DNA of 64,000 nucleotides from Peptococcaceae bacterium BRH_c4b (GTDB taxonomy: Bacteria; Bacillota; Desulfotomaculia; Desulfotomaculales; Desulfocucumaceae), in the NCBI GenBank assembly GCA_000961595.1, contig LADO01000042.1, forward strand, positions 1 through 64,000, given 5' to 3'. Shown piece by piece: positions 1-64,000 of the stretch; position 1 is the stretch's first letter, and every line of letters starts with the position of its first letter. The notes beneath the pieces are model-generated. The model saw only the letters and a list, made by a program, of their open reading frames with translations. It searched no databases and was not told the DNA's origin. Both the position numbers and the translations under genes were made by a program.

Positions 1-2
1 TG

Positions 3-428
3 GTAAACAGGTCACCCATGTCCATATCCAAGCGGATTAAAGAATACCAGGAAGAGCACCAGGTAGTTATACCAATCAAAGGCAACAAACTGGACATGGG
101 TCCCGGAATCACCCATAAACGAATTATTCTTGATCTGTACGAAAAGAAAGTTGCCCCGCCGGATATTGCCCGCCAGGTCAACCACAGTCAGGAAGCCGTA
201 GACAGGTACATTAAAGATTACGAGCGGATAAGATTTCTTGTGCGCCGGGGGATGGAGATAACCGAAATCAGCCATCTCACTGGCCGGGGTAAACAAGTAG
301 TGAAGCAGCACCTGGAGATAATCAAGCACCATCACCCGGAGCTTTTTGAAACCGGGCAGGCACCGGACATATGTCCGGACACCGGCACCGGGTGCTCCCC
401 AGAACCCAGTAATAACAAGGATTTTTAA
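3..428 (+). CDS. DUF1670-like protein, C-terminal part (5' truncated by window edge)
   Basis: The reading frame is open back to the window edge, so the ATG at 18 is probably internal and the gene begins outside the window. The visible part has two helix-turn-helix-like segments, one around PPDIARQVNHSQEAVDRYI and one around MEITEISHLTGRGKQVVKQH. It ends in a low-complexity tail that contains the palindrome at 363-378. The repeated recognition-helix look and the KHHHPELF ending resemble the C-terminal region of DUF1670 proteins. Those proteins are often multicopy and found near mobile DNA in Desulfotomaculum-type genomes. Function is unknown. The family call is from memory of its pattern and has not been searched. 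Confidence 0.55.
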   Translation, partial: VNRSPMSISKRIKEYQEEHQVVIPIKGNKLDMGPGITHKRIILDLYEKKVAPPDIARQVNHSQEAVDRYIKDYERIRFLVRRGMEITEISHLTGRGKQVVKQHLEIIKHHHPELFETGQAPDICPDTGTGCSPEPSNNKDF

Positions 429-669
429 CCGGACAAATGTCCGCACGGGTGTATTCCTAAAAAATGAACCTGGGCAAGTGGGGGCGTGGACGGTCCCCCA
501 GGCCGCGCCGCCGGTATAGGCGGGATTCCAGTCGCCCTACGGGCTCCTTCCATCCCGCCTATACCGGAAAGTCCCCAATACACCATTTTTGTCCTTGTGA
601 AAGGTGGGGATGCCCAAAAAAGCAAGGAATACTGCGATACTAAGAGATTTTTAGCCGGACAAATGTCCT
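363..669. repeat. Cluster of GGACATATGTCC-type palindromes with 23-bp direct repeats around a stem-loop
   Basis: A perfect 16-bp palindrome, CCGGACATATGTCCGG, lies at 363-378 in the 3' end of the DUF1670-like gene. The 23-nt sequence GATTTTTARCCGGACAAATG plus TCC occurs at 420-442 and again at 647-669 in direct orientation. Between the two copies is a perfect 16-bp inverted repeat, CCGGTATAGGCGGGAT at 511-526 and its complement at 552-567, with a 25-nt loop. No convincing gene fills 429-670. The arrangement resembles a small non-autonomous element or a recombination or operator array. Confidence 0.6.
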
Positions 670-705
670 AATCGTAATTAGTTTAAAAGAAAGGAGGGTT
701 TTTAG

Positions 706-836
706 CCTCATTATATTTTAATTCGAGTATCAGTAAAGATTCTGACTGATTACTGATAAATTATAATTATACAGAATTTTTATAATTTATCGAATAACAA
801 CCTGGAATGCCGGGAATTAATAAAAATAATGAGGCG
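706..836. repeat. AT-rich, MITE-like imperfect palindrome upstream of the ThDP gene
   Basis: Outer arms GCCTCATTAT (707-716) and ATAATGAGGC (826-835) are exact complements. The pairing continues imperfectly inwards for about ten more bases. A second perfect 11-bp inverted repeat, GATAAATTATA (755-765) and TATAATTTATC (781-791), is nested inside. No ORF is present. It could be a miniature transposable element or a long structured leader. The rest of the gap to 972 contains a 12-bp palindrome, TAAGAGCTCTTA, near 884-895. I found no convincing promoter there. Confidence 0.45.
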
Positions 837-972
837 CGTGGATTTAGTTATTGCGGTTTGGGTATTTGCTGATTCAGGGTATATAAGAGCTCTTATTGAT
901 AAGTAGGGCTATGTATGCAAACGCAGTGAAAAAATTTTTCTACTCCATATTAATAAAGGAGGTATTTTCAGG

Positions 973-3003
973 GTGACAAAACTAGGTGTCGAGTTTGATA
1001 AGGAAGCTCAAAAGAGTCTTGGCTATGAGCTAGGAACCAGGGAATTATACCCATACGCTGGTATGTGGGTTGCAGAGACACTGAAAGAGCACGACGTAAC
1101 AGTAGCTTTTGGGGTACCAGGAGGACATATCTGGCACTTTATTGATGCTATCAGTCGTATTGGAATAAAAACTATAACTTTCTTGCACGAGCAAAATGCT
1201 GTCTATGCCGGTGAAGCTTATGCGCAAATTACCGGTAAAACAGCAATTTGTTACGCCACAGTAGGACCCGGTGTTGGTAATGCAGTTAGTGCTGTACAGC
1301 AGGCAAACCTCAGTAATTCACCGATGATATTTATATGCGGTGGTCACGAAATTGAACATGATAAGCTATACAATACCATTCAGGAAAGCTATGCCTGTGA
1401 ATTAATGGGCAGCATATCCAAGTGGGCCCAGCGTATAACATATCCTAACACCATCAAACAGTTTTTCACCCGTTCATTTAAAGATGCCCAGTCTGCACCC
1501 AAGGGCCCGGTAGTTATGGAATTGGGTGTAAGCTGCCTCTTTACCCAGGATGATATGAAAAATAAAGTGTGGTGGGGTCTGTGGGGCGATCATGCTACCT
1601 GGATTCCCGATTGGCGCGGTAAAGATACTACCAAGCCCTTAGCCAGTGGAGGTGCTCCCGAAGATGTAGCGCAAGCGGTAAAAAGGCTTTACGAAGTAGA
1701 TAAACCGTTCATGATTCTTGGTGACGGGGCCACTTGGGCTGATGCATCCAAGGAATTGACTGAGTTGGTTAACCTGGCCAAAATACCTTTTACCACCAGG
1801 CGTATCGGCAGGGCCATTGTTACTGAAAAACATGACTATTATTACCGTGGTCTCCCCCCGTTCCGTAATGAAATTGAAGTAATGATTCCTGTTGGAGTTA
1901 AGGTCGGGTTCTTTGACGGTTTCGGCGGAGGATGGCCGGAGACGATACAGATTAACGAAACCGTGAACCAAATCTGGACCTACATCCCCACAAGCACAGC
2001 CATAGTGGGCAGTCCAAAGATAGTTGCCCAGCAAATGATTGACTATATTAAGGCCAACAACCTGCAGCCGCCGGCAGGCAGGGACGAGTGGATCAGCAAG
2101 ATCCAGCAGGCAAATAAGGATGCGGAGAAGCGGCGTAGGGATAAGGCTATGTATTTCGGCTTTGAACACCCGAAATATAAAAAGGAAAATGTTATGCATC
2201 ACGGATATCTCTCCCAGGCCATAGCCGATTATCTCGAAGAAAAATATGAAAGCAAAGTTCGCATTATGATTGACGGTTATACCATGTCGGATTATGTAAT
2301 GCCTTATCTTAAAGCTACCCGTCACTCCCAGTTACTGAGTTCTTCCGAGCAGGCCGGGGTTGGTCACGGCGTTGCCATGGCTATCGGCACTGCCATAGCG
2401 CAGCTGGAAATGGGTGATAAAACTCCCGTTCTTGCTTTGATGGGTGACTCTGGTATGGGTAACGCTGGAATAGAAATAGAAACAGCATCCCGCTATAATC
2501 TTCCCATCGTATATCTCGTGACAGAGAATAACGGCTGGATGCCCGGTATGAAATATGCATGGTACGGACCTAATTGGGATGCTCTTGGTGAACAGGATCG
2601 CAAGGGTACTGAATGGCAAGGATCGATGCAGTTGGGGCAGGAGCGCAAGCCGGCAGTTAGATGGCACAAAATTGCTGAGGAACTGGGCTGCTATGGTGAA
2701 ATGGTAGATAAGCATGAGAATTTCACTGCGGCATTGGACCGCTGCTTTAAAGCGGCAGAAAGCGGCAAGCCGGCCGTGTTGAATTGCATGATGGATGAAC
2801 ACCTTGTTAACAAAGCTGTTACCTCACCGGTATACTGCCTGATGTATGCTCACATACCCTGGGTAGATGTGCCGCAGCGTGGTAAAGCAGCACGCCGGGC
2901 CATCTGGGGCAAACCAGGTGTATTCCCCGGTCTGGCAGATTTGCCGAAGATGGCAACTACGGATCCCTGGGAACCTTATACCGAAGATGAAATGAAGTCA
3001 TAA
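973..3003 (+). CDS. Thiamine-diphosphate-dependent enzyme, acetolactate synthase-like
   Basis: This 676-residue protein is about 100 residues longer than usual acetohydroxyacid-synthase-type enzymes. The pyrimidine-binding domain spans roughly residues 25-190 and includes HEQNAVYAGEAYAQ with the conserved ThDP-activating Glu73. A central domain covers about 225-360. The pyrophosphate-binding domain, about 430-620, has GDSGMGNAG (491-499) followed by ENN at 518-520, which fits the GDG-x(24-27)-NN motif. The C-terminal tail of about 60 residues is Trp/Pro-rich and unfamiliar. The GTG start has AGGAGG at 958-963. Sequence alone cannot separate a synthase from a lyase, decarboxylase or acyloin-type carboligase. 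Being first in the run of CoA-ester genes suggests an initial or key C-C bond step. An acetone- or ketone-carboligating role like the ThDP enzymes proposed for sulfate reducers is possible but unproven. Confidence 0.8.
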   Translation: MTKLGVEFDKEAQKSLGYELGTRELYPYAGMWVAETLKEHDVTVAFGVPGGHIWHFIDAISRIGIKTITFLHEQNAVYAGEAYAQITGKTAICYATVGPGVGNAVSAVQQANLSNSPMIFICGGHEIEHDKLYNTIQESYACELMGSISKWAQRITYPNTIKQFFTRSFKDAQSAPKGPVVMELGVSCLFTQDDMKNKVWWGLWGDHATWIPDWRGKDTTKPLASGGAPEDVAQAVKRLYEVDKPFMILGDGATWADASKELTELVNLAKIPFTTRRIGRAIVTEKHDYYYRGLPPFRNEIEVMIPVGVKVGFFDGFGGGWPETIQINETVNQIWTYIPTSTAIVGSPKIVAQQMIDYIKANNLQPPAGRDEWISKIQQANKDAEKRRRDKAMYFGFEHPKYKKENVMHHGYLSQAIADYLEEKYESKVRIMIDGYTMSDYVMPYLKATRHSQLLSSSEQAGVGHGVAMAIGTAIAQLEMGDKTPVLALMGDSGMGNAGIEIETASRYNLPIVYLVTENNGWMPGMKYAWYGPNWDALGEQDRKGTEWQGSMQLGQERKPAVRWHKIAEELGCYGEMVDKHENFTAALDRCFKAAESGKPAVLNCMMDEHLVNKAVTSPVYCLMYAHIPWVDVPQRGKAARRAIWGKPGVFPGLADLPKMATTDPWEPYTEDEMKS

Positions 3004-3015
3004 GATTATTATAAA

Positions 3016-3050
3016 GTTTTACCCCCTCCATTTAATGGAGGGGGTAAAAC
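3016..3050 (+). other. Perfect 16-bp hairpin between the ThDP and radical SAM genes
   Basis: GTTTTACCCCCTCCAT and its exact complement flank a 3-nt loop, 13 bp after the ThDP gene stop. No T-run follows on the plus strand, so this is not a canonical terminator. It may reduce read-through or stabilise the upstream mRNA and so set unequal expression of the two genes. Confidence 0.6.
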
Positions 3051-3072
3051 TGACAGAAAGAAGTGACTATTA

Positions 3073-4311
3073 GTGACAATAATGCAAGTAGCCAGGGCTA
3101 ACAGCAATTGTATAGATTGCGGCTTTTGTAAATATTTTGCATGCAAGTGGGGAAGTAAATGCACTGGTTGCGGTGCGTGTGTTATTAGCTGTCCTAATAC
3201 CGCTCGGGAATTAGTGGAAGTATCTAATCAAAGAAATACAGTAAAAGTAACTATAGATGGCATAGAGTATTCGGTCTCCGAGAATATTACCATTCTCAAA
3301 GCGCTTGAGATTATTGGTTACAAAATAAATCTGGACCACTTCCATGGAGAGGAAGGCATTCATGCACCTTGTGGGACCGGTGGCTGCGGTGAATGTAACG
3401 TAGTGGTGAACGGTGTTATAAAGCCAAGCTGCGTGACTCCGGTTGAAGATGGCATGGATATTATTACAGATCAATCCGTTATAAAAAGCTATCCTCCGCA
3501 ACGGATTGTAACAGTATTAAACAAAAACGTTCATGAAATGGCAAAAATATATGGTATTAAGGAAATGTCATTCTTTATGCACGGCTGTAATATGCATTGT
3601 TCGGCATGCCATAACTGGAACTTGACATACAGTAATGTCGATAGGCCTTCAACGCCGGACCAGCTTGTTCACCAGTTGTTTATTAATACCAGTGGACCCG
3701 GCGTAAACCGTATTGGTATTTCGGGAGGGGAGGCTACCTTAAACCGCAGGTGGCTGCTGGAATTTATCAATAAAATATCTACACGTGCCCCAGATCATTT
3801 AAGAATACAACTGGATACCAATGGAAGCCTATTAACCAGTGATTATATAGAGGCTTTAATAGATGCAGGCTTAACGGACATTAGTCCGGATATCAAAGGC
3901 GCTACGCTGCAAGGCTTCCAGCAGCTTACCGGCATTAATGATCCGGCTGTTGCAGAAAGGTATATGGACAATACATGGCAGGGCATCGGCTATATATTGG
4001 AAAAATGTGAGGGAAGACTGTTTACGGTAGTAGGTATTCCATATCATAAAGATTTAGTAACAGCTGAGGAGCTTTATCTAATTGGTAAAAAACTGGCCGG
4101 TATTAACCCGGAGGTGCCAGTTAATTTAATTGAATATCAGCCTGCTTTCAGAAAGAGGGACCTGGCGCCTTTTACGGAGGATGATACAAATAATGCTGTG
4201 CAAATACTTCATGATGCAGGTTTGAGAAATGTGCTATGCCAGTCGGCAGATGATATGCCTATGCCGGTTGATCCTCTTGATATATTATTTAATGAGGATT
4301 GTAGCCTGTAG
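3073..4311 (+). CDS. Radical SAM protein with N-terminal 2x[4Fe-4S] and [2Fe-2S] domains (activase-like)
   Basis: This 412-residue protein has an unusual domain order. Residues 13-40 hold two [4Fe-4S]-type Cys sets (C13, C16, C19, C24 and C30, C33, C36, C40). Residues 58-135 form a [2Fe-2S] domain (C100, C105, C108, C120) like the N-terminus of NuoG or Fe-hydrogenase. Residues 165-400 are a radical SAM domain with C172-x3-C176-x2-C179 and SGGE at 217-220. The radical SAM part resembles pyruvate-formate-lyase activating enzymes, but no glycyl radical enzyme is in the window. The GTG start at 3073 is preceded by a weak GAAAGAAG; an ATG at 3082 is the alternative. The extra clusters suggest wiring to a physiological electron donor. 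The target could be the neighbouring ThDP enzyme, the 107-residue protein, or something elsewhere. Confidence 0.8.
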   Translation: MTIMQVARANSNCIDCGFCKYFACKWGSKCTGCGACVISCPNTARELVEVSNQRNTVKVTIDGIEYSVSENITILKALEIIGYKINLDHFHGEEGIHAPCGTGGCGECNVVVNGVIKPSCVTPVEDGMDIITDQSVIKSYPPQRIVTVLNKNVHEMAKIYGIKEMSFFMHGCNMHCSACHNWNLTYSNVDRPSTPDQLVHQLFINTSGPGVNRIGISGGEATLNRRWLLEFINKISTRAPDHLRIQLDTNGSLLTSDYIEALIDAGLTDISPDIKGATLQGFQQLTGINDPAVAERYMDNTWQGIGYILEKCEGRLFTVVGIPYHKDLVTAEELYLIGKKLAGINPEVPVNLIEYQPAFRKRDLAPFTEDDTNNAVQILHDAGLRNVLCQSADDMPMPVDPLDILFNEDCSL

Positions 4312-4334
4312 CTTTATAAAGGAGAGTGCATTAA

Positions 4335-4658
4335 ATGACTGCAAAATCCCTGGTGCACCTGGACAAAGAATATATATTTCAGAGGATTGCTAATCTCTTT
4401 ATGCAGGGTTTGGGCACCGAGGGCGCACTGGTTGCACTGACCACGAACTGGCACTATATGGTAGGAGATGTTGTTCAATCAGATCATTGGGAAGAAATGG
4501 GATTCATGGAGGTAGCCAGTGTGAATGAGCTAATACTTAACCTGCCTTCTATCGATGAAGTTCAAAAGGGAACATTTAGTTTGACTAATTTTCAGGGTGA
4601 TAGTTACCGCTGGGAATTAGTCGATGAATATAAGGGCTTTAAAATAAAATGGCAATAA
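4335..4658 (+). CDS. Uncharacterised 107-residue protein
   Basis: The protein is soluble, with no signal peptide, membrane segment or Cys motif. It has an acidic, Trp-containing C-terminal half. ATG follows a clear AAAGGAG at 4318-4324, 24 bp after the radical SAM gene and 19 bp before the thiolase, so co-transcription is likely. I do not recognise a family. It has no RVxGY-like glycyl radical loop, so it does not look like a spare glycyl radical domain. A partner or assembly factor for the ThDP/radical SAM pair is a guess from position only. Confidence 0.7.
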   Translation: MTAKSLVHLDKEYIFQRIANLFMQGLGTEGALVALTTNWHYMVGDVVQSDHWEEMGFMEVASVNELILNLPSIDEVQKGTFSLTNFQGDSYRWELVDEYKGFKIKWQ

Positions 4659-4677
4659 AATTTTAGGAGGTTAATTG

Positions 4678-5859
4678 ATGCGAGAAGTAGTTATTGTCAG
4701 CGCAGTACGTACGCCGGTAGGAAAGTACGGGGGCAGCCTGCAGGATATACCTGCTGCAAACCTGGGCGCACTGGTTATCAAGGAAAGTCTCAGACGTGCC
4801 GGCATTGAGGCAGGCCAGGTGAATGAAGTCATTATGGGCAACGTTCTGCAGGGCGGCCTGGGGCAGAATCCAGCCAGACAAGCTTCCTTAATGGCCGGGG
4901 TGCCGCAGGAAATACCAGCCTGGACATTGAATATTGTTTGCGGATCGGGACTAAAAAGCGTTTCAACCGCTGCCAGCCTGATTGCCATGGGTGATGCCGA
5001 TATTGTAGTAGCCGGTGGGATGGAAAACATGAGTGCGGCGCCTTATCTGGTGGAAAAGGCTCGCTGGGGTTACCGCATGGGTGACGGTAATTTAGTTGAT
5101 TTGATGATCAAAGACGGGCTCTGGTGCGCTACTAACAATTACCACATGGGTATTACTGCGGAAAACCTTGCCGAAAAATATGGGATTTCCAGGGAAGAGC
5201 AGGATGCTTTCTCGGTAGCCAGTCAGCAAAAGGCAATAGCAGCCATAGATGCAGGCAAGTTTAAGGACGAGATTATTCCTGTACCCATACCGCAGAAAAA
5301 AGGTGATCCGGTAATGTTTGATACCGATGAGTTTCCTCGCCGGGGGACAACAATTGAAGCACTGGCTAAAATACCTCCAGCCTTTAAAAAAGGCGGTACT
5401 GTTACAGCAGGAAACGCTTCAGGGTTAAATGACGGCGCGGGTGCTGTGGTTGTAATGTCGGCGGAAAAGGCCAGGGAATTAAATATCAAACCATTATTTG
5501 TAATTAAATCATCAGCTGTAGCAGGGGTTGATCCTGCTTATATGGGTACGGGTCCAATTCCGGCCAGCCGCAAAGCACTGGCTGCGGCAGGCTTAACTGT
5601 TGCGGACCTGGATTTGATTGAAGCTAATGAAGCATTTGCCAGCCAGGCGATAACAGTTATGAGAGGGTTGGAACTGCCGTCTGACAAAACCAATGTTAGC
5701 GGGGGAGCTATAGCTATAGGGCATCCCATTGGAGCAAGCGGCACCCGGGTACTGGTGACACTTTTATATGGAATGAAACGGACAAACAGCAAGTATGGTC
5801 TTGCCACTTTGTGCATTGGTGGGGGCCAGGGTGCTGCAATGGTTGTGGAAAACGTTTAA
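4678..5859 (+). CDS. Thiolase (acetyl-CoA acetyltransferase family)
   Basis: This 393-residue thiolase catalyses CoA-dependent cleavage or formation of a 3-oxoacyl-CoA. It carries the nucleophilic Cys in [10 protein letters not shown], the catalytic His in [10 protein letters not shown] and the second Cys in [10 protein letters not shown]. The length is normal for the family. The open frame begins at a TTG at 4675, but TAGGAGG at 4664-4670 sits 7 bp before the ATG at 4678, which I take as the start. It lies in the middle of the CoA-ester cluster and would produce acetyl-CoA in a degradative direction. A paralogue lies at 14710. Confidence 0.93.
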
Positions 5860-5925
5860 AACGGTGTATGGTAATGGGTCTTGTACAGGATTATATGGGT
5901 TTTCACTATGAAAGGGGAATCCTGT

Positions 5926-6756
5926 ATGCATATAAGTCGGGCCATAGTTATATTTGATGGTAACATAGGCTCGAATTTGGCTGAAGAAGCTAAATCAACA
6001 GGTATCGTTATGGACAGCTTTGATGTTATGAGCGATACTATGCAGACTATAATCAATAATGCTGTTGGCCCTTCTATAAAAGACTTCCGTTATAATAACC
6101 GAAAAAAACAACTGTTAAAGAAAGATCAGAGCCTGAAGGTTTTTTATGAAGCTGATATAATTATAGAGTCTACGGAGGAAAGCCTGATTTATAAAATTGG
6201 CTTATTTAAATTTTTAGATCAGGTTTGTTCTCCTAAAACAATATTCGCAACCAATAGTTTTCATTTTAATTTAATGAAAATAGCCATAGAAACAAAGAGG
6301 CCCGCGAATGTTGTTGGATTGCACATTGATCCCAGGGGAGACGTTGTTGAGATTATTAGAAATATGGCTACTAACCATGATGCTGTACAGATAATTAAGG
6401 ATTTTGCCCTGAGTCTGGATAAGAAAGTAATGGAATTTGAAGATTATCCTACCAACATAGTACACAAAATAATTATGCCATTGATAAATGAGGCTGTTTA
6501 CTGTCTAATGCAAGGTGTAAGCAATGCCGAAGAAATCGATAATTTTATGCGATTGGGAGCAAGCCTTCCTATTGGACCGTTATCGCTGGCTGATTTAATA
6601 GGTCTTGATGAATGCCTGGCATTACTCAATAGATTGTATGAAAACAGCGGTGATTATAAGTACAAGCCTTGTCCGTTATTTGAAAGGTATGTCAGGTCCA
6701 AATGGCTGGGGTGTAAAACTGGCCGAGGGTTTCATAAGTATGACGATAATTCTTAA
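5926..6756 (+). CDS. Divergent 3-hydroxyacyl-CoA dehydrogenase-like protein
   Basis: This 276-residue protein has the layout of 3-hydroxybutyryl-CoA dehydrogenases: a Rossmann part (about 1-175) and the C-terminal helical domain (about 176-272). The C-terminal domain is well kept, with PIGPLSLADLIGLD and GCKTGRGFHKY. The N-terminal glycine-rich NAD loop is reduced to FDGNIGSN in place of GxGxMG. The usual GxHFFNP becomes GLHIDP, keeping the catalytic His133 with Glu142. The Asn of the GFIVNR motif is His180. The start is the ATG at 5926 with AAAGGGG 8 bp upstream; an upstream TTG at 5881 lacks this. It may use NAD differently or be a non-catalytic subunit. Confidence 0.78.
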   Translation: MHISRAIVIFDGNIGSNLAEEAKSTGIVMDSFDVMSDTMQTIINNAVGPSIKDFRYNNRKKQLLKKDQSLKVFYEADIIIESTEESLIYKIGLFKFLDQVCSPKTIFATNSFHFNLMKIAIETKRPANVVGLHIDPRGDVVEIIRNMATNHDAVQIIKDFALSLDKKVMEFEDYPTNIVHKIIMPLINEAVYCLMQGVSNAEEIDNFMRLGASLPIGPLSLADLIGLDECLALLNRLYENSGDYKYKPCPLFERYVRSKWLGCKTGRGFHKYDDNS

Positions 6757-6937
6757 TATAAGTGAGCCTTGGGTTCGGAAGGGGTTATTCCCAACCGAAC
6801 CCTTAGAGCGAACTTAAAAGTGAAGCTCGAAATCTCTGATTTCGTTAGCTGAACTCTCCCTTTAGGGTTTCGACTTTTACAGTCTGTATATCCCCGACTT
6901 TCGAGGACGGGGTCTTACAGGCTGTTAGCGAGATAAA
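6755..6937 (+). repeat. About 185-bp dispersed element, copy 1
   Basis: It starts at the stop codon of the dehydrogenase gene with AATATAAGTGAGCCTTGGG and ends with CAGGCTGTTAGCGAGATAAA. Copy 2 is at 35498-35690. The two copies share both ends: a 5' hairpin of the GGGTTCGG...CCGAACCC type and a 3' hairpin with ACAGNCTGT...ACAGGCTGT arms around CCCCGACYTTCGAGGACGGGG. They differ in the middle. No ORF is present. The rest of the gene-free stretch to 7106 is AT-rich, with a short CAACTCAA/TTGAGTTG inverted repeat and nothing else I can name. Confidence 0.8.
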
Positions 6938-7106
6938 TATCGATCTAAACTATTAAAAATGTAATAATATGGTAAACCCGGCCAAAAACAAGCATCTGAG
7001 CAACTCAACCTTGTCTGACGCAGTCTGGGGCGGTATAATTGAGTTGATAAAGCTTGCAGAAACGCCGGATTTATCGAATTTTTATTAAGAAAATGGGGGA
7101 GATTAA

Positions 7107-8657
7107 ATGAATTTAGCAGATGGTTTGAGAATTAACTCCTGGCGTAACCCGAACAAAGTGGCAGTGGTTCTGAAGGAAACAAGGCTTACTTATGCCGAGT
7201 TGAATACCAGAGCCAACAAGTTGGCGCACGGGATGGCCAAGAGGGGCTTTAAACGGGGAGATAAAGTAGCAGTTGTTTTATATAACTGCATAGAATTTCT
7301 GGAGATTTATCATGCTCTGGCTCGTATAAATATAGTTACAGTTCCCATTAATTTCCGCCTGGTTCCAAATGAAAGGGAGTATATAATTAATAATTCAGAT
7401 GCTGTTGGTTTAATTCTTGGTGCTGAATTTGTGAAGGATTTTAATCCTCAGAATACTCCCAATGTTGCCGGTAACGTAATCGTTGTTGGTGAAGCAAGTG
7501 AGGGCATGGTCAATTATGAAAGCCTGTTGGAAGGTATGCCTGATTTTGAGCCATACGTAGACCAGAATGAGGAAGATTTATTTTATCTGGGTTATACATC
7601 GGGTACCACAGGTTTTCCAAAAGGAGCCATGATTCAAACCAGAGGCAACCTAGAAATTATAAAAAATGCCTTAGTCCGTAATTCAGGCAAGGTTGACATG
7701 AGCGCAAGGGTCTTTTTAGCGATTATGCCAATCTGTCATTCCAACAGCATATGGGCCACACTAATTACTTGCTGGATGGGTGGAACAAATGTTATTTTAC
7801 CATCGGGTAAATTTGATCCGGAAAATGTATTGAGAATAATTGATCAGGAAAAGGTTACCACAACATCTATGGTGCCGACCATGATTACGAGAATAGTGGA
7901 GATGCCGGAGGAGACCAAAAATAAATACAACATGGATTCTTTAACATCCCTGGGTTCGTCTTCAGCTCCCTTGCTGACCAAGACTAAAGAAGCAGCACTG
8001 AAGTTTTTCAATAATGCACGCTTTAGTGAAGGTTACGGTTCGACAGAGACAGGAGCGCTTACAACTCTGCGTCACAAGGACCAGTTAAGAAAAGTGCGCA
8101 GTATCGGAAAACCAAACCCTGGCATTATCATTAAACTTATAGATGAAGAGGGGAATCTTGTTACCAAGCCCAATGAGAGAGGGACTTTGTGGGCAAAAGC
8201 TCCTTCAGCCTTTATAGGATATTTTAAGGACCCTGAAAAGACCAGGGAGTCCATTGACGGAGAATGGTCAACAGCAGGAGATATGGCTTTTGTAGATGAA
8301 GAGGGGTTCTATTTCCTGGTAGACAGAAAACATGATATGATCATAAGTGGTGGAGAAAATGTTTATCCAGCTGAGATTGAAGAAGTTTTAATTAAACATC
8401 CGGCAGTTTCAGAGGTTGCAGTCATAGGTGTCCCCCACGAATCATGGGGTGAAGAGGTTAAGGCTATGGTTATTTTGAAAGAAGATGCCCAGGCTACGGA
8501 AGCGGAGTTGCTGGAATTCTGCAAAGATTCTCTGGCCGGTTATAAGAGGCCGAGGACAATTGAAATGAGAGATGATTTTCCACGCACCGCAACTGGTAAA
8601 GTTTTAAAGCGTATTCTGAAGAAGCCCTACTGGGAAGGACAGGAGCGCATGATATAA
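7107..8657 (+). CDS. AMP-forming acyl-CoA ligase
   Basis: This 516-residue class I adenylate-forming enzyme should activate a carboxylic acid to acyl-adenylate and then acyl-CoA. It has the P-loop-like YTSGTTGFPKG (163-173), YGSTETG, the STAGD hinge region followed by RKHDMIISGGENVYP, and the C-terminal catalytic Lys in RTATGKVLK. ATG follows GGGGGAG at 7095-7101. It resembles medium- or long-chain fatty-acid or aryl-CoA ligases, but chain length cannot be read from the motifs. It is the natural entry point for an acid substrate in this cluster. Confidence 0.92.
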   Translation: MNLADGLRINSWRNPNKVAVVLKETRLTYAELNTRANKLAHGMAKRGFKRGDKVAVVLYNCIEFLEIYHALARINIVTVPINFRLVPNEREYIINNSDAVGLILGAEFVKDFNPQNTPNVAGNVIVVGEASEGMVNYESLLEGMPDFEPYVDQNEEDLFYLGYTSGTTGFPKGAMIQTRGNLEIIKNALVRNSGKVDMSARVFLAIMPICHSNSIWATLITCWMGGTNVILPSGKFDPENVLRIIDQEKVTTTSMVPTMITRIVEMPEETKNKYNMDSLTSLGSSSAPLLTKTKEAALKFFNNARFSEGYGSTETGALTTLRHKDQLRKVRSIGKPNPGIIIKLIDEEGNLVTKPNERGTLWAKAPSAFIGYFKDPEKTRESIDGEWSTAGDMAFVDEEGFYFLVDRKHDMIISGGENVYPAEIEEVLIKHPAVSEVAVIGVPHESWGEEVKAMVILKEDAQATEAELLEFCKDSLAGYKRPRTIEMRDDFPRTATGKVLKRILKKPYWEGQERMI

Positions 8658-8687
8658 GCCAAATTATTATGTGAAGGAGATATTTAA

Positions 8688-10211
8688 TTGATAACCGAGG
8701 CAATGCAGAAGCTGGATGAAATGAGGGAAAGCGCTACAGCTGAGAAAACAACCGGGCCCTCAAGAAAAATCAGTGCCAGGGAATTGTGCCGGAAGTTTAT
8801 GGATCCAGACACATTTGTTGAAGTTAACATGTTTGTAAAACATCGCTGCGTAGACTTCGGCATGGAGAAGAAAGGGTCTCTTGGTGATGGCGTAGTAACC
8901 GGATACGGTGATGTTCAAGGCCGGACTGTATATGTTTATGCCCAGGATTTTTCTAATTTGGGCGGCTCTCTAGGGCTGGCCCAGGCAAAAAAAATATGGA
9001 ATATCATGGATATGGCAGCTAAGTCTGGAGCTCCCATTGTAGGATTATGCGATTCGGCCGGAGCCAGAATTCAGGAAGGTACTGATGCGCTGGCGGGATA
9101 CGGCGGAATATTTATCAGGAACACCCGTTATTCGGGGGTAATCCCGCAGATTACTGCCATAATGGGCATTTGTGCAGGAGGAGCGGTTTACTCGCCCGCT
9201 ATAACTGATTTTATATATATTGTCAAAGATGCCTGTATGTTTATCACGGGACCTGCGGTTGTTAAAGAGGTAATGGGTCAGGATGTAACCATGGAACAAC
9301 TGGGGGGAGCCGATGTACAGACCAAGGTTGCGGGCAATGCTGATTTTGTAGTGGACAACCCGGAAGAATGTCTACAGCAGATAAGAAGACTGTTGGCTTA
9401 TATTCCGCAAAACAACAGGGAAAAGCCGGCCCAGATAGATGTTCGTGATACGAAAACACCGGATCAGGATATAGAGTTGCTTATTCCTGATAACCCGAGG
9501 GAAGGATTGGATGTCAGTAAGATCATCCAGGCTATTGTAGATGACGGTGACTTTTATGAGGTTAAGAAAGAATACGCAAAGAATATGGTGGTAGGATTTG
9601 CGCATATTGCTGGTCGAAGCGTAGGAATACTGGCAAGCCAACCCCAATTCATGGCAGGTGTACTTGATTGCAACAGTTCAGATAAAGCTGCCCGGTTTAT
9701 CAGGTTTTGCGATGCTTTTAATATTCCCTTATTAACGCTGGTTGATGTTCCGGGTTATATGCCAGGAACTCAGGAGGAATATAAAGGGATTATAAGACAT
9801 GGCGCAAAGCTGCTATACGCATACTCTGAAGCAACAGTTCCCAAAATCACTGTTATAATGAGGAAGGCATACGGGGGAGCTTATATTGGAATGTGCAGTA
9901 AACATTTGGGGGCTGATCTGGTATTAAGCTGGCCAACAGCAGAAATAGCAGTAATGGGTCCTGAGGGCGCAGTTAACGTAATCTTTAAAAAGAACATTTC
10001 TTCCTCAGAAAATCCTGAGGAAACAAGAAATCAACTTATTCAGGAATATAAAGATAAATTTGCCAATCCATACGATGCATGCTTTAAACATCATATTGAC
10101 GATGTTATTAAACCAAATGAAACAAGAGCAAGGATAATTGGTGCACTGAAAATATTTGAAAATAAGACGGAAGATTTAGCCTGGAAAAAACACGGTAATA
10201 TTCCTCTTTAA
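8688..10211 (+). CDS. Biotin-dependent acyl-CoA carboxyltransferase (propionyl/methylmalonyl-CoA type)
   Basis: This 507-residue protein has both halves of the carboxyltransferase fold. The N-terminal half has CDSAGARIQEG and the oxyanion-hole segment GICAGGAVYSPA. The C-terminal half has DVPGYMPGTQEEY and RKAYGGAYIGM. These match propionyl-CoA carboxylase beta or methylmalonyl-CoA decarboxylase alpha subunits, which move CO2 between carboxybiotin and the alpha-carbon of an acyl-CoA. The TTG start at 8688 is preceded by AAGGAG with 8-bp spacing; the ATG at 8700 is too far. No biotin carboxylase or Na+-pumping beta subunit is in the window, so direction is open. The separate biotin carrier at 14427 is the likely partner. 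Confidence 0.9.
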   Translation: MITEAMQKLDEMRESATAEKTTGPSRKISARELCRKFMDPDTFVEVNMFVKHRCVDFGMEKKGSLGDGVVTGYGDVQGRTVYVYAQDFSNLGGSLGLAQAKKIWNIMDMAAKSGAPIVGLCDSAGARIQEGTDALAGYGGIFIRNTRYSGVIPQITAIMGICAGGAVYSPAITDFIYIVKDACMFITGPAVVKEVMGQDVTMEQLGGADVQTKVAGNADFVVDNPEECLQQIRRLLAYIPQNNREKPAQIDVRDTKTPDQDIELLIPDNPREGLDVSKIIQAIVDDGDFYEVKKEYAKNMVVGFAHIAGRSVGILASQPQFMAGVLDCNSSDKAARFIRFCDAFNIPLLTLVDVPGYMPGTQEEYKGIIRHGAKLLYAYSEATVPKITVIMRKAYGGAYIGMCSKHLGADLVLSWPTAEIAVMGPEGAVNVIFKKNISSSENPEETRNQLIQEYKDKFANPYDACFKHHIDDVIKPNETRARIIGALKIFENKTEDLAWKKHGNIPL

Positions 10212-10258
10212 TCATTTAAACTGTATACTGCATATTCGTAGCATCAGGAGAAAAAAGC

Positions 10259-11359
10259 ATGTGTTTAAACCTGATTGAAGGTGAAAAAAAAGCCTTTATG
10301 AACGGTAATGAGGTGATAGCCTGGGCAGCGATAGCTGCCCAGGCTGACATAATGTACGGCTATCCGATGACACCTCAAAATGAAATAATGCATTACTGGA
10401 CCAGACTGGCTTCAAAGGCTGGAAAAAGATTTTTGCAAACCGAGGACGAATTATCAGCCGGATTTACCACAATCGGTGGTGTGCTGGCGGGGAAAAGAGC
10501 TTTTACAAGTACAGCCGGGCCGGGGAATACCCTGATGCAGGAGCCTGTTTCAATGGCTGAAATGATGCGCCTGCCTATGGTGATCGTGATGCAACAGCGA
10601 GGAGGGCCGTCAACAGCCACTGCTAATTACTCCCAGCAGGAGTTGAATCTAACATGTTATGGCGGCAAAGGCGAGGGCTTGAGAATAGTCTATTCCACGG
10701 CTACGCACCAGGATTTGTTTGATTATACTATTAAAGCCTTTAACACAGCCTGGAAATACCGCTTTCCTACCTTTGTTCTGGGAGACGGTTATCAGGTTAA
10801 TATGAGAGAATCCTTTGTAATGTATGATCCGCAGGCCAGGGGAATTGATACGGTTCCCACTGAGCAAATTTTAGGTAAGCAAGGAGTGCCGGGGGCTGAC
10901 CGTGCTCCAGTACATCTAAGAAATGCTTATAATACAGAGGAAGAACTCTATAATGTTATTATGGCAAACGCAGAAGAATTTGATAAAATTGCACATGAAA
11001 TAACCGAATATGATGAGCAGTATATTGAAGATGCGGAAATCATTATAGTTGCTCATGGTGTCGTTAGCAGGACTGCTCTGGAAGCAGTCCTTGAATTGCG
11101 TAGTAAAGGACATAAGGTAGGGTATTTCCGTCCCATCACACTACGCCCTTTTCCTTCAAAACAGCTATATAACAGGGCTATAAAGGCTAAAACGCTTCTG
11201 GTGGTGGAATCTGCACTGGGACAGCTGGCAAGAACTGTTAAGGATGCCATATACGGGTGTAATACTTCGATAGAAACAATAGCTAAGCCTGGCATGGGCA
11301 TAATCTCCGAGGAAATTATTGAGAAGGTCGACATAATCATTAAAGGGGGATTAGCTTGA
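10259..11359 (+). CDS. korA: 2-oxoacid:ferredoxin oxidoreductase, alpha subunit
   Basis: This 366-residue protein is the pyrimidine-binding (alpha) subunit of a 2-oxoacid:ferredoxin oxidoreductase. Features include YGYPMTPQNEIMH near the N-terminus, TEDELSAG and the STAGPGN segment of the Kor/Vor alpha family. There is no fused gamma domain. The start is ATG at 10259 with CAGGAG 8 bp upstream. It overlaps korB by translational coupling, and korD follows. The complex oxidatively decarboxylates a 2-oxoacid to acyl-CoA with ferredoxin reduction, or runs in reverse. Whether the substrate is 2-oxoglutarate, a branched-chain 2-oxoacid or another oxoacid cannot be read here. No gamma subunit is visible. 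Confidence 0.9.
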   Translation: MCLNLIEGEKKAFMNGNEVIAWAAIAAQADIMYGYPMTPQNEIMHYWTRLASKAGKRFLQTEDELSAGFTTIGGVLAGKRAFTSTAGPGNTLMQEPVSMAEMMRLPMVIVMQQRGGPSTATANYSQQELNLTCYGGKGEGLRIVYSTATHQDLFDYTIKAFNTAWKYRFPTFVLGDGYQVNMRESFVMYDPQARGIDTVPTEQILGKQGVPGADRAPVHLRNAYNTEEELYNVIMANAEEFDKIAHEITEYDEQYIEDAEIIIVAHGVVSRTALEAVLELRSKGHKVGYFRPITLRPFPSKQLYNRAIKAKTLLVVESALGQLARTVKDAIYGCNTSIETIAKPGMGIISEEIIEKVDIIIKGGLA

Positions 11360-12174
11360 TGATGGTGAAACCCTTAATGCCAAAATGCTGGCGTAAGGAA
11401 AGCAAGCCGCATAAATTTTGCCCGGGTTGCGGTCATGGGCTGGCCCTCAAGGCATTGGGGATGGCTATTGATGAATTGGGTATTCAGGACAAGGTAGTAT
11501 TTGGCTGTGATATGGGCTGTTCATTAAAGGCCTGGGATTTTTTTAACGTTGATATTGTACAGACTCATCACGGTCGTACAACTCCTGTAATAACCGGGCT
11601 GAAACGAGCAAATCCTGAATTGATTGGCATAGCTTATATGGGTGATGGCGGGGGATATGCCATTGGTTTTCAACATCTGATGAATTCAGCAATAAGAAAT
11701 GAAAAGATAGTAGCCATTATTATCAATAACACTAACTATGGTATGACGGGAGGTCAACTGGCGCCAGGCACACTGCCAGGCCAGGAAACCGAAACAAGTC
11801 CTTATAAGAGGAAAGGGGACACACCTCTATTTGGTGCCAACTTTGGGGCCGAGGAATGTCCCCAATTATGGGACATAAATGAAACAGGTTATCCCATCCA
11901 GGGTCCGGAAATGGTGACTGCTATTGCTAAGCAAGGAGCGTATGCGGCCAGGGGGACTGTTGCCAATGTTCGTCAGTTGAAGGACTTTATTAAGAAGGCT
12001 TTACGAAACCAGATGGACGGCAATGGATTTTCTTTTGTGGAGGTACTGTCCACTTGTCCTACAAACTGGCGTACCGATGCAAAAGCTACCTTAAAGTACC
12101 TTGAGGAAGATATGACCAAATATTTCAAGGTACGGGAATTTAAAATACTTGCATCAGAGGGTGGACAACAATAA
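11359..12174 (+). CDS. korB: 2-oxoacid:ferredoxin oxidoreductase, beta subunit, with an in-frame repeat-derived insert
   Basis: This 271-residue ThDP-binding beta subunit has CPGCGHG, the GDGGGYAIG...NNTNYGMTGGQ ThDP motif and APGTLPGQ. The start is ATG 11359, overlapping the korA stop, with AAAGGGGGA 8 bp upstream. In family members known to me, the SPYGR-type motif runs straight into a D-x-x-x-TGYPI motif. Here about 20 extra residues (152-171, nt 11812-11871) intervene. That DNA matches an intergenic hairpin repeat found at 35575 (GGGGACACACCTCT...AGGAATGTCCCC). The rest of the protein is intact and in frame, so the enzyme may tolerate the insert as a surface loop. Confidence 0.9.
   Translation: MMVKPLMPKCWRKESKPHKFCPGCGHGLALKALGMAIDELGIQDKVVFGCDMGCSLKAWDFFNVDIVQTHHGRTTPVITGLKRANPELIGIAYMGDGGGYAIGFQHLMNSAIRNEKIVAIIINNTNYGMTGGQLAPGTLPGQETETSPYKRKGDTPLFGANFGAEECPQLWDINETGYPIQGPEMVTAIAKQGAYAARGTVANVRQLKDFIKKALRNQMDGNGFSFVEVLSTCPTNWRTDAKATLKYLEEDMTKYFKVREFKILASEGGQQ
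11812..11871 (+). repeat. GGGGAC...GTCCCC hairpin repeat inside korB
   Basis: The 60 nt encode residues 152-171 of KorB. Fourteen bases at the left end (GGGGACACACCTCT) and fourteen at the right (AGGAATGTCCCCAA) are identical to the repeat at 35575-35628. The interior is partly similar (TTTGGNGCC). The length is a multiple of three, so the reading frame is kept. A shorter relative is at 63317-63346. Confidence 0.8.
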
Positions 12175-12282
12175 GCAATTTGATAAAAATTGCTTTGGCT
12201 GGCGAGGGTATATAGCACTGCAGCGGGGCATGGAACTGGTTGAGAAGTGCATTTTATTTTTTATGGGAGGGTTCATTAGGAA

Positions 12283-12537
12283 GTGGACTATAGCAGTATC
12301 AGGTTTGAGAGCGGGAAAGCAGCAATATACATTTTCCCCGGACTTTGTAAAGGCTGCGGGTTATGTATTGAGAAATGTCCTGTCAATAATCTTGGATGGT
12401 CCAAAGTGTTAGGAGTTTTCGGTACACCGTCCGTTGAGCCCGGCCATAATGAAAAGGGATGTAGAGCATGTACCTTATGTGAAAATATCTGCCCAGACTG
12501 TGCTATTTATATTGAAAAGGTTAAATTGAAAAACTGA
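12283..12537 (+). CDS. korD: 2x[4Fe-4S] ferredoxin-type delta subunit of the oxidoreductase
   Basis: This 84-residue protein has two cysteine sets: CKGCGLC...CP in the N-terminal half and CRACTLC...CP in the C-terminal half. It is typical of the Kor/Por delta subunit that passes electrons from the ThDP site to free ferredoxin. The GTG start at 12283 is preceded by GGGAGG at a longish 12 bp, and no upstream in-frame start exists. A 108-bp gap separates it from korB. The order alpha-beta-delta differs from the more usual delta-alpha-beta-gamma. Confidence 0.85.
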   Translation: MDYSSIRFESGKAAIYIFPGLCKGCGLCIEKCPVNNLGWSKVLGVFGTPSVEPGHNEKGCRACTLCENICPDCAIYIEKVKLKN

Positions 12538-12552
12538 TTATTCATATGAAAA

Positions 12553-13455
12553 ATGAAGATAGCTAATATACTATTTCCTATCTTACTATGTATATCCCTG
12601 GGTACAATTATGGGCAGGTTTCTGCGGGTAGAAGTGAGACCCCTTTCACAGTTGGTACTCTATATATTATCCCCGTGCCTTACATTCAGCTGGTTAATGA
12701 AAATAAAACTTACTGCCGGTGAAACAGTTGAGATTATTATATTTACAATCATACATTTTGTTTTGAGTTTTTTATTGATGGCCGTTGTTCTTTATTTATT
12801 TCCCATGTCCCATAGCATTAAGAGTTCTGCAATATTAAGTTCTATTTTTATGAACAGCGCAAATTATGGCTTGCCGGTTATTCTTTTTGCCTTTGGAGAA
12901 GCCGGCATGGAAAGAGCTATAATTTTTGTGGTAACCCAGCTGGTTTTGTTTAATACTATGGGGGTGTACTGGGGAGGTCAGAGTTCTGCTAACCGTTTGC
13001 TGGCGATGAAGAGAGTACTCTACCTGCCCACCATATATGGGGTATTGTTAGCAGCGATATTAAGAATAACAGAGATTAACATTCCGGAGATGGTGATAAC
13101 TGCCACCGGAATGCTGGGCGAAGCTGCGATACCTGTTATGCTGGTTCTTTTAGGTCTACAACTGGAGTCAATAAAACAACTAAAACATATACGTTTGGTG
13201 GTGGGGGTGACCATCTTTCGTCTAATTATCTCGCCCGCCCTGGCATTATTTATTCTTTCTTTTATCATGAAAACGGAAAACCAGATTTTAGTTAATGTAT
13301 TGCTGCTCGAAGCGGCAATGCCGACAGCAGTTAATAATATGCTTCTTGCCATTGAATTTGAAGGTGAGTCAGATGTTACTTCAAGTTCAATCATACTCAC
13401 AACTTTACTGAGTTTTTTTACTTTATCCTGGTTGTTAAGTGTGTTAATTGAGTAA
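12553..13455 (+). CDS. AEC-family (auxin efflux carrier-like) permease
   Basis: This 300-residue, very hydrophobic protein has about 9-10 predicted membrane segments, with the internal two-fold pattern and the conserved ANYGLPVILFAFGE motif of the AEC/BASS superfamily. Members move organic anions such as malonate or malate across the cytoplasmic membrane. Its place inside the CoA-ester cluster suggests uptake or efflux of the acid handled there. The ATG at 12553 lacks a clear SD sequence, so translation may depend on the upstream korD, 15 bp away. Confidence 0.8.
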   Translation: MKIANILFPILLCISLGTIMGRFLRVEVRPLSQLVLYILSPCLTFSWLMKIKLTAGETVEIIIFTIIHFVLSFLLMAVVLYLFPMSHSIKSSAILSSIFMNSANYGLPVILFAFGEAGMERAIIFVVTQLVLFNTMGVYWGGQSSANRLLAMKRVLYLPTIYGVLLAAILRITEINIPEMVITATGMLGEAAIPVMLVLLGLQLESIKQLKHIRLVVGVTIFRLIISPALALFILSFIMKTENQILVNVLLLEAAMPTAVNNMLLAIEFEGESDVTSSSIILTTLLSFFTLSWLLSVLIE

Positions 13456-13477
13456 TATACTGGAGGAGTCTGTTGTC

Positions 13478-14014
13478 ATGAATTGCTATTCCTTGGGTCC
13501 ATATTCTCCTGACATATCACCCGACGCTTATATCGCCCCAGGTTCTTTAGTAATAGGTAGGGTACAGGTATCAGAAGGGGCCAGTATATGGTTTAATTGT
13601 GTTCTACGGGGCGACGTGTCAAACATTAAAGTTGGTCGCTATACCAATGTTCAGGATGGAAGCATAATCCATGGCGCCAAACTACCGGTGCAAATGGATG
13701 TTGAAGTAGGAGAGCATGTCACCATAGGGCATAATGCAATAATACATGGGTGCAAGATTGATAATTATGCATTTATCGGCATGGGTGCAATTATTTTAAA
13801 CGGCGCTCATATTGGTAAGGGTTCAGTAATAGGAGCAGGAGCACTGGTTCCTGAAGGAAGGGTAATTCCTGAATACGCTGTGGTAATGGGTGTACCGGCT
13901 AAAATTATCCGGTATGTTACAGATGAAGAAAAAGACTTGTTTGTAAAAATAAATGATGCTTACCATGAGAGATCCAAATTGTATATGCATTCACTAAAGC
14001 CTCAGAGTATTTAA
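13478..14014 (+). CDS. Gamma-class carbonic anhydrase-like hexapeptide protein
   Basis: This 178-residue left-handed beta-helix protein contains the repeated hexapeptide pattern and the metal-ligand histidines in IIHG and VTIGHNAIIHGC. It resembles the YrdA/PaaY/CamH gamma-carbonic anhydrases. The start is the ATG at 13478 after GGAGGAG (13462-13468, 9 bp), so the 5' end overlaps nothing essential of the permease gene. In a cluster with a biotin-dependent carboxyltransferase and CO2-releasing oxidoreductase, interconverting CO2 and bicarbonate is a sensible role. Activity is unproven, and some family members are inactive or act on acyl-CoA. Confidence 0.85.
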   Translation: MNCYSLGPYSPDISPDAYIAPGSLVIGRVQVSEGASIWFNCVLRGDVSNIKVGRYTNVQDGSIIHGAKLPVQMDVEVGEHVTIGHNAIIHGCKIDNYAFIGMGAIILNGAHIGKGSVIGAGALVPEGRVIPEYAVVMGVPAKIIRYVTDEEKDLFVKINDAYHERSKLYMHSLKPQSI

Positions 14015-14426
14015 GCAGTGAAAAACAATGACAGAAATTTTTTTATAATAAAGCAGGGTTTCACTTGGCTGATCATAAAAAGCCAGTAATTATAACCCTC
14101 TGTATTATAGGAGTAGCATAAATACATATAAAAAGGGGGAGTTTGTGTAGATCAAATTTGTGAATGCGGTGTTTGTGGCGATTGGTGTTGTATTTGTTTT
14201 TTGATACTGATATATTAAGTTTAGTCGTTTCTATAACAGGCAGAGTCATTTAATAAGCTAGGGGTTTTAGCAGAGGAACATAGGTCAGGGTAGAGGAGTC
14301 CGTCAAAGTAGATTTTGTATACAGCATATAGTATATTTAACACATTATAGACGCAATATATTGCTCTCAAATATAACTTTGACGAATCTTTGGGTCAGGG
14401 TAAATGAATATTAGGAGGTAATAATA
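14015..14426. other. 412-bp gene-free, AT-rich stretch inside the cluster
   Basis: I see no credible gene. CGTCAAAGT (14301-14309) and its complement ACTTTGACG (14376-14384) form a distant inverted repeat. The 10-mer GGTCAGGGTA occurs at 14283-14292 and 14393-14402, bracketing that repeat. A promoter for the downstream genes may lie here, but I cannot point to -35 and -10 boxes with confidence. Confidence 0.5.
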
Positions 14427-14642
14427 ATGAGCGTGAACGTATCAGCACCCATGGTAGGAAAACTTATTTCAGTAGATGTGAAAACCGGTGATAAAGTTAA
14501 AAAAGATGATGCTATTGCATCATTAGAGGCCATGAAAATGGTTGTGAAAGTATTTGCTCCTGCTGATGGTGTGGTAAAAGAAATTATTGCGTCTCCTGGG
14601 GATGTAGTCAATCCCGAAACACCTATTATGACTCTGGAATAG
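14427..14642 (+). CDS. Biotin carboxyl carrier protein (short biotinyl domain)
   Basis: This 71-residue stand-alone biotinyl domain has the modification site EAMKM, with Lys37 as the biotin attachment residue. The surrounding sequence forms the symmetric beta-hammerhead pattern. ATG follows TAGGAGG at 14412-14418. It lacks the Ala/Pro-rich linker of many decarboxylase gamma/delta subunits. It probably carries CO2 for the carboxyltransferase at 8688, although the two genes are about 4 kb apart. Confidence 0.92.
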   Translation: MSVNVSAPMVGKLISVDVKTGDKVKKDDAIASLEAMKMVVKVFAPADGVVKEIIASPGDVVNPETPIMTLE

Positions 14643-14649
14643 ATCTGTA

Positions 14650-14695
14650 CTGAATGATAATCACTTAAAAAACTGAATGATAATCACTTAAAAAA
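14650..14695 (+). repeat. 23-bp perfect tandem duplication
   Basis: The unit CTGAATGATAATCACTTAAA plus AAA occurs twice head to tail (14650-14672 and 14673-14695), immediately before the SD sequence of the second thiolase gene. It looks like a recent slippage or duplication event. It lengthens the gap between the biotin carrier and thiolase genes. Confidence 0.9.
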
Positions 14696-14709
14696 TGGAG
14701 GAAAATATT

Positions 14710-15888
14710 TTGAAAACAGTTATAGTAAGCGCGGCAAGAACTCCGTTTGGCAAATTTGATGGCGGGCTTTCCGGAATTAAGGCTACTAAATTGGGAGGTA
14801 TCGTTATCAAGGAAGCTCTGAACAGGGCTGGACTGGGGGACGGGGCTTCTGTCGAGAATGTTATTATGGGCCAGGTTTTGCAGGGGGGCTGCGGTCAGAT
14901 TCCTTCCCGTCAGGCCACCCGTGAGGCAGGCATGCCCTGGGAAGTACCTTCTGAAACGATAAATAAAGTTTGTGCATCAGGTTTGCGTTCGGTTACCATC
15001 GGCGATCAGATGATCAGGTGTGGTGATGCCAGCACTATTGTGGCAGGCGGTATGGAAAGTATGAGTAACGCGCCATATTTCGTAAACTGCCGCTGGGGAG
15101 TGCGGATGGGGGATGCCCGGTTTATCGATTTAATGGTGCATGATGGACTGTGGTGCGCTTTTTATGACAGGCATATGGCCATTCACGGAGGGGTAGTAGC
15201 CAAGGAGTACGGGGTTAGCCGTGAAGAGCAGGATGAATGGGCATTAAGAAGTCATCAATATGCAATTAGTGCGATGGAATCCGGAAGACTTAAAGATGAA
15301 ATAATTCCGGTAGCTATACCCCAGAAAAAGGGGGACCCAAAAATTGTGGACACTGATGAGGGCCCCAGGAAAGATACAAGTTTAGAAGCATTGCGGCGGT
15401 TAAAGCCTGTATTTGACCCTGAAAACACTGTTACAGCGGGTAATGCACCGGGCATTAATGACGGTGCCGGAGCAATGGTGATAATGTCTGACCAGAAAGC
15501 AGCGGAATTGAATTTGAAGCCACTGGCAACAATTATAGGACATGCGTCAGTATCCCAGGAGGCATCGTATATTGCCACAGTTCCAGGTTTGTCAACTAAT
15601 AAACTGTTAAACAAACTTGGTATGAAAGTAGATCAAATTGATTTGTTTGAAATAAATGAGGCTTTCGCTGCTGTAACGCTGGTCAGTGCCAAAATATGCA
15701 ACTGGGATAGCACTAAAGTTAACGTAAATGGAGGAGCTGTAGCCTTCGGACATCCTATCGGCGCCAGCGGTGCTAGAATTCTGATGACACTTGCTTATGA
15801 ACTGCGCCGCCGGGGAGGCGGTTACGGTATTGCGGCGATTTGTAGCGGCGCTGCTCAGGGAGATGCAGTTCTTATTAAAGTTGAATAG
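14710..15888 (+). CDS. Thiolase (second paralogue)
   Basis: This 392-residue thiolase has the active-site Cys in [10 protein letters not shown], His in [10 protein letters not shown] and a C-terminal Cys in ICSGAAQGD. In the C-terminal motif, SGAAQG replaces the usual GGGQG, so its active-site loop differs from the first paralogue at 4678. An ATG at 14695 begins the open frame, but the GGAGG inside it (14697-14701) is correctly spaced for a TTG at 14710. That TTG also gives the standard [13 protein letters not shown]-terminus. Two distinct thiolases in one cluster suggest two different 3-oxoacyl-CoA substrates or opposite directions. Confidence 0.92.
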
Positions 15889-15924
15889 CGGAGTAAGACC
15901 GGGCATATAATAAGCTGGGGGTAA

Positions 15925-16323
15925 ATGATGACTGGACGCATACGCGTACTGGTGGCAAAACCGGGGTTGGACGGTCACGATCACGGGTCCCAAGTAATGG
16001 CGCAGGCTCTGCGGGATTCCGGTATGGAGGTAATATATACTGGTTTGCTGCAGACGCCTGAGCAGATAGTATCAACAGCACTGCAGGAAGATGTTAATGT
16101 GATCGCTTTAAGCAGTCTTTCTGGAGAACATTTGCATCTATTTCCACCTGTGGTTGAAGGCCTAAAAGATCAGGGATGCTCAGATATACTTGTACTGGGC
16201 AGTGGCATTGTAGCCGATGAAGACATACCTGAACTTAAGAAATCTGGTATTGAAGAATTTTTTGGCCCTGGTACAACAATGCAAACTGTTATTAATTATA
16301 TCAGGGAAAAATTCAGTAACTGA
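15925..16323 (+). CDS. Cobalamin-binding small subunit of an acyl-CoA mutase
   Basis: This 132-residue B12-binding domain carries the base-off signature DGHDHG (DxHxxG), followed by SSLSGEH and a GSG segment. The nearest look-alikes are the C-terminal domain of methylmalonyl-CoA mutase and the separate small subunits of isobutyryl-, ethylmalonyl- and 2-hydroxyisobutyryl-CoA mutases. No large, substrate-binding mutase subunit is in this window, so the partner must be elsewhere. The start is ATG 15925 or 15928, both after GGGGG. The far-downstream cobalamin biosynthesis genes fit a B12-dependent metabolism. Confidence 0.9.
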   Translation: MMTGRIRVLVAKPGLDGHDHGSQVMAQALRDSGMEVIYTGLLQTPEQIVSTALQEDVNVIALSSLSGEHLHLFPPVVEGLKDQGCSDILVLGSGIVADEDIPELKKSGIEEFFGPGTTMQTVINYIREKFSN

Positions 16324-16397
16324 TAGTATTTAGTGTATATTTATAAACTTATGATCAAACTTATCTATAACTCAGGAATAAGGAGGGGGTTTTTAAA

Positions 16398-17180
16398 ATG
16401 GCATGGGATAATATTCTTTTAACAAAAGAAGGTAATATTGCAACTATAACAATTAACCGGCCTAAAGTCTTAAATGCTCTTAACTATGATACAATGACTG
16501 AGTTAGGTGCGGCTATATCGGAAGTAGAGCAAGATAATGACATAAGGGTGCTAATTATAACTGGGGCAGGAGAAAAAGCTTTCATTGCCGGGGCTGATAT
16601 TTCGTATATGCAAAGCCTGTCGGTATTGGAGGCAAGAAAATTTGCAAAGTTTGGACAATCAGTCCTCTCTAAAATAGAAAATCTTTCAAAACCAGTTATT
16701 GCTGCAATTAACGGGTTTGCCCTGGGTGGTGGATGTGAGCTGTCAATGGCCTGTGATATGAGAATAGCCAGTAGCAATGCAAAGTTTGGCCAACCTGAAG
16801 TTGCTCTTGGACTAATTGCCGGTTTTGGTGGAACACAAAGACTAACCAGATTAGTTAACCCGGGAATAGCCAAAGAAATGCTGCTTACAGGCGATATATA
16901 TGATGCCGCTTTTGCACTCAAAATAGGGCTGGTAAACCACGTGGTAGCTCCTGAAGAATTAATGCCTTTTTGTTTGAAAAAGGCTGAATTAATGGCTTCC
17001 AGAGGTCCTGTAGCTATGAGCCTGACTAAAGAGGCAATAAATGAAGGACTGGAAATGGATATGGAAAAAGCGTTGTTACATGAAGCAGATTTATTTGGTG
17101 TAATATTTGCTACTGACGATAAAAACGAGGGTATATCAGCCTTTTTAGCTAAAGCCAAACCCAATTTTAAAGGACAATAG
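16398..17180 (+). CDS. Enoyl-CoA hydratase/isomerase (crotonase family)
   Basis: This 260-residue crotonase adds water across 2-enoyl-CoA. The oxyanion-hole region AGADI and both catalytic glutamates are present, one in GGGCELSMACD and one in GQPEVALGL. It ends in a normal helical trimerisation segment. ATG follows AGGAGGGGG, a strong SD sequence. It is the last gene of the same-direction run and is closed by a strong terminator at 17215. Confidence 0.93.
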   Translation: MAWDNILLTKEGNIATITINRPKVLNALNYDTMTELGAAISEVEQDNDIRVLIITGAGEKAFIAGADISYMQSLSVLEARKFAKFGQSVLSKIENLSKPVIAAINGFALGGGCELSMACDMRIASSNAKFGQPEVALGLIAGFGGTQRLTRLVNPGIAKEMLLTGDIYDAAFALKIGLVNHVVAPEELMPFCLKKAELMASRGPVAMSLTKEAINEGLEMDMEKALLHEADLFGVIFATDDKNEGISAFLAKAKPNFKGQ

Positions 17181-17214
17181 GCTTTACTATTCAGGTAGTC
17201 AGAATTCAGTATGT

Positions 17215-17260
17215 AAAAAAGTCACCCCTGCCATTAAGCAATGGCAGGGGTGACTTTTTA
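17215..17260 (+). terminator. Bidirectional rho-independent terminator
   Basis: A-run, then GTCACCCCTGCCATT, loop AAGC, the exact complement AATGGCAGGGGTGAC, then TTTTT. The symmetric A and T tracts allow termination from both sides between the convergent hydratase and cooS genes. Confidence 0.92.
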
Positions 17261-17314
17261 TTGCCTCATATTTATATTCCTTTTATTAGAGACACTCTGC
17301 ATGAAAGGCATTGC

Positions 17315-17361
17315 CTGGGCTAATGCGAAGAGAGAATCGTTCCCATGTCGCATTAGCCCAG
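17315..17361 (-). other. 14-bp inverted repeat over the cooS stop codon
   Basis: CTGGGCTAATGCGA (17315-17328) and its perfect complement (17348-17361) enclose a 19-nt loop. The cooS stop codon (17353-17355) lies in the right arm. There is no T-run on the minus strand after the hairpin, so it may protect the mRNA 3' end or weaken read-through rather than terminate. Confidence 0.6.
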
Positions 17362-19215
17362 TCCCAGGGCTTTTCTTTTTGCGGTGATGTGGTTGATAGC
17401 CAGCAATGCGGCGGCAGCCGGATCTTCTTCCACGGCAAATACCGCGCCCACAACCTTTTCTGCGCCGCTGGTCAGAAGCCCGGCCACATTTTTACTGCCC
17501 AGAACGGGTGGAATGGTGCCAAGAATTGTGAATATACCTGAGCTTACCACATAGGTGCCGATGGAAACGGCTTTTTCCGACATCCACTCGGGGGCAGCCC
17601 CGGCCAGGGGCAGGTCGGATATATCAACTCCCAGGACATTGGCTACAGCGGCAGCAACCTGCATGATCCGGCTTATATCCACGCAGGAGCCCATATGTAG
17701 AACCGGCGGGATACCCAGGCTCCGGCATACTGAACGCAGTCCTTCACCCGCTTCACTGGCCGCAGCGGGAAGCAGCAGCCCGCTCTTGGCGCAGGCTATG
17801 GCAGCGCATCCCGTTCCCACCACCAGAATGTCATTTTTAATCAGCTCACGGACAAAGGTCAGGTGGCTGTAATCCTGTTTGTACTTGGGATTGTTGCAGC
17901 CGACAACGCCGACAATTCCCCTGATTGACCCTGACTTGATGGCGTCAACCAGAGGATTAAGAGAGCCTCCCAGGGCCTCAAGAATAGCCTCAACACTGAA
18001 CCCGGCCATGTACTCCATCTGGTCGGACGGAATACTGACTTTTTCAGGACTGCGGTTGGAATAGTTTTCCACGGCCAGCCTGACGATTTTTCTGGCGGTG
18101 TTCATGGCGTTGTGCTCGTCGAAGGAGATATGCTCGGCCCCCGGGAACTTAGCCTTGGGCGAGGTGGAAATTATTTTGGTGTGATAGCAACTTGCCACTT
18201 GAGGCAGGGAGGGCATTATGCACTGGATGTCCACGATTATGGCATCCACAGCTCCCGTCACGATGGCCAGTTCCTGCTGCAGGAAGTTTCCTGCCACCGG
18301 CACTCCGTGCCTCATCAGTATCTCATTGCCAGTGCAGCACATGCCGCAGATATTTATGCCTGCGGCCCCCTTTTCCCGGGCCTCCTTCAAAAGCTCCGGA
18401 TCCCTGGCGGCATGTACGATAATATCAGAAAGGGTAGGCTCGTGCCCGTGCAGTATTATATTGACCTGGTCTTCCCTTAATACACCCAGATTGCTGGTGC
18501 CCTTTACTGGACTGGGGGTTCCGAAAAGAACATCGGACAGCTCCGTGGCGATGGCGGACCCCCCCCAACCGTCGCTTAGCGCTGTGCGCATTCCTTGCAG
18601 AATAAGGCTCACGTAGTCATTATCCACTCCCACGTGGGTGCGGTGCATGCTTTCAACAACTTCACGGTCTATGCCCCGGGGGGTAATGTCTAAACTGTTC
18701 CATAAAGCCCTTCTCTTTTCGGGAACCCGATTGACAAACTGAAGAAAGCCCTTCCTTGTTCCGAATTCATCCAGTACCTGGCCGGCCAGATCAAGGGCGA
18801 TATCTTTCACTGAACGTCCCTCAACGGCAATGGAGTATTCCGCCGCCAGGGCTTTTAGCTTGGCCTCATCTTTAATCGGGTAGTCCGGGGCATGGCCCTG
18901 GGCTGATGCCAAAAGTGTGGAGACGATTCCCCTACCGTGGTCTGAATGGGACGCAGCACCGGCTGCTATGGCCCGGACCAGATTGCGGGCTACTATGGTG
19001 TCGGCGTTCGCCCCGCAAACCCCGTGGGATGCCCCGTCCCCAAACGGGTCAATACGGCACGGCCCCATGTTGCAGTTGCGGCAGCAGATACCCAGCTGTC
19101 CGAATCCGCACTGGGGCTCCTGAGCGGCCAGCCGGTCCCATACTGTTTCTATACCATCGCTTTTTGCTTTTTTTATCATTTTAATAGTTGACTGATCTAC
19201 GCTCTTGTCAGACAT
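17353..19215 (-). CDS. cooS: Ni-Fe carbon monoxide dehydrogenase catalytic subunit
   Basis: This 620-residue monofunctional CODH interconverts CO and CO2. The C-cluster ligands are all visible: His in LHGHEP (near 258), Cys in GMCCTGNE (293/294), C332 in QCIMPS, C440 in VGCNNPK, C470 in GTGCAA and C511 in GSCVD. The N-terminal B/D-cluster cysteines lie between residues 36 and 67. ATG at 19215 follows GGGAGGG. The gene lies downstream of a CooF-like ferredoxin and a flavoprotein. That set matches cooS loci proposed to pass CO electrons to NAD(P) or to an oxidative-stress pathway rather than to an energy-converting hydrogenase. No CooC or acetyl-CoA synthase gene is nearby. Confidence 0.97.
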   Translation of the reverse strand: MSDKSVDQSTIKMIKKAKSDGIETVWDRLAAQEPQCGFGQLGICCRNCNMGPCRIDPFGDGASHGVCGANADTIVARNLVRAIAAGAASHSDHGRGIVSTLLASAQGHAPDYPIKDEAKLKALAAEYSIAVEGRSVKDIALDLAGQVLDEFGTRKGFLQFVNRVPEKRRALWNSLDITPRGIDREVVESMHRTHVGVDNDYVSLILQGMRTALSDGWGGSAIATELSDVLFGTPSPVKGTSNLGVLREDQVNIILHGHEPTLSDIIVHAARDPELLKEAREKGAAGINICGMCCTGNEILMRHGVPVAGNFLQQELAIVTGAVDAIIVDIQCIMPSLPQVASCYHTKIISTSPKAKFPGAEHISFDEHNAMNTARKIVRLAVENYSNRSPEKVSIPSDQMEYMAGFSVEAILEALGGSLNPLVDAIKSGSIRGIVGVVGCNNPKYKQDYSHLTFVRELIKNDILVVGTGCAAIACAKSGLLLPAAASEAGEGLRSVCRSLGIPPVLHMGSCVDISRIMQVAAAVANVLGVDISDLPLAGAAPEWMSEKAVSIGTYVVSSGIFTILGTIPPVLGSKNVAGLLTSGAEKVVGAVFAVEEDPAAAALLAINHITAKRKALGLG

Positions 19216-19230
19216 ACCAAAACCCTCCCT

Positions 19231-19734
19231 TTATACAGACTCATTGCCAATGGCGTCCAAAAAGCGCTGTCTCCTGTCCCTGCTGAACTCATCAACCACT
19301 ACAAATTTCAGCGCCCTTGTCGGGCAGGCCCGCACACAGGCCGGCTCTGCCGATTCATCCATGCATTTACGGTCGCACTTCAACGCCAGACGGCGGTCAA
19401 TTTCACTACGAATTACCCCGTACGGGCAGACCATAACGCACATCCAGCAGCCTGAACATTCCCCCGTGCCGCCGGTGTTGTCCACCAGGCCGTCAGCGGT
19501 ACGGTGCATGGCACCGGCTATACATGCATCTATACAGGGAGCTTCCTCGCAGTGCCGACAGCTAAGTGCGATGTTCCTTTTGCCGGCCTGGTGGACGAAA
19601 ATTCTTTTTATAGGAATATCAGTTTCTCCGACCGCCCCCAAAAGGTTTTTGCTATCCGAATGGGCTACTGCACAAGCAATTTCACAGGAGCGGCAGCCCA
19701 GGCAGCGTTCCGCATTTATTAAAACCTCTTTCAC
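19231..19734 (-). CDS. cooF: CooF-like polyferredoxin
   Basis: This 167-residue electron-transfer protein has four Cys clusters of the CooF/HycB/DmsB type: CLGCRSCEIAC, CRHCEEAPCIDAC, CSGCWMCVMVCP and a final CDRKC...CVRACP. It should take electrons from CooS and pass them to the flavoprotein encoded just upstream. The GTG start overlaps the flavoprotein stop codon as GTGA and has GGAGGG close by, which indicates translational coupling. It ends 15 bp before cooS. Confidence 0.93.
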   Translation of the reverse strand: MKEVLINAERCLGCRSCEIACAVAHSDSKNLLGAVGETDIPIKRIFVHQAGKRNIALSCRHCEEAPCIDACIAGAMHRTADGLVDNTGGTGECSGCWMCVMVCPYGVIRSEIDRRLALKCDRKCMDESAEPACVRACPTRALKFVVVDEFSRDRRQRFLDAIGNESV

Positions 19735-20984
19735 TGTATCCCTCCTTGCCTTGTTAAAATGGGCAATATGTCAGCTCCTGTTACCTTTCCGTTAATAAGC
19801 CTGTCTTTTAACGGTGCCGAAAGCTTTTTAGCCTGCTTAACCAGCGAGGTATACACTCCGGCCCTGTCCACCAGGCCTGCCATTATAAAGCCTGTAAGTC
19901 TGTTGTCCCTGAAGCATAGCTTACGGTACACCCCGGCGCCTTGATAGACTGCCAGTTCATCCCCTCCCTGCACATCACCTACTGAAACGAAGGGTACTGA
20001 ACCGAACTGGGCTGAGTTAAGCCTGGTAAGGGGGGGCGGGTATTTTCTGGCCTGTCCGGCCAGGTTGCAGCCGGCGATTCGCCCCTGTTCCACAGCCAGC
20101 GTCCAGAGTCCCGAAACAACTTGTGCGCCCGTTACGGAATCAGTTACTTCAATACAGTCTCCGGCGGCATAAATTCCGGGGAGCGAGGTTTCCAGGTATT
20201 CATTTACCAAAATCCCCCTGTTAATCTTTCCACCGGCATTGCGTATCAATTCCGAATTGGGCTGCACTCCCTTCCCTATAACCACAAGCCCTGCGGGCAA
20301 CTGGCGGCCATCCTCCAGTTCAACTGACTGTAACTCGCCCCGGGGGCCTTGTATAGCAGCTGCCAGGCCGGTGCCATAGTAAAATTTGATACCTACACTG
20401 GTTAAATCATTTTCCACCAGGCCGGCGCTGTCCCTGTCCAGCTGTTTCATTAATATGTGCGGGCTTCTAACAATCACCGCAACATCTTTGACGCCTCTTT
20501 TTTTTAACGCATAGGCAGCTTTCAAGCTGACAAGACCCCCGCCTTCCACAACTGCTGAGGCACAGTCAATGGCCATTTTTCTAATCATGACAGCCTGACT
20601 GGCTGTGCGCAGGGTAAAAACACTCGGCAGATCCGACCCGGGCCATCCGGGCTGCACCGGGGAAGCCCCGGTGGCAACTAGCAGACGGTCATATTTTATG
20701 ACCTGTCCTCCTTCCAGTTTGAGTTTATGATTAACTGCATTTATGGAAGAAACCTTTATGCCGGATCTGAGATTTATATCATAATCCTGATAGAATTGCT
20801 GCGTGGCATAGCCAATACCCGGGATATCCCTGACCCCGGCCAGAATCTCTGGAATAAGGCAGCGGGCGTAAGCCGGGCCGGACTCATCGGAAATAACGGT
20901 AATACCGGCTGAAGGCTTTATTTTCCTTATGGTGCGGGCTGCGGTCAGACCAGCTGCGCTGTTGCCGATTATAGCTATATGCAA
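19731..20984 (-). CDS. FAD/NAD(P)-dependent oxidoreductase of the CODH operon
   Basis: This 417-residue pyridine nucleotide-disulfide oxidoreductase-like protein has an N-terminal FAD site, IIGNSAAGLTAAR. It has a central NAD-binding region with a relaxed glycine motif (VVEGGGLVSLKAA) and the second FAD motif GIYAAGDC. It resembles NADH:rubredoxin oxidoreductase and NirB-type flavoproteins, with no redox-active CxxC. The start is a TTG at 20984 with GAGGTGA upstream. It is first in the cooF-cooS operon. The probable role is electron exchange between CooF and NAD(P)H or a small acceptor. Confidence 0.88.
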   Translation of the reverse strand: MHIAIIGNSAAGLTAARTIRKIKPSAGITVISDESGPAYARCLIPEILAGVRDIPGIGYATQQFYQDYDINLRSGIKVSSINAVNHKLKLEGGQVIKYDRLLVATGASPVQPGWPGSDLPSVFTLRTASQAVMIRKMAIDCASAVVEGGGLVSLKAAYALKKRGVKDVAVIVRSPHILMKQLDRDSAGLVENDLTSVGIKFYYGTGLAAAIQGPRGELQSVELEDGRQLPAGLVVIGKGVQPNSELIRNAGGKINRGILVNEYLETSLPGIYAAGDCIEVTDSVTGAQVVSGLWTLAVEQGRIAGCNLAGQARKYPPPLTRLNSAQFGSVPFVSVGDVQGGDELAVYQGAGVYRKLCFRDNRLTGFIMAGLVDRAGVYTSLVKQAKKLSAPLKDRLINGKVTGADILPILTRQGGIQ

Positions 20985-21173
20985 ATGCTCACCTCTTTTG
21001 GGAATGGTTTTTGGGGTTTCTTAACTAATTCCCCAAAATTGAGTGGTGTTCCTCTTTTTTTGTTAGATTTTTTGCAAGGTTTTATAGCGCCTCAGCCCTT
21101 GTGTTTTCTGACTTTTAGGTTTCAGCTTGTAGGATCTAAGAACATATGAAAATTTCTGAGTCTGGAGAAAACA

Positions 21174-21199
21174 AAACCCCACCGGAAAAGGTGGGGTTT
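21174..21199 (-). terminator. Terminator of the DUF2680 gene
   Basis: Read on the minus strand, AACCCCACC, loop TTTTCC and GGTGGGGTT are followed by TTGTTTTCT. It lies about 25 bp after the DUF2680 gene stop and before the cooS operon promoter region. Confidence 0.85.
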
Positions 21200-21222
21200 G
21201 AAGGATAAAGGTATTACCGATT

Positions 21223-21837
21223 TTAGTTTTGATTATTTGTGCTGTCCGAGGTTGCGTTATTAAGACGCTGCTCCATTTTTTGCAGAATTTTGTTGGCCTG
21301 ATCCTGCGTTAACTTTCCATCCGTAACTGCTTTGGAAATTTCATCTTTTCTAAGCTCCTGCATCTTTTGGTGAAATTGGTCCATGGTCATGCCGTGTTCA
21401 GTAACAATATCCTGAATCTTTTTCCCTGATTCAAAATCGGTTTTAAGTTGGTCGGCTGTTATACCCAGCACACTTGCCAAACTGTCAAGATTCCGGTCTT
21501 TTCCCATAAAATTATGGTCCCTGCCGTGTCCAAAACCTAATCCGCCGAATCCAAAACCTTCATTGTCCGCGATTTTGTCGGCCTGTTCCTGGGTAAGTTT
21601 GCCCTGCTGCACAGCTTCATCAAGCATTTGCTTTTTGGTGGCATCCAGGGCAGCTGTTACTTTATCCTCACTCACGCCAAGATTGGCCGCAAATTTTGAT
21701 ACAAAGCTCTGGTATACAGCACTTAAATCCGGCTTATCAGTTTGGTCGGAATTGGCAAAGGCCACACCGGTCACAGTTCCGGCCAAGATAACCATCGTCA
21801 GTAGAACGGCTCCAATGCGCCATTTCTTAGATTTCAA
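21223..21837 (-). CDS. Secreted DUF2680-domain protein
   Basis: This 204-residue protein has an N-terminal signal peptide: KSKK, a hydrophobic stretch to about residue 26, then VAFANS. Two related helical segments follow, each with the DGKLTQDQANKI/QGKLTQEQADKI signature of DUF2680. A Gly/His-rich linker (FGFGGLGFGHGRDH) separates them. It is probably exported and may bind metal through the His/Gly/Asp-rich linker, but function is unknown. The start is a TTG at 21837 after AAGGGGG. It appears monocistronic with its own terminator. Confidence 0.85.
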   Translation of the reverse strand: MKSKKWRIGAVLLTMVILAGTVTGVAFANSDQTDKPDLSAVYQSFVSKFAANLGVSEDKVTAALDATKKQMLDEAVQQGKLTQEQADKIADNEGFGFGGLGFGHGRDHNFMGKDRNLDSLASVLGITADQLKTDFESGKKIQDIVTEHGMTMDQFHQKMQELRKDEISKAVTDGKLTQDQANKILQKMEQRLNNATSDSTNNQN

Positions 21838-22282
21838 ATAGGAAACCCCCTTGAGAATTATTTTTATTTTAACGGTGCACCGATTGATTGTATTTTAGCC
21901 ACCGTTCCTTAAATAACACTGAAAAAGAAATGAAAATTTCGTGTATAATCATGGGAAATTGTAAAAAACAAAGCAAAACCCCGGGGATTTCTTCGGGGTC
22001 ATAATAAAACCACATATACATAGACTTTCCCTTCAGTCCGGCGGAAGATTTTCCGACGCACTATCCGGGATACAGAACGGAGCGGAACAAGGATGCCATA
22101 AGGAAGGCCGGGAAGCATAGACACCACGGCATCCTCGGCAGAACCTCACTGGGCGCTCAGGTTGCTTACCTTTCACTAATTTCCGGCTGATTGCATAAAC
22201 TGAAAAAACAAGCAATCTGGCAAAACTCGCACTTATAAATATCACACAAAGCTATTAAATTAAAACAAAGGAATAGAAAGTA
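21838..22282. other. 445-bp intergenic region with strong secondary-structure potential
   Basis: A short hairpin ACCCCG...CGGGGT lies at about 21978-22001. From about 22036 to 22200 the DNA is GC-rich, with several nested inverted repeats (GGATGCC/GGCATCC, AACCT/AGGTT, TTCCGG/CCGGAA types). On the minus strand the same stretch could encode a Cys-containing 70-residue peptide (22033-22245), but it lacks a clear SD sequence. I cannot match it to a known riboswitch. A structured RNA or a gene remnant are both possible. Confidence 0.4.
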
Positions 22283-22579
22283 ATGGACTTGGCGTCCCGT
22301 CTTAAGACTCTAAGGGAATTAAAAGGCTTCAGCCAATATCGGTTATCTCAACAGTCAGGGATTAGCCAGTCTTTTCTTAGTGCGTTGGAAGCTGGAAAGA
22401 AGTGGCCAACTGTATATACGTTGGAAAAAATTTGTAGATGCCTGGGGATCAGTTTGGCCGAGTTTTTTGTTGAAGAACCAGAATCGATTCCCGAACACCT
22501 TCGGTTATTATTTAACGAGGCCAGGTATCTCAAACCCGAACAATGTAAAAAGCTGGCCAAATTTTTAGCCAGCCTCTGA
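22283..22579 (+). CDS. Xre-family transcriptional regulator
   Basis: This 98-residue protein has an N-terminal HTH_3 domain (about 1-60: LKTLRELKGFSQYRLSQQSG, then SFLSALEAGKKWPTVYTLEKI) and a short C-terminal dimerisation helix. It is similar in size and layout to SinR/SlrR-type repressors. ATG is preceded by a weak GGAATAGAAAG. It stands alone with its own terminator. The target is not evident; autoregulation through the upstream structured region is possible. Confidence 0.88.
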   Translation: MDLASRLKTLRELKGFSQYRLSQQSGISQSFLSALEAGKKWPTVYTLEKICRCLGISLAEFFVEEPESIPEHLRLLFNEARYLKPEQCKKLAKFLASL

Positions 22580-22587
22580 GAATAAGA

Positions 22588-22614
22588 AAAGACCGGATTT
22601 TTACTCCGGTCTTT
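22588..22614 (+). terminator. Rho-independent terminator after the Xre regulator
   Basis: AAGACCGGA, a 7-nt loop and TCCGGTCTT. It starts 8 bp after the stop codon and is preceded by AAAA on the opposite side, so it may work in both directions. Confidence 0.85.
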
Positions 22615-22825
22615 AAGGTATATCTTAATTTCGGAATTCATATCACTTCAACTTAGGTGGTGGGAGGAAGAAGTTGTAAAAAACCCACCAAAGCTGTTTG
22701 CCGATTAACGCAAATCTTCTAAGGCCACTTATACAATATTGAAAAATGATCTTCGTACTACGACCTGGATTGGCCAGATTGAATAACTTTACGACTACAG
22801 CTACCCTAACGTGATCTCCCCTCTG

Positions 22826-22855
22826 TTGACAACCGCCCCATCACTACAATATAAT
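22826..22855 (+). promoter_or_regulatory. SigA-type promoter of the thrS leader
   Basis: TTGACA at 22826-22831, an 18-bp spacer and TATAAT at 22850-22855, directly before the T-box leader. The stretch 22615-22825 between the Xre terminator and this promoter shows nothing I can name. Confidence 0.85.
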
Positions 22856-22861
22856 ACAAAT

Positions 22862-23131
22862 GTGTATAATATCCAGGTAATGACGGGGACAGTAGGTTCG
22901 TACCAAAAGGCCATACCAGAGAGAAAGCGCCATGGGCTGGGAGCGTTTTCAGACTGAAACGAATCGAAGACCACCCCAGCAGCCGCGGGCCGGAAAGTCC
23001 ATTTAGTGCGTGGGCGTTAAGGTTTGCCGGGTGACGGCCGGTATACCGTCAGTGAGAGGGGCTTTAATTATTTTGCCCAATCAAGGTGGAACCGCGGGAG
23101 AATCCCGTCCTTTTAAGGACCGGGGTTTTTT
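22862..23131 (+). ncRNA. T-box leader (tRNA-Thr-sensing) of thrS
   Basis: The T-box core AAGGTGGAACCGCGGGAG lies at 23083-23100 and is followed by the terminator hairpin TCCCGTCCTTTTAAGGACCG with a T-run (about 23103-23131). The antiterminator arm is the T-box itself. Stem I is recognisable from the GAGAAAGCG region (about 22920). A specifier-loop ACC, a Thr codon, lies in GAAGACCACC around 22970-22975. Uncharged tRNA-Thr would stabilise the antiterminator and allow thrS transcription. Confidence 0.93.
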
Positions 23132-23195
23132 GTTTTTGCCCCCGGGGGCCGTGGGAATAAATATTATCACAGGATGAAAGTTGGAGGTAATGTAT

Positions 23196-25103
23196 ATGGT
23201 CAAGGTTTCTTTAAAAGACGGTTCGGTAAGGGAGTACACTAAAGGCACCACCCTGCTGGACATTGCCAAGGATATCAGCGGCAGGCTGGGTAAGGAGGCG
23301 CTGGTGGCTTCGGTAGACGGCAAGCTTGTGGATCTGACTGCGCCGCTGGACCACGATGCGGCGGTGGAGTTCTTCACCTTTGACAGCGAGGAGGGTCGCC
23401 AGGTGTTCCGGCACAGCACCTCCCACGTGCTGGCCCAGGCCGTACAAAAGCTTTATCCCGGCACCAGGCTGGCCATAGGCCCGGCCATTGCCGGCGGGTT
23501 TTATTACGATTTCGATTCTCCGGAGACCTTTACTCCGGAAAAGCTGGCTAAAATAGAGGCGGAAATGGAAAACATCATCAAGGCCGACCTGCCCTTCAAA
23601 AGAGCTGCCATGTCCAGGCAGGAATCCCTGGATATGTTTCAAAAGGCTGGTGAGGAGTATAAGGTAGAGCTGATCAACGACTTGCCGGAGGAGGCAGCTA
23701 TTTCCTGCTACAGCCAGGGGGACTTTACCGATCTGTGCGCCGGACCCCACGTGCCCTCCACGGGCAGGCTGAAGGCGCTGAAGCTGACCCATCTGGCCGG
23801 GGCCTACTGGCGGGGCAATGAAAAGAACAAAATGCTGCAGCGGATTTACGGAACCTCTTTCCCCAAGAAATCTATGCTGGAGGAGCACTTGTTCAGGATC
23901 GAGGAGGCCAAGCGCAGGGACCACCGCAAGCTGGGGGCGGAGCTGGACCTTTTCAGCCTGCAGGAGGAGGGGCCGGGCTTCCCGTTCTTTCATCCCAAAG
24001 GCATGGTGCTGCGCAACGAGCTGGAAAGTTTTTGGCGGGAAGAGCATAAGAAGGCCGGCTATCATGAAATAAGGACGCCCATCATATTAAACCGCGCCCT
24101 ATGGGAGCAGTCCGGCCACTGGGACCATTACCGGGAGAACATGTATTTTACAAAAATTGATGATTTTGACTACGCGGTCAAGCCTATGAACTGCCCCGGC
24201 GGCATACTAATATACAAAAGCAGTCTGCACAGTTATCGGGAGCTGCCCATCCGCATGGCGGAACTTGGGCTGGTGCACCGGCACGAGATGTCCGGAGTGC
24301 TGCACGGTCTGATGCGGGTGCGCAACTTCACTCAGGATGACGCCCACATATACATGCTGCCCTCACAGGTCAAGGAGGAAATAATAGGGGTAATCAACCT
24401 CACGGACAGGATTTACCGCATTTTCGGCTTTAAGTACAAGGTAGAGCTTTCTACCAAGCCGGAAAAGGCCATTGGTTCCGATGAAATCTGGGAAATGGCT
24501 ACTGCCTCCCTGGAGGATGCCCTTAGGACCGTAGGCATGGAATTCAGGGTGAACGAGGGCGACGGCGCTTTTTACGGCCCCAAAATAGACTTTCACCTGG
24601 AGGACTGCCTGGGCAGGACCTGGCAGTGCGGCACTATCCAGCTGGACTTCCAGATGCCGGAACTTTTCGATCTTAATTACGTGGGGGAAGACGGCCAGAA
24701 GCATCGCCCGGTGATGATTCACCGCACCATCTTTGGCAGTATCGAAAGGTTTATCGGTATACTGATCGAGCACTTCGCCGGTGCTTTCCCCGCCTGGCTG
24801 GCCCCGGTGCAGGCTATAGTGCTGCCCATTACCGGCCGGCATCTGGACTACGCCCGGGAGGTAGCGGCCAGGCTGGACGCCTCCGGTGTCAGGGTGCAGT
24901 TGGACGACCGCAATGAAAAGGTCAACTACAAAATCCGGGAGGCACAGAATCAGAAGATACCTTATATGCTGGTGCTGGGTGACCGGGAGGCGGAAAACGG
25001 CACGGCCTCGGTGCGCCACCGCTCCAAAGGGGACCTGGGGGCAAGGCCGGTGGTGGATTTTATCCGGGATATCAGCGCAGAGATAAATACCAGGCAGTGT
25101 TAA
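23196..25103 (+). CDS. thrS: Threonyl-tRNA synthetase
   Basis: This 635-residue class II synthetase has an N-terminal TGS domain (about 1-62) and an editing (SAD) domain with the HxxxH-type zinc/editing motif RHSTSHVLAQA. The catalytic core has motif 2 around GLVHRHEMSGVLHGLMRVR and motif 3 near RTIFGSIERF. The C-terminal part is an anticodon-binding domain (about 540-635). The ATG at 23196 has GGAGG (23183-23187) 8 bp upstream; the upstream TTG and the ATG at 23190 are poorly spaced. Expression is controlled by the T-box leader. Confidence 0.98.
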   Translation: MVKVSLKDGSVREYTKGTTLLDIAKDISGRLGKEALVASVDGKLVDLTAPLDHDAAVEFFTFDSEEGRQVFRHSTSHVLAQAVQKLYPGTRLAIGPAIAGGFYYDFDSPETFTPEKLAKIEAEMENIIKADLPFKRAAMSRQESLDMFQKAGEEYKVELINDLPEEAAISCYSQGDFTDLCAGPHVPSTGRLKALKLTHLAGAYWRGNEKNKMLQRIYGTSFPKKSMLEEHLFRIEEAKRRDHRKLGAELDLFSLQEEGPGFPFFHPKGMVLRNELESFWREEHKKAGYHEIRTPIILNRALWEQSGHWDHYRENMYFTKIDDFDYAVKPMNCPGGILIYKSSLHSYRELPIRMAELGLVHRHEMSGVLHGLMRVRNFTQDDAHIYMLPSQVKEEIIGVINLTDRIYRIFGFKYKVELSTKPEKAIGSDEIWEMATASLEDALRTVGMEFRVNEGDGAFYGPKIDFHLEDCLGRTWQCGTIQLDFQMPELFDLNYVGEDGQKHRPVMIHRTIFGSIERFIGILIEHFAGAFPAWLAPVQAIVLPITGRHLDYAREVAARLDASGVRVQLDDRNEKVNYKIREAQNQKIPYMLVLGDREAENGTASVRHRSKGDLGARPVVDFIRDISAEINTRQC

Positions 25104-25145
25104 TAATTTAATGCAAAATAATGGTAACTATTCAGCAGTCCTTTC

Positions 25146-25213
25146 AAGTATGAGTCAAATGTCGAAAGTTCTTTTAGGTGACTTTTGACCTTGGACTTTG
25201 GACCTTAGACTGA
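25146..25213. repeat. GTCAAATGTC...GACCTTAGAC intergenic repeat
   Basis: The 5' part has GTCAAATGTCGAAAG; the 3' part has GACTTTTGACCTTGGACTTTGGACC, then TTAGAC. The two ends pair imperfectly to a hairpin. The same family occurs at 55537, 58239 and 60607, and a tail fragment (TTAGACTGAACAGTTAC) near 40085. Confidence 0.75.
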
Positions 25214-25235
25214 ACGGTTACAAATACTGTATGCC

Positions 25236-25264
25236 TTGACTTGTTTTACGTGTTGTGTTATAAT
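25236..25264 (+). promoter_or_regulatory. SigA-type promoter of the infC operon
   Basis: TTGACT (25236-25241), a 17-bp spacer and TATAAT (25259-25264). It sits just downstream of the dispersed repeat and upstream of the attenuator leader. Confidence 0.88.
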
Positions 25265-25269
25265 CCATC

Positions 25270-25402
25270 TTGGTTTATATGCCTACAAGTAGAAGCCATC
25301 CGCTTCTCACCATGCGACGCCCGGGGCTGTCAGCATGGTCAGGTTGAAAGAAATCTATTTCTTTTGCCTTTTTTGCGGGTGGATTCCACCCGCTTTTTAT
25401 TT
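25270..25402 (+). ncRNA. L20-type leader/attenuator of infC-rpmI-rplT
   Basis: The leader has a long-range stem ACCATGC...GCATGGT, an AAAGAAAT...ATTTCTTT stem and a final terminator hairpin GCGGGTGGATTCCACCCGC followed by TTTTTATTTT (25374-25402), just before the infC SD sequence. In Bacillus the infC operon is controlled by ribosomal protein L20 through premature termination in such a leader. Position and structure suggest the same here. Confidence 0.75.
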
Positions 25403-25421
25403 TACCAGGGAGGTGATATGT

Positions 25422-25946
25422 ATCAGCAAAGATGTCCGCATTAATGAAGAAATACGCGCCAGAGATGTCCGGGTGGTGGACCCCGAGGGCAACCAGTTAG
25501 GCATCATGCCCCTGCGGGATGCTTTACGGCTGGCCGAAGAAAAACAGTTGGATCTGGTGGAAATTGCGCCCCAGGCGAAGCCTCCCGTATGCCGGGTGAT
25601 GGACTTTGGTAAGCATAAATACGAGCAGAGCAAAAGGGATAAAGAGGCTAAAAAGAAGCAGCGCATTATTAGCGTAAAAGAGATTAAAATGCGCCCCAAC
25701 ATTGAAGATCATGATTTTAACGTCAAGTCCAAAAATGCCGCCCGCTTTTTAAAAGACGGCGACAAAATTAAGGCGACCATCATATTCCGGGGACGGGAAA
25801 TAGTACACCCGGCCCTTGGCCAGAAGCTTCTGGAAAGGCTTGCCATCGAGCTAAAAGAACTGGCTAACGTGGAAAGGTATCCCAAACTAGAGGGCAAGAA
25901 CATGATTATGATTATGGCGCCAAAACTAGATGTTAAACAGGACTAG
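25422..25946 (+). CDS. infC: Translation initiation factor IF-3
   Basis: This 174-residue IF3 has an N-terminal domain ([16 protein letters not shown]), a lysine-rich linker ([11 protein letters not shown]) and a C-terminal domain ([12 protein letters not shown]...). The open frame extends 5' through the terminator hairpin, so its first ATG at 25335 cannot be the start. GGGAGGTG (25408-25415) points to ATC at 25422 ([10 protein letters not shown]), or possibly ATA at 25416. A rare non-AUG start is a known feature of infC and allows IF3 to repress its own translation. It is the first gene of the infC-rpmI-rplT operon. Confidence 0.95.
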
Positions 25947-25960
25947 AGGGGGAAATAATC

Positions 25961-26155
25961 ATGCCAAAAATTAAAACACACCGTGGTGCCGCCAAGAGAT
26001 TCAAAAAAACCGGCACTGGTAAATTTAAAGGTTCCCATGCCTTTGCCAGCCACATTCTGGGTAAAAAGACCGCCAAGCGCAAACGCCATCTGCGGCAGGC
26101 AGTAGGGGTCAGCGAGGCCGATGTCCGTAAGTTGCAGCGTATTCTGCCGTATTAA
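25961..26155 (+). CDS. rpmI: 50S ribosomal protein L35
   Basis: This 64-residue, strongly basic protein has the typical [17 protein letters not shown] start and KRHLRQAV segment of L35. ATG follows AGAGGGGG. It lies 14 bp after infC and is co-transcribed with it and rplT. Length and sequence are normal for the family. Confidence 0.98.
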
Positions 26156-26210
26156 GCCTTTCTTATATGAAGCGCTAATATTTTTGAAGCTAGATTGAGG
26201 AGGAGATACT

Positions 26211-26567
26211 ATGCCACGGGCAAAGAGCAGTGTTGTCTCACGTCATAGACATAAAAAGGTTTTGAAGCTGGCCAAGGGCTACCGGGGTTCAAAGAGCAAG
26301 CTGTACCGGATTGCCAACCAGCAGTTATTGAAGTCGCTTACTTACGCCTACCGTGACCGCAAGGCTAAGAAGAGGGAATTTCGCAAGTTGTGGATAGCCC
26401 GCATCAATGCGGCCGCCCGCATGAACGGCATATCTTACAGCAGGCTTATGAACGGCCTGAAAATAGCAGGCGTGGAAGTCAACCGCAAAATGCTTGCCGA
26501 TATGGCTGTCAACGACGCCAATGCCTTCGGCCAACTGGTGCAGGTTGCCAAGGCCAAAATTAGCTAA
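26211..26567 (+). CDS. rplT: 50S ribosomal protein L20
   Basis: This 118-residue basic protein has the expected [20 protein letters not shown]-terminus and [11 protein letters not shown] core. ATG follows GAGGAGGAG. It binds 23S rRNA early in large-subunit assembly and probably also the operon leader at 25270. A terminator follows at 26591. Confidence 0.98.
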
Positions 26568-26590
26568 ACAATACTTTACCGGCAGATATT

Positions 26591-26620
26591 AAAAGCATGG
26601 TCATTGCACCGTGCTTTTTT
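26591..26620 (+). terminator. Terminator of the infC operon
   Basis: AAAAGCATGGT, loop CATTGC and ACCGTGCTTTTTT. One G-U pair and a T6 tract. It separates rplT from the methyltransferase gene. Confidence 0.8.
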
Positions 26621-26642
26621 GCTGTGAGGGGGGTTAATGCTT

Positions 26643-27452
26643 ATGGAGCCTATTGTGAGCAGCTCAAACCCGCTGATAAAAAGTATCAAAAAGCTTTCCA
26701 GGCGTCGTCAGCGGGAAAAGGAAAAAAAGTTTGTGGTGGAAGGTGTCAGGTTTGTGGAGGAGGCCTTTAATTCCCGCTGGCCGCTAGAGGTGGTGCTGAC
26801 CGGGCCAGGGTTTGCCGGCCCCGGTCGGGAGGAGCTGACAGGTGCGCTCAAATCCGGGGGGATCAGGCTGGTGGAGGTAAGCGAGGCCATTATTGATGAA
26901 CTGGCGGAGACGGAGTCTCCCCAGGGCATCATTGCTGTGGCCGCTATGCCCGGCTGGGGTCCGGAGAGCTTACTGCGGGAAGTGCCCAGCCGGAGTGCCG
27001 CCCTGGTCGTGGTGGATGGGGTTCAGGATCCCGGCAACCTGGGCACCATCATACGTAGCGCCGATGCCTTCGGGGTAGACGGGGTCATGCTCACCAGGGG
27101 CACGGTGGATTTGTACAACCCCAAGGTCCTCCGCTCCACCATGGGCTCTATTTTTCACCTGCCGGTGCTGGCTAATCTGGAGGTAGAATATATAGCCGGT
27201 TTTTTAGGGGAACATGAAATTACCCTGGTGCTGGGCGATCCGGAGGCGGAATTGCCTATGACGGCGGTGGATCTTTCCATGTCCGTGGCTCTGCTGGTGG
27301 GCAGTGAGGCCCGGGGACCTTCCAGTGAGTTTATACGCTGCCAGCACATCACTGCCGGCATTCCCATGCCAGGCCGGGCGGAGTCGCTAAATGCCGGAGT
27401 GGCCGCCTCCATCATGTTGTATGAGATGGCCCGCCAGAGAAGTTCCACTTAG
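26643..27452 (+). CDS. RNA 2'-O-ribose methyltransferase, TrmH/SpoU family
   Basis: This roughly 269-residue protein has an N-terminal substrate-binding domain (about 1-95) and the SPOUT knot domain. The three SpoU motifs are present: DGVQDPGNLGTIIRSADAFG, LLVGSEARGPS and PGRAESLNAGVAAS. It methylates a ribose 2'-OH in rRNA or tRNA using SAM. The target cannot be named, but the RlmB/TsnR-like layout suggests 23S rRNA. The start is taken at 26643 (9 bp after GAGGGGGG); ATG 26637 is possible. Its position next to rplT and pheS is typical for Firmicutes. Confidence 0.93.
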   Translation: MEPIVSSSNPLIKSIKKLSRRRQREKEKKFVVEGVRFVEEAFNSRWPLEVVLTGPGFAGPGREELTGALKSGGIRLVEVSEAIIDELAETESPQGIIAVAAMPGWGPESLLREVPSRSAALVVVDGVQDPGNLGTIIRSADAFGVDGVMLTRGTVDLYNPKVLRSTMGSIFHLPVLANLEVEYIAGFLGEHEITLVLGDPEAELPMTAVDLSMSVALLVGSEARGPSSEFIRCQHITAGIPMPGRAESLNAGVAASIMLYEMARQRSST

Positions 27453-27453
27453 T

Positions 27454-28809
27454 TCAGTGCACCACCGCCATTATTTTGAAGGGCATATTGTTGATTATCC
27501 AGTTGATTTCGTTCCTGTTCAGATATATGCAGGCGTATGCCCGGGGCAGTCCTATCTGCCCGTGGTCGTCACCACCCGCCCCGGGCAGGGGGTGCAGCAT
27601 AATATCGGCGTTTAATCTTATGTAGGGTATGGGGTTTTTCTGCTCCGGGTTAAATTCCAGTGAGCTGCCTCTTTTTTCCTCGTACATGGTTACCCGGGGG
27701 ATTTTATCCTCCGTTAGGGATAGCCAGCCATCAAATTTTTTCAGTGTTTTATTGCCTTCCATAACCTTGATTACGCATGGGTTCCCCGGCTTTACGTCCA
27801 GCCAGCGCTGGTTTCCCAGATTGGTGGTGTTAAAATGATAATCTATCTTCAGTTCCTCTCCGTGCACAGAAAGCAGCCGGGCACTTACCCGGTAAAGCTT
27901 TGCCGGCAGCAGTATTTCATCCGGCTCAAAGGTGGCGTTATTGCTCTCCACAACCACCTTTCCTGCCATTTTCTTTTCTGTTTTTCCTTCCACGTCCGAC
28001 ACCTTTAAATCTGCCTCCTTTAGAGGCAGGTTGGTCACCAGTCTTATTTTCCTGGAAAGCCAGACACTGGGTGAATTAGGCTCAGGGTATATGTCCAGCG
28101 CCTCCAGGGCCGGCGCCGTGATAAAAAATCTTTTTATGGACTCCTTTAGCTTGCCGTTTCCCAGTGACATGAGGCCGGGGGATATGTTTATGCTATACCT
28201 GTGATTGTATTCCAGTCTGGCCGACGGTTTGAATATCCAGCGGCTGTAATCGATGTATTGTTTTGCCCCGCCTGGGCATGTTAACTTTACGGGGGAGAAT
28301 TCTCCGGCTGCGCTGACGGATACGTTGCGGTAAAAACTGCCGGGTTCCACGGGAGTATTAAAAACAAGAACGATGGGCCCTGTGGTGGGGACGTCTGAGG
28401 CCGGTTCCACGGTTACCAGCTCCGGTGTCACCCGGGCACTGAAAGTTCCCCGGCTACTTACGGTAAACGGGGGGATTAGGGCCGGAGTTTTGCGCAAGCG
28501 GTAGTAATACCTCAAACCCCGGGGATATTCGCTTTCATCTACAGTTATGCGCACGGTGTTGCGTGATATCCACCGGCTGCTGTACTTTACAGGCCTGTCT
28601 CCCGGCAGGCTATAGATGGAAAAGTGCTCCATGGCCCTGGTGTGGTTCATGGGTGCCCAGAAGGAAATTTCCACGTATAGACTTCCGCCGGCGCCGGTGT
28701 TGACGGGCCCCTGCCGCACGTTATGGCCCATGAACAGCCAGCCGGCCAGGAACGTCAAGGCAACCGAGCCCAGTATTTTTAACTGCCAGTATGTTATCTT
28801 TACTACCAT
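27454..28809 (-). CDS. Membrane-anchored Ig-like protein with a possible degenerate YkuD domain
   Basis: This 451-residue protein has a single N-terminal membrane segment (about residues 10-28) and a large extracytoplasmic part. The middle contains two beta-rich repeats of bacterial Ig-like type (VEPASDVPTTGPIVLVFN and LDIYPEPNSPSVWLSRKI). The last 110 residues resemble the layout of L,D-transpeptidases. Where those have SHGCIRM, this has AYACIYL: the Cys is kept but the Ser-His-Gly is not, so transpeptidase activity is doubtful. ATG at 28809 follows GGGGG. It converges with the rRNA methyltransferase gene with only 1 bp between the stops. It could be a non-catalytic cell-wall protein. Confidence 0.65.
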   Translation of the reverse strand: MVVKITYWQLKILGSVALTFLAGWLFMGHNVRQGPVNTGAGGSLYVEISFWAPMNHTRAMEHFSIYSLPGDRPVKYSSRWISRNTVRITVDESEYPRGLRYYYRLRKTPALIPPFTVSSRGTFSARVTPELVTVEPASDVPTTGPIVLVFNTPVEPGSFYRNVSVSAAGEFSPVKLTCPGGAKQYIDYSRWIFKPSARLEYNHRYSINISPGLMSLGNGKLKESIKRFFITAPALEALDIYPEPNSPSVWLSRKIRLVTNLPLKEADLKVSDVEGKTEKKMAGKVVVESNNATFEPDEILLPAKLYRVSARLLSVHGEELKIDYHFNTTNLGNQRWLDVKPGNPCVIKVMEGNKTLKKFDGWLSLTEDKIPRVTMYEEKRGSSLEFNPEQKNPIPYIRLNADIMLHPLPGAGGDDHGQIGLPRAYACIYLNRNEINWIINNMPFKIMAVVH

Positions 28810-28957
28810 TCCAGTACCCCCGGAAAAATCCTTTCATTACTATATATTAGCGACCAACCCGTAATATGATATGACAATCCCTTGCCAGTGCAGGGAAATG
28901 GTAATCTTTTCTGGCAGTAAAATTGCTAGTGATCAAGTGATTTTTCTGCAATCTTTC

Positions 28958-28986
28958 TTGTTTTCAGTTTTGCCTTGTGATATAAT
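28958..28986 (+). promoter_or_regulatory. Candidate SigA-type promoter upstream of the pheS leader
   Basis: TTGTTT (28958-28963), a 17-bp spacer and TATAAT (28981-28986). It lies about 300 bp before stem I of the T-box, so either the leader is unusually long or a second promoter lies closer. The intervening 28990-29290 has a GGTTAA...TTAACC hairpin near 29025-29042 and no gene. Confidence 0.6.
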
Positions 28987-29289
28987 CATACGCGAAGGGT
29001 CCCCAAAAATGATGAAAGGTTGTGGTTAAGTGCTTTTAACCGCCGAATTTTTTTGGAGGCTATTCGAGGCAACAGGCTCTGTTAGTGCTTATATGATTTA
29101 CAGGAGACTGGTTCTTCACTGATTTGTCTTTATAGAGCTTGCTGTTACGAAAAATAAGCGCTGGAATATCGGTGTATAGTAGCAGTATTCATTCTGGTAG
29201 CTTTTTATGTAGTTAAACATATAAAAAATAACTAAATATGAGTATTGTGTCAGATTGCAATTATAGATTAAGGTATTGAATTAGTGATT

Positions 29290-29597
29290 ACTCTATTAAC
29301 ATACCATACAGGTAACGGTAGTGAAGGGGAAGAGTAGAAGGAGGGCTCCTGAAAGGGATGGAAAGTCGCGACTGAAAGCTTTCCTCGGGGATGCGGCCTG
29401 TTGAATTCACCCCTGAACCGCAGCTGAAAGTGCGCAGGCGCCAGTAGGTGTAGCCGGCATTCCCTCCGTTAAAGGGGAGCGGGTATTCGGTTTGATTTTC
29501 ACCACGTACCCGGCTGAGTTATGATGTGCCTGTACGCAGACCAGGTTGCAAGGGTGGTACCGCGGAATAATCCGTCCCTTAGGGGGGCGGTTTTTGT
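29290..29597 (+). ncRNA. T-box leader (tRNA-Phe-sensing) of pheST
   Basis: The T-box core AGGGTGGTACCGCGG is at 29551-29565. It is followed by a terminator hairpin CCGTCCCTTAGGGGGGCGG and TTTTTGT (about 29572-29597). Stem I begins around GGGGAAGAGTAG (about 29328). A specifier TTC, a Phe codon, lies in GAATTCACC at 29406-29408. Charged tRNA-Phe would favour termination. Confidence 0.93.
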
Positions 29598-29638
29598 ATT
29601 TTAACAGGGAAATACGGAACATGGGAGGAATGAATGCT

Positions 29639-30661
29639 TTGCAAAAACAACTGCGGGAAATAGAGGAAAGGGTGCTGGAGAAGTTAAAATCAGCATCCGC
29701 GCTGGAAGAGTTAAACGATATAAGGGTGCGCTTTCTGGGGAAAAAGGGGGAGCTCACCGGCGTGCTCAGGGGTATGGGTGCCCTGTCCTCCGAGGAAAGG
29801 CCGGTTATTGGGCAGCTGGCCAATGATATAAGGGCCAGGGTAGAGTCCGAGCTGGATAAAAGGATGGGCGAGGTTAAAGCCATGGCCAGGAACGCCAGTC
29901 TATCCCGGGAGGTAATAGACGTTACCCTGCCCGGAACGGTGTTTGACGCCGGCGGTCTCCATCCGCTGACCACCGTGGCCCGCCAGATTGAGGATATTTT
30001 TACCGGCCTGGGCTTCTCCGTGGCCGAGGGGCCGGAAATAGAGCTTGATTATTATAATTTCGAGGCGCTGAATCTGCCCAAGGACCACCCGGCCAGGGAT
30101 ATGCAGGACACTTTCTTTTTCGGTCCGGAGATGCTGCTGCGCACTCACACCTCCCCGGTGCAGGTGAGGACCATGGAGCGCACCGCGCCGGCCGTGCCGG
30201 TGAAGATCATAGCTCCCGGTAAAGTGTACAGGAGGGATGACGATGCCACCCACTCGCCCATGTTCCACCAGGTGGAAGGGCTGCTGGTGGACAGGCGGGT
30301 TACCCTGGGAGATTTAAAGGGTGTACTGGAGGCTTTCGTCGGGCAGATGTTTGGACCGAAGACCAGAACCAGGTTCAGGCCCAGCTTTTTCCCGTTCACC
30401 GAGCCCAGCGCCGAGGTGGATATTTCCTGCGGCATGTGCGGCGGAAAGGGGTGCAGGGTATGCTCCCATACCGGCTGGCTGGAGATACTGGGCTGCGGCA
30501 TAGTGCACCCCCGGGTACTGGAGATGTCGGGCTACGACCCCGAGGAGGTTACAGGCTTTGCCTTCGGCATGGGTGTGGAGAGGGTCGCCCTGCTAAAATA
30601 CGATATAGATGACATGCGGCTGCTGTTTGACAACGATATGCGGTTCCTGGAGCAGTTTTAG
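29639..30661 (+). CDS. pheS: Phenylalanyl-tRNA synthetase alpha subunit
   Basis: This 340-residue subunit has an N-terminal coiled coil (about 1-80) and a class II catalytic core with motif 2 near [20 protein letters not shown] and motif 3 in [32 protein letters not shown] insert resembles that of other PheS proteins. In-frame ATGs at 29621 and 29630 exist, but GGGAGG at 29623-29628 is spaced correctly only for the TTG at 29639. That start also gives a normal N-terminus ([10 protein letters not shown]). It is controlled by the T-box leader. pheT follows after a repeat-filled gap. Confidence 0.96.
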
Positions 30662-30669
30662 GGCAATAG

Positions 30670-30829
30670 TATTCAGTAGTCAGTATTCAGACATCCATGC
30701 CGCGACCGGCACCATCAGAGTATAAAAATCCAGGACACTTTATATCATTCTGAACGAAGTGAAGAATCCAAGATTCTTCGCTTACGCTCAGGATGACATT
30801 TCCCTAAACTTATTTTCAGGGCAGTAGTC
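30670..30829 (-). repeat. About 160-bp dispersed repeat between pheS and pheT (inverted relative to 55614)
   Basis: Its reverse complement is nearly identical to 55614-55795. It includes GACTACTGCCCTGAAAATAAG, the palindromic core with CGTAAGCGAAG...CTTCGTTCAGAATGA, and GGTGCCG...CGGCATGG. The left end starts in ATTCAGTAGTCAGTATTCAG, a motif also seen near cbiB. It has no coding potential and sits inside the pheST operon. Confidence 0.88.
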
Positions 30830-30850
30830 CAGATGCGAGGAGGAATATTA

Positions 30851-33274
30851 GTGCGAGTTTCATATAAATGGCTGAAGGAGTATGTTGATATACCTGTTTC
30901 ACCCGGCGATTTGGCCGACCGTCTTACTTTGGCCGGGATTGCCGTGGAGGGTGTACACCAGCAGGGGGCCGGCATAGAAAAAGTTTACACCGGTAAAATA
31001 CTGGCCATAGAGCCCCATCCCAACGCCGACAGGCTGACTGTCTGCAAGGTGACCGCAGGAGGGCCGGAGGATCTGCAAATAGTTACCGGTGCCACTAACA
31101 TTAGTACAGGGGATGTAATTCCGGTGGCGGTGGAGGGGGCGCACCTGGCCGGGGGGCTGGTAATCAAGAAATCGAAATTGCGGGGAGTGGAGTCCAGGGG
31201 CATGCTGTGCTCCGGCCAGGAACTGGGGTTGGACCCCAAGACCATGCCTGCGGAGCAGGCCCACGGCATCATGATTTTGTCCCCCGATACCCAACTGGGG
31301 CTGGATATAAAGCCTGTCATTGGCCTGGACGACGCCGTTCTGGAGCTTGATTTGACCCCCAACCGGGGGGACGCCATGTCCATGGTGGGTGTGGCCAGGG
31401 AAGTGGCCGCCCTGCTGGGACAGAGTCTCCGGCTGCCGGTGCTGGACGTCGAAGAAAGCGGGGAAAGCACCGGGGGGAAAGTAAAGATTGACATTGAGGA
31501 CGGGGAATTATGCCGCCGCTACGTGGCCAAAGTATTCACCGGCATCAAAATAGGCCCCTCTCCGGGCTGGATGCAGGAGCGTTTGAGGGCGGCCGGCGTC
31601 AGGCCAATCAGCAACCTGGTAGACATTACCAACTACGTGATGATGGAGCTGGGACAGCCGCTGCATGCCTTTGATTATGACACCCTCCAAGACGGACACA
31701 TTATTGTCCGCAGGGCTATGGATGGGGATGTGCTTGTTTCCCTGGACGGAGCGAAGCGCAAACTGAACCGGGATATGCTGGTGATAGCTGACCCGGGCGG
31801 CCCGGTGGCGGTGGCCGGGGTAATGGGCGGCTTGGCCACGGAGGTAACCGCAAACACCAGAAACGTGCTGCTGGAATCAGCCTGGTTCAACCCCATCAGC
31901 ATCAGAAAAACTTCCAAGGCGCTGGGGCTGCGATCAGAATCCTCCTCCCGCTTTGAAAAGGGTATTGATCTCACCGGCTGCCTGCGGGCCGCCCGGAGGG
32001 CTTCCCGGCTGCTGGCGGATATGGGTGCCGGCGTGGTGGCCCCGGGCGAGGTGGATAACTATCCCTCACCCTATGTTCCTAAAACCATAGTGTTGAGACC
32101 GGAGCGGGTGGAGCACATACTGGGTACCCCGGTGAGCGCGGAGGATTCTGCGGACATCCTCGGTTCACTGGAGTTCGGTGTGCAGAAGGACGGCGCCGGG
32201 CTGATGGTAACGGTTCCCGGGCACAGGCCGGATGTATCCCTGGAAGTTGATTTAATAGAGGAAGTAGCAAGGATTTATGGTTACAACCGGATACCCGTCA
32301 CGCTTCCCTCCGGCGCTTCCACCAAGGGCGGCAGGACCAGGGAGCAGTCCCTGGAGGTGGCGGTGAAGGACAGAATGGCGGCCATTGGGCTGCGTGAGGT
32401 CATTACTTATACCTTCATTTCGCCGGAGGCTTTCACTAATATTAACCTGCCCCCGGAAAGCCCGCTACGGCAGGTAATGAGCCTGCAAAACCCGCTCAGC
32501 GAGGAGCAGTCGGTGATGCGCACCACCATACTGCCGGGACTGCTGGAGGTGCTGCACAGGAACGCCAATAGGAAAATTACCAACCTTTCCATATTTGAGC
32601 TGGGTAAAGTATATCTTCCCGGCGGCAGTGATGCGCTGCCCGAGGAGCGACCGGTTTTGGCGGCGGCGGCCATGGGCCGTACCAGCAGGGGATGGAACAG
32701 GCCCGCCCTGGAAAAGGATTTTTATTATATGAAAGGGGTTCTGGAAACTCTGCTCAGGCAGTCGGGGGTGGACGAAATATACTACGAGCCCCTCAAGGAT
32801 AACCCCTCCTATCACCCCGGGCGGGCGGCCAGGGTCACCGCAGCCGGGAGCCTGCTGGGTATAATTGGCGAGGTGCACCCCGGGGTGTTGGATAATTACG
32901 AGCTGCCCAACCGGGTTGTAGCCATGGAAATTGACTTCAACGTGCTGGCCGCCGTATCCGGCAGGGCCGGGAAATATAGTCAGCTGCCACGGTTCCCGGG
33001 GATAGAAAGGGATTTGGCGGTGGTGGTAAGTCTCCAGGTGCCGGTTCGGGATATTATGGCCGTGATTAAAAAGGCTGGCGGCCGGCTGCTGCGGGAAATC
33101 GAATTGTTCGATGTGTACCGCGGCGAGCAGGTGAAGCAGGACTGTCAGAGCCTGGCCTTCTCCCTAACCTTCAGAGCTGACGACAGAACCCTGACCGAAG
33201 ATGAAGTTAGCGGGCCGTTGAAGGCCATTCAGGAAAACATGGCCGGTAAATTCGAAGCGCAGTTAAGAAATTAG
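30851..33274 (+). CDS. pheT: Phenylalanyl-tRNA synthetase beta subunit
   Basis: This 807-residue subunit has the expected domains: a tRNA-binding OB fold (about 40-150, EPHPNADRLTVCKVTAG), the B3/B4 editing region, B5 and the catalytic-like core. The C-terminal anticodon-binding FDX-ACB domain follows (about 715-807, SQLPRFPGIERDLAVVV). The start is GTG at 30851 with GAGGAGG 8 bp upstream; the ATG at 30833 precedes that SD sequence. It forms the alpha2-beta2 enzyme with PheS. The SD sequence begins within 10 bp of the dispersed repeat. Confidence 0.97.
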   Translation: MRVSYKWLKEYVDIPVSPGDLADRLTLAGIAVEGVHQQGAGIEKVYTGKILAIEPHPNADRLTVCKVTAGGPEDLQIVTGATNISTGDVIPVAVEGAHLAGGLVIKKSKLRGVESRGMLCSGQELGLDPKTMPAEQAHGIMILSPDTQLGLDIKPVIGLDDAVLELDLTPNRGDAMSMVGVAREVAALLGQSLRLPVLDVEESGESTGGKVKIDIEDGELCRRYVAKVFTGIKIGPSPGWMQERLRAAGVRPISNLVDITNYVMMELGQPLHAFDYDTLQDGHIIVRRAMDGDVLVSLDGAKRKLNRDMLVIADPGGPVAVAGVMGGLATEVTANTRNVLLESAWFNPISIRKTSKALGLRSESSSRFEKGIDLTGCLRAARRASRLLADMGAGVVAPGEVDNYPSPYVPKTIVLRPERVEHILGTPVSAEDSADILGSLEFGVQKDGAGLMVTVPGHRPDVSLEVDLIEEVARIYGYNRIPVTLPSGASTKGGRTREQSLEVAVKDRMAAIGLREVITYTFISPEAFTNINLPPESPLRQVMSLQNPLSEEQSVMRTTILPGLLEVLHRNANRKITNLSIFELGKVYLPGGSDALPEERPVLAAAAMGRTSRGWNRPALEKDFYYMKGVLETLLRQSGVDEIYYEPLKDNPSYHPGRAARVTAAGSLLGIIGEVHPGVLDNYELPNRVVAMEIDFNVLAAVSGRAGKYSQLPRFPGIERDLAVVVSLQVPVRDIMAVIKKAGGRLLREIELFDVYRGEQVKQDCQSLAFSLTFRADDRTLTEDEVSGPLKAIQENMAGKFEAQLRN

Positions 33275-33351
33275 TAAAAAAAAGCGATACAGGCAGGAAT
33301 ATGCTGGCTATCCGCCGAAATATTCTCTGTTAAAACCGTGGAGGTGGATCC

Positions 33352-33612
33352 ATGTCCGGTACGGTTAACAGGGTTGTGGTGGATATATTCGGCAGCCAGT
33401 ATAATTTAAAAGGGGAAGAACCCACAGAGCATCTGGAAAAACTGGCCTCTCTGGTTGACAACAAAATGAGGGACATCAGGTCCCGCAATCCCCGGCTGAA
33501 CATATCCCAGACGGCCATTCTGGCAGCGCTAAATATTGCCGATGAATTTTTAAAATTGCGCAAGGAATACAATAGCCTGGAGGAATTGCTGCAGGATTCA
33601 AATGATGAATAA
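33352..33612 (+). CDS. zapA: Cell division protein ZapA
   Basis: This 86-residue protein starts with a small alpha/beta domain (VVVDIFGSQYNLKGEEPTEHL) followed by a long helix, as in ZapA, which crosslinks FtsZ filaments. ATG follows TGGAGGTGG. Its place between pheT and polX is characteristic of Firmicutes. A terminator-like hairpin follows. Confidence 0.92.
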   Translation: MSGTVNRVVVDIFGSQYNLKGEEPTEHLEKLASLVDNKMRDIRSRNPRLNISQTAILAALNIADEFLKLRKEYNSLEELLQDSNDE

Positions 33613-33628
33613 AATTTTTTTGTATATA

Positions 33629-33661
33629 ACGGCTCTTCCTTCCAATGGGAAGAGCTATTTT
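33629..33661 (+). terminator. Terminator after zapA
   Basis: GGCTCTTCC, loop TTCCAAT, GGGAAGAGC followed by TATTTTGTT. Confidence 0.75.
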
Positions 33662-33783
33662 GTTGCTGCCCACGGACTACACGATTTAATGTCCGCAGCC
33701 AATCTAATGCTTTTACCCGGGCTGTCTATTCCCCGGACCCGGGGGAAATGATAATAAAATAAAGTTGCCATGGAGTGTTGACC

Positions 33784-35508
33784 GTGCATAATATGGAAAT
33801 TACCTGGTCCCTTTACGAGTTGGCGGATTTGCTGGAAATCCGGGGGGGAGATTTTTTTAAACTGCGGGCCTATCGCAATGCCGCCAGGACCGTGGCCGGA
33901 CTGCCGGAGCCCGTGGAGATGCTGTACAGGGAAAAAAGGCTTACTGCGGTACCCGGTATAGGGAAAAACATTCAGGCTAAGATAGTAGAACTGTTGACCA
34001 CGGGTAAACTGGAAAAACTGGAAAAGTTGCGCCGGGAAATCCCCCGGGGGCTGCTGGAAATCATGGCCCTGCCGGGAGTGGGGGCCAAGCGTGCCAGATT
34101 TTTATACGAACAGCTTGGTGCCTCCAGCCTGGACGAATTGCAGCAGGCTGCCAGGGACCACCGGGTCAGGACGCTGCCGGGGCTGGGCGCCAAAACTGAA
34201 CTTGAATTAATAAGGAATATTGATATTCTGCGCAAGCGCGGCGGTATTTTTTTGCTGGGTCTGGCCCGGCAACTGGCGGCGGAATTGCTTGAGTTTATAA
34301 AAATATTGCCCGGGGTTGGCCGGGCGGAAGTTACGGGCAGTGTGCGCCGCTGGCGGGAGACGGTGAGAGACCTTAACATACTGGTTTCCTCCGGGGACCC
34401 CGGCCAGGTGCTGGAGGCCATGGCCGCACACCCCAGGGCCAGGGAAATTATACAACGGCAGCAGGATATAGTTAAAGTGATGACATGGTGGGGTATCCCG
34501 GTGGAAATAGCGGCGGTTAGTCCGGAGAGATTCACCTTTACCTGGTTCTGGCACACCGGCAGCAAAAAACACCTGGAGGAACTGCAGGAATTGGCGCAGG
34601 CCAGGGGAATGGAACTGGGATCGGAAGGACTCTTCAAGGATTCAGGACGGATGGAAATTAATATCAAATCCGAGGAGGATATTTATACCCTGCTCGGCCT
34701 GCAGTACGTTCCTCCCGAAATGCGGGAGGGCAGGGGCGAGGTGGCGCTGGCCTCCCGCCATGAGCTGCCCGAACTGCTGGATACCGGTATGATCAAGGGA
34801 GATTTGCACGTACACAGCAACTGGAGTGACGGGGGCGGCAGCATAGAGGAATTAGCGGCCCGGGCCAGGGAAAAGGGCTACAGTTACCTGGCCATAACAG
34901 ACCACTCCCAGTCACTGAAAATTGCCCGGGGGCTTACCCCGGAACGTCTTAGGGAGCAGTACGACTTAATCGACCGGATCAACGAAAAAAACAAGGATTT
35001 TACCATATTAAAGGGAATTGAAGTGGATATCCTGGCCCAGGGAGGGCTCGACCTGCAGGACGAAGTACTGGAAACCGCCGATGTAGTGGTGGCCTCTGTG
35101 CACAGTGGTTTCAAGCAGGACGCTGAAACCATTACCTCCAGGATACTGCAGGCGGTGGAAAACCGGCATGTGGATATTATAGGCCACCTGACCGGAAGGA
35201 TGATCGGCCAGCGGGAGGGCTACGCCGTTGATGTGCAAAGGGTGCTGGAGGCCGCAGCCAGGCACGGCAAAATAATGGAAATAAACTCTTCACCGGACCG
35301 GCTGGACTTAAACGATGAAAATGTAAGTCTGGCCAGGGAATACGGAGTCAGCATAGCCATCAACACCGATGCCCATGATTTGAAGCGTATGGATGAACTG
35401 GAGTATGGGGTGGCCACGGCCCGCCGGGGCTGGCTTGGGCCCGGGGATGTGGTTAATACCCTGGATCTACCGGATTTATTAGAGATATTGCGCAATAAAT
35501 ATAAGTGA
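33784..35508 (+). CDS. polX: PolX-type protein with a degenerate polymerase site and an intact PHP domain
   Basis: This 574-residue protein has the order HhH (about 8-150), Pol-beta nucleotidyltransferase (about 155-315) and PHP phosphoesterase (about 338-574). The PHP metal motifs are intact: DLHVHSNWSDG, ITDHS, VASVHSG, IIGHLTG and NTDAHD. In the polymerase domain the metal-binding triad is altered. GDxD becomes RDLN (Asp196, Asn198), and the third Asp is Glu241 in PVEIAAV. It may therefore act mainly as a 3'-5' exonuclease or AP endonuclease. The start is taken at GTG 33784, 8 bp after TGGAG. The stop codon lies in a dispersed repeat, so the last residue is repeat-encoded. Confidence 0.9.
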   Translation: MHNMEITWSLYELADLLEIRGGDFFKLRAYRNAARTVAGLPEPVEMLYREKRLTAVPGIGKNIQAKIVELLTTGKLEKLEKLRREIPRGLLEIMALPGVGAKRARFLYEQLGASSLDELQQAARDHRVRTLPGLGAKTELELIRNIDILRKRGGIFLLGLARQLAAELLEFIKILPGVGRAEVTGSVRRWRETVRDLNILVSSGDPGQVLEAMAAHPRAREIIQRQQDIVKVMTWWGIPVEIAAVSPERFTFTWFWHTGSKKHLEELQELAQARGMELGSEGLFKDSGRMEINIKSEEDIYTLLGLQYVPPEMREGRGEVALASRHELPELLDTGMIKGDLHVHSNWSDGGGSIEELAARAREKGYSYLAITDHSQSLKIARGLTPERLREQYDLIDRINEKNKDFTILKGIEVDILAQGGLDLQDEVLETADVVVASVHSGFKQDAETITSRILQAVENRHVDIIGHLTGRMIGQREGYAVDVQRVLEAAARHGKIMEINSSPDRLDLNDENVSLAREYGVSIAINTDAHDLKRMDELEYGVATARRGWLGPGDVVNTLDLPDLLEILRNKYK

Positions 35509-35690
35509 GCCTTGGGTTCGGAAGGGGTTATTCCCCTACCGAACCCTTAGAGCGAACATAAAGGTATGGGGACACACCTCTCTTTGGAGCCTGGATCTAG
35601 GGTCAGAGGAATGTCCCCAACTAAGAGCTTTACAGCCTGTTGATCCCCGACCTTCGAGGACGGGGTCTTACAGGCTGTTAGCGAGATAAA
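35498..35690 (+). repeat. About 190-bp dispersed element, copy 2 (carries a GGGGAC hairpin)
   Basis: It shares both ends with 6755-6937. The central part differs and contains the GGGGACACACCTCT...AGAGGAATGTCCCC hairpin at 35575-35628, the same sequence that is found inside korB. The left end overlaps the polX stop codon, as copy 1 abuts the stop of the dehydrogenase gene. This hints at an insertion preference near gene 3' ends. Confidence 0.85.
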
Positions 35691-35703
35691 CAGGTGAGGA
35701 ATT

Positions 35704-36291
35704 TTGGAATTTATACTGCCAAGCGAATTTTACGCCAGGGATACAGTGCTGGTGGCCAGGGAACTGCTGGGGCATGTGTTGGTGCATGATACCCCGGAGG
35801 GACTTACCGCCGGCAGGATAGTGGAAACGGAAGCCTATCTCCAGGGTGACCCGGCCTGCCACGCCAGCCGGGGAATGACCCCCCGGAACAGGGTTATGTT
35901 TGGTCCGCCCGGGCACGCTTATGTATATATCATCTACGGCATGCACCATTGTTTCAACGTGGTAACCGCCCGGGAGGGCGTGGGGGAGGCGGTGTTGATC
36001 CGGGCACTGGAGCCGCTGGAGGGCATTCCCCTGATGCAGGTCAGGCGGGGAAAAGAAAAATTGAAGGATTTGTGCCGGGGTCCCGCCATGCTGGTGCAGG
36101 CCATGGGCATATCCCGCAACAATAACGGTGAGGATATGGTGGTGGGCGTAGGCGGCAGGCTGTTTGTGTGCAGGGGTGAGGCTGTCGGAGAGGACGATTT
36201 GGTAACCACCACCAGAGTGGGTATTAACCAGGGGGTGGAACTGCCCCTGAGGTTTTACATAAAAGGCGATAACTATATATCCCGCAAATAG
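35704..36291 (+). CDS. 3-methyladenine DNA glycosylase (AAG/Mpg family)
   Basis: This 195-residue protein has the AAG hallmarks: [18 protein letters not shown], with the catalytic Glu in [27 protein letters not shown]; and a final LRFYI segment. It excises alkylated purines from DNA. The start is TTG 35704 after GTGAGG. The upstream 190-bp element ends just before the SD sequence, so transcription must come from within or through the element. Confidence 0.92.
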
Positions 36292-36335
36292 GGAAGCAAG
36301 GGGACGGTTCTCGTGCTTCCTTGCCCTTGCTTCCC
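36291..36335 (+). repeat. GGGGACGGTTCTC-type hairpin
   Basis: GGGAAGCAAGGGGACGGTTC begins the unit. A complementary GCAAGGGC/GAAGCA-type right arm follows. It lies between the glycosylase and NIF3-like genes and belongs to the same family as 37334, 40019 and 44894. Confidence 0.7.
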
Positions 36336-36377
36336 TGCCTGAATAGCAATAAATTATGATAGATTGGGGTGGATAAA

Positions 36378-37331
36378 ATGAAAATAAGGGAAATCTATGA
36401 ATTGGTCATAGCCAGAGGGATGGAAAACGATCCCCGGGGGCTGGAGGCTGTTACAAAACTGTTGGCAAAAGAAAAGAAAAAGTATGAGGAAATGAAAGAG
36501 GACGAGAAGAAGGAGTACGACACCGACCGCCTGGCCAATCCTTACACCGATACCCGCCTGCTGGTGGGAGATCCGGAAAAGGAAGTGAAATGCGCCCTGG
36601 TGGGCATAGATATAGAAGTTGGTGAAGTGCTGCTGGCTGACCGCCTGGTGCAGAAGGGCAGGCCGGTTGATTTTATTCTTTCCCATCACCCTGAAGGCAA
36701 GGCCATGGCCGCCCTTTATGAGGTGATGCATCTGCAGGAGGACACCCTGACCCAGTTTGGGGTCCCCATTAACGTTGCCGAGGGCATCATGGCGCCCAGG
36801 ATAGGGGAGGTCAAGCGGGGGATTTTGCCAATGAATCACAACCGGGCAGTGGACGCCGCCAGAATTCTGAATTTCCCCCTGATGTGCACCCACACCGTGG
36901 CCGACAACATGGTTAACACCTACCTACAGAAAAAATTCGACGATCAAAAGCCCGAGACCCTGGGCGATGTAATAAAAATGCTGAAAGAGGAGCAGGAATA
37001 CGCCGAGGCGGCAAAATTAAGCGCCGGCCCCACGCTGGTACTGGGCTCAAAGGAGCGCCGGGCGGGCAAAATAATGGTGGACATGACCGGCGGTACCGGT
37101 GGCTCCGAAGATGCCTACGCCAAGTTGTCCCATGCCGGGGTGGGCACCCTGGTGAGCATGCACATAGGCGAGAAGCACCGCAAGGAGGCGGAGAAAAACC
37201 ACGTCAACGTGGTGATCGCCGGTCACATGGCCAGTGATTCCCTGGGCATGAACCTGCTGCTGGACGAACTGGAGGCCAGGGGTATGGAAATTATCCCCTG
37301 CTCGGGCCTGATCCGGCACAAGAGAAAATAG
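36378..37331 (+). CDS. NIF3-like (NGG1p-interacting factor 3) family protein
   Basis: This roughly 317-residue protein has the dinuclear-metal pattern of NIF3/DUF34: LSHHPEGKA, MCTHTVADN and a C-terminal AGHMASDSLGMN. An N-terminal helical extension (1-55), rich in Lys and Glu, is not usual. Biochemical function is not established for the family; roles as a metal-dependent hydrolase or metal chaperone have been proposed. The start is ATG 36378 after GGGGTGG; GTG 36369 is the alternative. It is likely monocistronic. Confidence 0.82.
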   Translation: MKIREIYELVIARGMENDPRGLEAVTKLLAKEKKKYEEMKEDEKKEYDTDRLANPYTDTRLLVGDPEKEVKCALVGIDIEVGEVLLADRLVQKGRPVDFILSHHPEGKAMAALYEVMHLQEDTLTQFGVPINVAEGIMAPRIGEVKRGILPMNHNRAVDAARILNFPLMCTHTVADNMVNTYLQKKFDDQKPETLGDVIKMLKEEQEYAEAAKLSAGPTLVLGSKERRAGKIMVDMTGGTGGSEDAYAKLSHAGVGTLVSMHIGEKHRKEAEKNHVNVVIAGHMASDSLGMNLLLDELEARGMEIIPCSGLIRHKRK

Positions 37332-37333
37332 TG

Positions 37334-37360
37334 CGACAGAGGGGACGGTTCTCTTTGTCG
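37334..37360 (+). repeat. GGGGACGGTTCTC-type hairpin
   Basis: CGACAGAG, core GGGACGGTT and CTCTTTGTCG. It sits 3 bp after the NIF3-like gene stop, where it could also act on the mRNA 3' end. Confidence 0.75.
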
Positions 37361-37400
37361 TAAAAATTTTTTACATAAAGGAGCAGTCCGGAAGGTTGAT

Positions 37401-39941
37401 ATGACAATAAATAATAAACCTGAACTACTAGCGCCGGCCGGGGGGCCGGAAGCGCTGGCGGCGGCGGTGGAAAACGGGGCGGACGCCGTATATCTGGGCG
37501 GCACCATGTTTAGCGCCCGCCAGTCAGCGGCCAACTTTAACCAGCAGCAGCTGGTGGAGGCGGTAGAGTACGCTCATATTCACGGCGTAAAAGTCTATGT
37601 GACGGTGAACACGCTGGTGGCGGATACCGAAATGGAATCCGCCATAAAATTCCTGTACTTTTTGCAAAACATTGGCGCTGATGCGGCTATAGTGCAGGAT
37701 TTGGGCCTGGCCAGTCTGGCCCGGGAGGTTGTTCCCGAGCTTCCCCTGCATGCCAGCACCCAGATGACGGCCCATAACTCTCCCGGGGTGGAGCAGTTGT
37801 TGGAGTCAGGCTTCTCCAGGATTGTGCTGGCCAGGGAAATGAGCCTTGAGGAAATAGAAAGAATAAAGCTGTCCACCGGGGCGGATCTGGAGGTATTTGT
37901 CCATGGGGCGCTGTGCATCTGCTATTCGGGGCAGTGCCTGCTGTCCAGTATGATTGGCGGCAGGAGCGGCAACCGGGGGCGCTGCGCCCAGCCCTGCCGG
38001 ATGCAGTACGGCCTTGTGGAAGCAGCAGGCGGGGCGGTGGCCGGTTACACTTCCCCGGGGGACTATCTACTGAGCCCCCGGGATTTGAATATTAGCCGGC
38101 GGCTGCCGGAATTAATCGCTGCCGGCATTAATTCCTTAAAAATTGAGGGGCGGATGAAGCGCCCGGAATACGTGGCCACGGTGGTCAGGATATACCGCAG
38201 CCTGATTGACCGCGCCCTGGCCGGGGGGCCATATGAGGTAACACCGGAGGAAAGCAGGGAACTGACTCAGATATTCAACAGGGATTTTACCAGCGGTTAT
38301 TTTTTTGGCAGACAGGGCAGCGACATGATGAGCTACAATCGTCCCAACAACCGTGGGGTAAGGCTGGGCCGGGTTAAAGCTTGCCACAGGGAAGACCGGA
38401 TGGTGGAGATAGCCCTGGAAGAGCCCCTGCGCAAGGGTGACGGCCTGGAGATCTGGGTTAGCGAGGGCGGTAGAACAGGCGCCGAGGTAGGCGAAATTTT
38501 GCTGGAGGGCAGGCGGGTGGAAGAAGCTCCCGCCGGTGCTGTGGTCAGGCTGCCCGTACCAGGCAGGATAAGGCCCGGGGACAGGGTTTTTAAAACCCAC
38601 GATGCAGACCTCATGGAAAGGGCCAAAGTAACTTTTACCACTCCCGGAGGCATCAAAAAAATCCCCCTGCGCTTGAGGGTAGAGGCCGGGGTTGGCCTGC
38701 CGCTTACTCTTACGATGGACCACGGGCGGGGCATGATCTCCCGGGCGGCCACTCCTTCCAGCGGCCAGCCGGCCCAAAAGCGCCCCCTGGACAGGGATTT
38801 CCTGTTGTCCAAGCTGGGGCGTCTGGGAAATACACCCTTTACTATTGAAGAGCTTGACTGTGCTATTCAGGGTGAGGTAATATATCCTGTCAGTGAAATT
38901 AATGAGGTGCGCCGGGAGGCGCTGAGTCAACTGGAAAGACTGTTGCTGGCTTCCCGCCGGAACCCCGCTTTGCCGGAAGGAACTTTCGCCGGCAGGTATG
39001 CTGCTGCGGTGAGAAAATACAGCACGCCCCGGGATAAGAAAAGGGGCAGGCCGCTTCTTGCCGTGGCCGTGGGGGATATCGCCTCCCTCCGGGCTGCCGT
39101 GAAGGCCGGTGCGGACACGGTATATCTGGGGGCCGAGCATTTTCGCTCCAAACCCACGTTTAAAGCAGAGGACTTGGCCGGGGCTTTGAGCTACTGCAGG
39201 GAAAAAGGTAGCGGCTTTGTTGTTTACACACCAAGAATAACCTGGAATAGTGAACTGGAGCAGATACTGGAGCAAGTCAATCTCCTGGCCGAACATTCCC
39301 CGGACGGTATCATGACGGGCAATTTAGGCATGCTGCGGCTGGTAAGAAAGCATTTTCCGGATATACCGGCAAGCGCCGATTTCGGGTTTAACGTATTAAA
39401 TCGCAGTGCGCTGAATTATCTGCTGGGGCTGGGCTGCTCCAGAGTTACCCTGTCTCCGGAGCTAACTATGGAGCAGGTGTGCAGTCTGGCCCACTACCCG
39501 GTGGAAGTGCTGGTGCAGGGGGCCATGGAACTGATGATTACCGAATACTGCGCCCCGGGCAGCCTGCTGGGGGGAGCATGCCGGGACAGCCAGTGCCAGG
39601 TGCCCTGCCGGGGGCAATCCTTGGCCCTGAAAGACCGGACCGGCGCTGTTTTTCCTGTGGAGACCGACAGTTTTTGCCGGATGCACATTTTTAACTCCCG
39701 TGATTTGTGTTTGATCGACGATGTAGACACGCTGGCCTCTTACGGCGTTGAATCGCTGCGGATTGAGGCCCGCCGGGAATCTCCGTCCTATGTGTCGGAG
39801 GCGGTGGGGGCATACCGCAGGGTGCTTGATGCGGGAGCGGGAGCTGCTCAACAGCGGCAGGCCGCTGCCGCCAAAGAGGCTTTAGCCTGCCTCAGTCCCG
39901 CAGGCATAACCAAGGGTCACTATTATCGGGGAGTTCTGTAG
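37401..39941 (+). CDS. Peptidase family U32 protein with two U32-like halves
   Basis: This 846-residue protein starts with a U32 TIM-barrel domain (about 5-300), including VHGALCICYSGQC, the Cys set GRCAQPC and the signature INSLKIEGRMKRPEYV. A middle DUF3656-type region follows (about 330-520). From about residue 550 a second divergent U32 unit (VAVGDIASLRAAVKAGADTV) carries its own Cys motif, ACRDSQCQVPC. Relatives RlhA and TrhO/TrhP hydroxylate rRNA or tRNA with an Fe-S cluster and prephenate, so RNA hydroxylation is as likely as proteolysis. ATG follows GGAAGG. Neighbouring genes are housekeeping. Confidence 0.9.
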   Translation: MTINNKPELLAPAGGPEALAAAVENGADAVYLGGTMFSARQSAANFNQQQLVEAVEYAHIHGVKVYVTVNTLVADTEMESAIKFLYFLQNIGADAAIVQDLGLASLAREVVPELPLHASTQMTAHNSPGVEQLLESGFSRIVLAREMSLEEIERIKLSTGADLEVFVHGALCICYSGQCLLSSMIGGRSGNRGRCAQPCRMQYGLVEAAGGAVAGYTSPGDYLLSPRDLNISRRLPELIAAGINSLKIEGRMKRPEYVATVVRIYRSLIDRALAGGPYEVTPEESRELTQIFNRDFTSGYFFGRQGSDMMSYNRPNNRGVRLGRVKACHREDRMVEIALEEPLRKGDGLEIWVSEGGRTGAEVGEILLEGRRVEEAPAGAVVRLPVPGRIRPGDRVFKTHDADLMERAKVTFTTPGGIKKIPLRLRVEAGVGLPLTLTMDHGRGMISRAATPSSGQPAQKRPLDRDFLLSKLGRLGNTPFTIEELDCAIQGEVIYPVSEINEVRREALSQLERLLLASRRNPALPEGTFAGRYAAAVRKYSTPRDKKRGRPLLAVAVGDIASLRAAVKAGADTVYLGAEHFRSKPTFKAEDLAGALSYCREKGSGFVVYTPRITWNSELEQILEQVNLLAEHSPDGIMTGNLGMLRLVRKHFPDIPASADFGFNVLNRSALNYLLGLGCSRVTLSPELTMEQVCSLAHYPVEVLVQGAMELMITEYCAPGSLLGGACRDSQCQVPCRGQSLALKDRTGAVFPVETDSFCRMHIFNSRDLCLIDDVDTLASYGVESLRIEARRESPSYVSEAVGAYRRVLDAGAGAAQQRQAAAAKEALACLSPAGITKGHYYRGVL

Positions 39942-40018
39942 GGTTCATGAGCTTATTTGTGGCTATAAAGTTAATAAGTTGGGTGCCTGACCCCTAACTT
40001 AAAGGTTAGCGGAGCCAT

Positions 40019-40039
40019 GGGGACGGTTCGAGCGTCCCC
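40019..40039 (+). repeat. GGGGACGGTTC...GTCCCC hairpin
   Basis: GGGGACG, loop GTTCGAG, CGTCCCC: the most compact member of the hairpin family in this window. It is preceded by GGGTGCCTGACCCC and a CTAACTT/AAAGGTTAG stem, and followed by a tail fragment of the GACTGAAC repeat. All fill the gap before mutS2. Confidence 0.85.
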
Positions 40040-40150
40040 GAAGCGTAGCGGGCATAGCGAAATAAGCAATATTACGCTGTAGTGTTAGACTGAACAGTTA
40101 CTAATACACAAAAGTTTTTTCATTACTTTACTTTATAAGGGGCAAGACCA

Positions 40151-42511
40151 ATGGATGAACGTACTCTGAAAAGATTGGAATACGATAAAATACTGGAACA
40201 ACTGGCAGGTTATTCCGTCTCCCCCCTGGGCCGGGAAAGGGCTTTGGAGCTGCAGCCTTACCAGGATATTGATGTAATCAGGCGTCTGCAGGCGGAAACC
40301 ACCCAGGGCAGGGATTTGCTGCGCCTGGAGCCCACGGCGGAGGTAGGCGGCTGGTACGATGTACGGGTACAGGTGGAACAGGCCAGGCGGGGAATAATTC
40401 TCGAGCCGGAAGACTTGCTGTCCCTGGGCAGGACCCTTACCGCCGCCCGCCGGGTGAAAAGGTTTCTGCTGGAAAGGCAGGAAAAATACCCCCTGCTATT
40501 TGAAATAGGACTTGAGCTATTTCAGTTTGTCGAATTGGAGCAGCGTATCAACGATTCCATTGTACCAGGCGGGGAGATAGCAGACCGGGCTTCGGCCTCT
40601 CTGGCGCAAATCCGTCGGGGATTGGTTAATCAGCAGACGCAGATTAAAGCCAGGCTGGAAAATATTATCCGTTCATCGTCCTATCAGAAATATTTGCAGG
40701 ACCCCATAGTTACCATGCGGGACAACCGCTATGTGGTACCGGTAAAACTGGAGTACAGGGCGCAGGTGCCGGGTATTGTCCACGACCAGTCGGCCAGCGG
40801 GGCCACCCTGTTTATCGAACCTATGGCCGTGGTGGAGGCCAATAATGAGGTGCGGCGGCTGCAGGCGGCGGAAAAGCAGGAAATAGCCAGGATACTGGCA
40901 GAACTGTCCGCGGCTGTGGCAGCCCGGGCGGATGAACTTTCGTCCACCATGGATGCCCTGGGCAGACTGGACTTTATCATGGCTAGGGCCAGGTATAGCC
41001 TGAAGCTTGACGCCTGGGAGCCGAAAATGCTGGCCGGGCCGGTGCTGGATATCAGGCAGGGTAGGCACCCCCTGCTGGGGGGCGAGGTGGTTCCCGTAAG
41101 CATCCACCTGGGCAAGGAATTCAGCACGGTGGTGATTACCGGGCCTAATACCGGGGGCAAGACGGTAACGCTGAAGACGGTGGGGCTCCTTGCATTGATG
41201 GCCCAGTCGGGGCTGCACGTACCCGCCGGGGAAGGTACCGAGATGGGTATTTTTAGGAGGATATTTGCCGATATAGGCGACGAACAGAGCATAGAGCAGT
41301 CGTTAAGCACATTTTCTTCCCATATGAGAAATATAGTGGACATAATTGCCGGGGCGGGGCAGGAAAGCCTGGTCTTGCTTGATGAACTGGGCGCCGGCAC
41401 GGACCCGGCGGAGGGCGCCGCACTGGCCCAGTCTATACTGGAAAGGCTGCATGCCACCGGGGCCAGGTCCATCGCCACCACCCATTACAGCGAGCTGAAA
41501 AATTTCGCTTACTCCACCCCGGGGGTAGAGAACGCCAGTGTAGAATTTGATCCTGTCACCTTAAGGCCGACCTACAAATTGCTGATTGGCAAGCCGGGCC
41601 GCAGCAACGCCTTTGAAATTGCCGTAAGGCTTGGACTGGAGCCTGCCATTGTGGAAAAGGCCAGGGATTTCATGGGAGCCGAGCTGGTTAAGGCGGCGGA
41701 TCTGATGAACAACCTGGAAAAAGAGCGGCAGCAGGCTGAGCGTGACCGGGAGGAAGCGGACAGGCTCCGCCTGGAGGCGGAAAAAACACTGGCTCGCTAC
41801 AGGGAGATGGAGCAAAAGTTTTCCGAGCGGCGGGATAATATTCTGGAGAAAGCCCGGGAAGAAGCCCGGATGCTGGTAAAGGATGCCAGGTTGGAGGCGG
41901 AGGAAGCTATCAGGGCATTAAGGGAAAGGCTTTCCAGTGCAAGCGCCCGGGAGCGGGAAACCGGGATTCAGGCGGCCCGGGAGCAATTAAAGGTTCTCCA
42001 GGGTAAAACCCTGCCCAAAATATCCCGCAGAACCCAGCCTGGAGGAGTCCGGACGCAGGACATGATTCCCGGGCTGGAGGTTTTTTTGCCCCGTTTCAAC
42101 CAGAAGGGTATTGTACTGTCTGCCCCGGAAGGGGGAGAGGTGCAGGTGCAGGTAGGTATAATTAAAATAAATGTTCCGGTTGCCGAACTGCGCCCGGCGG
42201 AAAACGACAGATCTGGCGGCGGGGGATCTCAGGTGGGCGCGCTGGTATCGGACAAGGCCAGAGAGATTTCCACCAAGCTGGATTTAAGGGGCATGACCTT
42301 TGCCGAGGCCTGGCAGGAAATAGAAAAATATCTGGATGACGCCTATCTGGCGGGACTGACCAGGGTTTACCTGGTGCACGGAAAGGGCACCGGAGCCCTG
42401 AGGTCAGCCGTGCAGAAGGAATTAAAGGGGCACCAGCGGGTGAAGACCTTCCGCCTGGGCGACATGAATGAGGGCGGCATGGGGGTAACAGTTGTGGAGC
42501 TAAAATTATAG
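40151..42511 (+). CDS. mutS2: MutS2 (endonuclease/ribosome-collision family)
   Basis: This 786-residue protein has MutS core and clamp regions (about 1-310), an ABC-type ATPase with Walker A GPNTGGKTVTLKT, a long Lys/Glu/Arg coiled coil (about 515-640) and a C-terminal Smr domain (LDLRGMTFAEAW, HGKGTGAL). It lacks the MutS N-terminal mismatch-binding domain, as expected. In Bacillus and related species MutS2 resolves collided ribosomes or suppresses recombination. ATG follows AAGGGG. The sequence is complete and normal in length. Confidence 0.96.
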   Translation: MDERTLKRLEYDKILEQLAGYSVSPLGRERALELQPYQDIDVIRRLQAETTQGRDLLRLEPTAEVGGWYDVRVQVEQARRGIILEPEDLLSLGRTLTAARRVKRFLLERQEKYPLLFEIGLELFQFVELEQRINDSIVPGGEIADRASASLAQIRRGLVNQQTQIKARLENIIRSSSYQKYLQDPIVTMRDNRYVVPVKLEYRAQVPGIVHDQSASGATLFIEPMAVVEANNEVRRLQAAEKQEIARILAELSAAVAARADELSSTMDALGRLDFIMARARYSLKLDAWEPKMLAGPVLDIRQGRHPLLGGEVVPVSIHLGKEFSTVVITGPNTGGKTVTLKTVGLLALMAQSGLHVPAGEGTEMGIFRRIFADIGDEQSIEQSLSTFSSHMRNIVDIIAGAGQESLVLLDELGAGTDPAEGAALAQSILERLHATGARSIATTHYSELKNFAYSTPGVENASVEFDPVTLRPTYKLLIGKPGRSNAFEIAVRLGLEPAIVEKARDFMGAELVKAADLMNNLEKERQQAERDREEADRLRLEAEKTLARYREMEQKFSERRDNILEKAREEARMLVKDARLEAEEAIRALRERLSSASARERETGIQAAREQLKVLQGKTLPKISRRTQPGGVRTQDMIPGLEVFLPRFNQKGIVLSAPEGGEVQVQVGIIKINVPVAELRPAENDRSGGGGSQVGALVSDKAREISTKLDLRGMTFAEAWQEIEKYLDDAYLAGLTRVYLVHGKGTGALRSAVQKELKGHQRVKTFRLGDMNEGGMGVTVVELKL

Positions 42512-42519
42512 GCATATTT

Positions 42520-42731
42520 AATTGTGGGTTCTCAAAAAGTTTGCGATACTTGTTCGCGGGCAACGCTGAGTCGTTAAGCCACGAGCCTCGCTCTGGGAGC
42601 ACCTGCAAGGATTTGGCCGCTTCAATGATATCCATTCGCAGTTCATCAGCTGCTTTTATGCTTACCTGCGCCAAAAAGCGCGCGTGTTGTACGAGCATCT
42701 CCCCGGCTCAATCCGATGACAGTATACTGTT
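42520..42731 (-). pseudogene. Broken RelE/HigB-type toxin gene
   Basis: On the minus strand, MLVQHARFLAQVSIKAADEL...LQVLPERGSWLN...LPANKYRKLF matches the N-terminal two-thirds of a RelE/ParE-type toxin. The expected start, just after the antitoxin (YTVIGLS in another frame), is separated by a frameshift near 42700. The C-terminal strand with its catalytic region is missing because homology ends next to the mutS2 stop. It is therefore very likely inactive. Confidence 0.7.
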
Positions 42732-43015
42732 TATCTGTGCTGCTTAAAGGCGGCCTCCTGAATGGCTCTTTTCATCAGTTCATCTACCTCGTCAATGGAA
42801 AAGCCTTTTTTGCCCGCCAATCTGTCCTCCTCCACTGCAACTAGTTGCTCCCTTAAGCGTAGCATGCTTTCACGTCGGGAAAACGTAGCAATGTCCATTA
42901 CCACTAAATCCCCTTCGCCATTTTTAGTAAGAAAAACTGGCTCGCTGGTCGCCTTGCATAACTCGGATATTTCGTTATAGTTTTTTCGAATCGCTGCAGA
43001 TGGTTTTATATTCAT
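42731..43015 (-). CDS. Phd/YefM-type antitoxin
   Basis: This 94-residue protein has the Phd/YefM pattern MNIKPSAAIRKNYNEISELC, EPVFLTKNGEGDLVVMDIATF and a C-terminal flexible tail. ATG at 43015 has AGAGGTG upstream; the GTG at 43024 lacks an SD sequence. It normally represses its own operon and neutralises the cognate toxin. Here the toxin gene is broken, so only autoregulation or cross-regulation would remain. Confidence 0.85.
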   Translation of the reverse strand: MNIKPSAAIRKNYNEISELCKATSEPVFLTKNGEGDLVVMDIATFSRRESMLRLREQLVAVEEDRLAGKKGFSIDEVDELMKRAIQEAAFKQHR

Positions 43016-43024
43016 AACAAACAC

Positions 43025-43599
43025 CTCTGTTGTAGTAATATTATATGCTTATAATATGCATATTTTACTACGGCTAAGCCCGGGAATCAAGGATATATTA
43101 AGGACGCTGAGGTATTATGACAAGATGGGCTTTACGCTGTCCGGATGCAGCCGTTACAGTGTCCGGATGCCGCCGAAATATGCATCTGGTCGAGGTGATT
43201 TTTTATGTTCAAGACAGGAGCCGAAGTAAATAGTAAAAGACCACAATTAATATTTGATTGACACATTAAAAAAAGTATTACAACTCAACTTTCGGTGCGG
43301 CCAAGCCTAGGTTGTGAAATTTAGCAGGTGGGAATCCGATAAATATTTTACCGGGGGTTGTAATAAGTGGAAAATCAGTATATAAAGCTGGGCAAAATGC
43401 GAGGCCCCTTGACATTAAAATACTGGGTAGCATAGAAAATTAAAATTTTTAACATTCCAAGTAGGATAATTTCTTCCTTTTGTTTAATATTGCATTATAT
43501 TCTTTTTAATTTAATTATCTGAATTTTATTTAATTATTTAATTATCTAAATTCTTAGTATAGATAATTAAATAAAAAAACTTACCAGGAGGTAGAAGAA
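43025..43599. other. 575-bp intergenic region with decayed remnants
   Basis: At about 43093-43136 one frame reads LRTLRYYDKMGF, which is strongly reminiscent of a MerR DNA-binding domain. No complete gene surrounds it. At 43284-43410, segments such as CTTTCGGTGCGGCCAAGCC and AGCAGGTGGGAATCC look like the conserved 5' region of some bacterial group II introns. I see no maturase. From 43440 to 43580 the DNA is extremely AT-rich, with ATTTAATTATCT repeats, and probably contains the promoter of the next gene. Confidence 0.35.
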
Positions 43600-44928
43600 A
43601 TGTCTAAACCGGTTGTATCTGTTGTAAAATTCAACGATCCTTACCTTTCCCTAAAAGAAGCCATAGATCTATGCGACGGTCTGAAGGGACTAAACAAAAG
43701 CGATAAGATTTTAATTAAGCCAAACCTTGTAGAGTGGTATATGGAAGAGTCATTCCCGCCTTTTGGAGTGGTGACAACCAGCGCGGTCATGTTCGCCCTT
43801 GTACGTATACTGGCGGAGGAAGGCTTCCGGAACCTTGCCATTGGCGAGGCTACCGTTTTGCCGTTAGGAACGAAGGGAAGGGATGTCTTCAAGGCTCTCG
43901 GCTACGAAAAGTTGAGGGAAGATTATGGTGTTGAGCTGATTGATTTCAAAGAAGAAAAACATGAAGGCGTAGATTTTGACGAATTAAAATTTTTCATTCC
44001 CAAGAAGGTCCTGGAAGCGGATAAAATAATCAACGTTCCCGTGCTTAAAACACATGCCATGTGTACAGTATCGCTGGGCATAAAGAACCTCAAAGGATGC
44101 GTAGACGCCAAGTCAAAGAAATTATGCCATGGGAAGGAAGTGGATCTGAATCATACATTTTCGCGAATTGCAGAGAAGCTTCCGGTCGCGCTTACTATCA
44201 TTGACGGCGTTTATACCATAGAGAGGGGTCCTACATATGTAGGACAAGCCTTCCGGAAAGATCTCCTCATTGCTTCTACGGACATCTACGCCGCCGACGT
44301 GGTGGGCGCCGAAATTCTCGGCTATGGCGTAAAGGATGTTCCCCATCTGGAATTTTATGCGGGCCGCAACGGGCGCAGTACCGATATAGCGGACATAGAA
44401 ATAAAAGGTGATATCGACAGCCATAAAACCCATCTGGAATGGGAACATGTCTGGGCCGAGGATGGCATCGGTCCGGCTTTTTTTAAGCGTTTAGGTATCA
44501 CCGGGTTAACGGTGAGAAAGTACGATAACACTCTGTGCACAGGGTGTGTTGACCGCTTTAACACGGCGATAAACTTGCTGGCCACTTCTTTTAAGGGAAA
44601 ACCTTTTGATAACACCGAAGTTCTTAACGGCAAAAAAATGCTTTCTAAGGGAGGTTTTAACAAAACGGTCCTCTTTGGTAAATGCATTTGCGAAGCGAAC
44701 AAAGACAACCCCAATATAAAAAAAGCCATACCAATAAGGAGCTGCCCCCCGAACATTGAAAAGTTTATTGAACTTATGTCAGAAGAGGGAATTGAATTCG
44801 ACATCGAAGCATCTCTTAAATTCCGTCAGTTTTTATTTGACCGTTACAAAGGCAAGGAAGAATTTGATTTCAGCCTTTTTGCCGCCCAGGACGGGGCAAG
44901 TAGGGACGGTTCTTGCCTTGCCAGGTAA
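43600..44928 (+). CDS. DUF362 family Fe-S protein
   Basis: This 442-residue protein has an N-terminal DUF362 domain (KILIKPNLV, VTTSAVMFALVRIL, DKIINVPVLKTHAM, LGIKNLKGC). A C-terminal part contains clustered cysteines (LCTGC, GKCIC, RSCPP) that could hold an Fe-S cluster. Function is unknown. ATG follows CAGGAGG. The last 12 or so codons (from about 44894) lie in a GGGACGGTTC hairpin repeat, giving the tail SRDGSCLAR, which is probably not ancestral. The gene is flanked by AT-rich DNA and a terminator and appears monocistronic. Confidence 0.85.
   Translation: MSKPVVSVVKFNDPYLSLKEAIDLCDGLKGLNKSDKILIKPNLVEWYMEESFPPFGVVTTSAVMFALVRILAEEGFRNLAIGEATVLPLGTKGRDVFKALGYEKLREDYGVELIDFKEEKHEGVDFDELKFFIPKKVLEADKIINVPVLKTHAMCTVSLGIKNLKGCVDAKSKKLCHGKEVDLNHTFSRIAEKLPVALTIIDGVYTIERGPTYVGQAFRKDLLIASTDIYAADVVGAEILGYGVKDVPHLEFYAGRNGRSTDIADIEIKGDIDSHKTHLEWEHVWAEDGIGPAFFKRLGITGLTVRKYDNTLCTGCVDRFNTAINLLATSFKGKPFDNTEVLNGKKMLSKGGFNKTVLFGKCICEANKDNPNIKKAIPIRSCPPNIEKFIELMSEEGIEFDIEASLKFRQFLFDRYKGKEEFDFSLFAAQDGASRDGSCLAR
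44894..44922 (+). repeat. GGGACGGTTC hairpin overlapping the DUF362 gene 3' end
   Basis: GGGCAAGTAGGGACGGTTCT followed by TGCC. The GGCAAG and CTTGCC arms pair. It lies in frame and supplies the last codons of the gene. Confidence 0.75.
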
Positions 44929-45052
44929 ATATTGCAAAATAAACAGCCCGGGCGTATTCGTGCAGATCGAAGACTAAGATTTAATGGCCGAGTTGAGTAC
45001 TCGGCTATATTTGTTCTTATTAAGAAAATTATGTTTTTTTAATGTCGCAAAA

Positions 45053-45096
45053 GAGAATACGCCACACCAGTAAGGGCTGGTATGGCGTATTCTCTT
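45053..45096 (+). terminator. Strong bidirectional terminator
   Basis: GAGAATACGCCA(C)ACCAG, loop TAAGGG, CTGGTATGGCGTATTCTC, with AAAA before and TTTG after. It lies between the DUF362 gene and the accessory regulator region. Confidence 0.85.
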
Positions 45097-45180
45097 TGTA
45101 CAATTATTTTAAATAAACAGCAGGAATATTGGCTTTGCTTGGTAATAATAGTTATGTTGTAAGTTTTTTCGATGTAATAT

Positions 45181-45267
45181 AATCAAGTCAGCCGTACCGC
45201 ACTGTTTATGGCTTACATACAAGGCTGCCATACCGTGCACGATACCCCCAAAAATTTTACTGAATAG
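45181..45267 (+). pseudogene. Truncated duplicate of the methyltransferase gene 5' end
   Basis: This stretch reads NQVSRTALFMAYIQGCH and then a KNFTE ending at TAG. It is collinear with the N-terminus of the intact gene at 46239 (NQVSRTALLMAYVRGYH...). The 19 bases CAAGTCAGCCGTACCGCAC are identical in both places, and the similarity runs for about 80 bp. The rest of the gene is missing; the AraC regulator gene begins 37 bp later. Confidence 0.85.
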
Positions 45268-45303
45268 CGAAAAGCCTGACTTCGTTACATTGTGAGGGAG
45301 TTC

Positions 45304-46158
45304 ATGAATTACATTGAAATAGTCAATGATGCTATACAATATATCGAGTCTAATTTGCACCGGAAGCTGTGCCTGGAGGAACTGGCGTCCCGGTATTACA
45401 TTTTTCCCATGCATTTCTATCGCATCTTCCGGGCAGTGACCAATCAGACTATAAAATCATATATACTGGGGCGGAGGCTTTCCCAAGCTGCCCTTACTCT
45501 AAAAAATACAGACCGCAAGGTAGTTGACGTTGCCTTCCAATATGGTTTCAATTCCCATGAACAGTTCACGCGGAACTTTCTAAAAATGTTTCACGTTACC
45601 CCGAATCGTTACAGGAAAGAGAAAATTTCTGTTTCATTAATAGATGAGCTGGATATCGTTGAGCGGGACTTCAGAAATGAAAATAAGGATATTATTGTTG
45701 ACTACTCCTGCCGGGAGGTCAAAGAAATAAAGCTATTGGGAAAGGAACTCCTTTTTAATCCGGAAGTTACATGCGAATTGGAAGAAGCAATCCGCAAGGG
45801 CTACGACTTTGCGGAAGAGTACTTTGTCCAAGTAACTTCCAGGCGCTTGTTTTACGTCATGCGTAGGTGCAGTATCGATGCGTCCCGCATTGCTTGTTTT
45901 TGCGGTATAGCTGCAGTTGAGCATTCAGGAGACCGGTCCAATTTAGAGGAGAGAATTATTCCCGGCTCCAAGTACGCTATATTCAGATACCCGGAGATAA
46001 TGGGATTAATTTTTCGTACAGTACTGGAAGATTTGTATAGATGGCTCAGTGTATCGGGATTTGAATTAAACAATAATACAGGTATTGATATGTTTGCCTT
46101 ACAAACTGAGGATTACGAACAAACCGGGAAATTTTATTTATACGTACCTGTGCTTTGA
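45304..46158 (+). CDS. AraC-family transcriptional regulator with a C-terminal effector domain
   Basis: This roughly 284-residue protein has two helix-turn-helix motifs in the first 105 residues (LCLEELASRYYIFPMHFYRIF and VVDVAFQYGFNSHEQFTRNF). A C-terminal GyrI/Rob-like ligand-binding region follows (about 130-284). This N-terminal-DNA-binding order is typical of MarA/Rob-type sensors of small molecules. The start is ATG 45304, close to GAGGGAG. It sits between the partial and the complete copy of a methyltransferase gene, which it may regulate. Confidence 0.88.
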   Translation: MNYIEIVNDAIQYIESNLHRKLCLEELASRYYIFPMHFYRIFRAVTNQTIKSYILGRRLSQAALTLKNTDRKVVDVAFQYGFNSHEQFTRNFLKMFHVTPNRYRKEKISVSLIDELDIVERDFRNENKDIIVDYSCREVKEIKLLGKELLFNPEVTCELEEAIRKGYDFAEEYFVQVTSRRLFYVMRRCSIDASRIACFCGIAAVEHSGDRSNLEERIIPGSKYAIFRYPEIMGLIFRTVLEDLYRWLSVSGFELNNNTGIDMFALQTEDYEQTGKFYLYVPVL

Positions 46159-46238
46159 ATTGATTACTGTAAAAATCCTCAAGATTTTGCTTTCCATCCA
46201 GGTTATCTTTTAGATATAAACCGAGAGGAGAATTTTCG

Positions 46239-47165
46239 ATGAAAGAGAACCAAGTCAGCCGTACCGCACTGTTAATGGCCTACGTTCGTGGCTATCATTA
46301 CATGCACGGCACCCTTAAGATTTTTGAGGACAATCTGGCCCATCATTTACTTAAGGAGGAGGAACGCGTACTCTTTGACCAGCAATTTACGCCGCCTGTC
46401 CAGCTTATTGAATCCATTGACCCTGCAAGCGCTGCGTTGTGCCACGACCAGGCGGCCTGCCTGGCGTGGATGATGCGGCTCATACCGAGCGCATCCCACA
46501 GCCTTAGCCGTTCGCGATATACGGAAGACGCCCTTGAGGAGTCTGTCAGGCAGGGGGTGCAGCAGTATGTGATACTGGGGGCAGGGATGGATACCTTTGC
46601 GTTTCGGCGCCCGGAGATGTTAGAGCAGATTCAGGTGTTTGAGGTGGATCATCCCGCCACGCAAGCATTTAAGCGCTCCCGCATCGCTGAGTTGGGCTGG
46701 GAGCATCCGGCACAGCTGCACTTCGTTCCGGTGGATTTCACGCAAGAGAGCATGGCAGCAGCACTCAAGCGCTCATCGTATGACTCACAGACGCTAAGCT
46801 TCTTTAGCTGGCTGGGCGTCACCTATTACCTGCCCCGCGAAGTGGTATTCACTACGTTGCGTGCCTTTGCCGATGTTGCCCCTGCGGGCAGCACGGTCAT
46901 TTTCGATTATATGGACACAAATACATTTATTCCCGGGAGAGCGGCCAAACGCATGCAAATGGCGATAGAGAAATGCCGGGAGTGGGGCGAGCCGTTGATT
47001 ACAGGATTTGAACAGTCCACACTGGCCACAGACCTTGCACGTTTAGGCTTACGTCTCCATGAAGACTTGAGCCCAACCGACATCGAAGAACACTACTTCC
47101 AGGGACGCACTGATGGCTATTATGCATGCGAGCATGTGCACTTTGCATGGGCAGTGGTCGAATAA
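46239..47165 (+). CDS. SAM-dependent methyltransferase, leucine-carboxyl-methyltransferase-like
   Basis: This 308-residue class I methyltransferase has the SAM motif VILGAGMDTFAFR followed by VFEVDHPATQAFKR and a downstream FSWLGVTYYL. This pattern fits the LCM/PPM (TIGR00027-type) family, whose bacterial members methylate carboxyl groups of natural products or unknown substrates. ATG follows GAGAGGAG. Codon use looks richer in GC than that of its immediate neighbours, and a truncated extra copy of its 5' end lies at 45181, so recent transfer or duplication is likely. Confidence 0.87.
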   Translation: MKENQVSRTALLMAYVRGYHYMHGTLKIFEDNLAHHLLKEEERVLFDQQFTPPVQLIESIDPASAALCHDQAACLAWMMRLIPSASHSLSRSRYTEDALEESVRQGVQQYVILGAGMDTFAFRRPEMLEQIQVFEVDHPATQAFKRSRIAELGWEHPAQLHFVPVDFTQESMAAALKRSSYDSQTLSFFSWLGVTYYLPREVVFTTLRAFADVAPAGSTVIFDYMDTNTFIPGRAAKRMQMAIEKCREWGEPLITGFEQSTLATDLARLGLRLHEDLSPTDIEEHYFQGRTDGYYACEHVHFAWAVVE

Positions 47166-47327
47166 GACAACACACAGAGACTTCCGCATTACCAACAGTT
47201 ACAGTCATAACAGCTCAACCCCCTGTTCTAAAAAATAGATAAAGCTCTATCTCTACCACCAGCTTTTTGTATACTTCATCTCGCCTATGGGTATTCTGAA
47301 CTTATAAAATTCATGGGGGTTTTTAAT

Positions 47328-47783
47328 ATGGATTTGAGGGATAGGTTAACGAGAGGATTCGTAGCGGGAGTGATTGCAGCTATTGCTACGAATATTTATG
47401 GTTTTACAACATATGCCCTTGACCTTAACACATTACGTTACCCGGACTGGATTGGAATAGTGATATTTAACCATGCACCGCCCTTTACTTCTTTTCAGGT
47501 GATTTTGGCAACATTAGTACATTTAGTTTTTGGCGGTATTACTGGTACAATTTTTGTCTATTTAATCCCTCAGGTTACTAGTAAAAACCTTCTTTTTAAG
47601 GGATGGTTATTTGGTTTTTCAGTTTACTTAATCATTTATTCCCTTGATCTCTTGTTACATCTAGAGGGATTAGCAGTTATGCCTTTGAAAACTACGTTAT
47701 CGGATTTTATTGGAGCTTCTATCTATGGCTTAGTTTTGGCTGAAGTGGCAAAATGGCTAACAAATAAGCTGCCTGTTTCGTAG
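47328..47783 (+). CDS. Small integral membrane protein, four membrane segments
   Basis: This 151-residue hydrophobic protein has four predicted membrane helices (about 9-30, 50-75, 90-110, 125-145) and a YqhR/DUF-like look. No catalytic motif is visible and I do not recognise the family. The ATG at 47328 has GGGGGT 7 bp upstream; the ATG at 47313 is the alternative. It appears to be a single gene followed by a hairpin. Confidence 0.7.
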   Translation: MDLRDRLTRGFVAGVIAAIATNIYGFTTYALDLNTLRYPDWIGIVIFNHAPPFTSFQVILATLVHLVFGGITGTIFVYLIPQVTSKNLLFKGWLFGFSVYLIIYSLDLLLHLEGLAVMPLKTTLSDFIGASIYGLVLAEVAKWLTNKLPVS

Positions 47784-47792
47784 GAGATTAGC

Positions 47793-47835
47793 TTGGAAGC
47801 ATAAGTTTCTTTGTTCAGTTTACTTATGCTTCCAA
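47793..47835 (+). terminator. 14-bp perfect hairpin after the membrane protein gene
   Basis: TTGGAAGCATAAGT, a 15-nt loop and its exact complement. A T-run (TTTTTTT) begins about 12 bp later, so termination is plausible but not canonical. Confidence 0.6.
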
Positions 47836-47996
47836 CTGAAATGATTTTTTTAAGGCTTTCATAACGCCTCCCAAACGGATAGTAGTCTTCCCCACGCCCC
47901 CGGGGGTAACGGAACCTCCGGGGGCTCCTTCTTTTGCCCTCTGCCCCCTCAAAACAGAGGTTTTTAAGCTCACTGGAAGTTAGATAATAAATAATC

Positions 47997-48043
47997 TTGA
48001 CTAAGACTGTTAATATGTTTACAATAATGTTAATATGTTTACA
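47997..48043 (+). promoter_or_regulatory. Promoter with tandem operator-like repeats for the MarR gene
   Basis: TTGACT (47997-48002), a 17-bp spacer and TACAAT (48020-48025) make a good SigA promoter. The 16-mer TGTTAATATGTTTACA occurs at 48008-48023 and 48028-48043, on and just after the -10 box, exactly 20 bp apart. A MarR-type repressor could bind both on one DNA face and block its own transcription. Confidence 0.7.
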
Positions 48044-48047
48044 GTCA

Positions 48048-48524
48048 AGATTGGGGGTTAGAAAAATTCAAAAAAACGGAGACGCACTGGACCGCAATCT
48101 TTCAACACGCGCGATGGTTGAAATGACATCGACCTGGGATGCTCTGGAAGATGTTTTTTCCATGCATTTTGCCCGGTACGGCCTTTCCTCGGCGAAGTTC
48201 AACGCCTTAATCCGTCTGTACATGACCGGCGACCGGGGGTTGACCCAGTCGGAATTGGGTAAAAAGATGCTGGTTTCCAGGGCCAACATCACCGGCCTGA
48301 TAGAGCGATTGGAAAAAGAAGATCTGGTGGTTCGCGGGGCTGACCCCTCCGATAAAAGGGTGTTCCGGGTTTGCCTCACGGACAGGGCCGTTATGCTCAT
48401 GAACGCCTTCCTTCCCGCACATAACAATTTCATGCATAAAGTCATGTCCGCTTTTGACAGGCATGAAAAGGAAGTATTTATTGCACTGCTGGAAAAACTC
48501 AAAAAAGGATTGGAATCAGTTTAA
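48048..48524 (+). CDS. MarR-family transcriptional regulator
   Basis: This winged-helix regulator of about 158 residues has LTQSELGKKMLVSRANITGLIERLEKE as the recognition region and DPSDKRVFRVCLT as the wing, followed by a dimerisation helix. The longest frame would start inside the promoter, so the true start is downstream. TTG 48048, a near-cognate codon after GGGGG, or ATG 48114 are candidates. It likely represses itself through the tandem repeats and perhaps the next gene, 27 bp downstream. Confidence 0.85.
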   Translation, partial: RLGVRKIQKNGDALDRNLSTRAMVEMTSTWDALEDVFSMHFARYGLSSAKFNALIRLYMTGDRGLTQSELGKKMLVSRANITGLIERLEKEDLVVRGADPSDKRVFRVCLTDRAVMLMNAFLPAHNNFMHKVMSAFDRHEKEVFIALLEKLKKGLESV

Positions 48525-48551
48525 TATTTTTTAGGAAAGAGGTAATTGCAT

Positions 48552-49361
48552 ATGTCCCAACTTAATAATCCGCTGGCTATTTACAAGTTACTCAACAAAT
48601 CAAATTGCAGGCAATGTGAACTGGCGACATGCATGGCCTTTGCCGCTGCAGTAATCAAGGGTCAAAAACATCTGGGCGACTGCCCACATCTGGAGAGAAA
48701 TGTAATTGAGCAATTCGATGGAAAAATTGTCAAGCAAATGAACCTTGAACAGCAACTGGAGCATACACTTGAGCAGTTAAAAAGAAAAATTGCGACAATA
48801 GATTTCTCTTTATCTGCGGAAAGATTGGGAGCTACGTTTTCTGGCGATAAATTGACGATTAAGTGTCTCGGTAAGGACTTTACTGTTGATTCAGAGGGGA
48901 ATATCATTTCTGAATGCCATGTAAATATATGGGTAGTGATACCATTACTCAACTATATTATTTCCAGTGCGGGAAATAATGTTTCCGGAAAATGGGTTCC
49001 GTTCCGGGAACTGAAAAATGGAATGAGATTAAATCCGCTTTTTGAACAGAGATGTGAAAAGCCTTTAAAACAAGTTGCTGATACTTATCCGAATCTTTTT
49101 GAGGACATGATTTATATTTTTAGCGGGAAGCCGGTGGTGAATAGTTTCTCTTCTGATATTTCGCTTGTTTTGCACCCTCTGCCGAAGGTTCCAATGCTCA
49201 TTCGTTACGACAAACCGGAAAATGAACTGGAATCTAAACTAAAAATTTTTTTCGATACGACGGCGGAAGACAATCTCAACATTGAATCAATCTATTTCCT
49301 TAGCGTTGGGATAGTGACGATGTTTGAAAAGATCACTATCAGGCACGGTAAGCTCGGTTGA
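48552..49361 (+). CDS. DUF3786 protein with N-terminal Fe-S motif
   Basis: This roughly 269-residue protein starts with CRQCELATCMAFA...GDCPHL, matching the small [4Fe-4S] FeS domain of corrinoid Fe-S protein and related proteins. The DUF3786 domain follows (about 90-265). Function is unknown. Homologues known to me occur in anaerobes with corrinoid or methyl-transfer metabolism. ATG 48552 follows AGAGGT; TTG 48546 is less likely. It is probably co-transcribed with the MarR regulator. Confidence 0.82.
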   Translation: MSQLNNPLAIYKLLNKSNCRQCELATCMAFAAAVIKGQKHLGDCPHLERNVIEQFDGKIVKQMNLEQQLEHTLEQLKRKIATIDFSLSAERLGATFSGDKLTIKCLGKDFTVDSEGNIISECHVNIWVVIPLLNYIISSAGNNVSGKWVPFRELKNGMRLNPLFEQRCEKPLKQVADTYPNLFEDMIYIFSGKPVVNSFSSDISLVLHPLPKVPMLIRYDKPENELESKLKIFFDTTAEDNLNIESIYFLSVGIVTMFEKITIRHGKLG

Positions 49362-49420
49362 TAAAAAAAATTTATTTGAATAATAAGGCTGGTTTATGTT
49401 AATATATCTAAGGTGATAAA

Positions 49421-49496
49421 CGGGCCATTGGCTCAATTGGTAGAGCAGGCGACTCTTAATCGTCAGGTTGTAGGTTCGAGTCCTACATGGCCCACC
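49421..49496 (+). tRNA. tRNA-Lys (anticodon CTT)
   Basis: A complete 76-nt cloverleaf: acceptor GGGCCAT/ATGGCCC, D-stem GCTC/GAGC, anticodon stem GGCGA/TCGTC with loop CTCTTAA (anticodon CTT at 49454-49456), T-arm GTAGG TTCGAGT CCTAC, and an encoded CCA end. It reads the Lys codon AAG. It lies at the edge of the 42.5-48.5 kb accessory zone, a common place for integration. Confidence 0.97.
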
Positions 49497-49619
49497 AAAA
49501 AACACTAAAGCGGCAAGGCTTCCGGGAATGGAGGTTCTTGCCGTTTCCAGTTTTAAGGCGCAAATGGTCACAAAACGGTCATGGAAGGTCAGGGGAGGTT
49601 TTTGTTTTGCCCGGCCATG

Positions 49620-50801
49620 TCAGGCCGCTGCCTGATCATGGCCGGTTTTAATATGTGTTGCAGCCCAGAAATTGATCAGCGCCAGGGCAGCGGCCAGGAG
49701 GAATACGTACTGATAGCCCGCTACCTCCCAGAGCAGCCCTGCGAAAAAAGGTACGGTCATGGAAATGGCATGATCCATGCTGACCCCCATGGACAGCGTG
49801 GGGGTCAGGTCGGCCTTGTGTTCCACTATTTTATTCAAATATGTAGCCCTGGCCATGAGGCAGGAAAAGAGTAAATTGTCTCCGATGAAACAGGCATAGA
49901 TAACGAAAATTGCCACACTGGCTGGAAAAATATTGCCGGCGAAGCCGTAGCCCAGGCATACCAGCACCAGGGCCAAAGATTCCAGCATGATGATTATTCG
50001 TTCCCCCCAGCGGTCAATGGCCACCCCCAGGGCTGGTTTAAAAAACATGCCCAGGGTGGTGCCAACCAGGCCTAATATGGCGAAGGTTGTTACCGGCTGG
50101 TGAAAAATTTTGATTAAAACCCACGGCCCGAAGGTTAGAAAAATTTGTTTGCGGCCTCCAAAAAGTACACTTAGCAGATAATACAGTGTGTATTTCTTTT
50201 TAAACAGGAAAGCCCTTTCCGGTTGTTTTATTTTATCCACCCTGATACCCAGCAGACATATGGCTGCCAGCGCCACCGCCAGGGCGGCCAGTCCAAAGAT
50301 TAGGTGGTAATTTATGCCCAGATAGCGGAATCCCAGCCAGACCAGCAAAAAGCCCAGCAAGGAGGAGGCAGTGTTAATACCGCTCCATTTCCCCATTTTT
50401 CTGCCCACTTCGTGGGGCTCCGCAAGGCTTACCAGTATGCTATTGTTAATAGGCACGTAAAGGTGGGCGCCGATGCTCCACATTACCATCCACAACACTG
50501 CCCATTTCAGGGAAGGCGATAGGAAGCCCTGGCCTAAAAGTCCCAGGGACATAACAGCCAGGGAAATTATGGCAATTCTTACGTTGGCCAGCCCAATCAG
50601 TATGCCGGCGAATATCACCACCAAAAAGCCCGGAAGTTCCCGGAAAAATTCCAATCCTCCCCGGGTGGCTTCGCTGACATTGAAGACATCGGCAATGTAA
50701 TTATTAAAGGTGGGATCGTAAAGGCCGGTATATACGCCTAAAAAAAGTCCGGAAAGGCAGAAAAGAAAGAAATCCTTTTCCTTTTGTTTGTTGATTAACA
50801 T
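49620..50801 (-). CDS. Major facilitator superfamily transporter
   Basis: This 393-residue protein has about 12 membrane segments. A loop after TM2 (LANVRIAI) and a central loop rich in Lys/Arg (RVDKIKQPERAFLFKKK) fit MFS topology. ATG at 50801 follows GGGAG. The substrate is not evident; drug or sugar-phosphate efflux families have similar length. It is divergent from nothing close by and is probably a single gene. Confidence 0.88.
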   Translation of the reverse strand: MLINKQKEKDFFLFCLSGLFLGVYTGLYDPTFNNYIADVFNVSEATRGGLEFFRELPGFLVVIFAGILIGLANVRIAIISLAVMSLGLLGQGFLSPSLKWAVLWMVMWSIGAHLYVPINNSILVSLAEPHEVGRKMGKWSGINTASSLLGFLLVWLGFRYLGINYHLIFGLAALAVALAAICLLGIRVDKIKQPERAFLFKKKYTLYYLLSVLFGGRKQIFLTFGPWVLIKIFHQPVTTFAILGLVGTTLGMFFKPALGVAIDRWGERIIIMLESLALVLVCLGYGFAGNIFPASVAIFVIYACFIGDNLLFSCLMARATYLNKIVEHKADLTPTLSMGVSMDHAISMTVPFFAGLLWEVAGYQYVFLLAAALALINFWAATHIKTGHDQAAA

Positions 50802-50868
50802 AATAACTCCCGCCTTATGGAAATAGATCCTATGCTAAAAGGTCGCCCAAAGGTCAGTGACGGAAGTA

Positions 50869-51432
50869 TCATGTTTTTCGCGCCAGGCTGCTGCAGTGGA
50901 GTATTTCCGGTAATTTGCCGGTTTCTGTCTCTCGCTGCCTGGAATCCTCCTCCACTAGCCTATAGATCCTGTCATCTTTTAATAGCTCCTGCCAGGTCAG
51001 GGCTACCGTTTCAATAAAGTCTACCCGGAGAGGTATTTTTCTGGTAATCAGGGGACAGCGGTAGGGGAGTATAATGGTTTCGTGAATAATCAGCAGTGTA
51101 CCATCTTGTAAAAGGTGCGGGGCAAGGGGAAAAAGCCGGCAGCTTAAAGGGCGGGCCTGCCGGGGGCAGGGTGGGGTGCATTTAACAAAAAACACCGGAT
51201 ATTCCCAGTTGTCGGGGAAGTCGTATAGCAGAGGATCGTGCCGCTCATAATCCAGCCAGTTCTCAGCGCCGCTGAACATAGTCTCTTCGCCAGGGAACAG
51301 GTACATGCCGAGTACTTTTTTGCGGTGCGGACGGCAGCAAATACTGCCACATAATTCACCACAGTCGCTGTCCAGGGGGGTTGTCTTTGCGGTTATGGCA
51401 TAGATATATTCATAGTCAGGTTTTTTAGTCAA
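50869..51432 (-). CDS. YkgJ-like cysteine-rich protein
   Basis: This 187-residue protein has cysteines at DSDCGELCGSICC, VKCTPPCP, SCRLFPL and YRCPL. The pattern matches YkgJ/FliB-like proteins thought to bind Zn or an Fe-S cluster; some methylate flagellin lysines. The start is TTG 51432 after AAAGGTG. It lies 51 bp downstream of a zinc-dependent phospholipase-like gene in the same direction, so co-transcription is possible. Confidence 0.78.
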   Translation of the reverse strand: MTKKPDYEYIYAITAKTTPLDSDCGELCGSICCRPHRKKVLGMYLFPGEETMFSGAENWLDYERHDPLLYDFPDNWEYPVFFVKCTPPCPRQARPLSCRLFPLAPHLLQDGTLLIIHETIILPYRCPLITRKIPLRVDFIETVALTWQELLKDDRIYRLVEEDSRQRETETGKLPEILHCSSLARKT

Positions 51433-51482
51433 AGTATTTCACCTTTTACGCCCCGGCCATATTGCAGGCGAAGGTAGTTAAA

Positions 51483-52220
51483 TTATAAAGCCTTAAGCTC
51501 TCCCAGTACTTCTTTAACCCTGCCGGTGGTTTTATTAAAAAAATCATCCAGGTCGCTGTCAACCCACTGGGCCGCTTCTTCTATTAGTTTGGCCACCCTG
51601 GGGGTGTTAATCCTGATGCGGTGCTTGAAATACATCTGGTATTCGTATTTTCGGGCCAGCGATTCCGGGGTGGCCATTTCCAGGTCGATATAATCAGGGA
51701 AACTCGCTATCCGCCCGGCAAAAGGCAGTGGGTCCCGGCCGAAAAATGCCCCGGACTGACAGCTTATATCCTCAATCAACGCCGTGTTGGCAAAAGCTCC
51801 CCGTAATATCTCGCCGTAGGGGGCACGCTGGCTGATATGCAACTCAATTCCCATTTCCACTATATTATGGGCTTTCCACCAGCCCATCTCTTCAGGTATG
51901 TTGCAGGCTTCAATTGTGGTTTGGATGAATCGACGGCCTTTTTCAAAACAATAGCCCCGCTCAAAGGGCGGATTTTTTTCATCGCCGTAATAGTCCAGTC
52001 CGTCCGGGTTCATCCCATGGGTTATGTTGCCCCTGGCAAAATCACAGAGAGCCCCGTTTTCCATTAGAAAGGCAAAGAGTTCCCTGCCGCTGTTATGTGA
52101 TATATCTCTTGGCACACCTGCTCCGATGACCATGTCGGGAAATATGCTGCCCAGGGCGATGGCATCGTTTATATTTCCCAGCACCCTCCCTGCAAAATAT
52201 ACGTGGGTTTGTGGAAACAC
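51483..52220 (-). CDS. Zinc-dependent phospholipase C-like protein
   Basis: This 245-residue protein has an all-helical pattern with scattered His/Asp (PQTHVYFA, GSIFPDMVIG, GNITHGMNPDG, KAHNIVEMGIELHI). This fits the Zn-dependent phospholipase C/S1-P1 nuclease-like superfamily found in many Firmicutes. There is no signal peptide. GTG at 52220 follows GGGGGTG. The substrate is not evident; a phosphodiester lipid or nucleic acid is possible. Confidence 0.7.
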   Translation of the reverse strand: MFPQTHVYFAGRVLGNINDAIALGSIFPDMVIGAGVPRDISHNSGRELFAFLMENGALCDFARGNITHGMNPDGLDYYGDEKNPPFERGYCFEKGRRFIQTTIEACNIPEEMGWWKAHNIVEMGIELHISQRAPYGEILRGAFANTALIEDISCQSGAFFGRDPLPFAGRIASFPDYIDLEMATPESLARKYEYQMYFKHRIRINTPRVAKLIEEAAQWVDSDLDDFFNKTTGRVKEVLGELKAL

Positions 52221-52527
52221 TATTATGCACCCCCGTTACATGATTATTAAGTATTCGACGGTTGGCTATACCTTCCTGCAGTAAACTCGCTTATGTCCTA
52301 AGACCAAAGCCGTCTTTACAACTTTCCCTATGGCTTTCTCGGCGCACCTGTTCAACCCCTGGCGTTACTACCGTGATTGCCAGCCTGGCGGGAATAGTGC
52401 AGCAGTTGTTGCCGGGAGAAATAGGGTACAGTCAGCCCTTGTTTTTTATAAAACAAGTTGACAGGGAACACAGGTTCTGTTATTGTACATATAGAACGTA
52501 TGTACTTTGAATTGGATGGTGAATATT
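52221..52527. other. 307-bp intergenic region
   Basis: It contains one 20-bp palindrome, CTTGTTTT-TTAT-AAAACAAG (52438-52457), directly before a TTGACA (about 52458-52464) that may be the -35 box of the next gene. I see nothing else. Confidence 0.5.
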
Positions 52528-52794
52528 ATGGCCACAGCAGGGAATACAAAAATATTCAACAGTGATTTCAGTATAAGTTGGTCTTTTGATGTTCTGCCAA
52601 CTCCCCGGGCTGGGAGAAAAGGCGTGGTGACCAGCCGGGAGCCGTTATTTTCATACGCTGACGAAGCAGTTGATAATCTTGTGGACTGGCTGGAGAGAGA
52701 AGATTCGCCGGTCACCAGAGCGGTTTGTTACGGTTTTTTTACCCTGGGTTTTTTGTACCTCACCGGTCACGTGCTACTGGCACTGCTTAATTAA
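52528..52794 (+). CDS. Small membrane-anchored protein of unknown function
   Basis: This 88-residue protein has a hydrophilic N-terminal 60 residues and one C-terminal membrane helix (AVCYGFFTLGFLYLTGHVLLALL), so it is tail-anchored. No family is recognised. The ATG at 52528 has GGATGGTG upstream. A terminator follows at 52853. Confidence 0.6.
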   Translation: MATAGNTKIFNSDFSISWSFDVLPTPRAGRKGVVTSREPLFSYADEAVDNLVDWLEREDSPVTRAVCYGFFTLGFLYLTGHVLLALLN

Positions 52795-52852
52795 ATATTA
52801 TATGCCATACATGCCAGGAATTTGCAATAGTGCGCAATCCTGACTATAATAT

Positions 52853-52883
52853 AAAAAGGCCCCGTTTAATCGCGGGGCTTTTT
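52853..52883 (+). terminator. Bidirectional terminator
   Basis: AAAAAGGCCCCG, loop TTTAAT and CGCGGGGCTTTTT. It lies between the convergent small membrane protein and phosphomannomutase genes. Confidence 0.88.
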
Positions 52884-52901
52884 CATGTATTTCACCAGAG
52901 T

Positions 52902-54281
52902 TTAATACTCCCATTCAAAATTGCCCACTTCGGGCTGGGCTGTCATGGCATCCTTCATAATGCCGGTTATTTCCTCCAGACGGGCGGGGGTTTTGGCCTC
53001 GCAGCGGGCTACCAGCACGGGCTGGGTGTTAGATGACCGCACCAGGCCCCAGCCGTCTCCGAACAGCACCCTTACTCCATCCACGTCGATTACTTGATAT
53101 TTTTCCCGGAAAAAATTCTGTAAACGTTTTACCACCTCAAATTTTACCTCGTCCGGGCAGGGTACCCTGGTCTCGGCGGTGGAGTAATATTTGGGCAGGT
53201 CTTTAACCATGGCGGAAAGGGGAGGCCCGGCGTTGGACAGCATCCTTAACAGTCTGCCGGTGGCGTAAAAGGCGTCATCATAGCCGAAATATTCATCAGC
53301 AAAGAACATGTGGCCGGACATTTCGCCGGTGAAGGGGGCGTCAAGTTCCTTCATTTTAGCCTTGATCAGAGAATGACCGGTCTTGTAAAATACGGGTTTT
53401 CCGCCCAGCCGTTGTACTTCATCCACCAGTGTCTGGGAGCACTTCACTTCAATTATGGAAGGAGCCCCCGGATATTTGGCCAGTATTTCCGGCCACATCA
53501 GGGCCATAAACTGGTCGCCCCAGATTACCTCGCCCGTGTCATCCACCACACCAATGCGGTCCGCGTCCCCGTCAAAGGCGATGCCAGCATCTGCTTTCTC
53601 TATCAGCACCGTTTTAATCAAGTCCTGCAGATTTTTCCTTTTCACCGGGTCCGGGTGATGATTGGGGAAGTCGGGGTTTGGCTCGCAGTAAAGGGGGATC
53701 ACCCGGCAGCCCATGGCCTCGACTATTTCCACGGCAAAAAATGATGCAGTACCGTTGCCGCAGTCCACCACGACTTTCAGTTTTTTTGGTCCCAGCGTAA
53801 TTTTCTCCCTGAGCATTTGCATATAGTCCGGTACAGGGTTGTTGGTGGAAACGCTGCCATTGCCGGATATAAAATCTTCATCTTCGATTAGTTTACGCAG
53901 GGCTTGTATTTCCTGGCCGTATATAGTGCCGGCGCCCAGGGCAATTTTAAAGCCATTGTCCTCAGATGGGTTGTGGCTGCCGGTAATCATTACTCCTGCT
54001 TCCATGCCGTATTTAACCCGGGCATAATAGAAAATAGGGGTGACCACTGTGCCGATATCTACCACCCGGCATCCCGTGGACAGCAGTCCGGCGGTTAATG
54101 CCCTGGCAAGTCTGGGCGAACTGTAGCGGTTGTCCATACCCACCAGTACGTCCGTAAGGCCCTTTCTCCTTACGGTGGTTCCGAAAGCCTGTCCCAGAAG
54201 CTTAACGGTCTGGTCCGTGAGGTCGCGGTCAGCCACTCCACGGATGTCATATTCCCTGAAAATGCTGGGATTTATTTGCAT
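52902..54281 (-). CDS. Phosphomannomutase/phosphoglucomutase
   Basis: This 459-residue alpha-D-phosphohexomutase has the catalytic serine loop GVMITGSHNPSEDNG, the metal loop FDGDADRIG, the sugar-binding loop TGEMSGHMFF and the C-terminal phosphate loop SSNTQPVLVARCEA. It interconverts hexose 1- and 6-phosphates for nucleotide-sugar and wall or lipopolysaccharide-like polymer synthesis. ATG at 54281 follows GGGGGATAG. Length and motifs are normal. Confidence 0.95.
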   Translation of the reverse strand: MQINPSIFREYDIRGVADRDLTDQTVKLLGQAFGTTVRRKGLTDVLVGMDNRYSSPRLARALTAGLLSTGCRVVDIGTVVTPIFYYARVKYGMEAGVMITGSHNPSEDNGFKIALGAGTIYGQEIQALRKLIEDEDFISGNGSVSTNNPVPDYMQMLREKITLGPKKLKVVVDCGNGTASFFAVEIVEAMGCRVIPLYCEPNPDFPNHHPDPVKRKNLQDLIKTVLIEKADAGIAFDGDADRIGVVDDTGEVIWGDQFMALMWPEILAKYPGAPSIIEVKCSQTLVDEVQRLGGKPVFYKTGHSLIKAKMKELDAPFTGEMSGHMFFADEYFGYDDAFYATGRLLRMLSNAGPPLSAMVKDLPKYYSTAETRVPCPDEVKFEVVKRLQNFFREKYQVIDVDGVRVLFGDGWGLVRSSNTQPVLVARCEAKTPARLEEITGIMKDAMTAQPEVGNFEWEY

Positions 54282-54719
54282 GTTCTATCCCCCCTGTGCT
54301 AATTTAGTGTTCTCTGATACCATTACATTCCTTTTTTACCAATATGCCTTTATGCCTTCGCCAAAACAGGCCCGTATCCTGCCGGACCCGCTTTAAATTT
54401 AGGAAAATATCAAGATCGTGTAGTTTCAGATTTTTGCGCGGGAGCGTATGCTGATTCAAGCTGAACTACTGAAAGGAATATATGGTTGCTCAGGGTATTT
54501 TTTGCATCAAGGATGATTTTATGCGCTTTGTTAGTGTATTTTTAGTCTGTTTGTTGTTGCGCGGTTTCATTTGAGGTCTTATATAATATCGATATATAAT
54601 AATATCAATTGTAATTAGTAATCGGCCAAAATAAAAGGAACGGGGCTTTGTTCGTCGAAAAAATGTTTGACGTAATAATTTTGGTCCTGGTGAGGATACC
54701 GGGGCAAGGAGTGCTTTTT
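54282..54719. other. 438-bp intergenic region between divergent genes
   Basis: It is AT-rich. Promoter-like TATAAT occurs near 54581, with several ATATC/GATAT short inverted repeats around 54585-54605. No gene or dispersed repeat is visible. It probably holds the promoters of the two divergent flanking genes. Confidence 0.45.
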
Positions 54720-55532
54720 ATGCTTGCAGACTTACATGTGCACACCACTGCCTCGGACGGCACAGACAGCCCGGCAACGGTGGTAGCCAGGGCGGCGGAA
54801 ATCGGCCTGACAGCCCTGGCTGTGGCTGATCACGATACCCTGGAAGGTATCAGGGAGGCCGAAAGTGCAGGGGCGAGGTACGGTGTGGAGGTTTTACCGG
54901 CTATAGAACTGGGGACGGAACTGGGGGGCAAGGAGATACACATCCTCGGTTATCTGCTTGACCCGAATGATCTGGTCCTGCAAGAGCATCTGGCGTCTTT
55001 CCGCCGGTCCCGTCGCCAGCGGGCGGAGAGCATGGTGGAAAAACTGCGGCATATGGGTTTTGGCATAACCAATAACAGGGTTTTGGAGATTGCCGGCAGC
55101 GGATCGGTGGGAAGACCTCACATCGCCAGAGCACTGGCTGAGACCGGGGCGGTGAGCTCTGTCGGCGAGGCATTTGAGAAATACATTGGCTACGGCAAGC
55201 CTGCCTATGAGTCCAGGGTCAAATACCTTCCTTCGGAAGCGGTGCGGCTAATTCGCAGATCCGGGGGAGTGGCTGTTTTTGCTCATCCGGGTATGGCGGG
55301 TTGCGACGCACTGATTCCTGCGCTGGTGGATGCAGGTTTGCAGGGGCTGGAAGTGTATCATCCCGGCCATTACCCGGCTACCAGCGATCATTACCGGCGG
55401 CTGTGCCGGCAATACAACCTGCTTGCCACCGGGGGCTCGGACTATCATGGCAGCAGCCACCAGGAGCACAAAAAGCTGGGAGCCGCAACTGTTGACTACC
55501 GGGTGGTCCGGGAAATGAAAAGATTAAGGTAA
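54720..55532 (+). CDS. PHP-domain phosphoesterase (RNase AM/YciV-like)
   Basis: This 270-residue protein has the PHP metal motifs DLHVHTTASDG, VADHDT, the Glu in PAIELGTE, VFAHPGM and GSDYHG. It resembles 3',5'-nucleoside bisphosphate phosphatase or YciV 5'-3' exonucleases that trim small RNAs. An upstream TTG at 54648 keeps the frame open, but AAGGAG 8-9 bp before the ATG at 54720 and the normal N-terminus favour the shorter form. Confidence 0.92.
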   Translation: MLADLHVHTTASDGTDSPATVVARAAEIGLTALAVADHDTLEGIREAESAGARYGVEVLPAIELGTELGGKEIHILGYLLDPNDLVLQEHLASFRRSRRQRAESMVEKLRHMGFGITNNRVLEIAGSGSVGRPHIARALAETGAVSSVGEAFEKYIGYGKPAYESRVKYLPSEAVRLIRRSGGVAVFAHPGMAGCDALIPALVDAGLQGLEVYHPGHYPATSDHYRRLCRQYNLLATGGSDYHGSSHQEHKKLGAATVDYRVVREMKRLR

Positions 55533-55536
55533 TTAT

Positions 55537-55853
55537 AAAAGTCAAAAGTCAAATGTCAAATGTCAGGAGTCAGTATGAGAGAACGGTTTATCGTCTAGAA
55601 ATATTCTGAATTCTGACTACTGCCCTGAAAATAAGTTTAGGGAAATGTCATCCTAAGTTTAGCGAAGTTGTCATCCTGAGCGTAAGCGAAGGATCTTGGA
55701 TTCTTCACTTCGTTCAGAATGACATAAAGTGTCCTGGATTTTCATACTCTGATGGTGCCGCTGCAGGCGGCATGGGGGTCTGAATTCTGAATACCTGAAT
55801 AGTAACAGGCAAAGGTATTTTAAGTGACCTTAGACCTTGGACCTTAGACTATC
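55537..55853. repeat. Nested composite repeat: GTCAAAAGTC/GACCTTAGAC element carrying another repeat
   Basis: The outer ends are AAAAGTCAAAAGTCAAATGT (55537) and GACCTTAGACCTTGGACC, then TTAGAC (55827-55850). These ends occur directly joined in 60607-60665. Inside lies the 180-bp element 55614-55795, the inverted partner of 30670-30829. That inner copy has a 23-bp internal duplication (GTCATCCT...GTCATCCT). The order suggests that one element inserted into another. No gene is present. Confidence 0.82.
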
Positions 55854-55871
55854 TTTTTAGGGGGAGCTTCC

Positions 55872-57044
55872 GTGCAAACTGCGGATCGTATTGCCGGAAT
55901 TGGTTCGGCAATATTTAATGAGATGGAGATTTTAAAAAGGAAGGTAGAGGAGCGGGGCGTGACAGTGATTAACCTGGGTGTGGGTACGCCGGACCGCCCC
56001 CCTGCACCGCACATAATCCAGGCCATGCACCGGGCTCTTGACAATCCCAACAATTACCGTTATCCCCTGGAGGGCATGCCGGAGTTGTACAGGGCGTTAA
56101 CTGACTGGTATAAAAGAAGGTTTGGGGTGGTTCTGGACTCCGCCAGCGAGGTACTGGTGCTGATGGGCTCCCAGGATGGGCTGGCCCACCTGGCCATGGC
56201 CTATATCAACCCTGGGGATATTGCCCTTGTTCCGGATCCTGGCTACCCTATTTATGCCTGCGGCATCAAACTTGCTGGCGGAGAGGTGTATCCCCTGCCG
56301 CTGCTGGCCAAGAACGACTTTCTGCCCGATTTTGATGCCATACCGGAGGGTATAGCCCGTAGGGCCAAACTGATCTGGCTCAACTACCCCAACAATCCCG
56401 TGGCGGCAAATGCCAATCGGGAATTTTTTGAAAAAGCTGCGGCTTTTGGTAAAAAATACGGTATTCTTGTGTGCCACGATGTGGCCTATTCCGAACTGGC
56501 TTATGACGGCTTCAAGCCGGTGAGTTTCCTGGAGGCGCCCGGGGCCAGGGAGGTTGGTATAGAGTTTTATTCACTGTCCAAGACCTACAATATGGCGGGT
56601 TGCAGAATTGGTTTTGCAGTGGGCAACAGCGCTGTGCTGGAGGCGTTGGGGAGGGTTAAATCCAACATAGATTACGGTGTTTTCAGGGTTGTGCAGGAGG
56701 CCGGCATAGCCGCTCTGGAAGGTCCCCAGGATTGTGTAGAGGAAAACGCCAGGGTATACCAGCGCAGGAGGGACGTGCTGGTGGACGGTCTGGCCGGACT
56801 GGGCTGGCAAATGCCCAAACCCCGGGCATCAATGTTTGTATGGGCCCCGCTGCCTCCGGGCTATGTCTCCTCCTGGGAATTCTGCCTGGAACTCCTGGCT
56901 AAGGCCGGGGTTATAGTCATTCCCGGGGTGGCTTTCGGAGAGAGTGGTGAGGGCTATGTCAGGATCGCTATGGTGCAGGAGGAAGAGGTGCTGGTTGAGG
57001 CGGTGCGGCGCATAGGGGAATCCTTCAGTTTTGGAAGCAGTTAA
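55872..57044 (+). CDS. PLP-dependent aminotransferase, class I/II (LL-DAP aminotransferase-like)
   Basis: This 390-residue fold-type I aminotransferase has the PLP-Lys in YSLSKTYNMAGCR, WLNYPNNPVAA, HDVAYSEL and a C-terminal Arg in VRIAM. The overall look is close to LL-diaminopimelate/alanine-type aminotransferases of Firmicutes. Substrate specificity cannot be fixed from motifs. The GTG start at 55872 follows GGGGGAG. Confidence 0.88.
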   Translation: MQTADRIAGIGSAIFNEMEILKRKVEERGVTVINLGVGTPDRPPAPHIIQAMHRALDNPNNYRYPLEGMPELYRALTDWYKRRFGVVLDSASEVLVLMGSQDGLAHLAMAYINPGDIALVPDPGYPIYACGIKLAGGEVYPLPLLAKNDFLPDFDAIPEGIARRAKLIWLNYPNNPVAANANREFFEKAAAFGKKYGILVCHDVAYSELAYDGFKPVSFLEAPGAREVGIEFYSLSKTYNMAGCRIGFAVGNSAVLEALGRVKSNIDYGVFRVVQEAGIAALEGPQDCVEENARVYQRRRDVLVDGLAGLGWQMPKPRASMFVWAPLPPGYVSSWEFCLELLAKAGVIVIPGVAFGESGEGYVRIAMVQEEEVLVEAVRRIGESFSFGSS

Positions 57045-57140
57045 GTCCGCAGTTTTTCAACGGTCTCCTGGTTCATAGAGTCTAATATAAGCCCCTAAAG
57101 CATATATTATGAGCATATAGGTATGCAGGGGTGGTCCGTT

Positions 57141-57416
57141 ATGAACGAGTACAGCGATGTTGCATATTGGCAGCGCAGGACGCGGGATCTGGAAGAAAAA
57201 GTGGAACAGCTGCGTCTGAGCAGGAGAGTGTTAATGAATCTCATAGAAAAGCTGGAAAAGGAGAAAGCCAGTCTTACCGGCAAGTTGGAAAAGGAAAATA
57301 AAAAACTGCATTGCGCCAACTATCGTTATGCACGATGGTTGCTAAGGAAAAACAGTCAGATTGTGGAGCTGGAAATGAAATTACAAGATAACTTTAAACA
57401 TGATTCCGCAAATTAA
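57141..57416 (+). CDS. Small coiled-coil protein of unknown function
   Basis: This 91-residue protein is almost entirely a charged coiled coil (about residues 14-85), followed by a short tail. It has no Cys, signal peptide or membrane helix. ATG 57141 follows GGGGTGG; ATG 57123 lacks an SD sequence. The family is not recognised. Confidence 0.65.
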   Translation: MNEYSDVAYWQRRTRDLEEKVEQLRLSRRVLMNLIEKLEKEKASLTGKLEKENKKLHCANYRYARWLLRKNSQIVELEMKLQDNFKHDSAN

Positions 57417-57632
57417 TTTTTTATCCACAATGATATGCACATGTTGGGGATAACATCAGTCAGAATAAAATTATGATATATAATTTTAATTTAGGAAATG
57501 AAATTGTAGATTAATACAATTTACTGAATTGTTCTACAATTTTTTTTATTACCTTTTGTTGAGCTTTGTTTCATATTGTATGCTTTTACTGCTTTATTAA
57601 CGATGATATAATATATAATTGAGGCGATGTTT

Positions 57633-58055
57633 ATGAAAATTGCGGTGGTAGACGGGCAGGGCGGCGGCATAGGCAAACATATCGTAGAAAAACTACGCCG
57701 GGAATTGCCCGAAGATGTAGAATTTTTAGCACTAGGCACCAATGCCCTGGCCACTTCCATGATGTTAAAGGCCGGGGCTAACGAGGGAGCCACCGGGGAA
57801 GGCGCGGTTGCATACAACGCCTCCAGGGTGGACGTGATTGCCGGTCCGGTTAGTATTATGTTTCCTCACGGCATGCTGGGGGAACTCACGCCAAAAATGG
57901 CGGAAGCCCTGGCGTCCAGCCCGGCCCGTAAATTCCTGGTGCCCCTCAACAGGAGCGGGGTGGAAATGGTGGGCTTGCGGTCCGAGCCTCTGCCCCACAT
58001 GATCGAGGAGTTGGTGCGCCGGGTAAAGGAATATATCGAGTCGTTGCAAGGCTGA
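57633..58055 (+). CDS. DUF3842 family protein
   Basis: This 140-residue protein has a Rossmann-like start, VVDGQGGGIGKHIVEKL, a Thr/Ala-rich middle (GTNALATSMMLKAGANEGATG) and a conserved GPVSIM stretch, as in DUF3842. Function is unknown; nucleotide binding is suggested by the glycine loop. The start is ATG 57633, 8 bp after GAGG. Confidence 0.82.
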   Translation: MKIAVVDGQGGGIGKHIVEKLRRELPEDVEFLALGTNALATSMMLKAGANEGATGEGAVAYNASRVDVIAGPVSIMFPHGMLGELTPKMAEALASSPARKFLVPLNRSGVEMVGLRSEPLPHMIEELVRRVKEYIESLQG

Positions 58056-58162
58056 AGCTGACTTCTTTGGTTAGCGTGGATGTATACAATTTTTATTGGC
58101 AGGATTATAAAATATAATGTTGAATTAATTAAATATAGTCGATACAGTCCGAACAATTTATT

Positions 58163-58356
58163 CACAGGTGCCCTTTTAGGGCTAATAGGGGAATCAGGTT
58201 AAACTCCTGAGCGGTCTCCGCCACTGTAAACGGACGTGCGTAAAAATCAAAAGTCGAATGTCAAAAGTCAATGAGAACTGGGAACTTTAGACCTTGGACA
58301 TTAGACTTTCGACCTTAGACTTAACGACGTCCGCCAAGCCAGGATACCTGCCTGTG
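58163..58356 (+). ncRNA. Cobalamin riboswitch with a repeat inserted in a peripheral stem
   Basis: P1 pairs CACAGG (58163-58168) with CCTGTG (58351-58356). The conserved core is present: GGTGCC, GGGAATCAGGTTAAACTCCTGA, CCGCCACTGTAAACGG and AAGCCAGGATACCTGCC. The stem CGGACGT (58231-58237) and ACGTCCG (58327-58333), normally capped by a short loop, instead encloses an 87-nt repeat. A terminator follows (see the next entry). Adenosylcobalamin should switch off the cob operon. Confidence 0.93.
58239..58325. repeat. GTCAAAAGTC/GACCTTAGAC element inside the riboswitch
   Basis: It starts with AAAAATCAAAAGTCGAATGT and ends with GACTTTCGACCTTAGACTT. It belongs to the family at 25146, 55537 and 60607. 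Its two halves are partly complementary, so it would fold as an extension of the host stem. Confidence 0.88.
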
Positions 58357-58412
58357 GAAGCCGGTAACCTCCACGCGAGTATGGAGGAGGGCTCTTTTTA
58401 GGCAATGGAGAC

Positions 58413-58447
58413 AACTCCGGTCCGAAAAGGCCGGGGTTTATTTTTTA
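58413..58447 (+). terminator. Expression-platform terminator of the cobalamin riboswitch
   Basis: AACTCCGGTC, loop CGAAAA, GGCCGGGGTT followed by TATTTTTT. It lies just before the cobU SD sequence. An upstream CCTCC-rich stretch could act as antiterminator. Confidence 0.82.
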
Positions 58448-58462
58448 AAGGGGTTAACGAGT

Positions 58463-59044
58463 GTGAACAGGGGTAAATTTATCCTGGTGCTGGGCGGAGC
58501 CCGCAGCGGCAAAAGCGAATTTGCAGAAAATCTGGCTAATGACCTGGCTCCTTCCGTAACTTATGTGGCAACGGCCGCAGCCGGGGACGGGGAAATGACC
58601 AGGCGTATAGAAAATCACCGGTCTAGAAGGCCACCCGGCTGGAAAACGGTGGAGGAGACCCACCTTCTCCCGGAGGTATTACGGGAACATGGTTCCACGC
58701 CCGGGGTGGTGCTGGTCGACTGTCTGACCGTATGGCTCACAAACCTTCTGCTGGACGAAAGTATACCTTATCCGGGGGCCCCGGATGAGGCGAAGGAAGA
58801 CTTTATAACCAGTAAGGTATCGGAACTGGCCAACCGGGCTCTGGAGTGCAGGGCGCATGTGCTCCTGGTGGCTAATGAGGTAGGTATGGGTATCGTCCCG
58901 GCCTACCCCCTGGGCCGGCTGTTCCGCGACGTAGCGGGAAGAGCCAACCGGCATTTGGCCGGGATGGCGGACGAAGTATATTTTGTGGCAGCCGGACTGG
59001 CACTGGAGATGAAATCAATCGCGGTTAACAGCCGGACGATTTGA
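58463..59044 (+). CDS. cobU: Adenosylcobinamide kinase / adenosylcobinamide-phosphate guanylyltransferase
   Basis: This 193-residue bifunctional enzyme phosphorylates adenosylcobinamide and then transfers GMP to it. It has the P-loop LGGARSGKSEFAE, the conserved TYVATAAAGDGEM, RIENHRSRRP and a C-terminal NEVGMGIVP. The start is GTG 58463 after AAAGGGG. It is the first gene of the cob operon behind the riboswitch. Confidence 0.96.
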   Translation: MNRGKFILVLGGARSGKSEFAENLANDLAPSVTYVATAAAGDGEMTRRIENHRSRRPPGWKTVEETHLLPEVLREHGSTPGVVLVDCLTVWLTNLLLDESIPYPGAPDEAKEDFITSKVSELANRALECRAHVLLVANEVGMGIVPAYPLGRLFRDVAGRANRHLAGMADEVYFVAAGLALEMKSIAVNSRTI

Positions 59045-59056
59045 GGAGGACGGGAT

Positions 59057-60607
59057 ATGACAGCGAGGACCATAATGGTTCAGGGGACGGCCTCCCATGT
59101 GGGCAAAAGCGTTTTGGTGGCGGCATTGTGCAGGATTTTTTACCGGGACGGTTATAAGGTGGTTCCATATAAATCTCAAAATATGGCCCTGAATTCCTTT
59201 GTAACCAGGGACGGTGGGGAAATGGGGCGGGCACAGGTGGTGCAGGCCGAGGCGGCCGGCCGGGAGCCTTCCGTGGATATGAACCCCATTTTGCTGAAAC
59301 CCACCGGACATGCTTCTTCCCAGGTGGTTGTCCTGGGCAGGCCGGTGGGCAACATGTGCGCCCAGGAATACCACCTGGAGTACGCCCCTAAGGCATGGGG
59401 GCTGGCCTGCCAGGCGCTGGACCGCCTCAGGTCGGAAAACGACATCGTGGTTATTGAAGGGGCAGGTAGTCCGGCGGAAGTTAACCTGCAGGAAAAGGAA
59501 ATAGTAAATATGCGGGTGGCCAGGCAGGCGGACGCTCCGGTGCTGCTTACTGCCGATATCGATAAGGGCGGGGCTCTGGCCTCGGTGGTGGGAACTCTCG
59601 AACTCATTTCCCCGGAGGACCGTGACAGGGTGGCCGGGGTGATCATAAATAAATTCCGGGGTGATTTGTCCCTTTTTCAGCCTGCGGTGGATTTCCTGGA
59701 AGCCAGGACGGGCAAGCCGGTAATAGGAGTGGTGCCCTACTTTCAGGGTTTCAGAGTTCAGGAGGAGGACACCGTATCCGAAGATACCATCAAAAATTCC
59801 GCCGGCTCCCGGCGGGGAGACGTGGAAATTGCCGTTATACACCTGCCCCATATTTCTAACTTCACTGACTTTGACCCCCTGGAGGACGAGCCTGATGTGC
59901 ATCTCCGCTATGTAGGCCGGGGCACTCCTCTGGGCAGCCCGGATTTGATTATTATTCCGGGGAGTAAAAATACCATTGAAGATCTGGCCTATTTGAACAG
60001 AACGGGCCTGGCGGAAAAGATTTGTGAACTATCCCGGGAAGGCGTGCCGGTGATCGGTATTTGTGGCGGCTTTCAGATCCTGGGCAGAGAACTTAACGAC
60101 CCGCTGCACACGGAATCAAGCATACCCAGGCTGGAAGGTCTGGGCCTGCTTGATATTTCCACAACCTTTGCCCCGGAAAAAATAACCACCCAGGTGGAGG
60201 CCAGGGTTTGCGGGCCGGGATTTTTCCTGGAAAACTCAAAGGATATACAGGTGACTGGTTACGAAATACATATGGGGGTATCCCGGCCGGGAGATGAAGT
60301 TGTCCCCGCCTTTGAGATTGTCAGCAGGCTGGGAGAGCAGGTAAGTTTCCCCGATGGGGCTGTCCGTTTGGACGGGATGGTGTGGGGCACATACATACAT
60401 GGTGTTTTTGACGGGGCTTCCTTCCGGCGCAGCGTTATTAATTCCCTGCGTCGCAGAAAGGGACTTGATCCCCTTGAGGAAAGTGCTTCGCTATCCGCCT
60501 GGGAGCAACGGCAAAGAGATTATGACCGGCTGGGCGAAGTGGTGCGGGGGAGCCTGGATATGGGAAAAATATATGATCTGCTGGGCTTGCCCGGAAGAAA
60601 ACAATAG
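59057..60607 (+). CDS. cobQ: Cobyric acid synthase
   Basis: This 516-residue ATP-dependent amidase makes cobyric acid from adenosylcobyrinic acid a,c-diamide. The N-terminal CobQ/DTBS P-loop domain has GTASHVGKSVLVAALCRIF and YKSQNMALNS. The C-terminal class I glutamine amidotransferase-like domain has the nucleophile Cys in GICGGFQILG and a late His/Glu pair. ATG follows GAGGAGG. Confidence 0.97.
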   Translation: MTARTIMVQGTASHVGKSVLVAALCRIFYRDGYKVVPYKSQNMALNSFVTRDGGEMGRAQVVQAEAAGREPSVDMNPILLKPTGHASSQVVVLGRPVGNMCAQEYHLEYAPKAWGLACQALDRLRSENDIVVIEGAGSPAEVNLQEKEIVNMRVARQADAPVLLTADIDKGGALASVVGTLELISPEDRDRVAGVIINKFRGDLSLFQPAVDFLEARTGKPVIGVVPYFQGFRVQEEDTVSEDTIKNSAGSRRGDVEIAVIHLPHISNFTDFDPLEDEPDVHLRYVGRGTPLGSPDLIIIPGSKNTIEDLAYLNRTGLAEKICELSREGVPVIGICGGFQILGRELNDPLHTESSIPRLEGLGLLDISTTFAPEKITTQVEARVCGPGFFLENSKDIQVTGYEIHMGVSRPGDEVVPAFEIVSRLGEQVSFPDGAVRLDGMVWGTYIHGVFDGASFRRSVINSLRRRKGLDPLEESASLSAWEQRQRDYDRLGEVVRGSLDMGKIYDLLGLPGRKQ

Positions 60608-60665
60608 AAAAGTCGAATGTCAAAAGTCAATTAGACCTTCGACCTTAGACTTTCGACCTTAATTA
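60607..60665. repeat. GTCAAAAGTC/GACCTTAGAC element between cobQ and cbiB
   Basis: A compact 59-bp member that begins at the last base of the cobQ stop codon: GAAAAGTCGAATGTCAAAAG, then TCAATTAGACCTTCGACCTT and AGACTTTCGACCTT. It is a near copy of the riboswitch insert without the middle spacer. Confidence 0.88.
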
Positions 60666-60681
60666 AGGAATTGAGTTATTT

Positions 60682-61644
60682 ATGAATTTAGCAGTTATAG
60701 TATCCGCAGCTTACATTATCGATTTGCTGGTGGGCGACCCCCCGCGCCTGCCCCATCCCGTTATATTTATAGGAAGACTTATATCGGTCCTGGAAGGGTT
60801 TTTACGTCCCCGCTGCGCCGGCAGTCCGGCTGCTTCCATATGGGTGGGCGCTTTTCTGGCGGCGGTGGTGGTGGGGTCCAGCTATCTACTGACTTTGCTG
60901 CTACTCTGGCTGGCATTCCTAATTCACCCCTGGCTGGGGGCGGTTGCTGAAATATGGCTGATATCCACCACCCTTGCCGCCAGGGGGCTGTCCGGGGCGG
61001 CCTTTGACGTGCTGAAGCCTCTGCGGGAGGGCGATTTGCAGGGAGCCCGTCTGATGGTCGGCAGGATTGTGGGCAGGGATACCTCTTCCATGGACGTGGC
61101 CGGGGTAACCAGGGCAACGGTGGAAACAGTGGCCGAGAATATTGTGGACGGGGTGGTGGCGCCCATTTTTTATGCCCTAATCGGCGGCGCGCCCCTGGCT
61201 ATGGCTTACAAGGCGGTAAATACCCTGGACTCCATGGTGGGCTACCGGGATGATAAATATTTATATTTTGGAAGATTTTCCGCCCGGCTGGACGACCTGG
61301 CCAACTACCTCCCGGCCAGATTGACGGGGATGATGCTGGTTATTGCCGCCTGGCTCACCGGGAGGAACGCGGGGGCAACCCTGCGGACGGTGCTGAAGGA
61401 TGCCCGCAGGCACCCCAGCCCTAACAGCGGCATACCGGAATCCGCCGTGGCCGGGGCGCTGGGAGTTCGTCTGGGAGGACTGAACATATACGGGAGGCGC
61501 GAGTCTTTTCGCCAGTATCTTGGAGAGCCGCTGCACCCGCTGCAGGCGTTTCACATCCGTAGCGCTGTGGATATGATGTATCTTTCCAGCTTTTTGGCGC
61601 TGTTGTTCGGGATTCTGGTGCTGCATATACTCAGTAGTCAGTAG
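60682..61644 (+). CDS. cbiB: Adenosylcobinamide-phosphate synthase
   Basis: This 320-residue membrane protein has four or five hydrophobic segments. Conserved motifs are DLLVGDPPRLPHPV, TLDSMVGYRDDKY and DARRHPSPNSGIPESAVAGALGV. It attaches the aminopropanol(-phosphate) arm to cobyric acid. ATG 60682 has only a weak SD sequence. The last codons (SSQ and the stop) are formed by the TCAGTAGTCAG repeat, so the natural C-terminus may have been changed by an insertion. Confidence 0.95.
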   Translation: MNLAVIVSAAYIIDLLVGDPPRLPHPVIFIGRLISVLEGFLRPRCAGSPAASIWVGAFLAAVVVGSSYLLTLLLLWLAFLIHPWLGAVAEIWLISTTLAARGLSGAAFDVLKPLREGDLQGARLMVGRIVGRDTSSMDVAGVTRATVETVAENIVDGVVAPIFYALIGGAPLAMAYKAVNTLDSMVGYRDDKYLYFGRFSARLDDLANYLPARLTGMMLVIAAWLTGRNAGATLRTVLKDARRHPSPNSGIPESAVAGALGVRLGGLNIYGRRESFRQYLGEPLHPLQAFHIRSAVDMMYLSSFLALLFGILVLHILSSQ

Positions 61645-61650
61645 TCAGTA

Positions 61651-61857
61651 GTTGCGGAAGGTTTCCGTAAACGAAGCAAAGCAGATAAAATCCGCTTTTT
61701 AAACATTGCGCAAGGTTCTGTTGAAGAATGCCGATACTACCTGATTCTTACGAAGGATCTTGGATATGGTGATATTTCCGAAACAAAACTTCTTTTGCAA
61801 GAGGTTAGTAAACTGCTGGAAGCATGTTCTCGGGGTATTCTGACTACTGACTACTGA
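61651..61857 (+). pseudogene. Four-helix-bundle (23S rRNA intervening-sequence-type) protein remnant
   Basis: The frame reads VAEGFRKRSKADKIRFLNIA, then QGSVEECRYYLILTKDLGYG and a final TTDY before TGA. This is the C-terminal two-thirds of the IVP four-helix-bundle family. No start codon or N-terminal helix is present. It lies exactly between copies of the TCAGTAGTCAG and CTACTGACTACTGA repeats. It fills 61645-61880 together with these repeats. Confidence 0.85.
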
Positions 61858-61898
61858 CTACTGATTACTGATTACTGATATTGGAAGGGGTCGTTGCT

Positions 61899-63305
61899 AT
61901 GACAAATTACCCCCGGCTGGTTATTGCGGGTGTGCACAGCGGTGTGGGCAAGACCACGGTTTCCACCGCACTGATGGCCGCCCTGGCACGGTCTGGAATA
62001 AAGGTGCAGCCTTTCAAGGTGGGGCCCGATTACATCGATCCCGGCTACCATACCGCCGCTACCGGAAAATGCAGCCGCAATCTGGATGCCTGGTTTGTAG
62101 GCGAGGACGGCATCAGGGAAATATTCATGCGCGCAGCCCGGGACGCCGATATTTCAATCATAGAGGGCGTTATGGGCCTATATGACGGCAGGGGTTCCGG
62201 GGCAGAGGGATCAACCGCCCATGTGGCCAAAACACTTAAAGCGCCAGTGCTCCTTGTATTGGACGCCAGATCCATGGCCCGTAGCGCCGCCGCGCTGGTG
62301 CTGGGATATAAAAATTTTGACCCGGAAGTAAACCTGGCCGGGGTTTTTTTAAACCGGGTGGGCAGTGAGAGGCATTATAACCTGCTGCGGCAGGCCATAG
62401 AAGAATGCTGCGGGGTGCCAGTAATCGGATACGCCAATCGCTGGGACGGACTGGATCTTCCCGAAAGGCACCTGGGTTTATTGCCCACGGCGGAGAAGGA
62501 TAATCTGGACGAATTGCTCCTGACCATGGCGGATAGTGTTAAGCAAGGGGTTGACCCTGACCGGCTGGTGGAACTGTCCCGGATTGCCCCGCCCATAGCG
62601 CCGCCGGAAAAGAAAATTTTTCCCATTACTCCGCTTCCTGCCGTTATCCGGCTGGGTGTAGTGATGGACAGCGCCTTTAATTTTTATTACCAGGATGGGC
62701 TGGAGTTACTATCTGCCCGGGGAGCGGAACTGGTGTATTGCTCCGCCCTGAGCGGGTCTTTTCCCGGGGATATTGACGGACTGTACATCGGGGGAGGATT
62801 TCCGGAAATGTTTGCCCGGGAATTGTCCGCCAACCATAAGTTTATCGATGGCCTGCGGGCGGCCTGCGCCGCAGGCATGCCGGTATACGCCGAGTGCGGT
62901 GGATTTATGTATATGACCCGGGCGGTTACTGATTTTGAAGGCAACCGTCATGAGCTGGCCGGGGTAGTGCCGGGGGAGTGCCGTATGCAAAAAAAACGGG
63001 CCGCCCTGGGCTATGTTACTGCCACCGCCCTGGATGACAACATTCTGGTTGACCGGGGGGAAGTTTTAAGGGGTCACGAATTTCACTATTCCGTATTGGA
63101 ATTGGATCAGGGTATCCCCGGGGCTTATCGTCTGGCTAAGGAAGGGACAGACGGTCATAGAACCGACGGCTATGCCAGCGGCAATATACTGGCATCGTAT
63201 CTGCACATAAACTTTGCCGGGCATCCGGAGGCGGCTGGAAGGTTCATCGGAAAGTGTATCGAATACAAAGAAATGGCCTACACTTTTTCTGGGTCTACTG
63301 ACTAA
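61899..63305 (+). CDS. cbiA: Cobyrinic acid a,c-diamide synthase
   Basis: This 468-residue ATP-dependent amidase converts cobyrinic or sirohydrochlorin-derived acid to the a,c-diamide. The P-loop is AGVHSGVGKTTVSTALMAAL, followed by KVGPDYIDPGYH. The C-terminal class I glutaminase-like domain has the Cys in AECGGFMYMT and a late GHEFHYS. The ATG at 61899 has GAAGGGG upstream; the TTG at 61881 is less likely. It forms part of the cob operon. Confidence 0.96.
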   Translation: MTNYPRLVIAGVHSGVGKTTVSTALMAALARSGIKVQPFKVGPDYIDPGYHTAATGKCSRNLDAWFVGEDGIREIFMRAARDADISIIEGVMGLYDGRGSGAEGSTAHVAKTLKAPVLLVLDARSMARSAAALVLGYKNFDPEVNLAGVFLNRVGSERHYNLLRQAIEECCGVPVIGYANRWDGLDLPERHLGLLPTAEKDNLDELLLTMADSVKQGVDPDRLVELSRIAPPIAPPEKKIFPITPLPAVIRLGVVMDSAFNFYYQDGLELLSARGAELVYCSALSGSFPGDIDGLYIGGGFPEMFARELSANHKFIDGLRAACAAGMPVYAECGGFMYMTRAVTDFEGNRHELAGVVPGECRMQKKRAALGYVTATALDDNILVDRGEVLRGHEFHYSVLELDQGIPGAYRLAKEGTDGHRTDGYASGNILASYLHINFAGHPEAAGRFIGKCIEYKEMAYTFSGSTD

Positions 63306-63316
63306 AATAAAGGAAA

Positions 63317-63346
63317 GGGGACCCACTTTCACGAAGGAATGTCCCC
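63317..63346 (+). repeat. GGGGACCCACTTTC...AATGTCCCC hairpin repeat
   Basis: GGGGAC and GTCCCC arms. The right end AAGGAATGTCCCCAA matches the korB insert and 35575 elements. It lies between cbiA and cobD. Confidence 0.85.
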
Positions 63347-63365
63347 AATTTATAGGAGAAAAACT

Positions 63366-64000
63366 ATGCTGCTTAGTGAACACCAGCACGGGGGCAACCT
63401 GACCCGGGCGGCCCGGGAGTACGGTCTTCCGGTACAACAGTTTATAGATTTTAGTGCCAGTATCAATCCTCTGGGCCCTTCGCCGGAGGTGTACCGGACC
63501 ATTACCTATAATCTTTGGAGGATTCGCCATTACCCGGACCCGGACTGCGGGGAGATAACCGGCCTGCTGGCAAGTTATCTGGAAGTGCCTCCGGAAAGCG
63601 TTGTGGTGGGCAACGGGGGGGCGGAACTGATTTATATGCTGCCTGCCGCCCTTAAAATCAGGCGGGCGCTTATTGTTGCCCCCACTTTCAGTGAATATGC
63701 CGCGGCTATACATGCCACCGGCGGAGAGGCCGATCATTTTTGCCTGCCCCCGGAAGGGGATGCAACCCGTCACCTGGAAAACTTAAAACTGAAAATCCCT
63801 GACTATCATGCTGTTTTTATCTGCAATCCCAATAATCCCACCGGCAAGTTGTTCACTTCCGGGGAATTGGAACCACTGGTTCATACCGCTTCAGCCGCCG
63901 GGACGATGCTAGTAGTGGATGAAGCTTTCATTGATTTTGTTGACCGGCGGCGACAGTGTTCACTGATGCACCGGGCGGCATCTATACCGAACTTAATAAT
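63366..64000 (+). CDS. cobD: L-threonine-O-3-phosphate decarboxylase, N-terminal part (cut by window end)
   Basis: The gene runs off the window with at least 211 codons. It is a PLP-dependent fold-type I enzyme with HGGNLTRAARE, IDFSASINPLGPS, HYPDPDCGEI and CNPNNPTGKL, then VVDEAFIDFV. The start and first motifs are typical of CobD, which makes (R)-1-amino-2-propanol phosphate for cobinamide synthesis. Histidinol-phosphate aminotransferases are the nearest alternative, but the operon context favours CobD. ATG follows AGGAGA. Confidence 0.93.
   Translation, partial: MLLSEHQHGGNLTRAAREYGLPVQQFIDFSASINPLGPSPEVYRTITYNLWRIRHYPDPDCGEITGLLASYLEVPPESVVVGNGGAELIYMLPAALKIRRALIVAPTFSEYAAAIHATGGEADHFCLPPEGDATRHLENLKLKIPDYHAVFICNPNNPTGKLFTSGELEPLVHTASAAGTMLVVDEAFIDFVDRRRQCSLMHRAASIPNLI

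Follow-up and report, generated by a model that had tools for sequence, protein, structure and literature searches.

In-frame insertion of a probably mobile palindromic repeat in korB of Peptococcaceae bacterium BRH_c4b

Within korB of Peptococcaceae bacterium BRH_c4b, which encodes the beta subunit of a 2-oxoacid:ferredoxin oxidoreductase (OFOR), lies a segment of 60 bp that resembles a hairpin found between genes elsewhere in the same 64,000-nucleotide stretch of DNA, referred to here as the window. A sequence-only reading of the window had proposed that a mobile hairpin was captured in frame by the gene, or that the hairpin was itself born from coding DNA, and the locus thus raises the question of which sequence gave rise to which. 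The relevant features are as follows.

10259–11359, + strand: korA, alpha subunit; intact open reading frame upstream of korB, with a 4-bp overlap with korB.
11356–12174, + strand: korB, 2-oxoacid:ferredoxin oxidoreductase beta subunit; intact open reading frame of 272 codons with a 20-residue insert, assigned by PF02775, NCBIfam KorB models and the OFOR beta fold.
11812–11871, + strand: in-frame insertion relative to KorB homologues (KGDTPLFGANFGAEECPQLW); 60 bp, 20 residues, delimited by an alignment of 25 KorB sequences and by tblastn.
11815–11863, + strand: core of the palindromic element in korB; 49 bp, with two single-base gaps relative to the nearest 51-bp copy.
12283–12537, + strand: ferredoxin-like delta subunit (KorD type); intact.

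The window protein carries the TPP-binding domain PF02775 expected of an OFOR beta subunit, and its predicted model matches chain C of the Helicobacter pylori OorDABC complex (8ys5_C) with a Z score of 20.7 and 6n2n_B with a Z score of 19.8. A KorB match was present in 59 of the 60 related genomes searched; in tblastn comparisons, alignment with the proteins of close relatives runs to residue 152 or 153 and restarts at about 173–174, or else these proteins are shorter by the same stretch, and the alignment of 25 KorB sequences shows one clean 20-column gap at this site in all the others. A second korB in the same genome, on contig C42 and 65.5% identical to the window gene, can be aligned along nearly all of its length and likewise falls short by the amount of the insert. 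In comparison with the relatives' KorB sequences aligned across the site, the loop was seen in the source genome only, as had been anticipated; we also sought the same loop across several genera, which would have spoken against capture, and did not find it. The inserted residues are 153–172 when counted from the TTG start, and the originally reported numbering of 152–171 holds if counting begins at the next codon, an ATG. With exactly 60 bp, the insert keeps the reading frame, in agreement with the proposal that its length is a multiple of three.

Both ends of the insert match the intergenic hairpin as exact 14-mers: GGGGACACACCTCT at 11815–11828 is repeated at 35568–35581, and AGGAATGTCCCCAA at 11852–11865 is repeated at 35607–35620. 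The hairpin itself, originally placed at 35575–35628, does exist, with boundaries that had to be moved by a few bases. Three further features of the window belong here.

35568–35618, + strand: intergenic copy of the element; 51 bp, found by both the end pattern and the covariance model.
35505–35695, + strand: larger intergenic three-hairpin repeat hosting the copy at 35568; its left 63 bp have 40 genome matches, some without the element.
63317–63346, + strand: short degenerate intergenic hairpin with the common end motif (GGGGACCCACTTTCACGAAGGAATGTCCCC), identified by sequence, with its right half matched.

In most copies, the element is a 51-bp imperfect palindrome with the ends GGGGACACACCT and AGGAATGTCCCC, of which there are about 110 copies in the genome. 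Searching the 3.62-Mb genome for this pair of ends gave 98 matches (50 forward and 48 reverse), compared with none for a reversed-pattern control, and a covariance model built from 32 copies gave 111 matches at E<=0.01, so that the suggested genome search for further copies was amply rewarded. In the consensus fold, a stem of 12 pairs, interrupted on each side by an internal loop of 2 nt, closes a terminal loop of about 24 nt, and a second class of copies combines the common ends with a different loop (GCTGAAG...GGGGACAGG). On the + strand, none of 200 shuffles folds as well as the korB or the 35568 copy (z scores of -3.1 and -4.7, respectively). Copies occur in tandem on contig C25 with a period of 62–64 bp, corresponding to the core plus 11 nt, and are also nested in each other. 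The element is present in 16 of 60 relatives, with up to 71 copies, and, as a lower bound, in many named genomes, including those of Desulfocucumis, Pelotomaculum, Desulfotruncus, Sedimentibacter and Dethiobacter.

Several observations on the window and the genome accompany this survey. The 30-bp hairpin at 63317–63346 carries the element's right end directly upstream of the next open frame and is not among the covariance-model matches. A match at 56282–56295, which lies in coding sequence, was set aside, since it appears coincidental and has no covariance-model match. The three-hairpin repeat at 35505–35695 has an RNA folding z score of -7.4; no Rfam family reached threshold at this repeat or at the element, the window giving only a tRNA and a cobalamin riboswitch (RF00174, 58149–58369). 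On contig C40 of the same genome, a compact 31-bp copy (locus L132) lies at the apparent 5' end of a PEP-synthase-like gene, perhaps in the mRNA leader.

Evidence of insertion comes from a pair of filled and empty sites. Many intergenic copies sit inside the larger hairpin repeat of the type seen at 35505–35695, and about half of the 40 matches to the left 63 bp of that repeat end before the junction with the small element. At locus L125, the larger repeat occurs without the element and reads GAGCGAAC-TTAGTTC-GAGC, while the filled locus L078 reads GAGCGAAC-ATTAAGGTAT-[51 bp]-AACTAAAC-GAGC; the net difference is 62 bp, gained in the loop of a small palindrome. Since the element is multicopy and occurs in many other Clostridia-like genomes, we conclude that it entered korB and was not born there. 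The closest copy to that in korB (locus L120) is 90% identical over 61 nt with two 1-nt gaps, and these two single-base differences would account for a korB insert of 60 bp that keeps the reading frame, which an insert of the standard 62 bp would disrupt.

Taken with its confinement to one KorB, its mostly intergenic distribution and its occurrence in many genera, this bears out the proposal of in-frame capture, and we consider insertion of a mobile palindrome into korB to be very probable. We envisage a non-autonomous REPIN-like repeat, consisting of the inverted arms GGGGACACACCT and GGGGACATTCCT with a variable loop between them, that would have been inserted into korB as a unit of usually about 62 bp, with two single-base losses, before or after insertion, giving the frame-preserving 60 bp. 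The insert would have survived because its length is a multiple of three, it has no stop in frame and it sits in a long beta-subunit loop. The KorB protein would then be made with the 20-residue loop, as a peptide that is probably tolerated and not selected for.

The element is close to the REPIN/REP and RAYT systems (PMC3116915, PMC2817692), with which it has in common a hairpin made of two inverted arms, about 100 mostly extragenic copies, tandem and nested clusters, and a GGGGAC head. In these genomes, several RAYT genes are accompanied by repeats with the same head. The element differs from those systems in that its arms flank none of the 28 RAYT-like ORFs in the loci examined (GGGGACACACC is absent within 260 bp), the repeats beside these ORFs being GGGGACGGTTCT, GGGGACAGGTACC, GGGGACGTTTCG, GGGGACGAATGG and the like; an element-specific RAYT gene was looked for in the source and related genomes examined and not found. 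RAYT-type genes at L035, L036, L320, L325, L330 and L332 have flanking repeats that combine the GGGGAC head with different continuations, and are possibly a set of related REP/RAYT pairs. Nesting and insertion into a palindrome loop would be in keeping with a single-strand HUH enzyme that acts in trans, and we regard it as an even chance that a HUH/Y1 transposase of the RAYT type mobilises the element by acting on its hairpins.

It is conceivable, if unlikely, that the window korB is turning into a pseudogene, the insert damaging the enzyme and the second, insert-free korB of the genome now carrying the function. Among 30 sequences, the window KorB does depart most often from conserved columns (15 times, the next highest being 12), and it has 14 nonsynonymous changes against 5 in its nearest homologue, that of relative G022 (a different family of the same order; 83% identity over aligned positions), from which a partial loss of function is possible; this nonsynonymous excess is, however, not significant (Fisher p 0.077). 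Against decay also stand the fully open frame, the intact adjoining korA and delta-subunit genes, and the 48 synonymous versus 14 nonsynonymous codon changes on the korB branch, which indicate purifying selection, although much of it, or the larger part, may predate the insertion. Relative to the nearest homologue, pN is 0.098 and pS 0.785, the latter at saturated synonymous sites. One further departure adjoins the insert: the SPYGR motif reads SPYKR in the window KorB, its glycine being present in 29 of 29 other sequences, and AGAGGAAA, upstream of the korB core, resembles the usual flank of the element, which suggests that the insertion may have replaced the glycine codon.

In the single-chain predicted model, the insert sits in a loop spanning residues 128–181, mostly with pLDDT under 50. 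By sequence, the insertion site follows a segment matching residue 143 of chain B of the Sulfolobus OFOR, in which loop 132b–152b belongs to a set of four described around the [4Fe-4S] cluster (PMC5020499), so that the insert would be placed in a loop near that cluster.

We also listed ORFs spanning a copy in the source genome, two relatives and named contigs, and compared them with homologues. Besides korB, four further gene families contain in-frame copies, and in all five the gene is conserved and has homologues without the insert. In a B12-binding radical SAM protein, the insert directly follows the CxxxCxxC motif and comprises about 72 residues in the source genome; the same site holds another, nested insert in relative G005 and a shortened remnant (GGAAAGGGAACACACC) in relative G001, and is empty in G022, G007, G034 and G015. 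The orthologues from the three genomes with element-derived sequence are 74–78% identical, and their inserted residues differ. Between them, the genes L145 and L146 have, at this one site, a composite of one of the loop classes in one genome and, in another, a nested composite built from the second class, both in frame. This is most simply read as a single old insertion with later nested turnover, ahead of the alternative of independent insertions in the three genomes. In G001, a radical SAM protein with an HMPTM zinc ribbon has a 42-residue insert that is absent from five homologues. Full-length homologues of hypF from G005, a locus identical to that of Peptococcaceae bacterium BICA1-7, stop aligning at about residues 632–641 and restart at about residues 671–681. 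Finally, a PEP-synthase-like gene contains the reversed element at one site in both G005 and a Desulfoscipio geothermicus MAG, whose proteins are 62% identical; the homologue in the source genome is empty.

The coding copies found are all in frame, in several reading frames and both orientations, and add from about 16 to about 72 residues. Apparent in-frame ORFs at XerC, AbrB-like and other loci were discounted, being either N-terminal extensions or spurious frames. Clear genes hold 3 of 108 copies in the source genome, where open frames of at least 150 codons make up 76% of the sequence examined; this rarity fits strong removal of gene-breaking insertions, although an insertion preference may also contribute.

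Could the korB loop have been kept because it usefully changes the enzyme, for instance by covering the iron-sulphur cluster or altering partner binding? The position of the site, by sequence, in a loop described around the [4Fe-4S] cluster would suit such co-option, as would the B12 radical SAM insert, which is in frame in two genomes and persists as a remnant in a third. Nevertheless, the residues at the B12 radical SAM site differ completely between genomes, suggesting no fixed function; no conserved peptide or frame was found across korB (KGDTPLFG), the radical SAM gene (GKGTHLSLEPG) and the PEP-synthase-like gene (GHSSD...EVCPL, reverse strand); and the openness of the element in all six frames, considered as a possible coding adaptation, shows no excess over shuffles. 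Selection for the korB loop thus appears distinctly improbable. Only slightly less doubtful is a broader proposal, that the hairpin repeatedly seeds new enzyme loops in this clade, which are remodelled in frame by nested insertion and deletion and some of which are selected for, making it a standing source of protein novelty; of the five families with inserts, three are iron-sulphur or radical enzymes in which the insert lies close to a cofactor motif.

Although now read as codons, both palindrome ends are retained exactly in the korB copy (11815–11863), and at the RNA level its stem continues to fold (z -3.8), with possible effects on korB translation or mRNA stability. Other systems are known to contain hairpin bypass elements, and the retained RNA hairpin might allow the insert to be skipped in translation or removed by RNA processing, giving a protein without the loop; we consider this very improbable, as the coding copies among the spanning ORFs all keep the frame and lack a stop, neither of which would be needed for bypass. 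That the element was born from korB and then spread, to which only their common sequence points, is scarcely credible given the roughly 110 copies in this genome and the hundreds found in other genera, the existence of two loop classes, the intergenic bias, the empty and filled pair, and a korB insert found in the source genome only.

Insertion of a mobile palindrome into genes has precedents. Rickettsia palindromic elements (RPEs) lie in frame within genes (Ogata 2000 and 2002; reviewed in PMC10969869) and resemble the present element as many-copy palindromes that in some cases add a peptide to the products of unrelated genes. Compared by description, they differ in phylum and in length (about 150 bp, against a core of 51 bp), and the present element occurs in several frames and both orientations and encodes no conserved peptide. 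Intragenic GTAG- and CGTC-tagged REPs add 20–30 residues, or 43–82 when derived from clusters (PMC3733652), and are similar in being REP-like palindromes that are mostly intergenic and sometimes in frame. The terminal GTAG tetranucleotide is nevertheless absent from the ends and flanks of all listed copies; and whereas CGTC repeats have a CGTC (or TGTC/CCTC) tag at the end of an 8–9 bp stem with a loop of 4–5 nt (PMC3733652), the TGTC of the element (end TGTCCCC) is part of the stem itself, which has 12 bp and closes a loop of about 24 nt. In the papers searched, mostly outside the subscription literature, GGGGACACACCT was not found, and none joins RAYT, REPIN and Firmicutes. On the tests made, the element works like intragenic REPs and RPEs but belongs to no named family.

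Coding palindromes were first described as a peculiarity of Rickettsia, and later for GTAG and CGTC REPs. Here, a repeat fitting neither of these REP classes does likewise in Desulfotomaculum-like Firmicutes, coding for additional peptide loops in otherwise intact genes, namely korB and at least four others in the source and related bacteria. With orthologous sites that are filled, remodelled, shrunken or empty, the tolerance, selection or purging of such inserts becomes directly testable.
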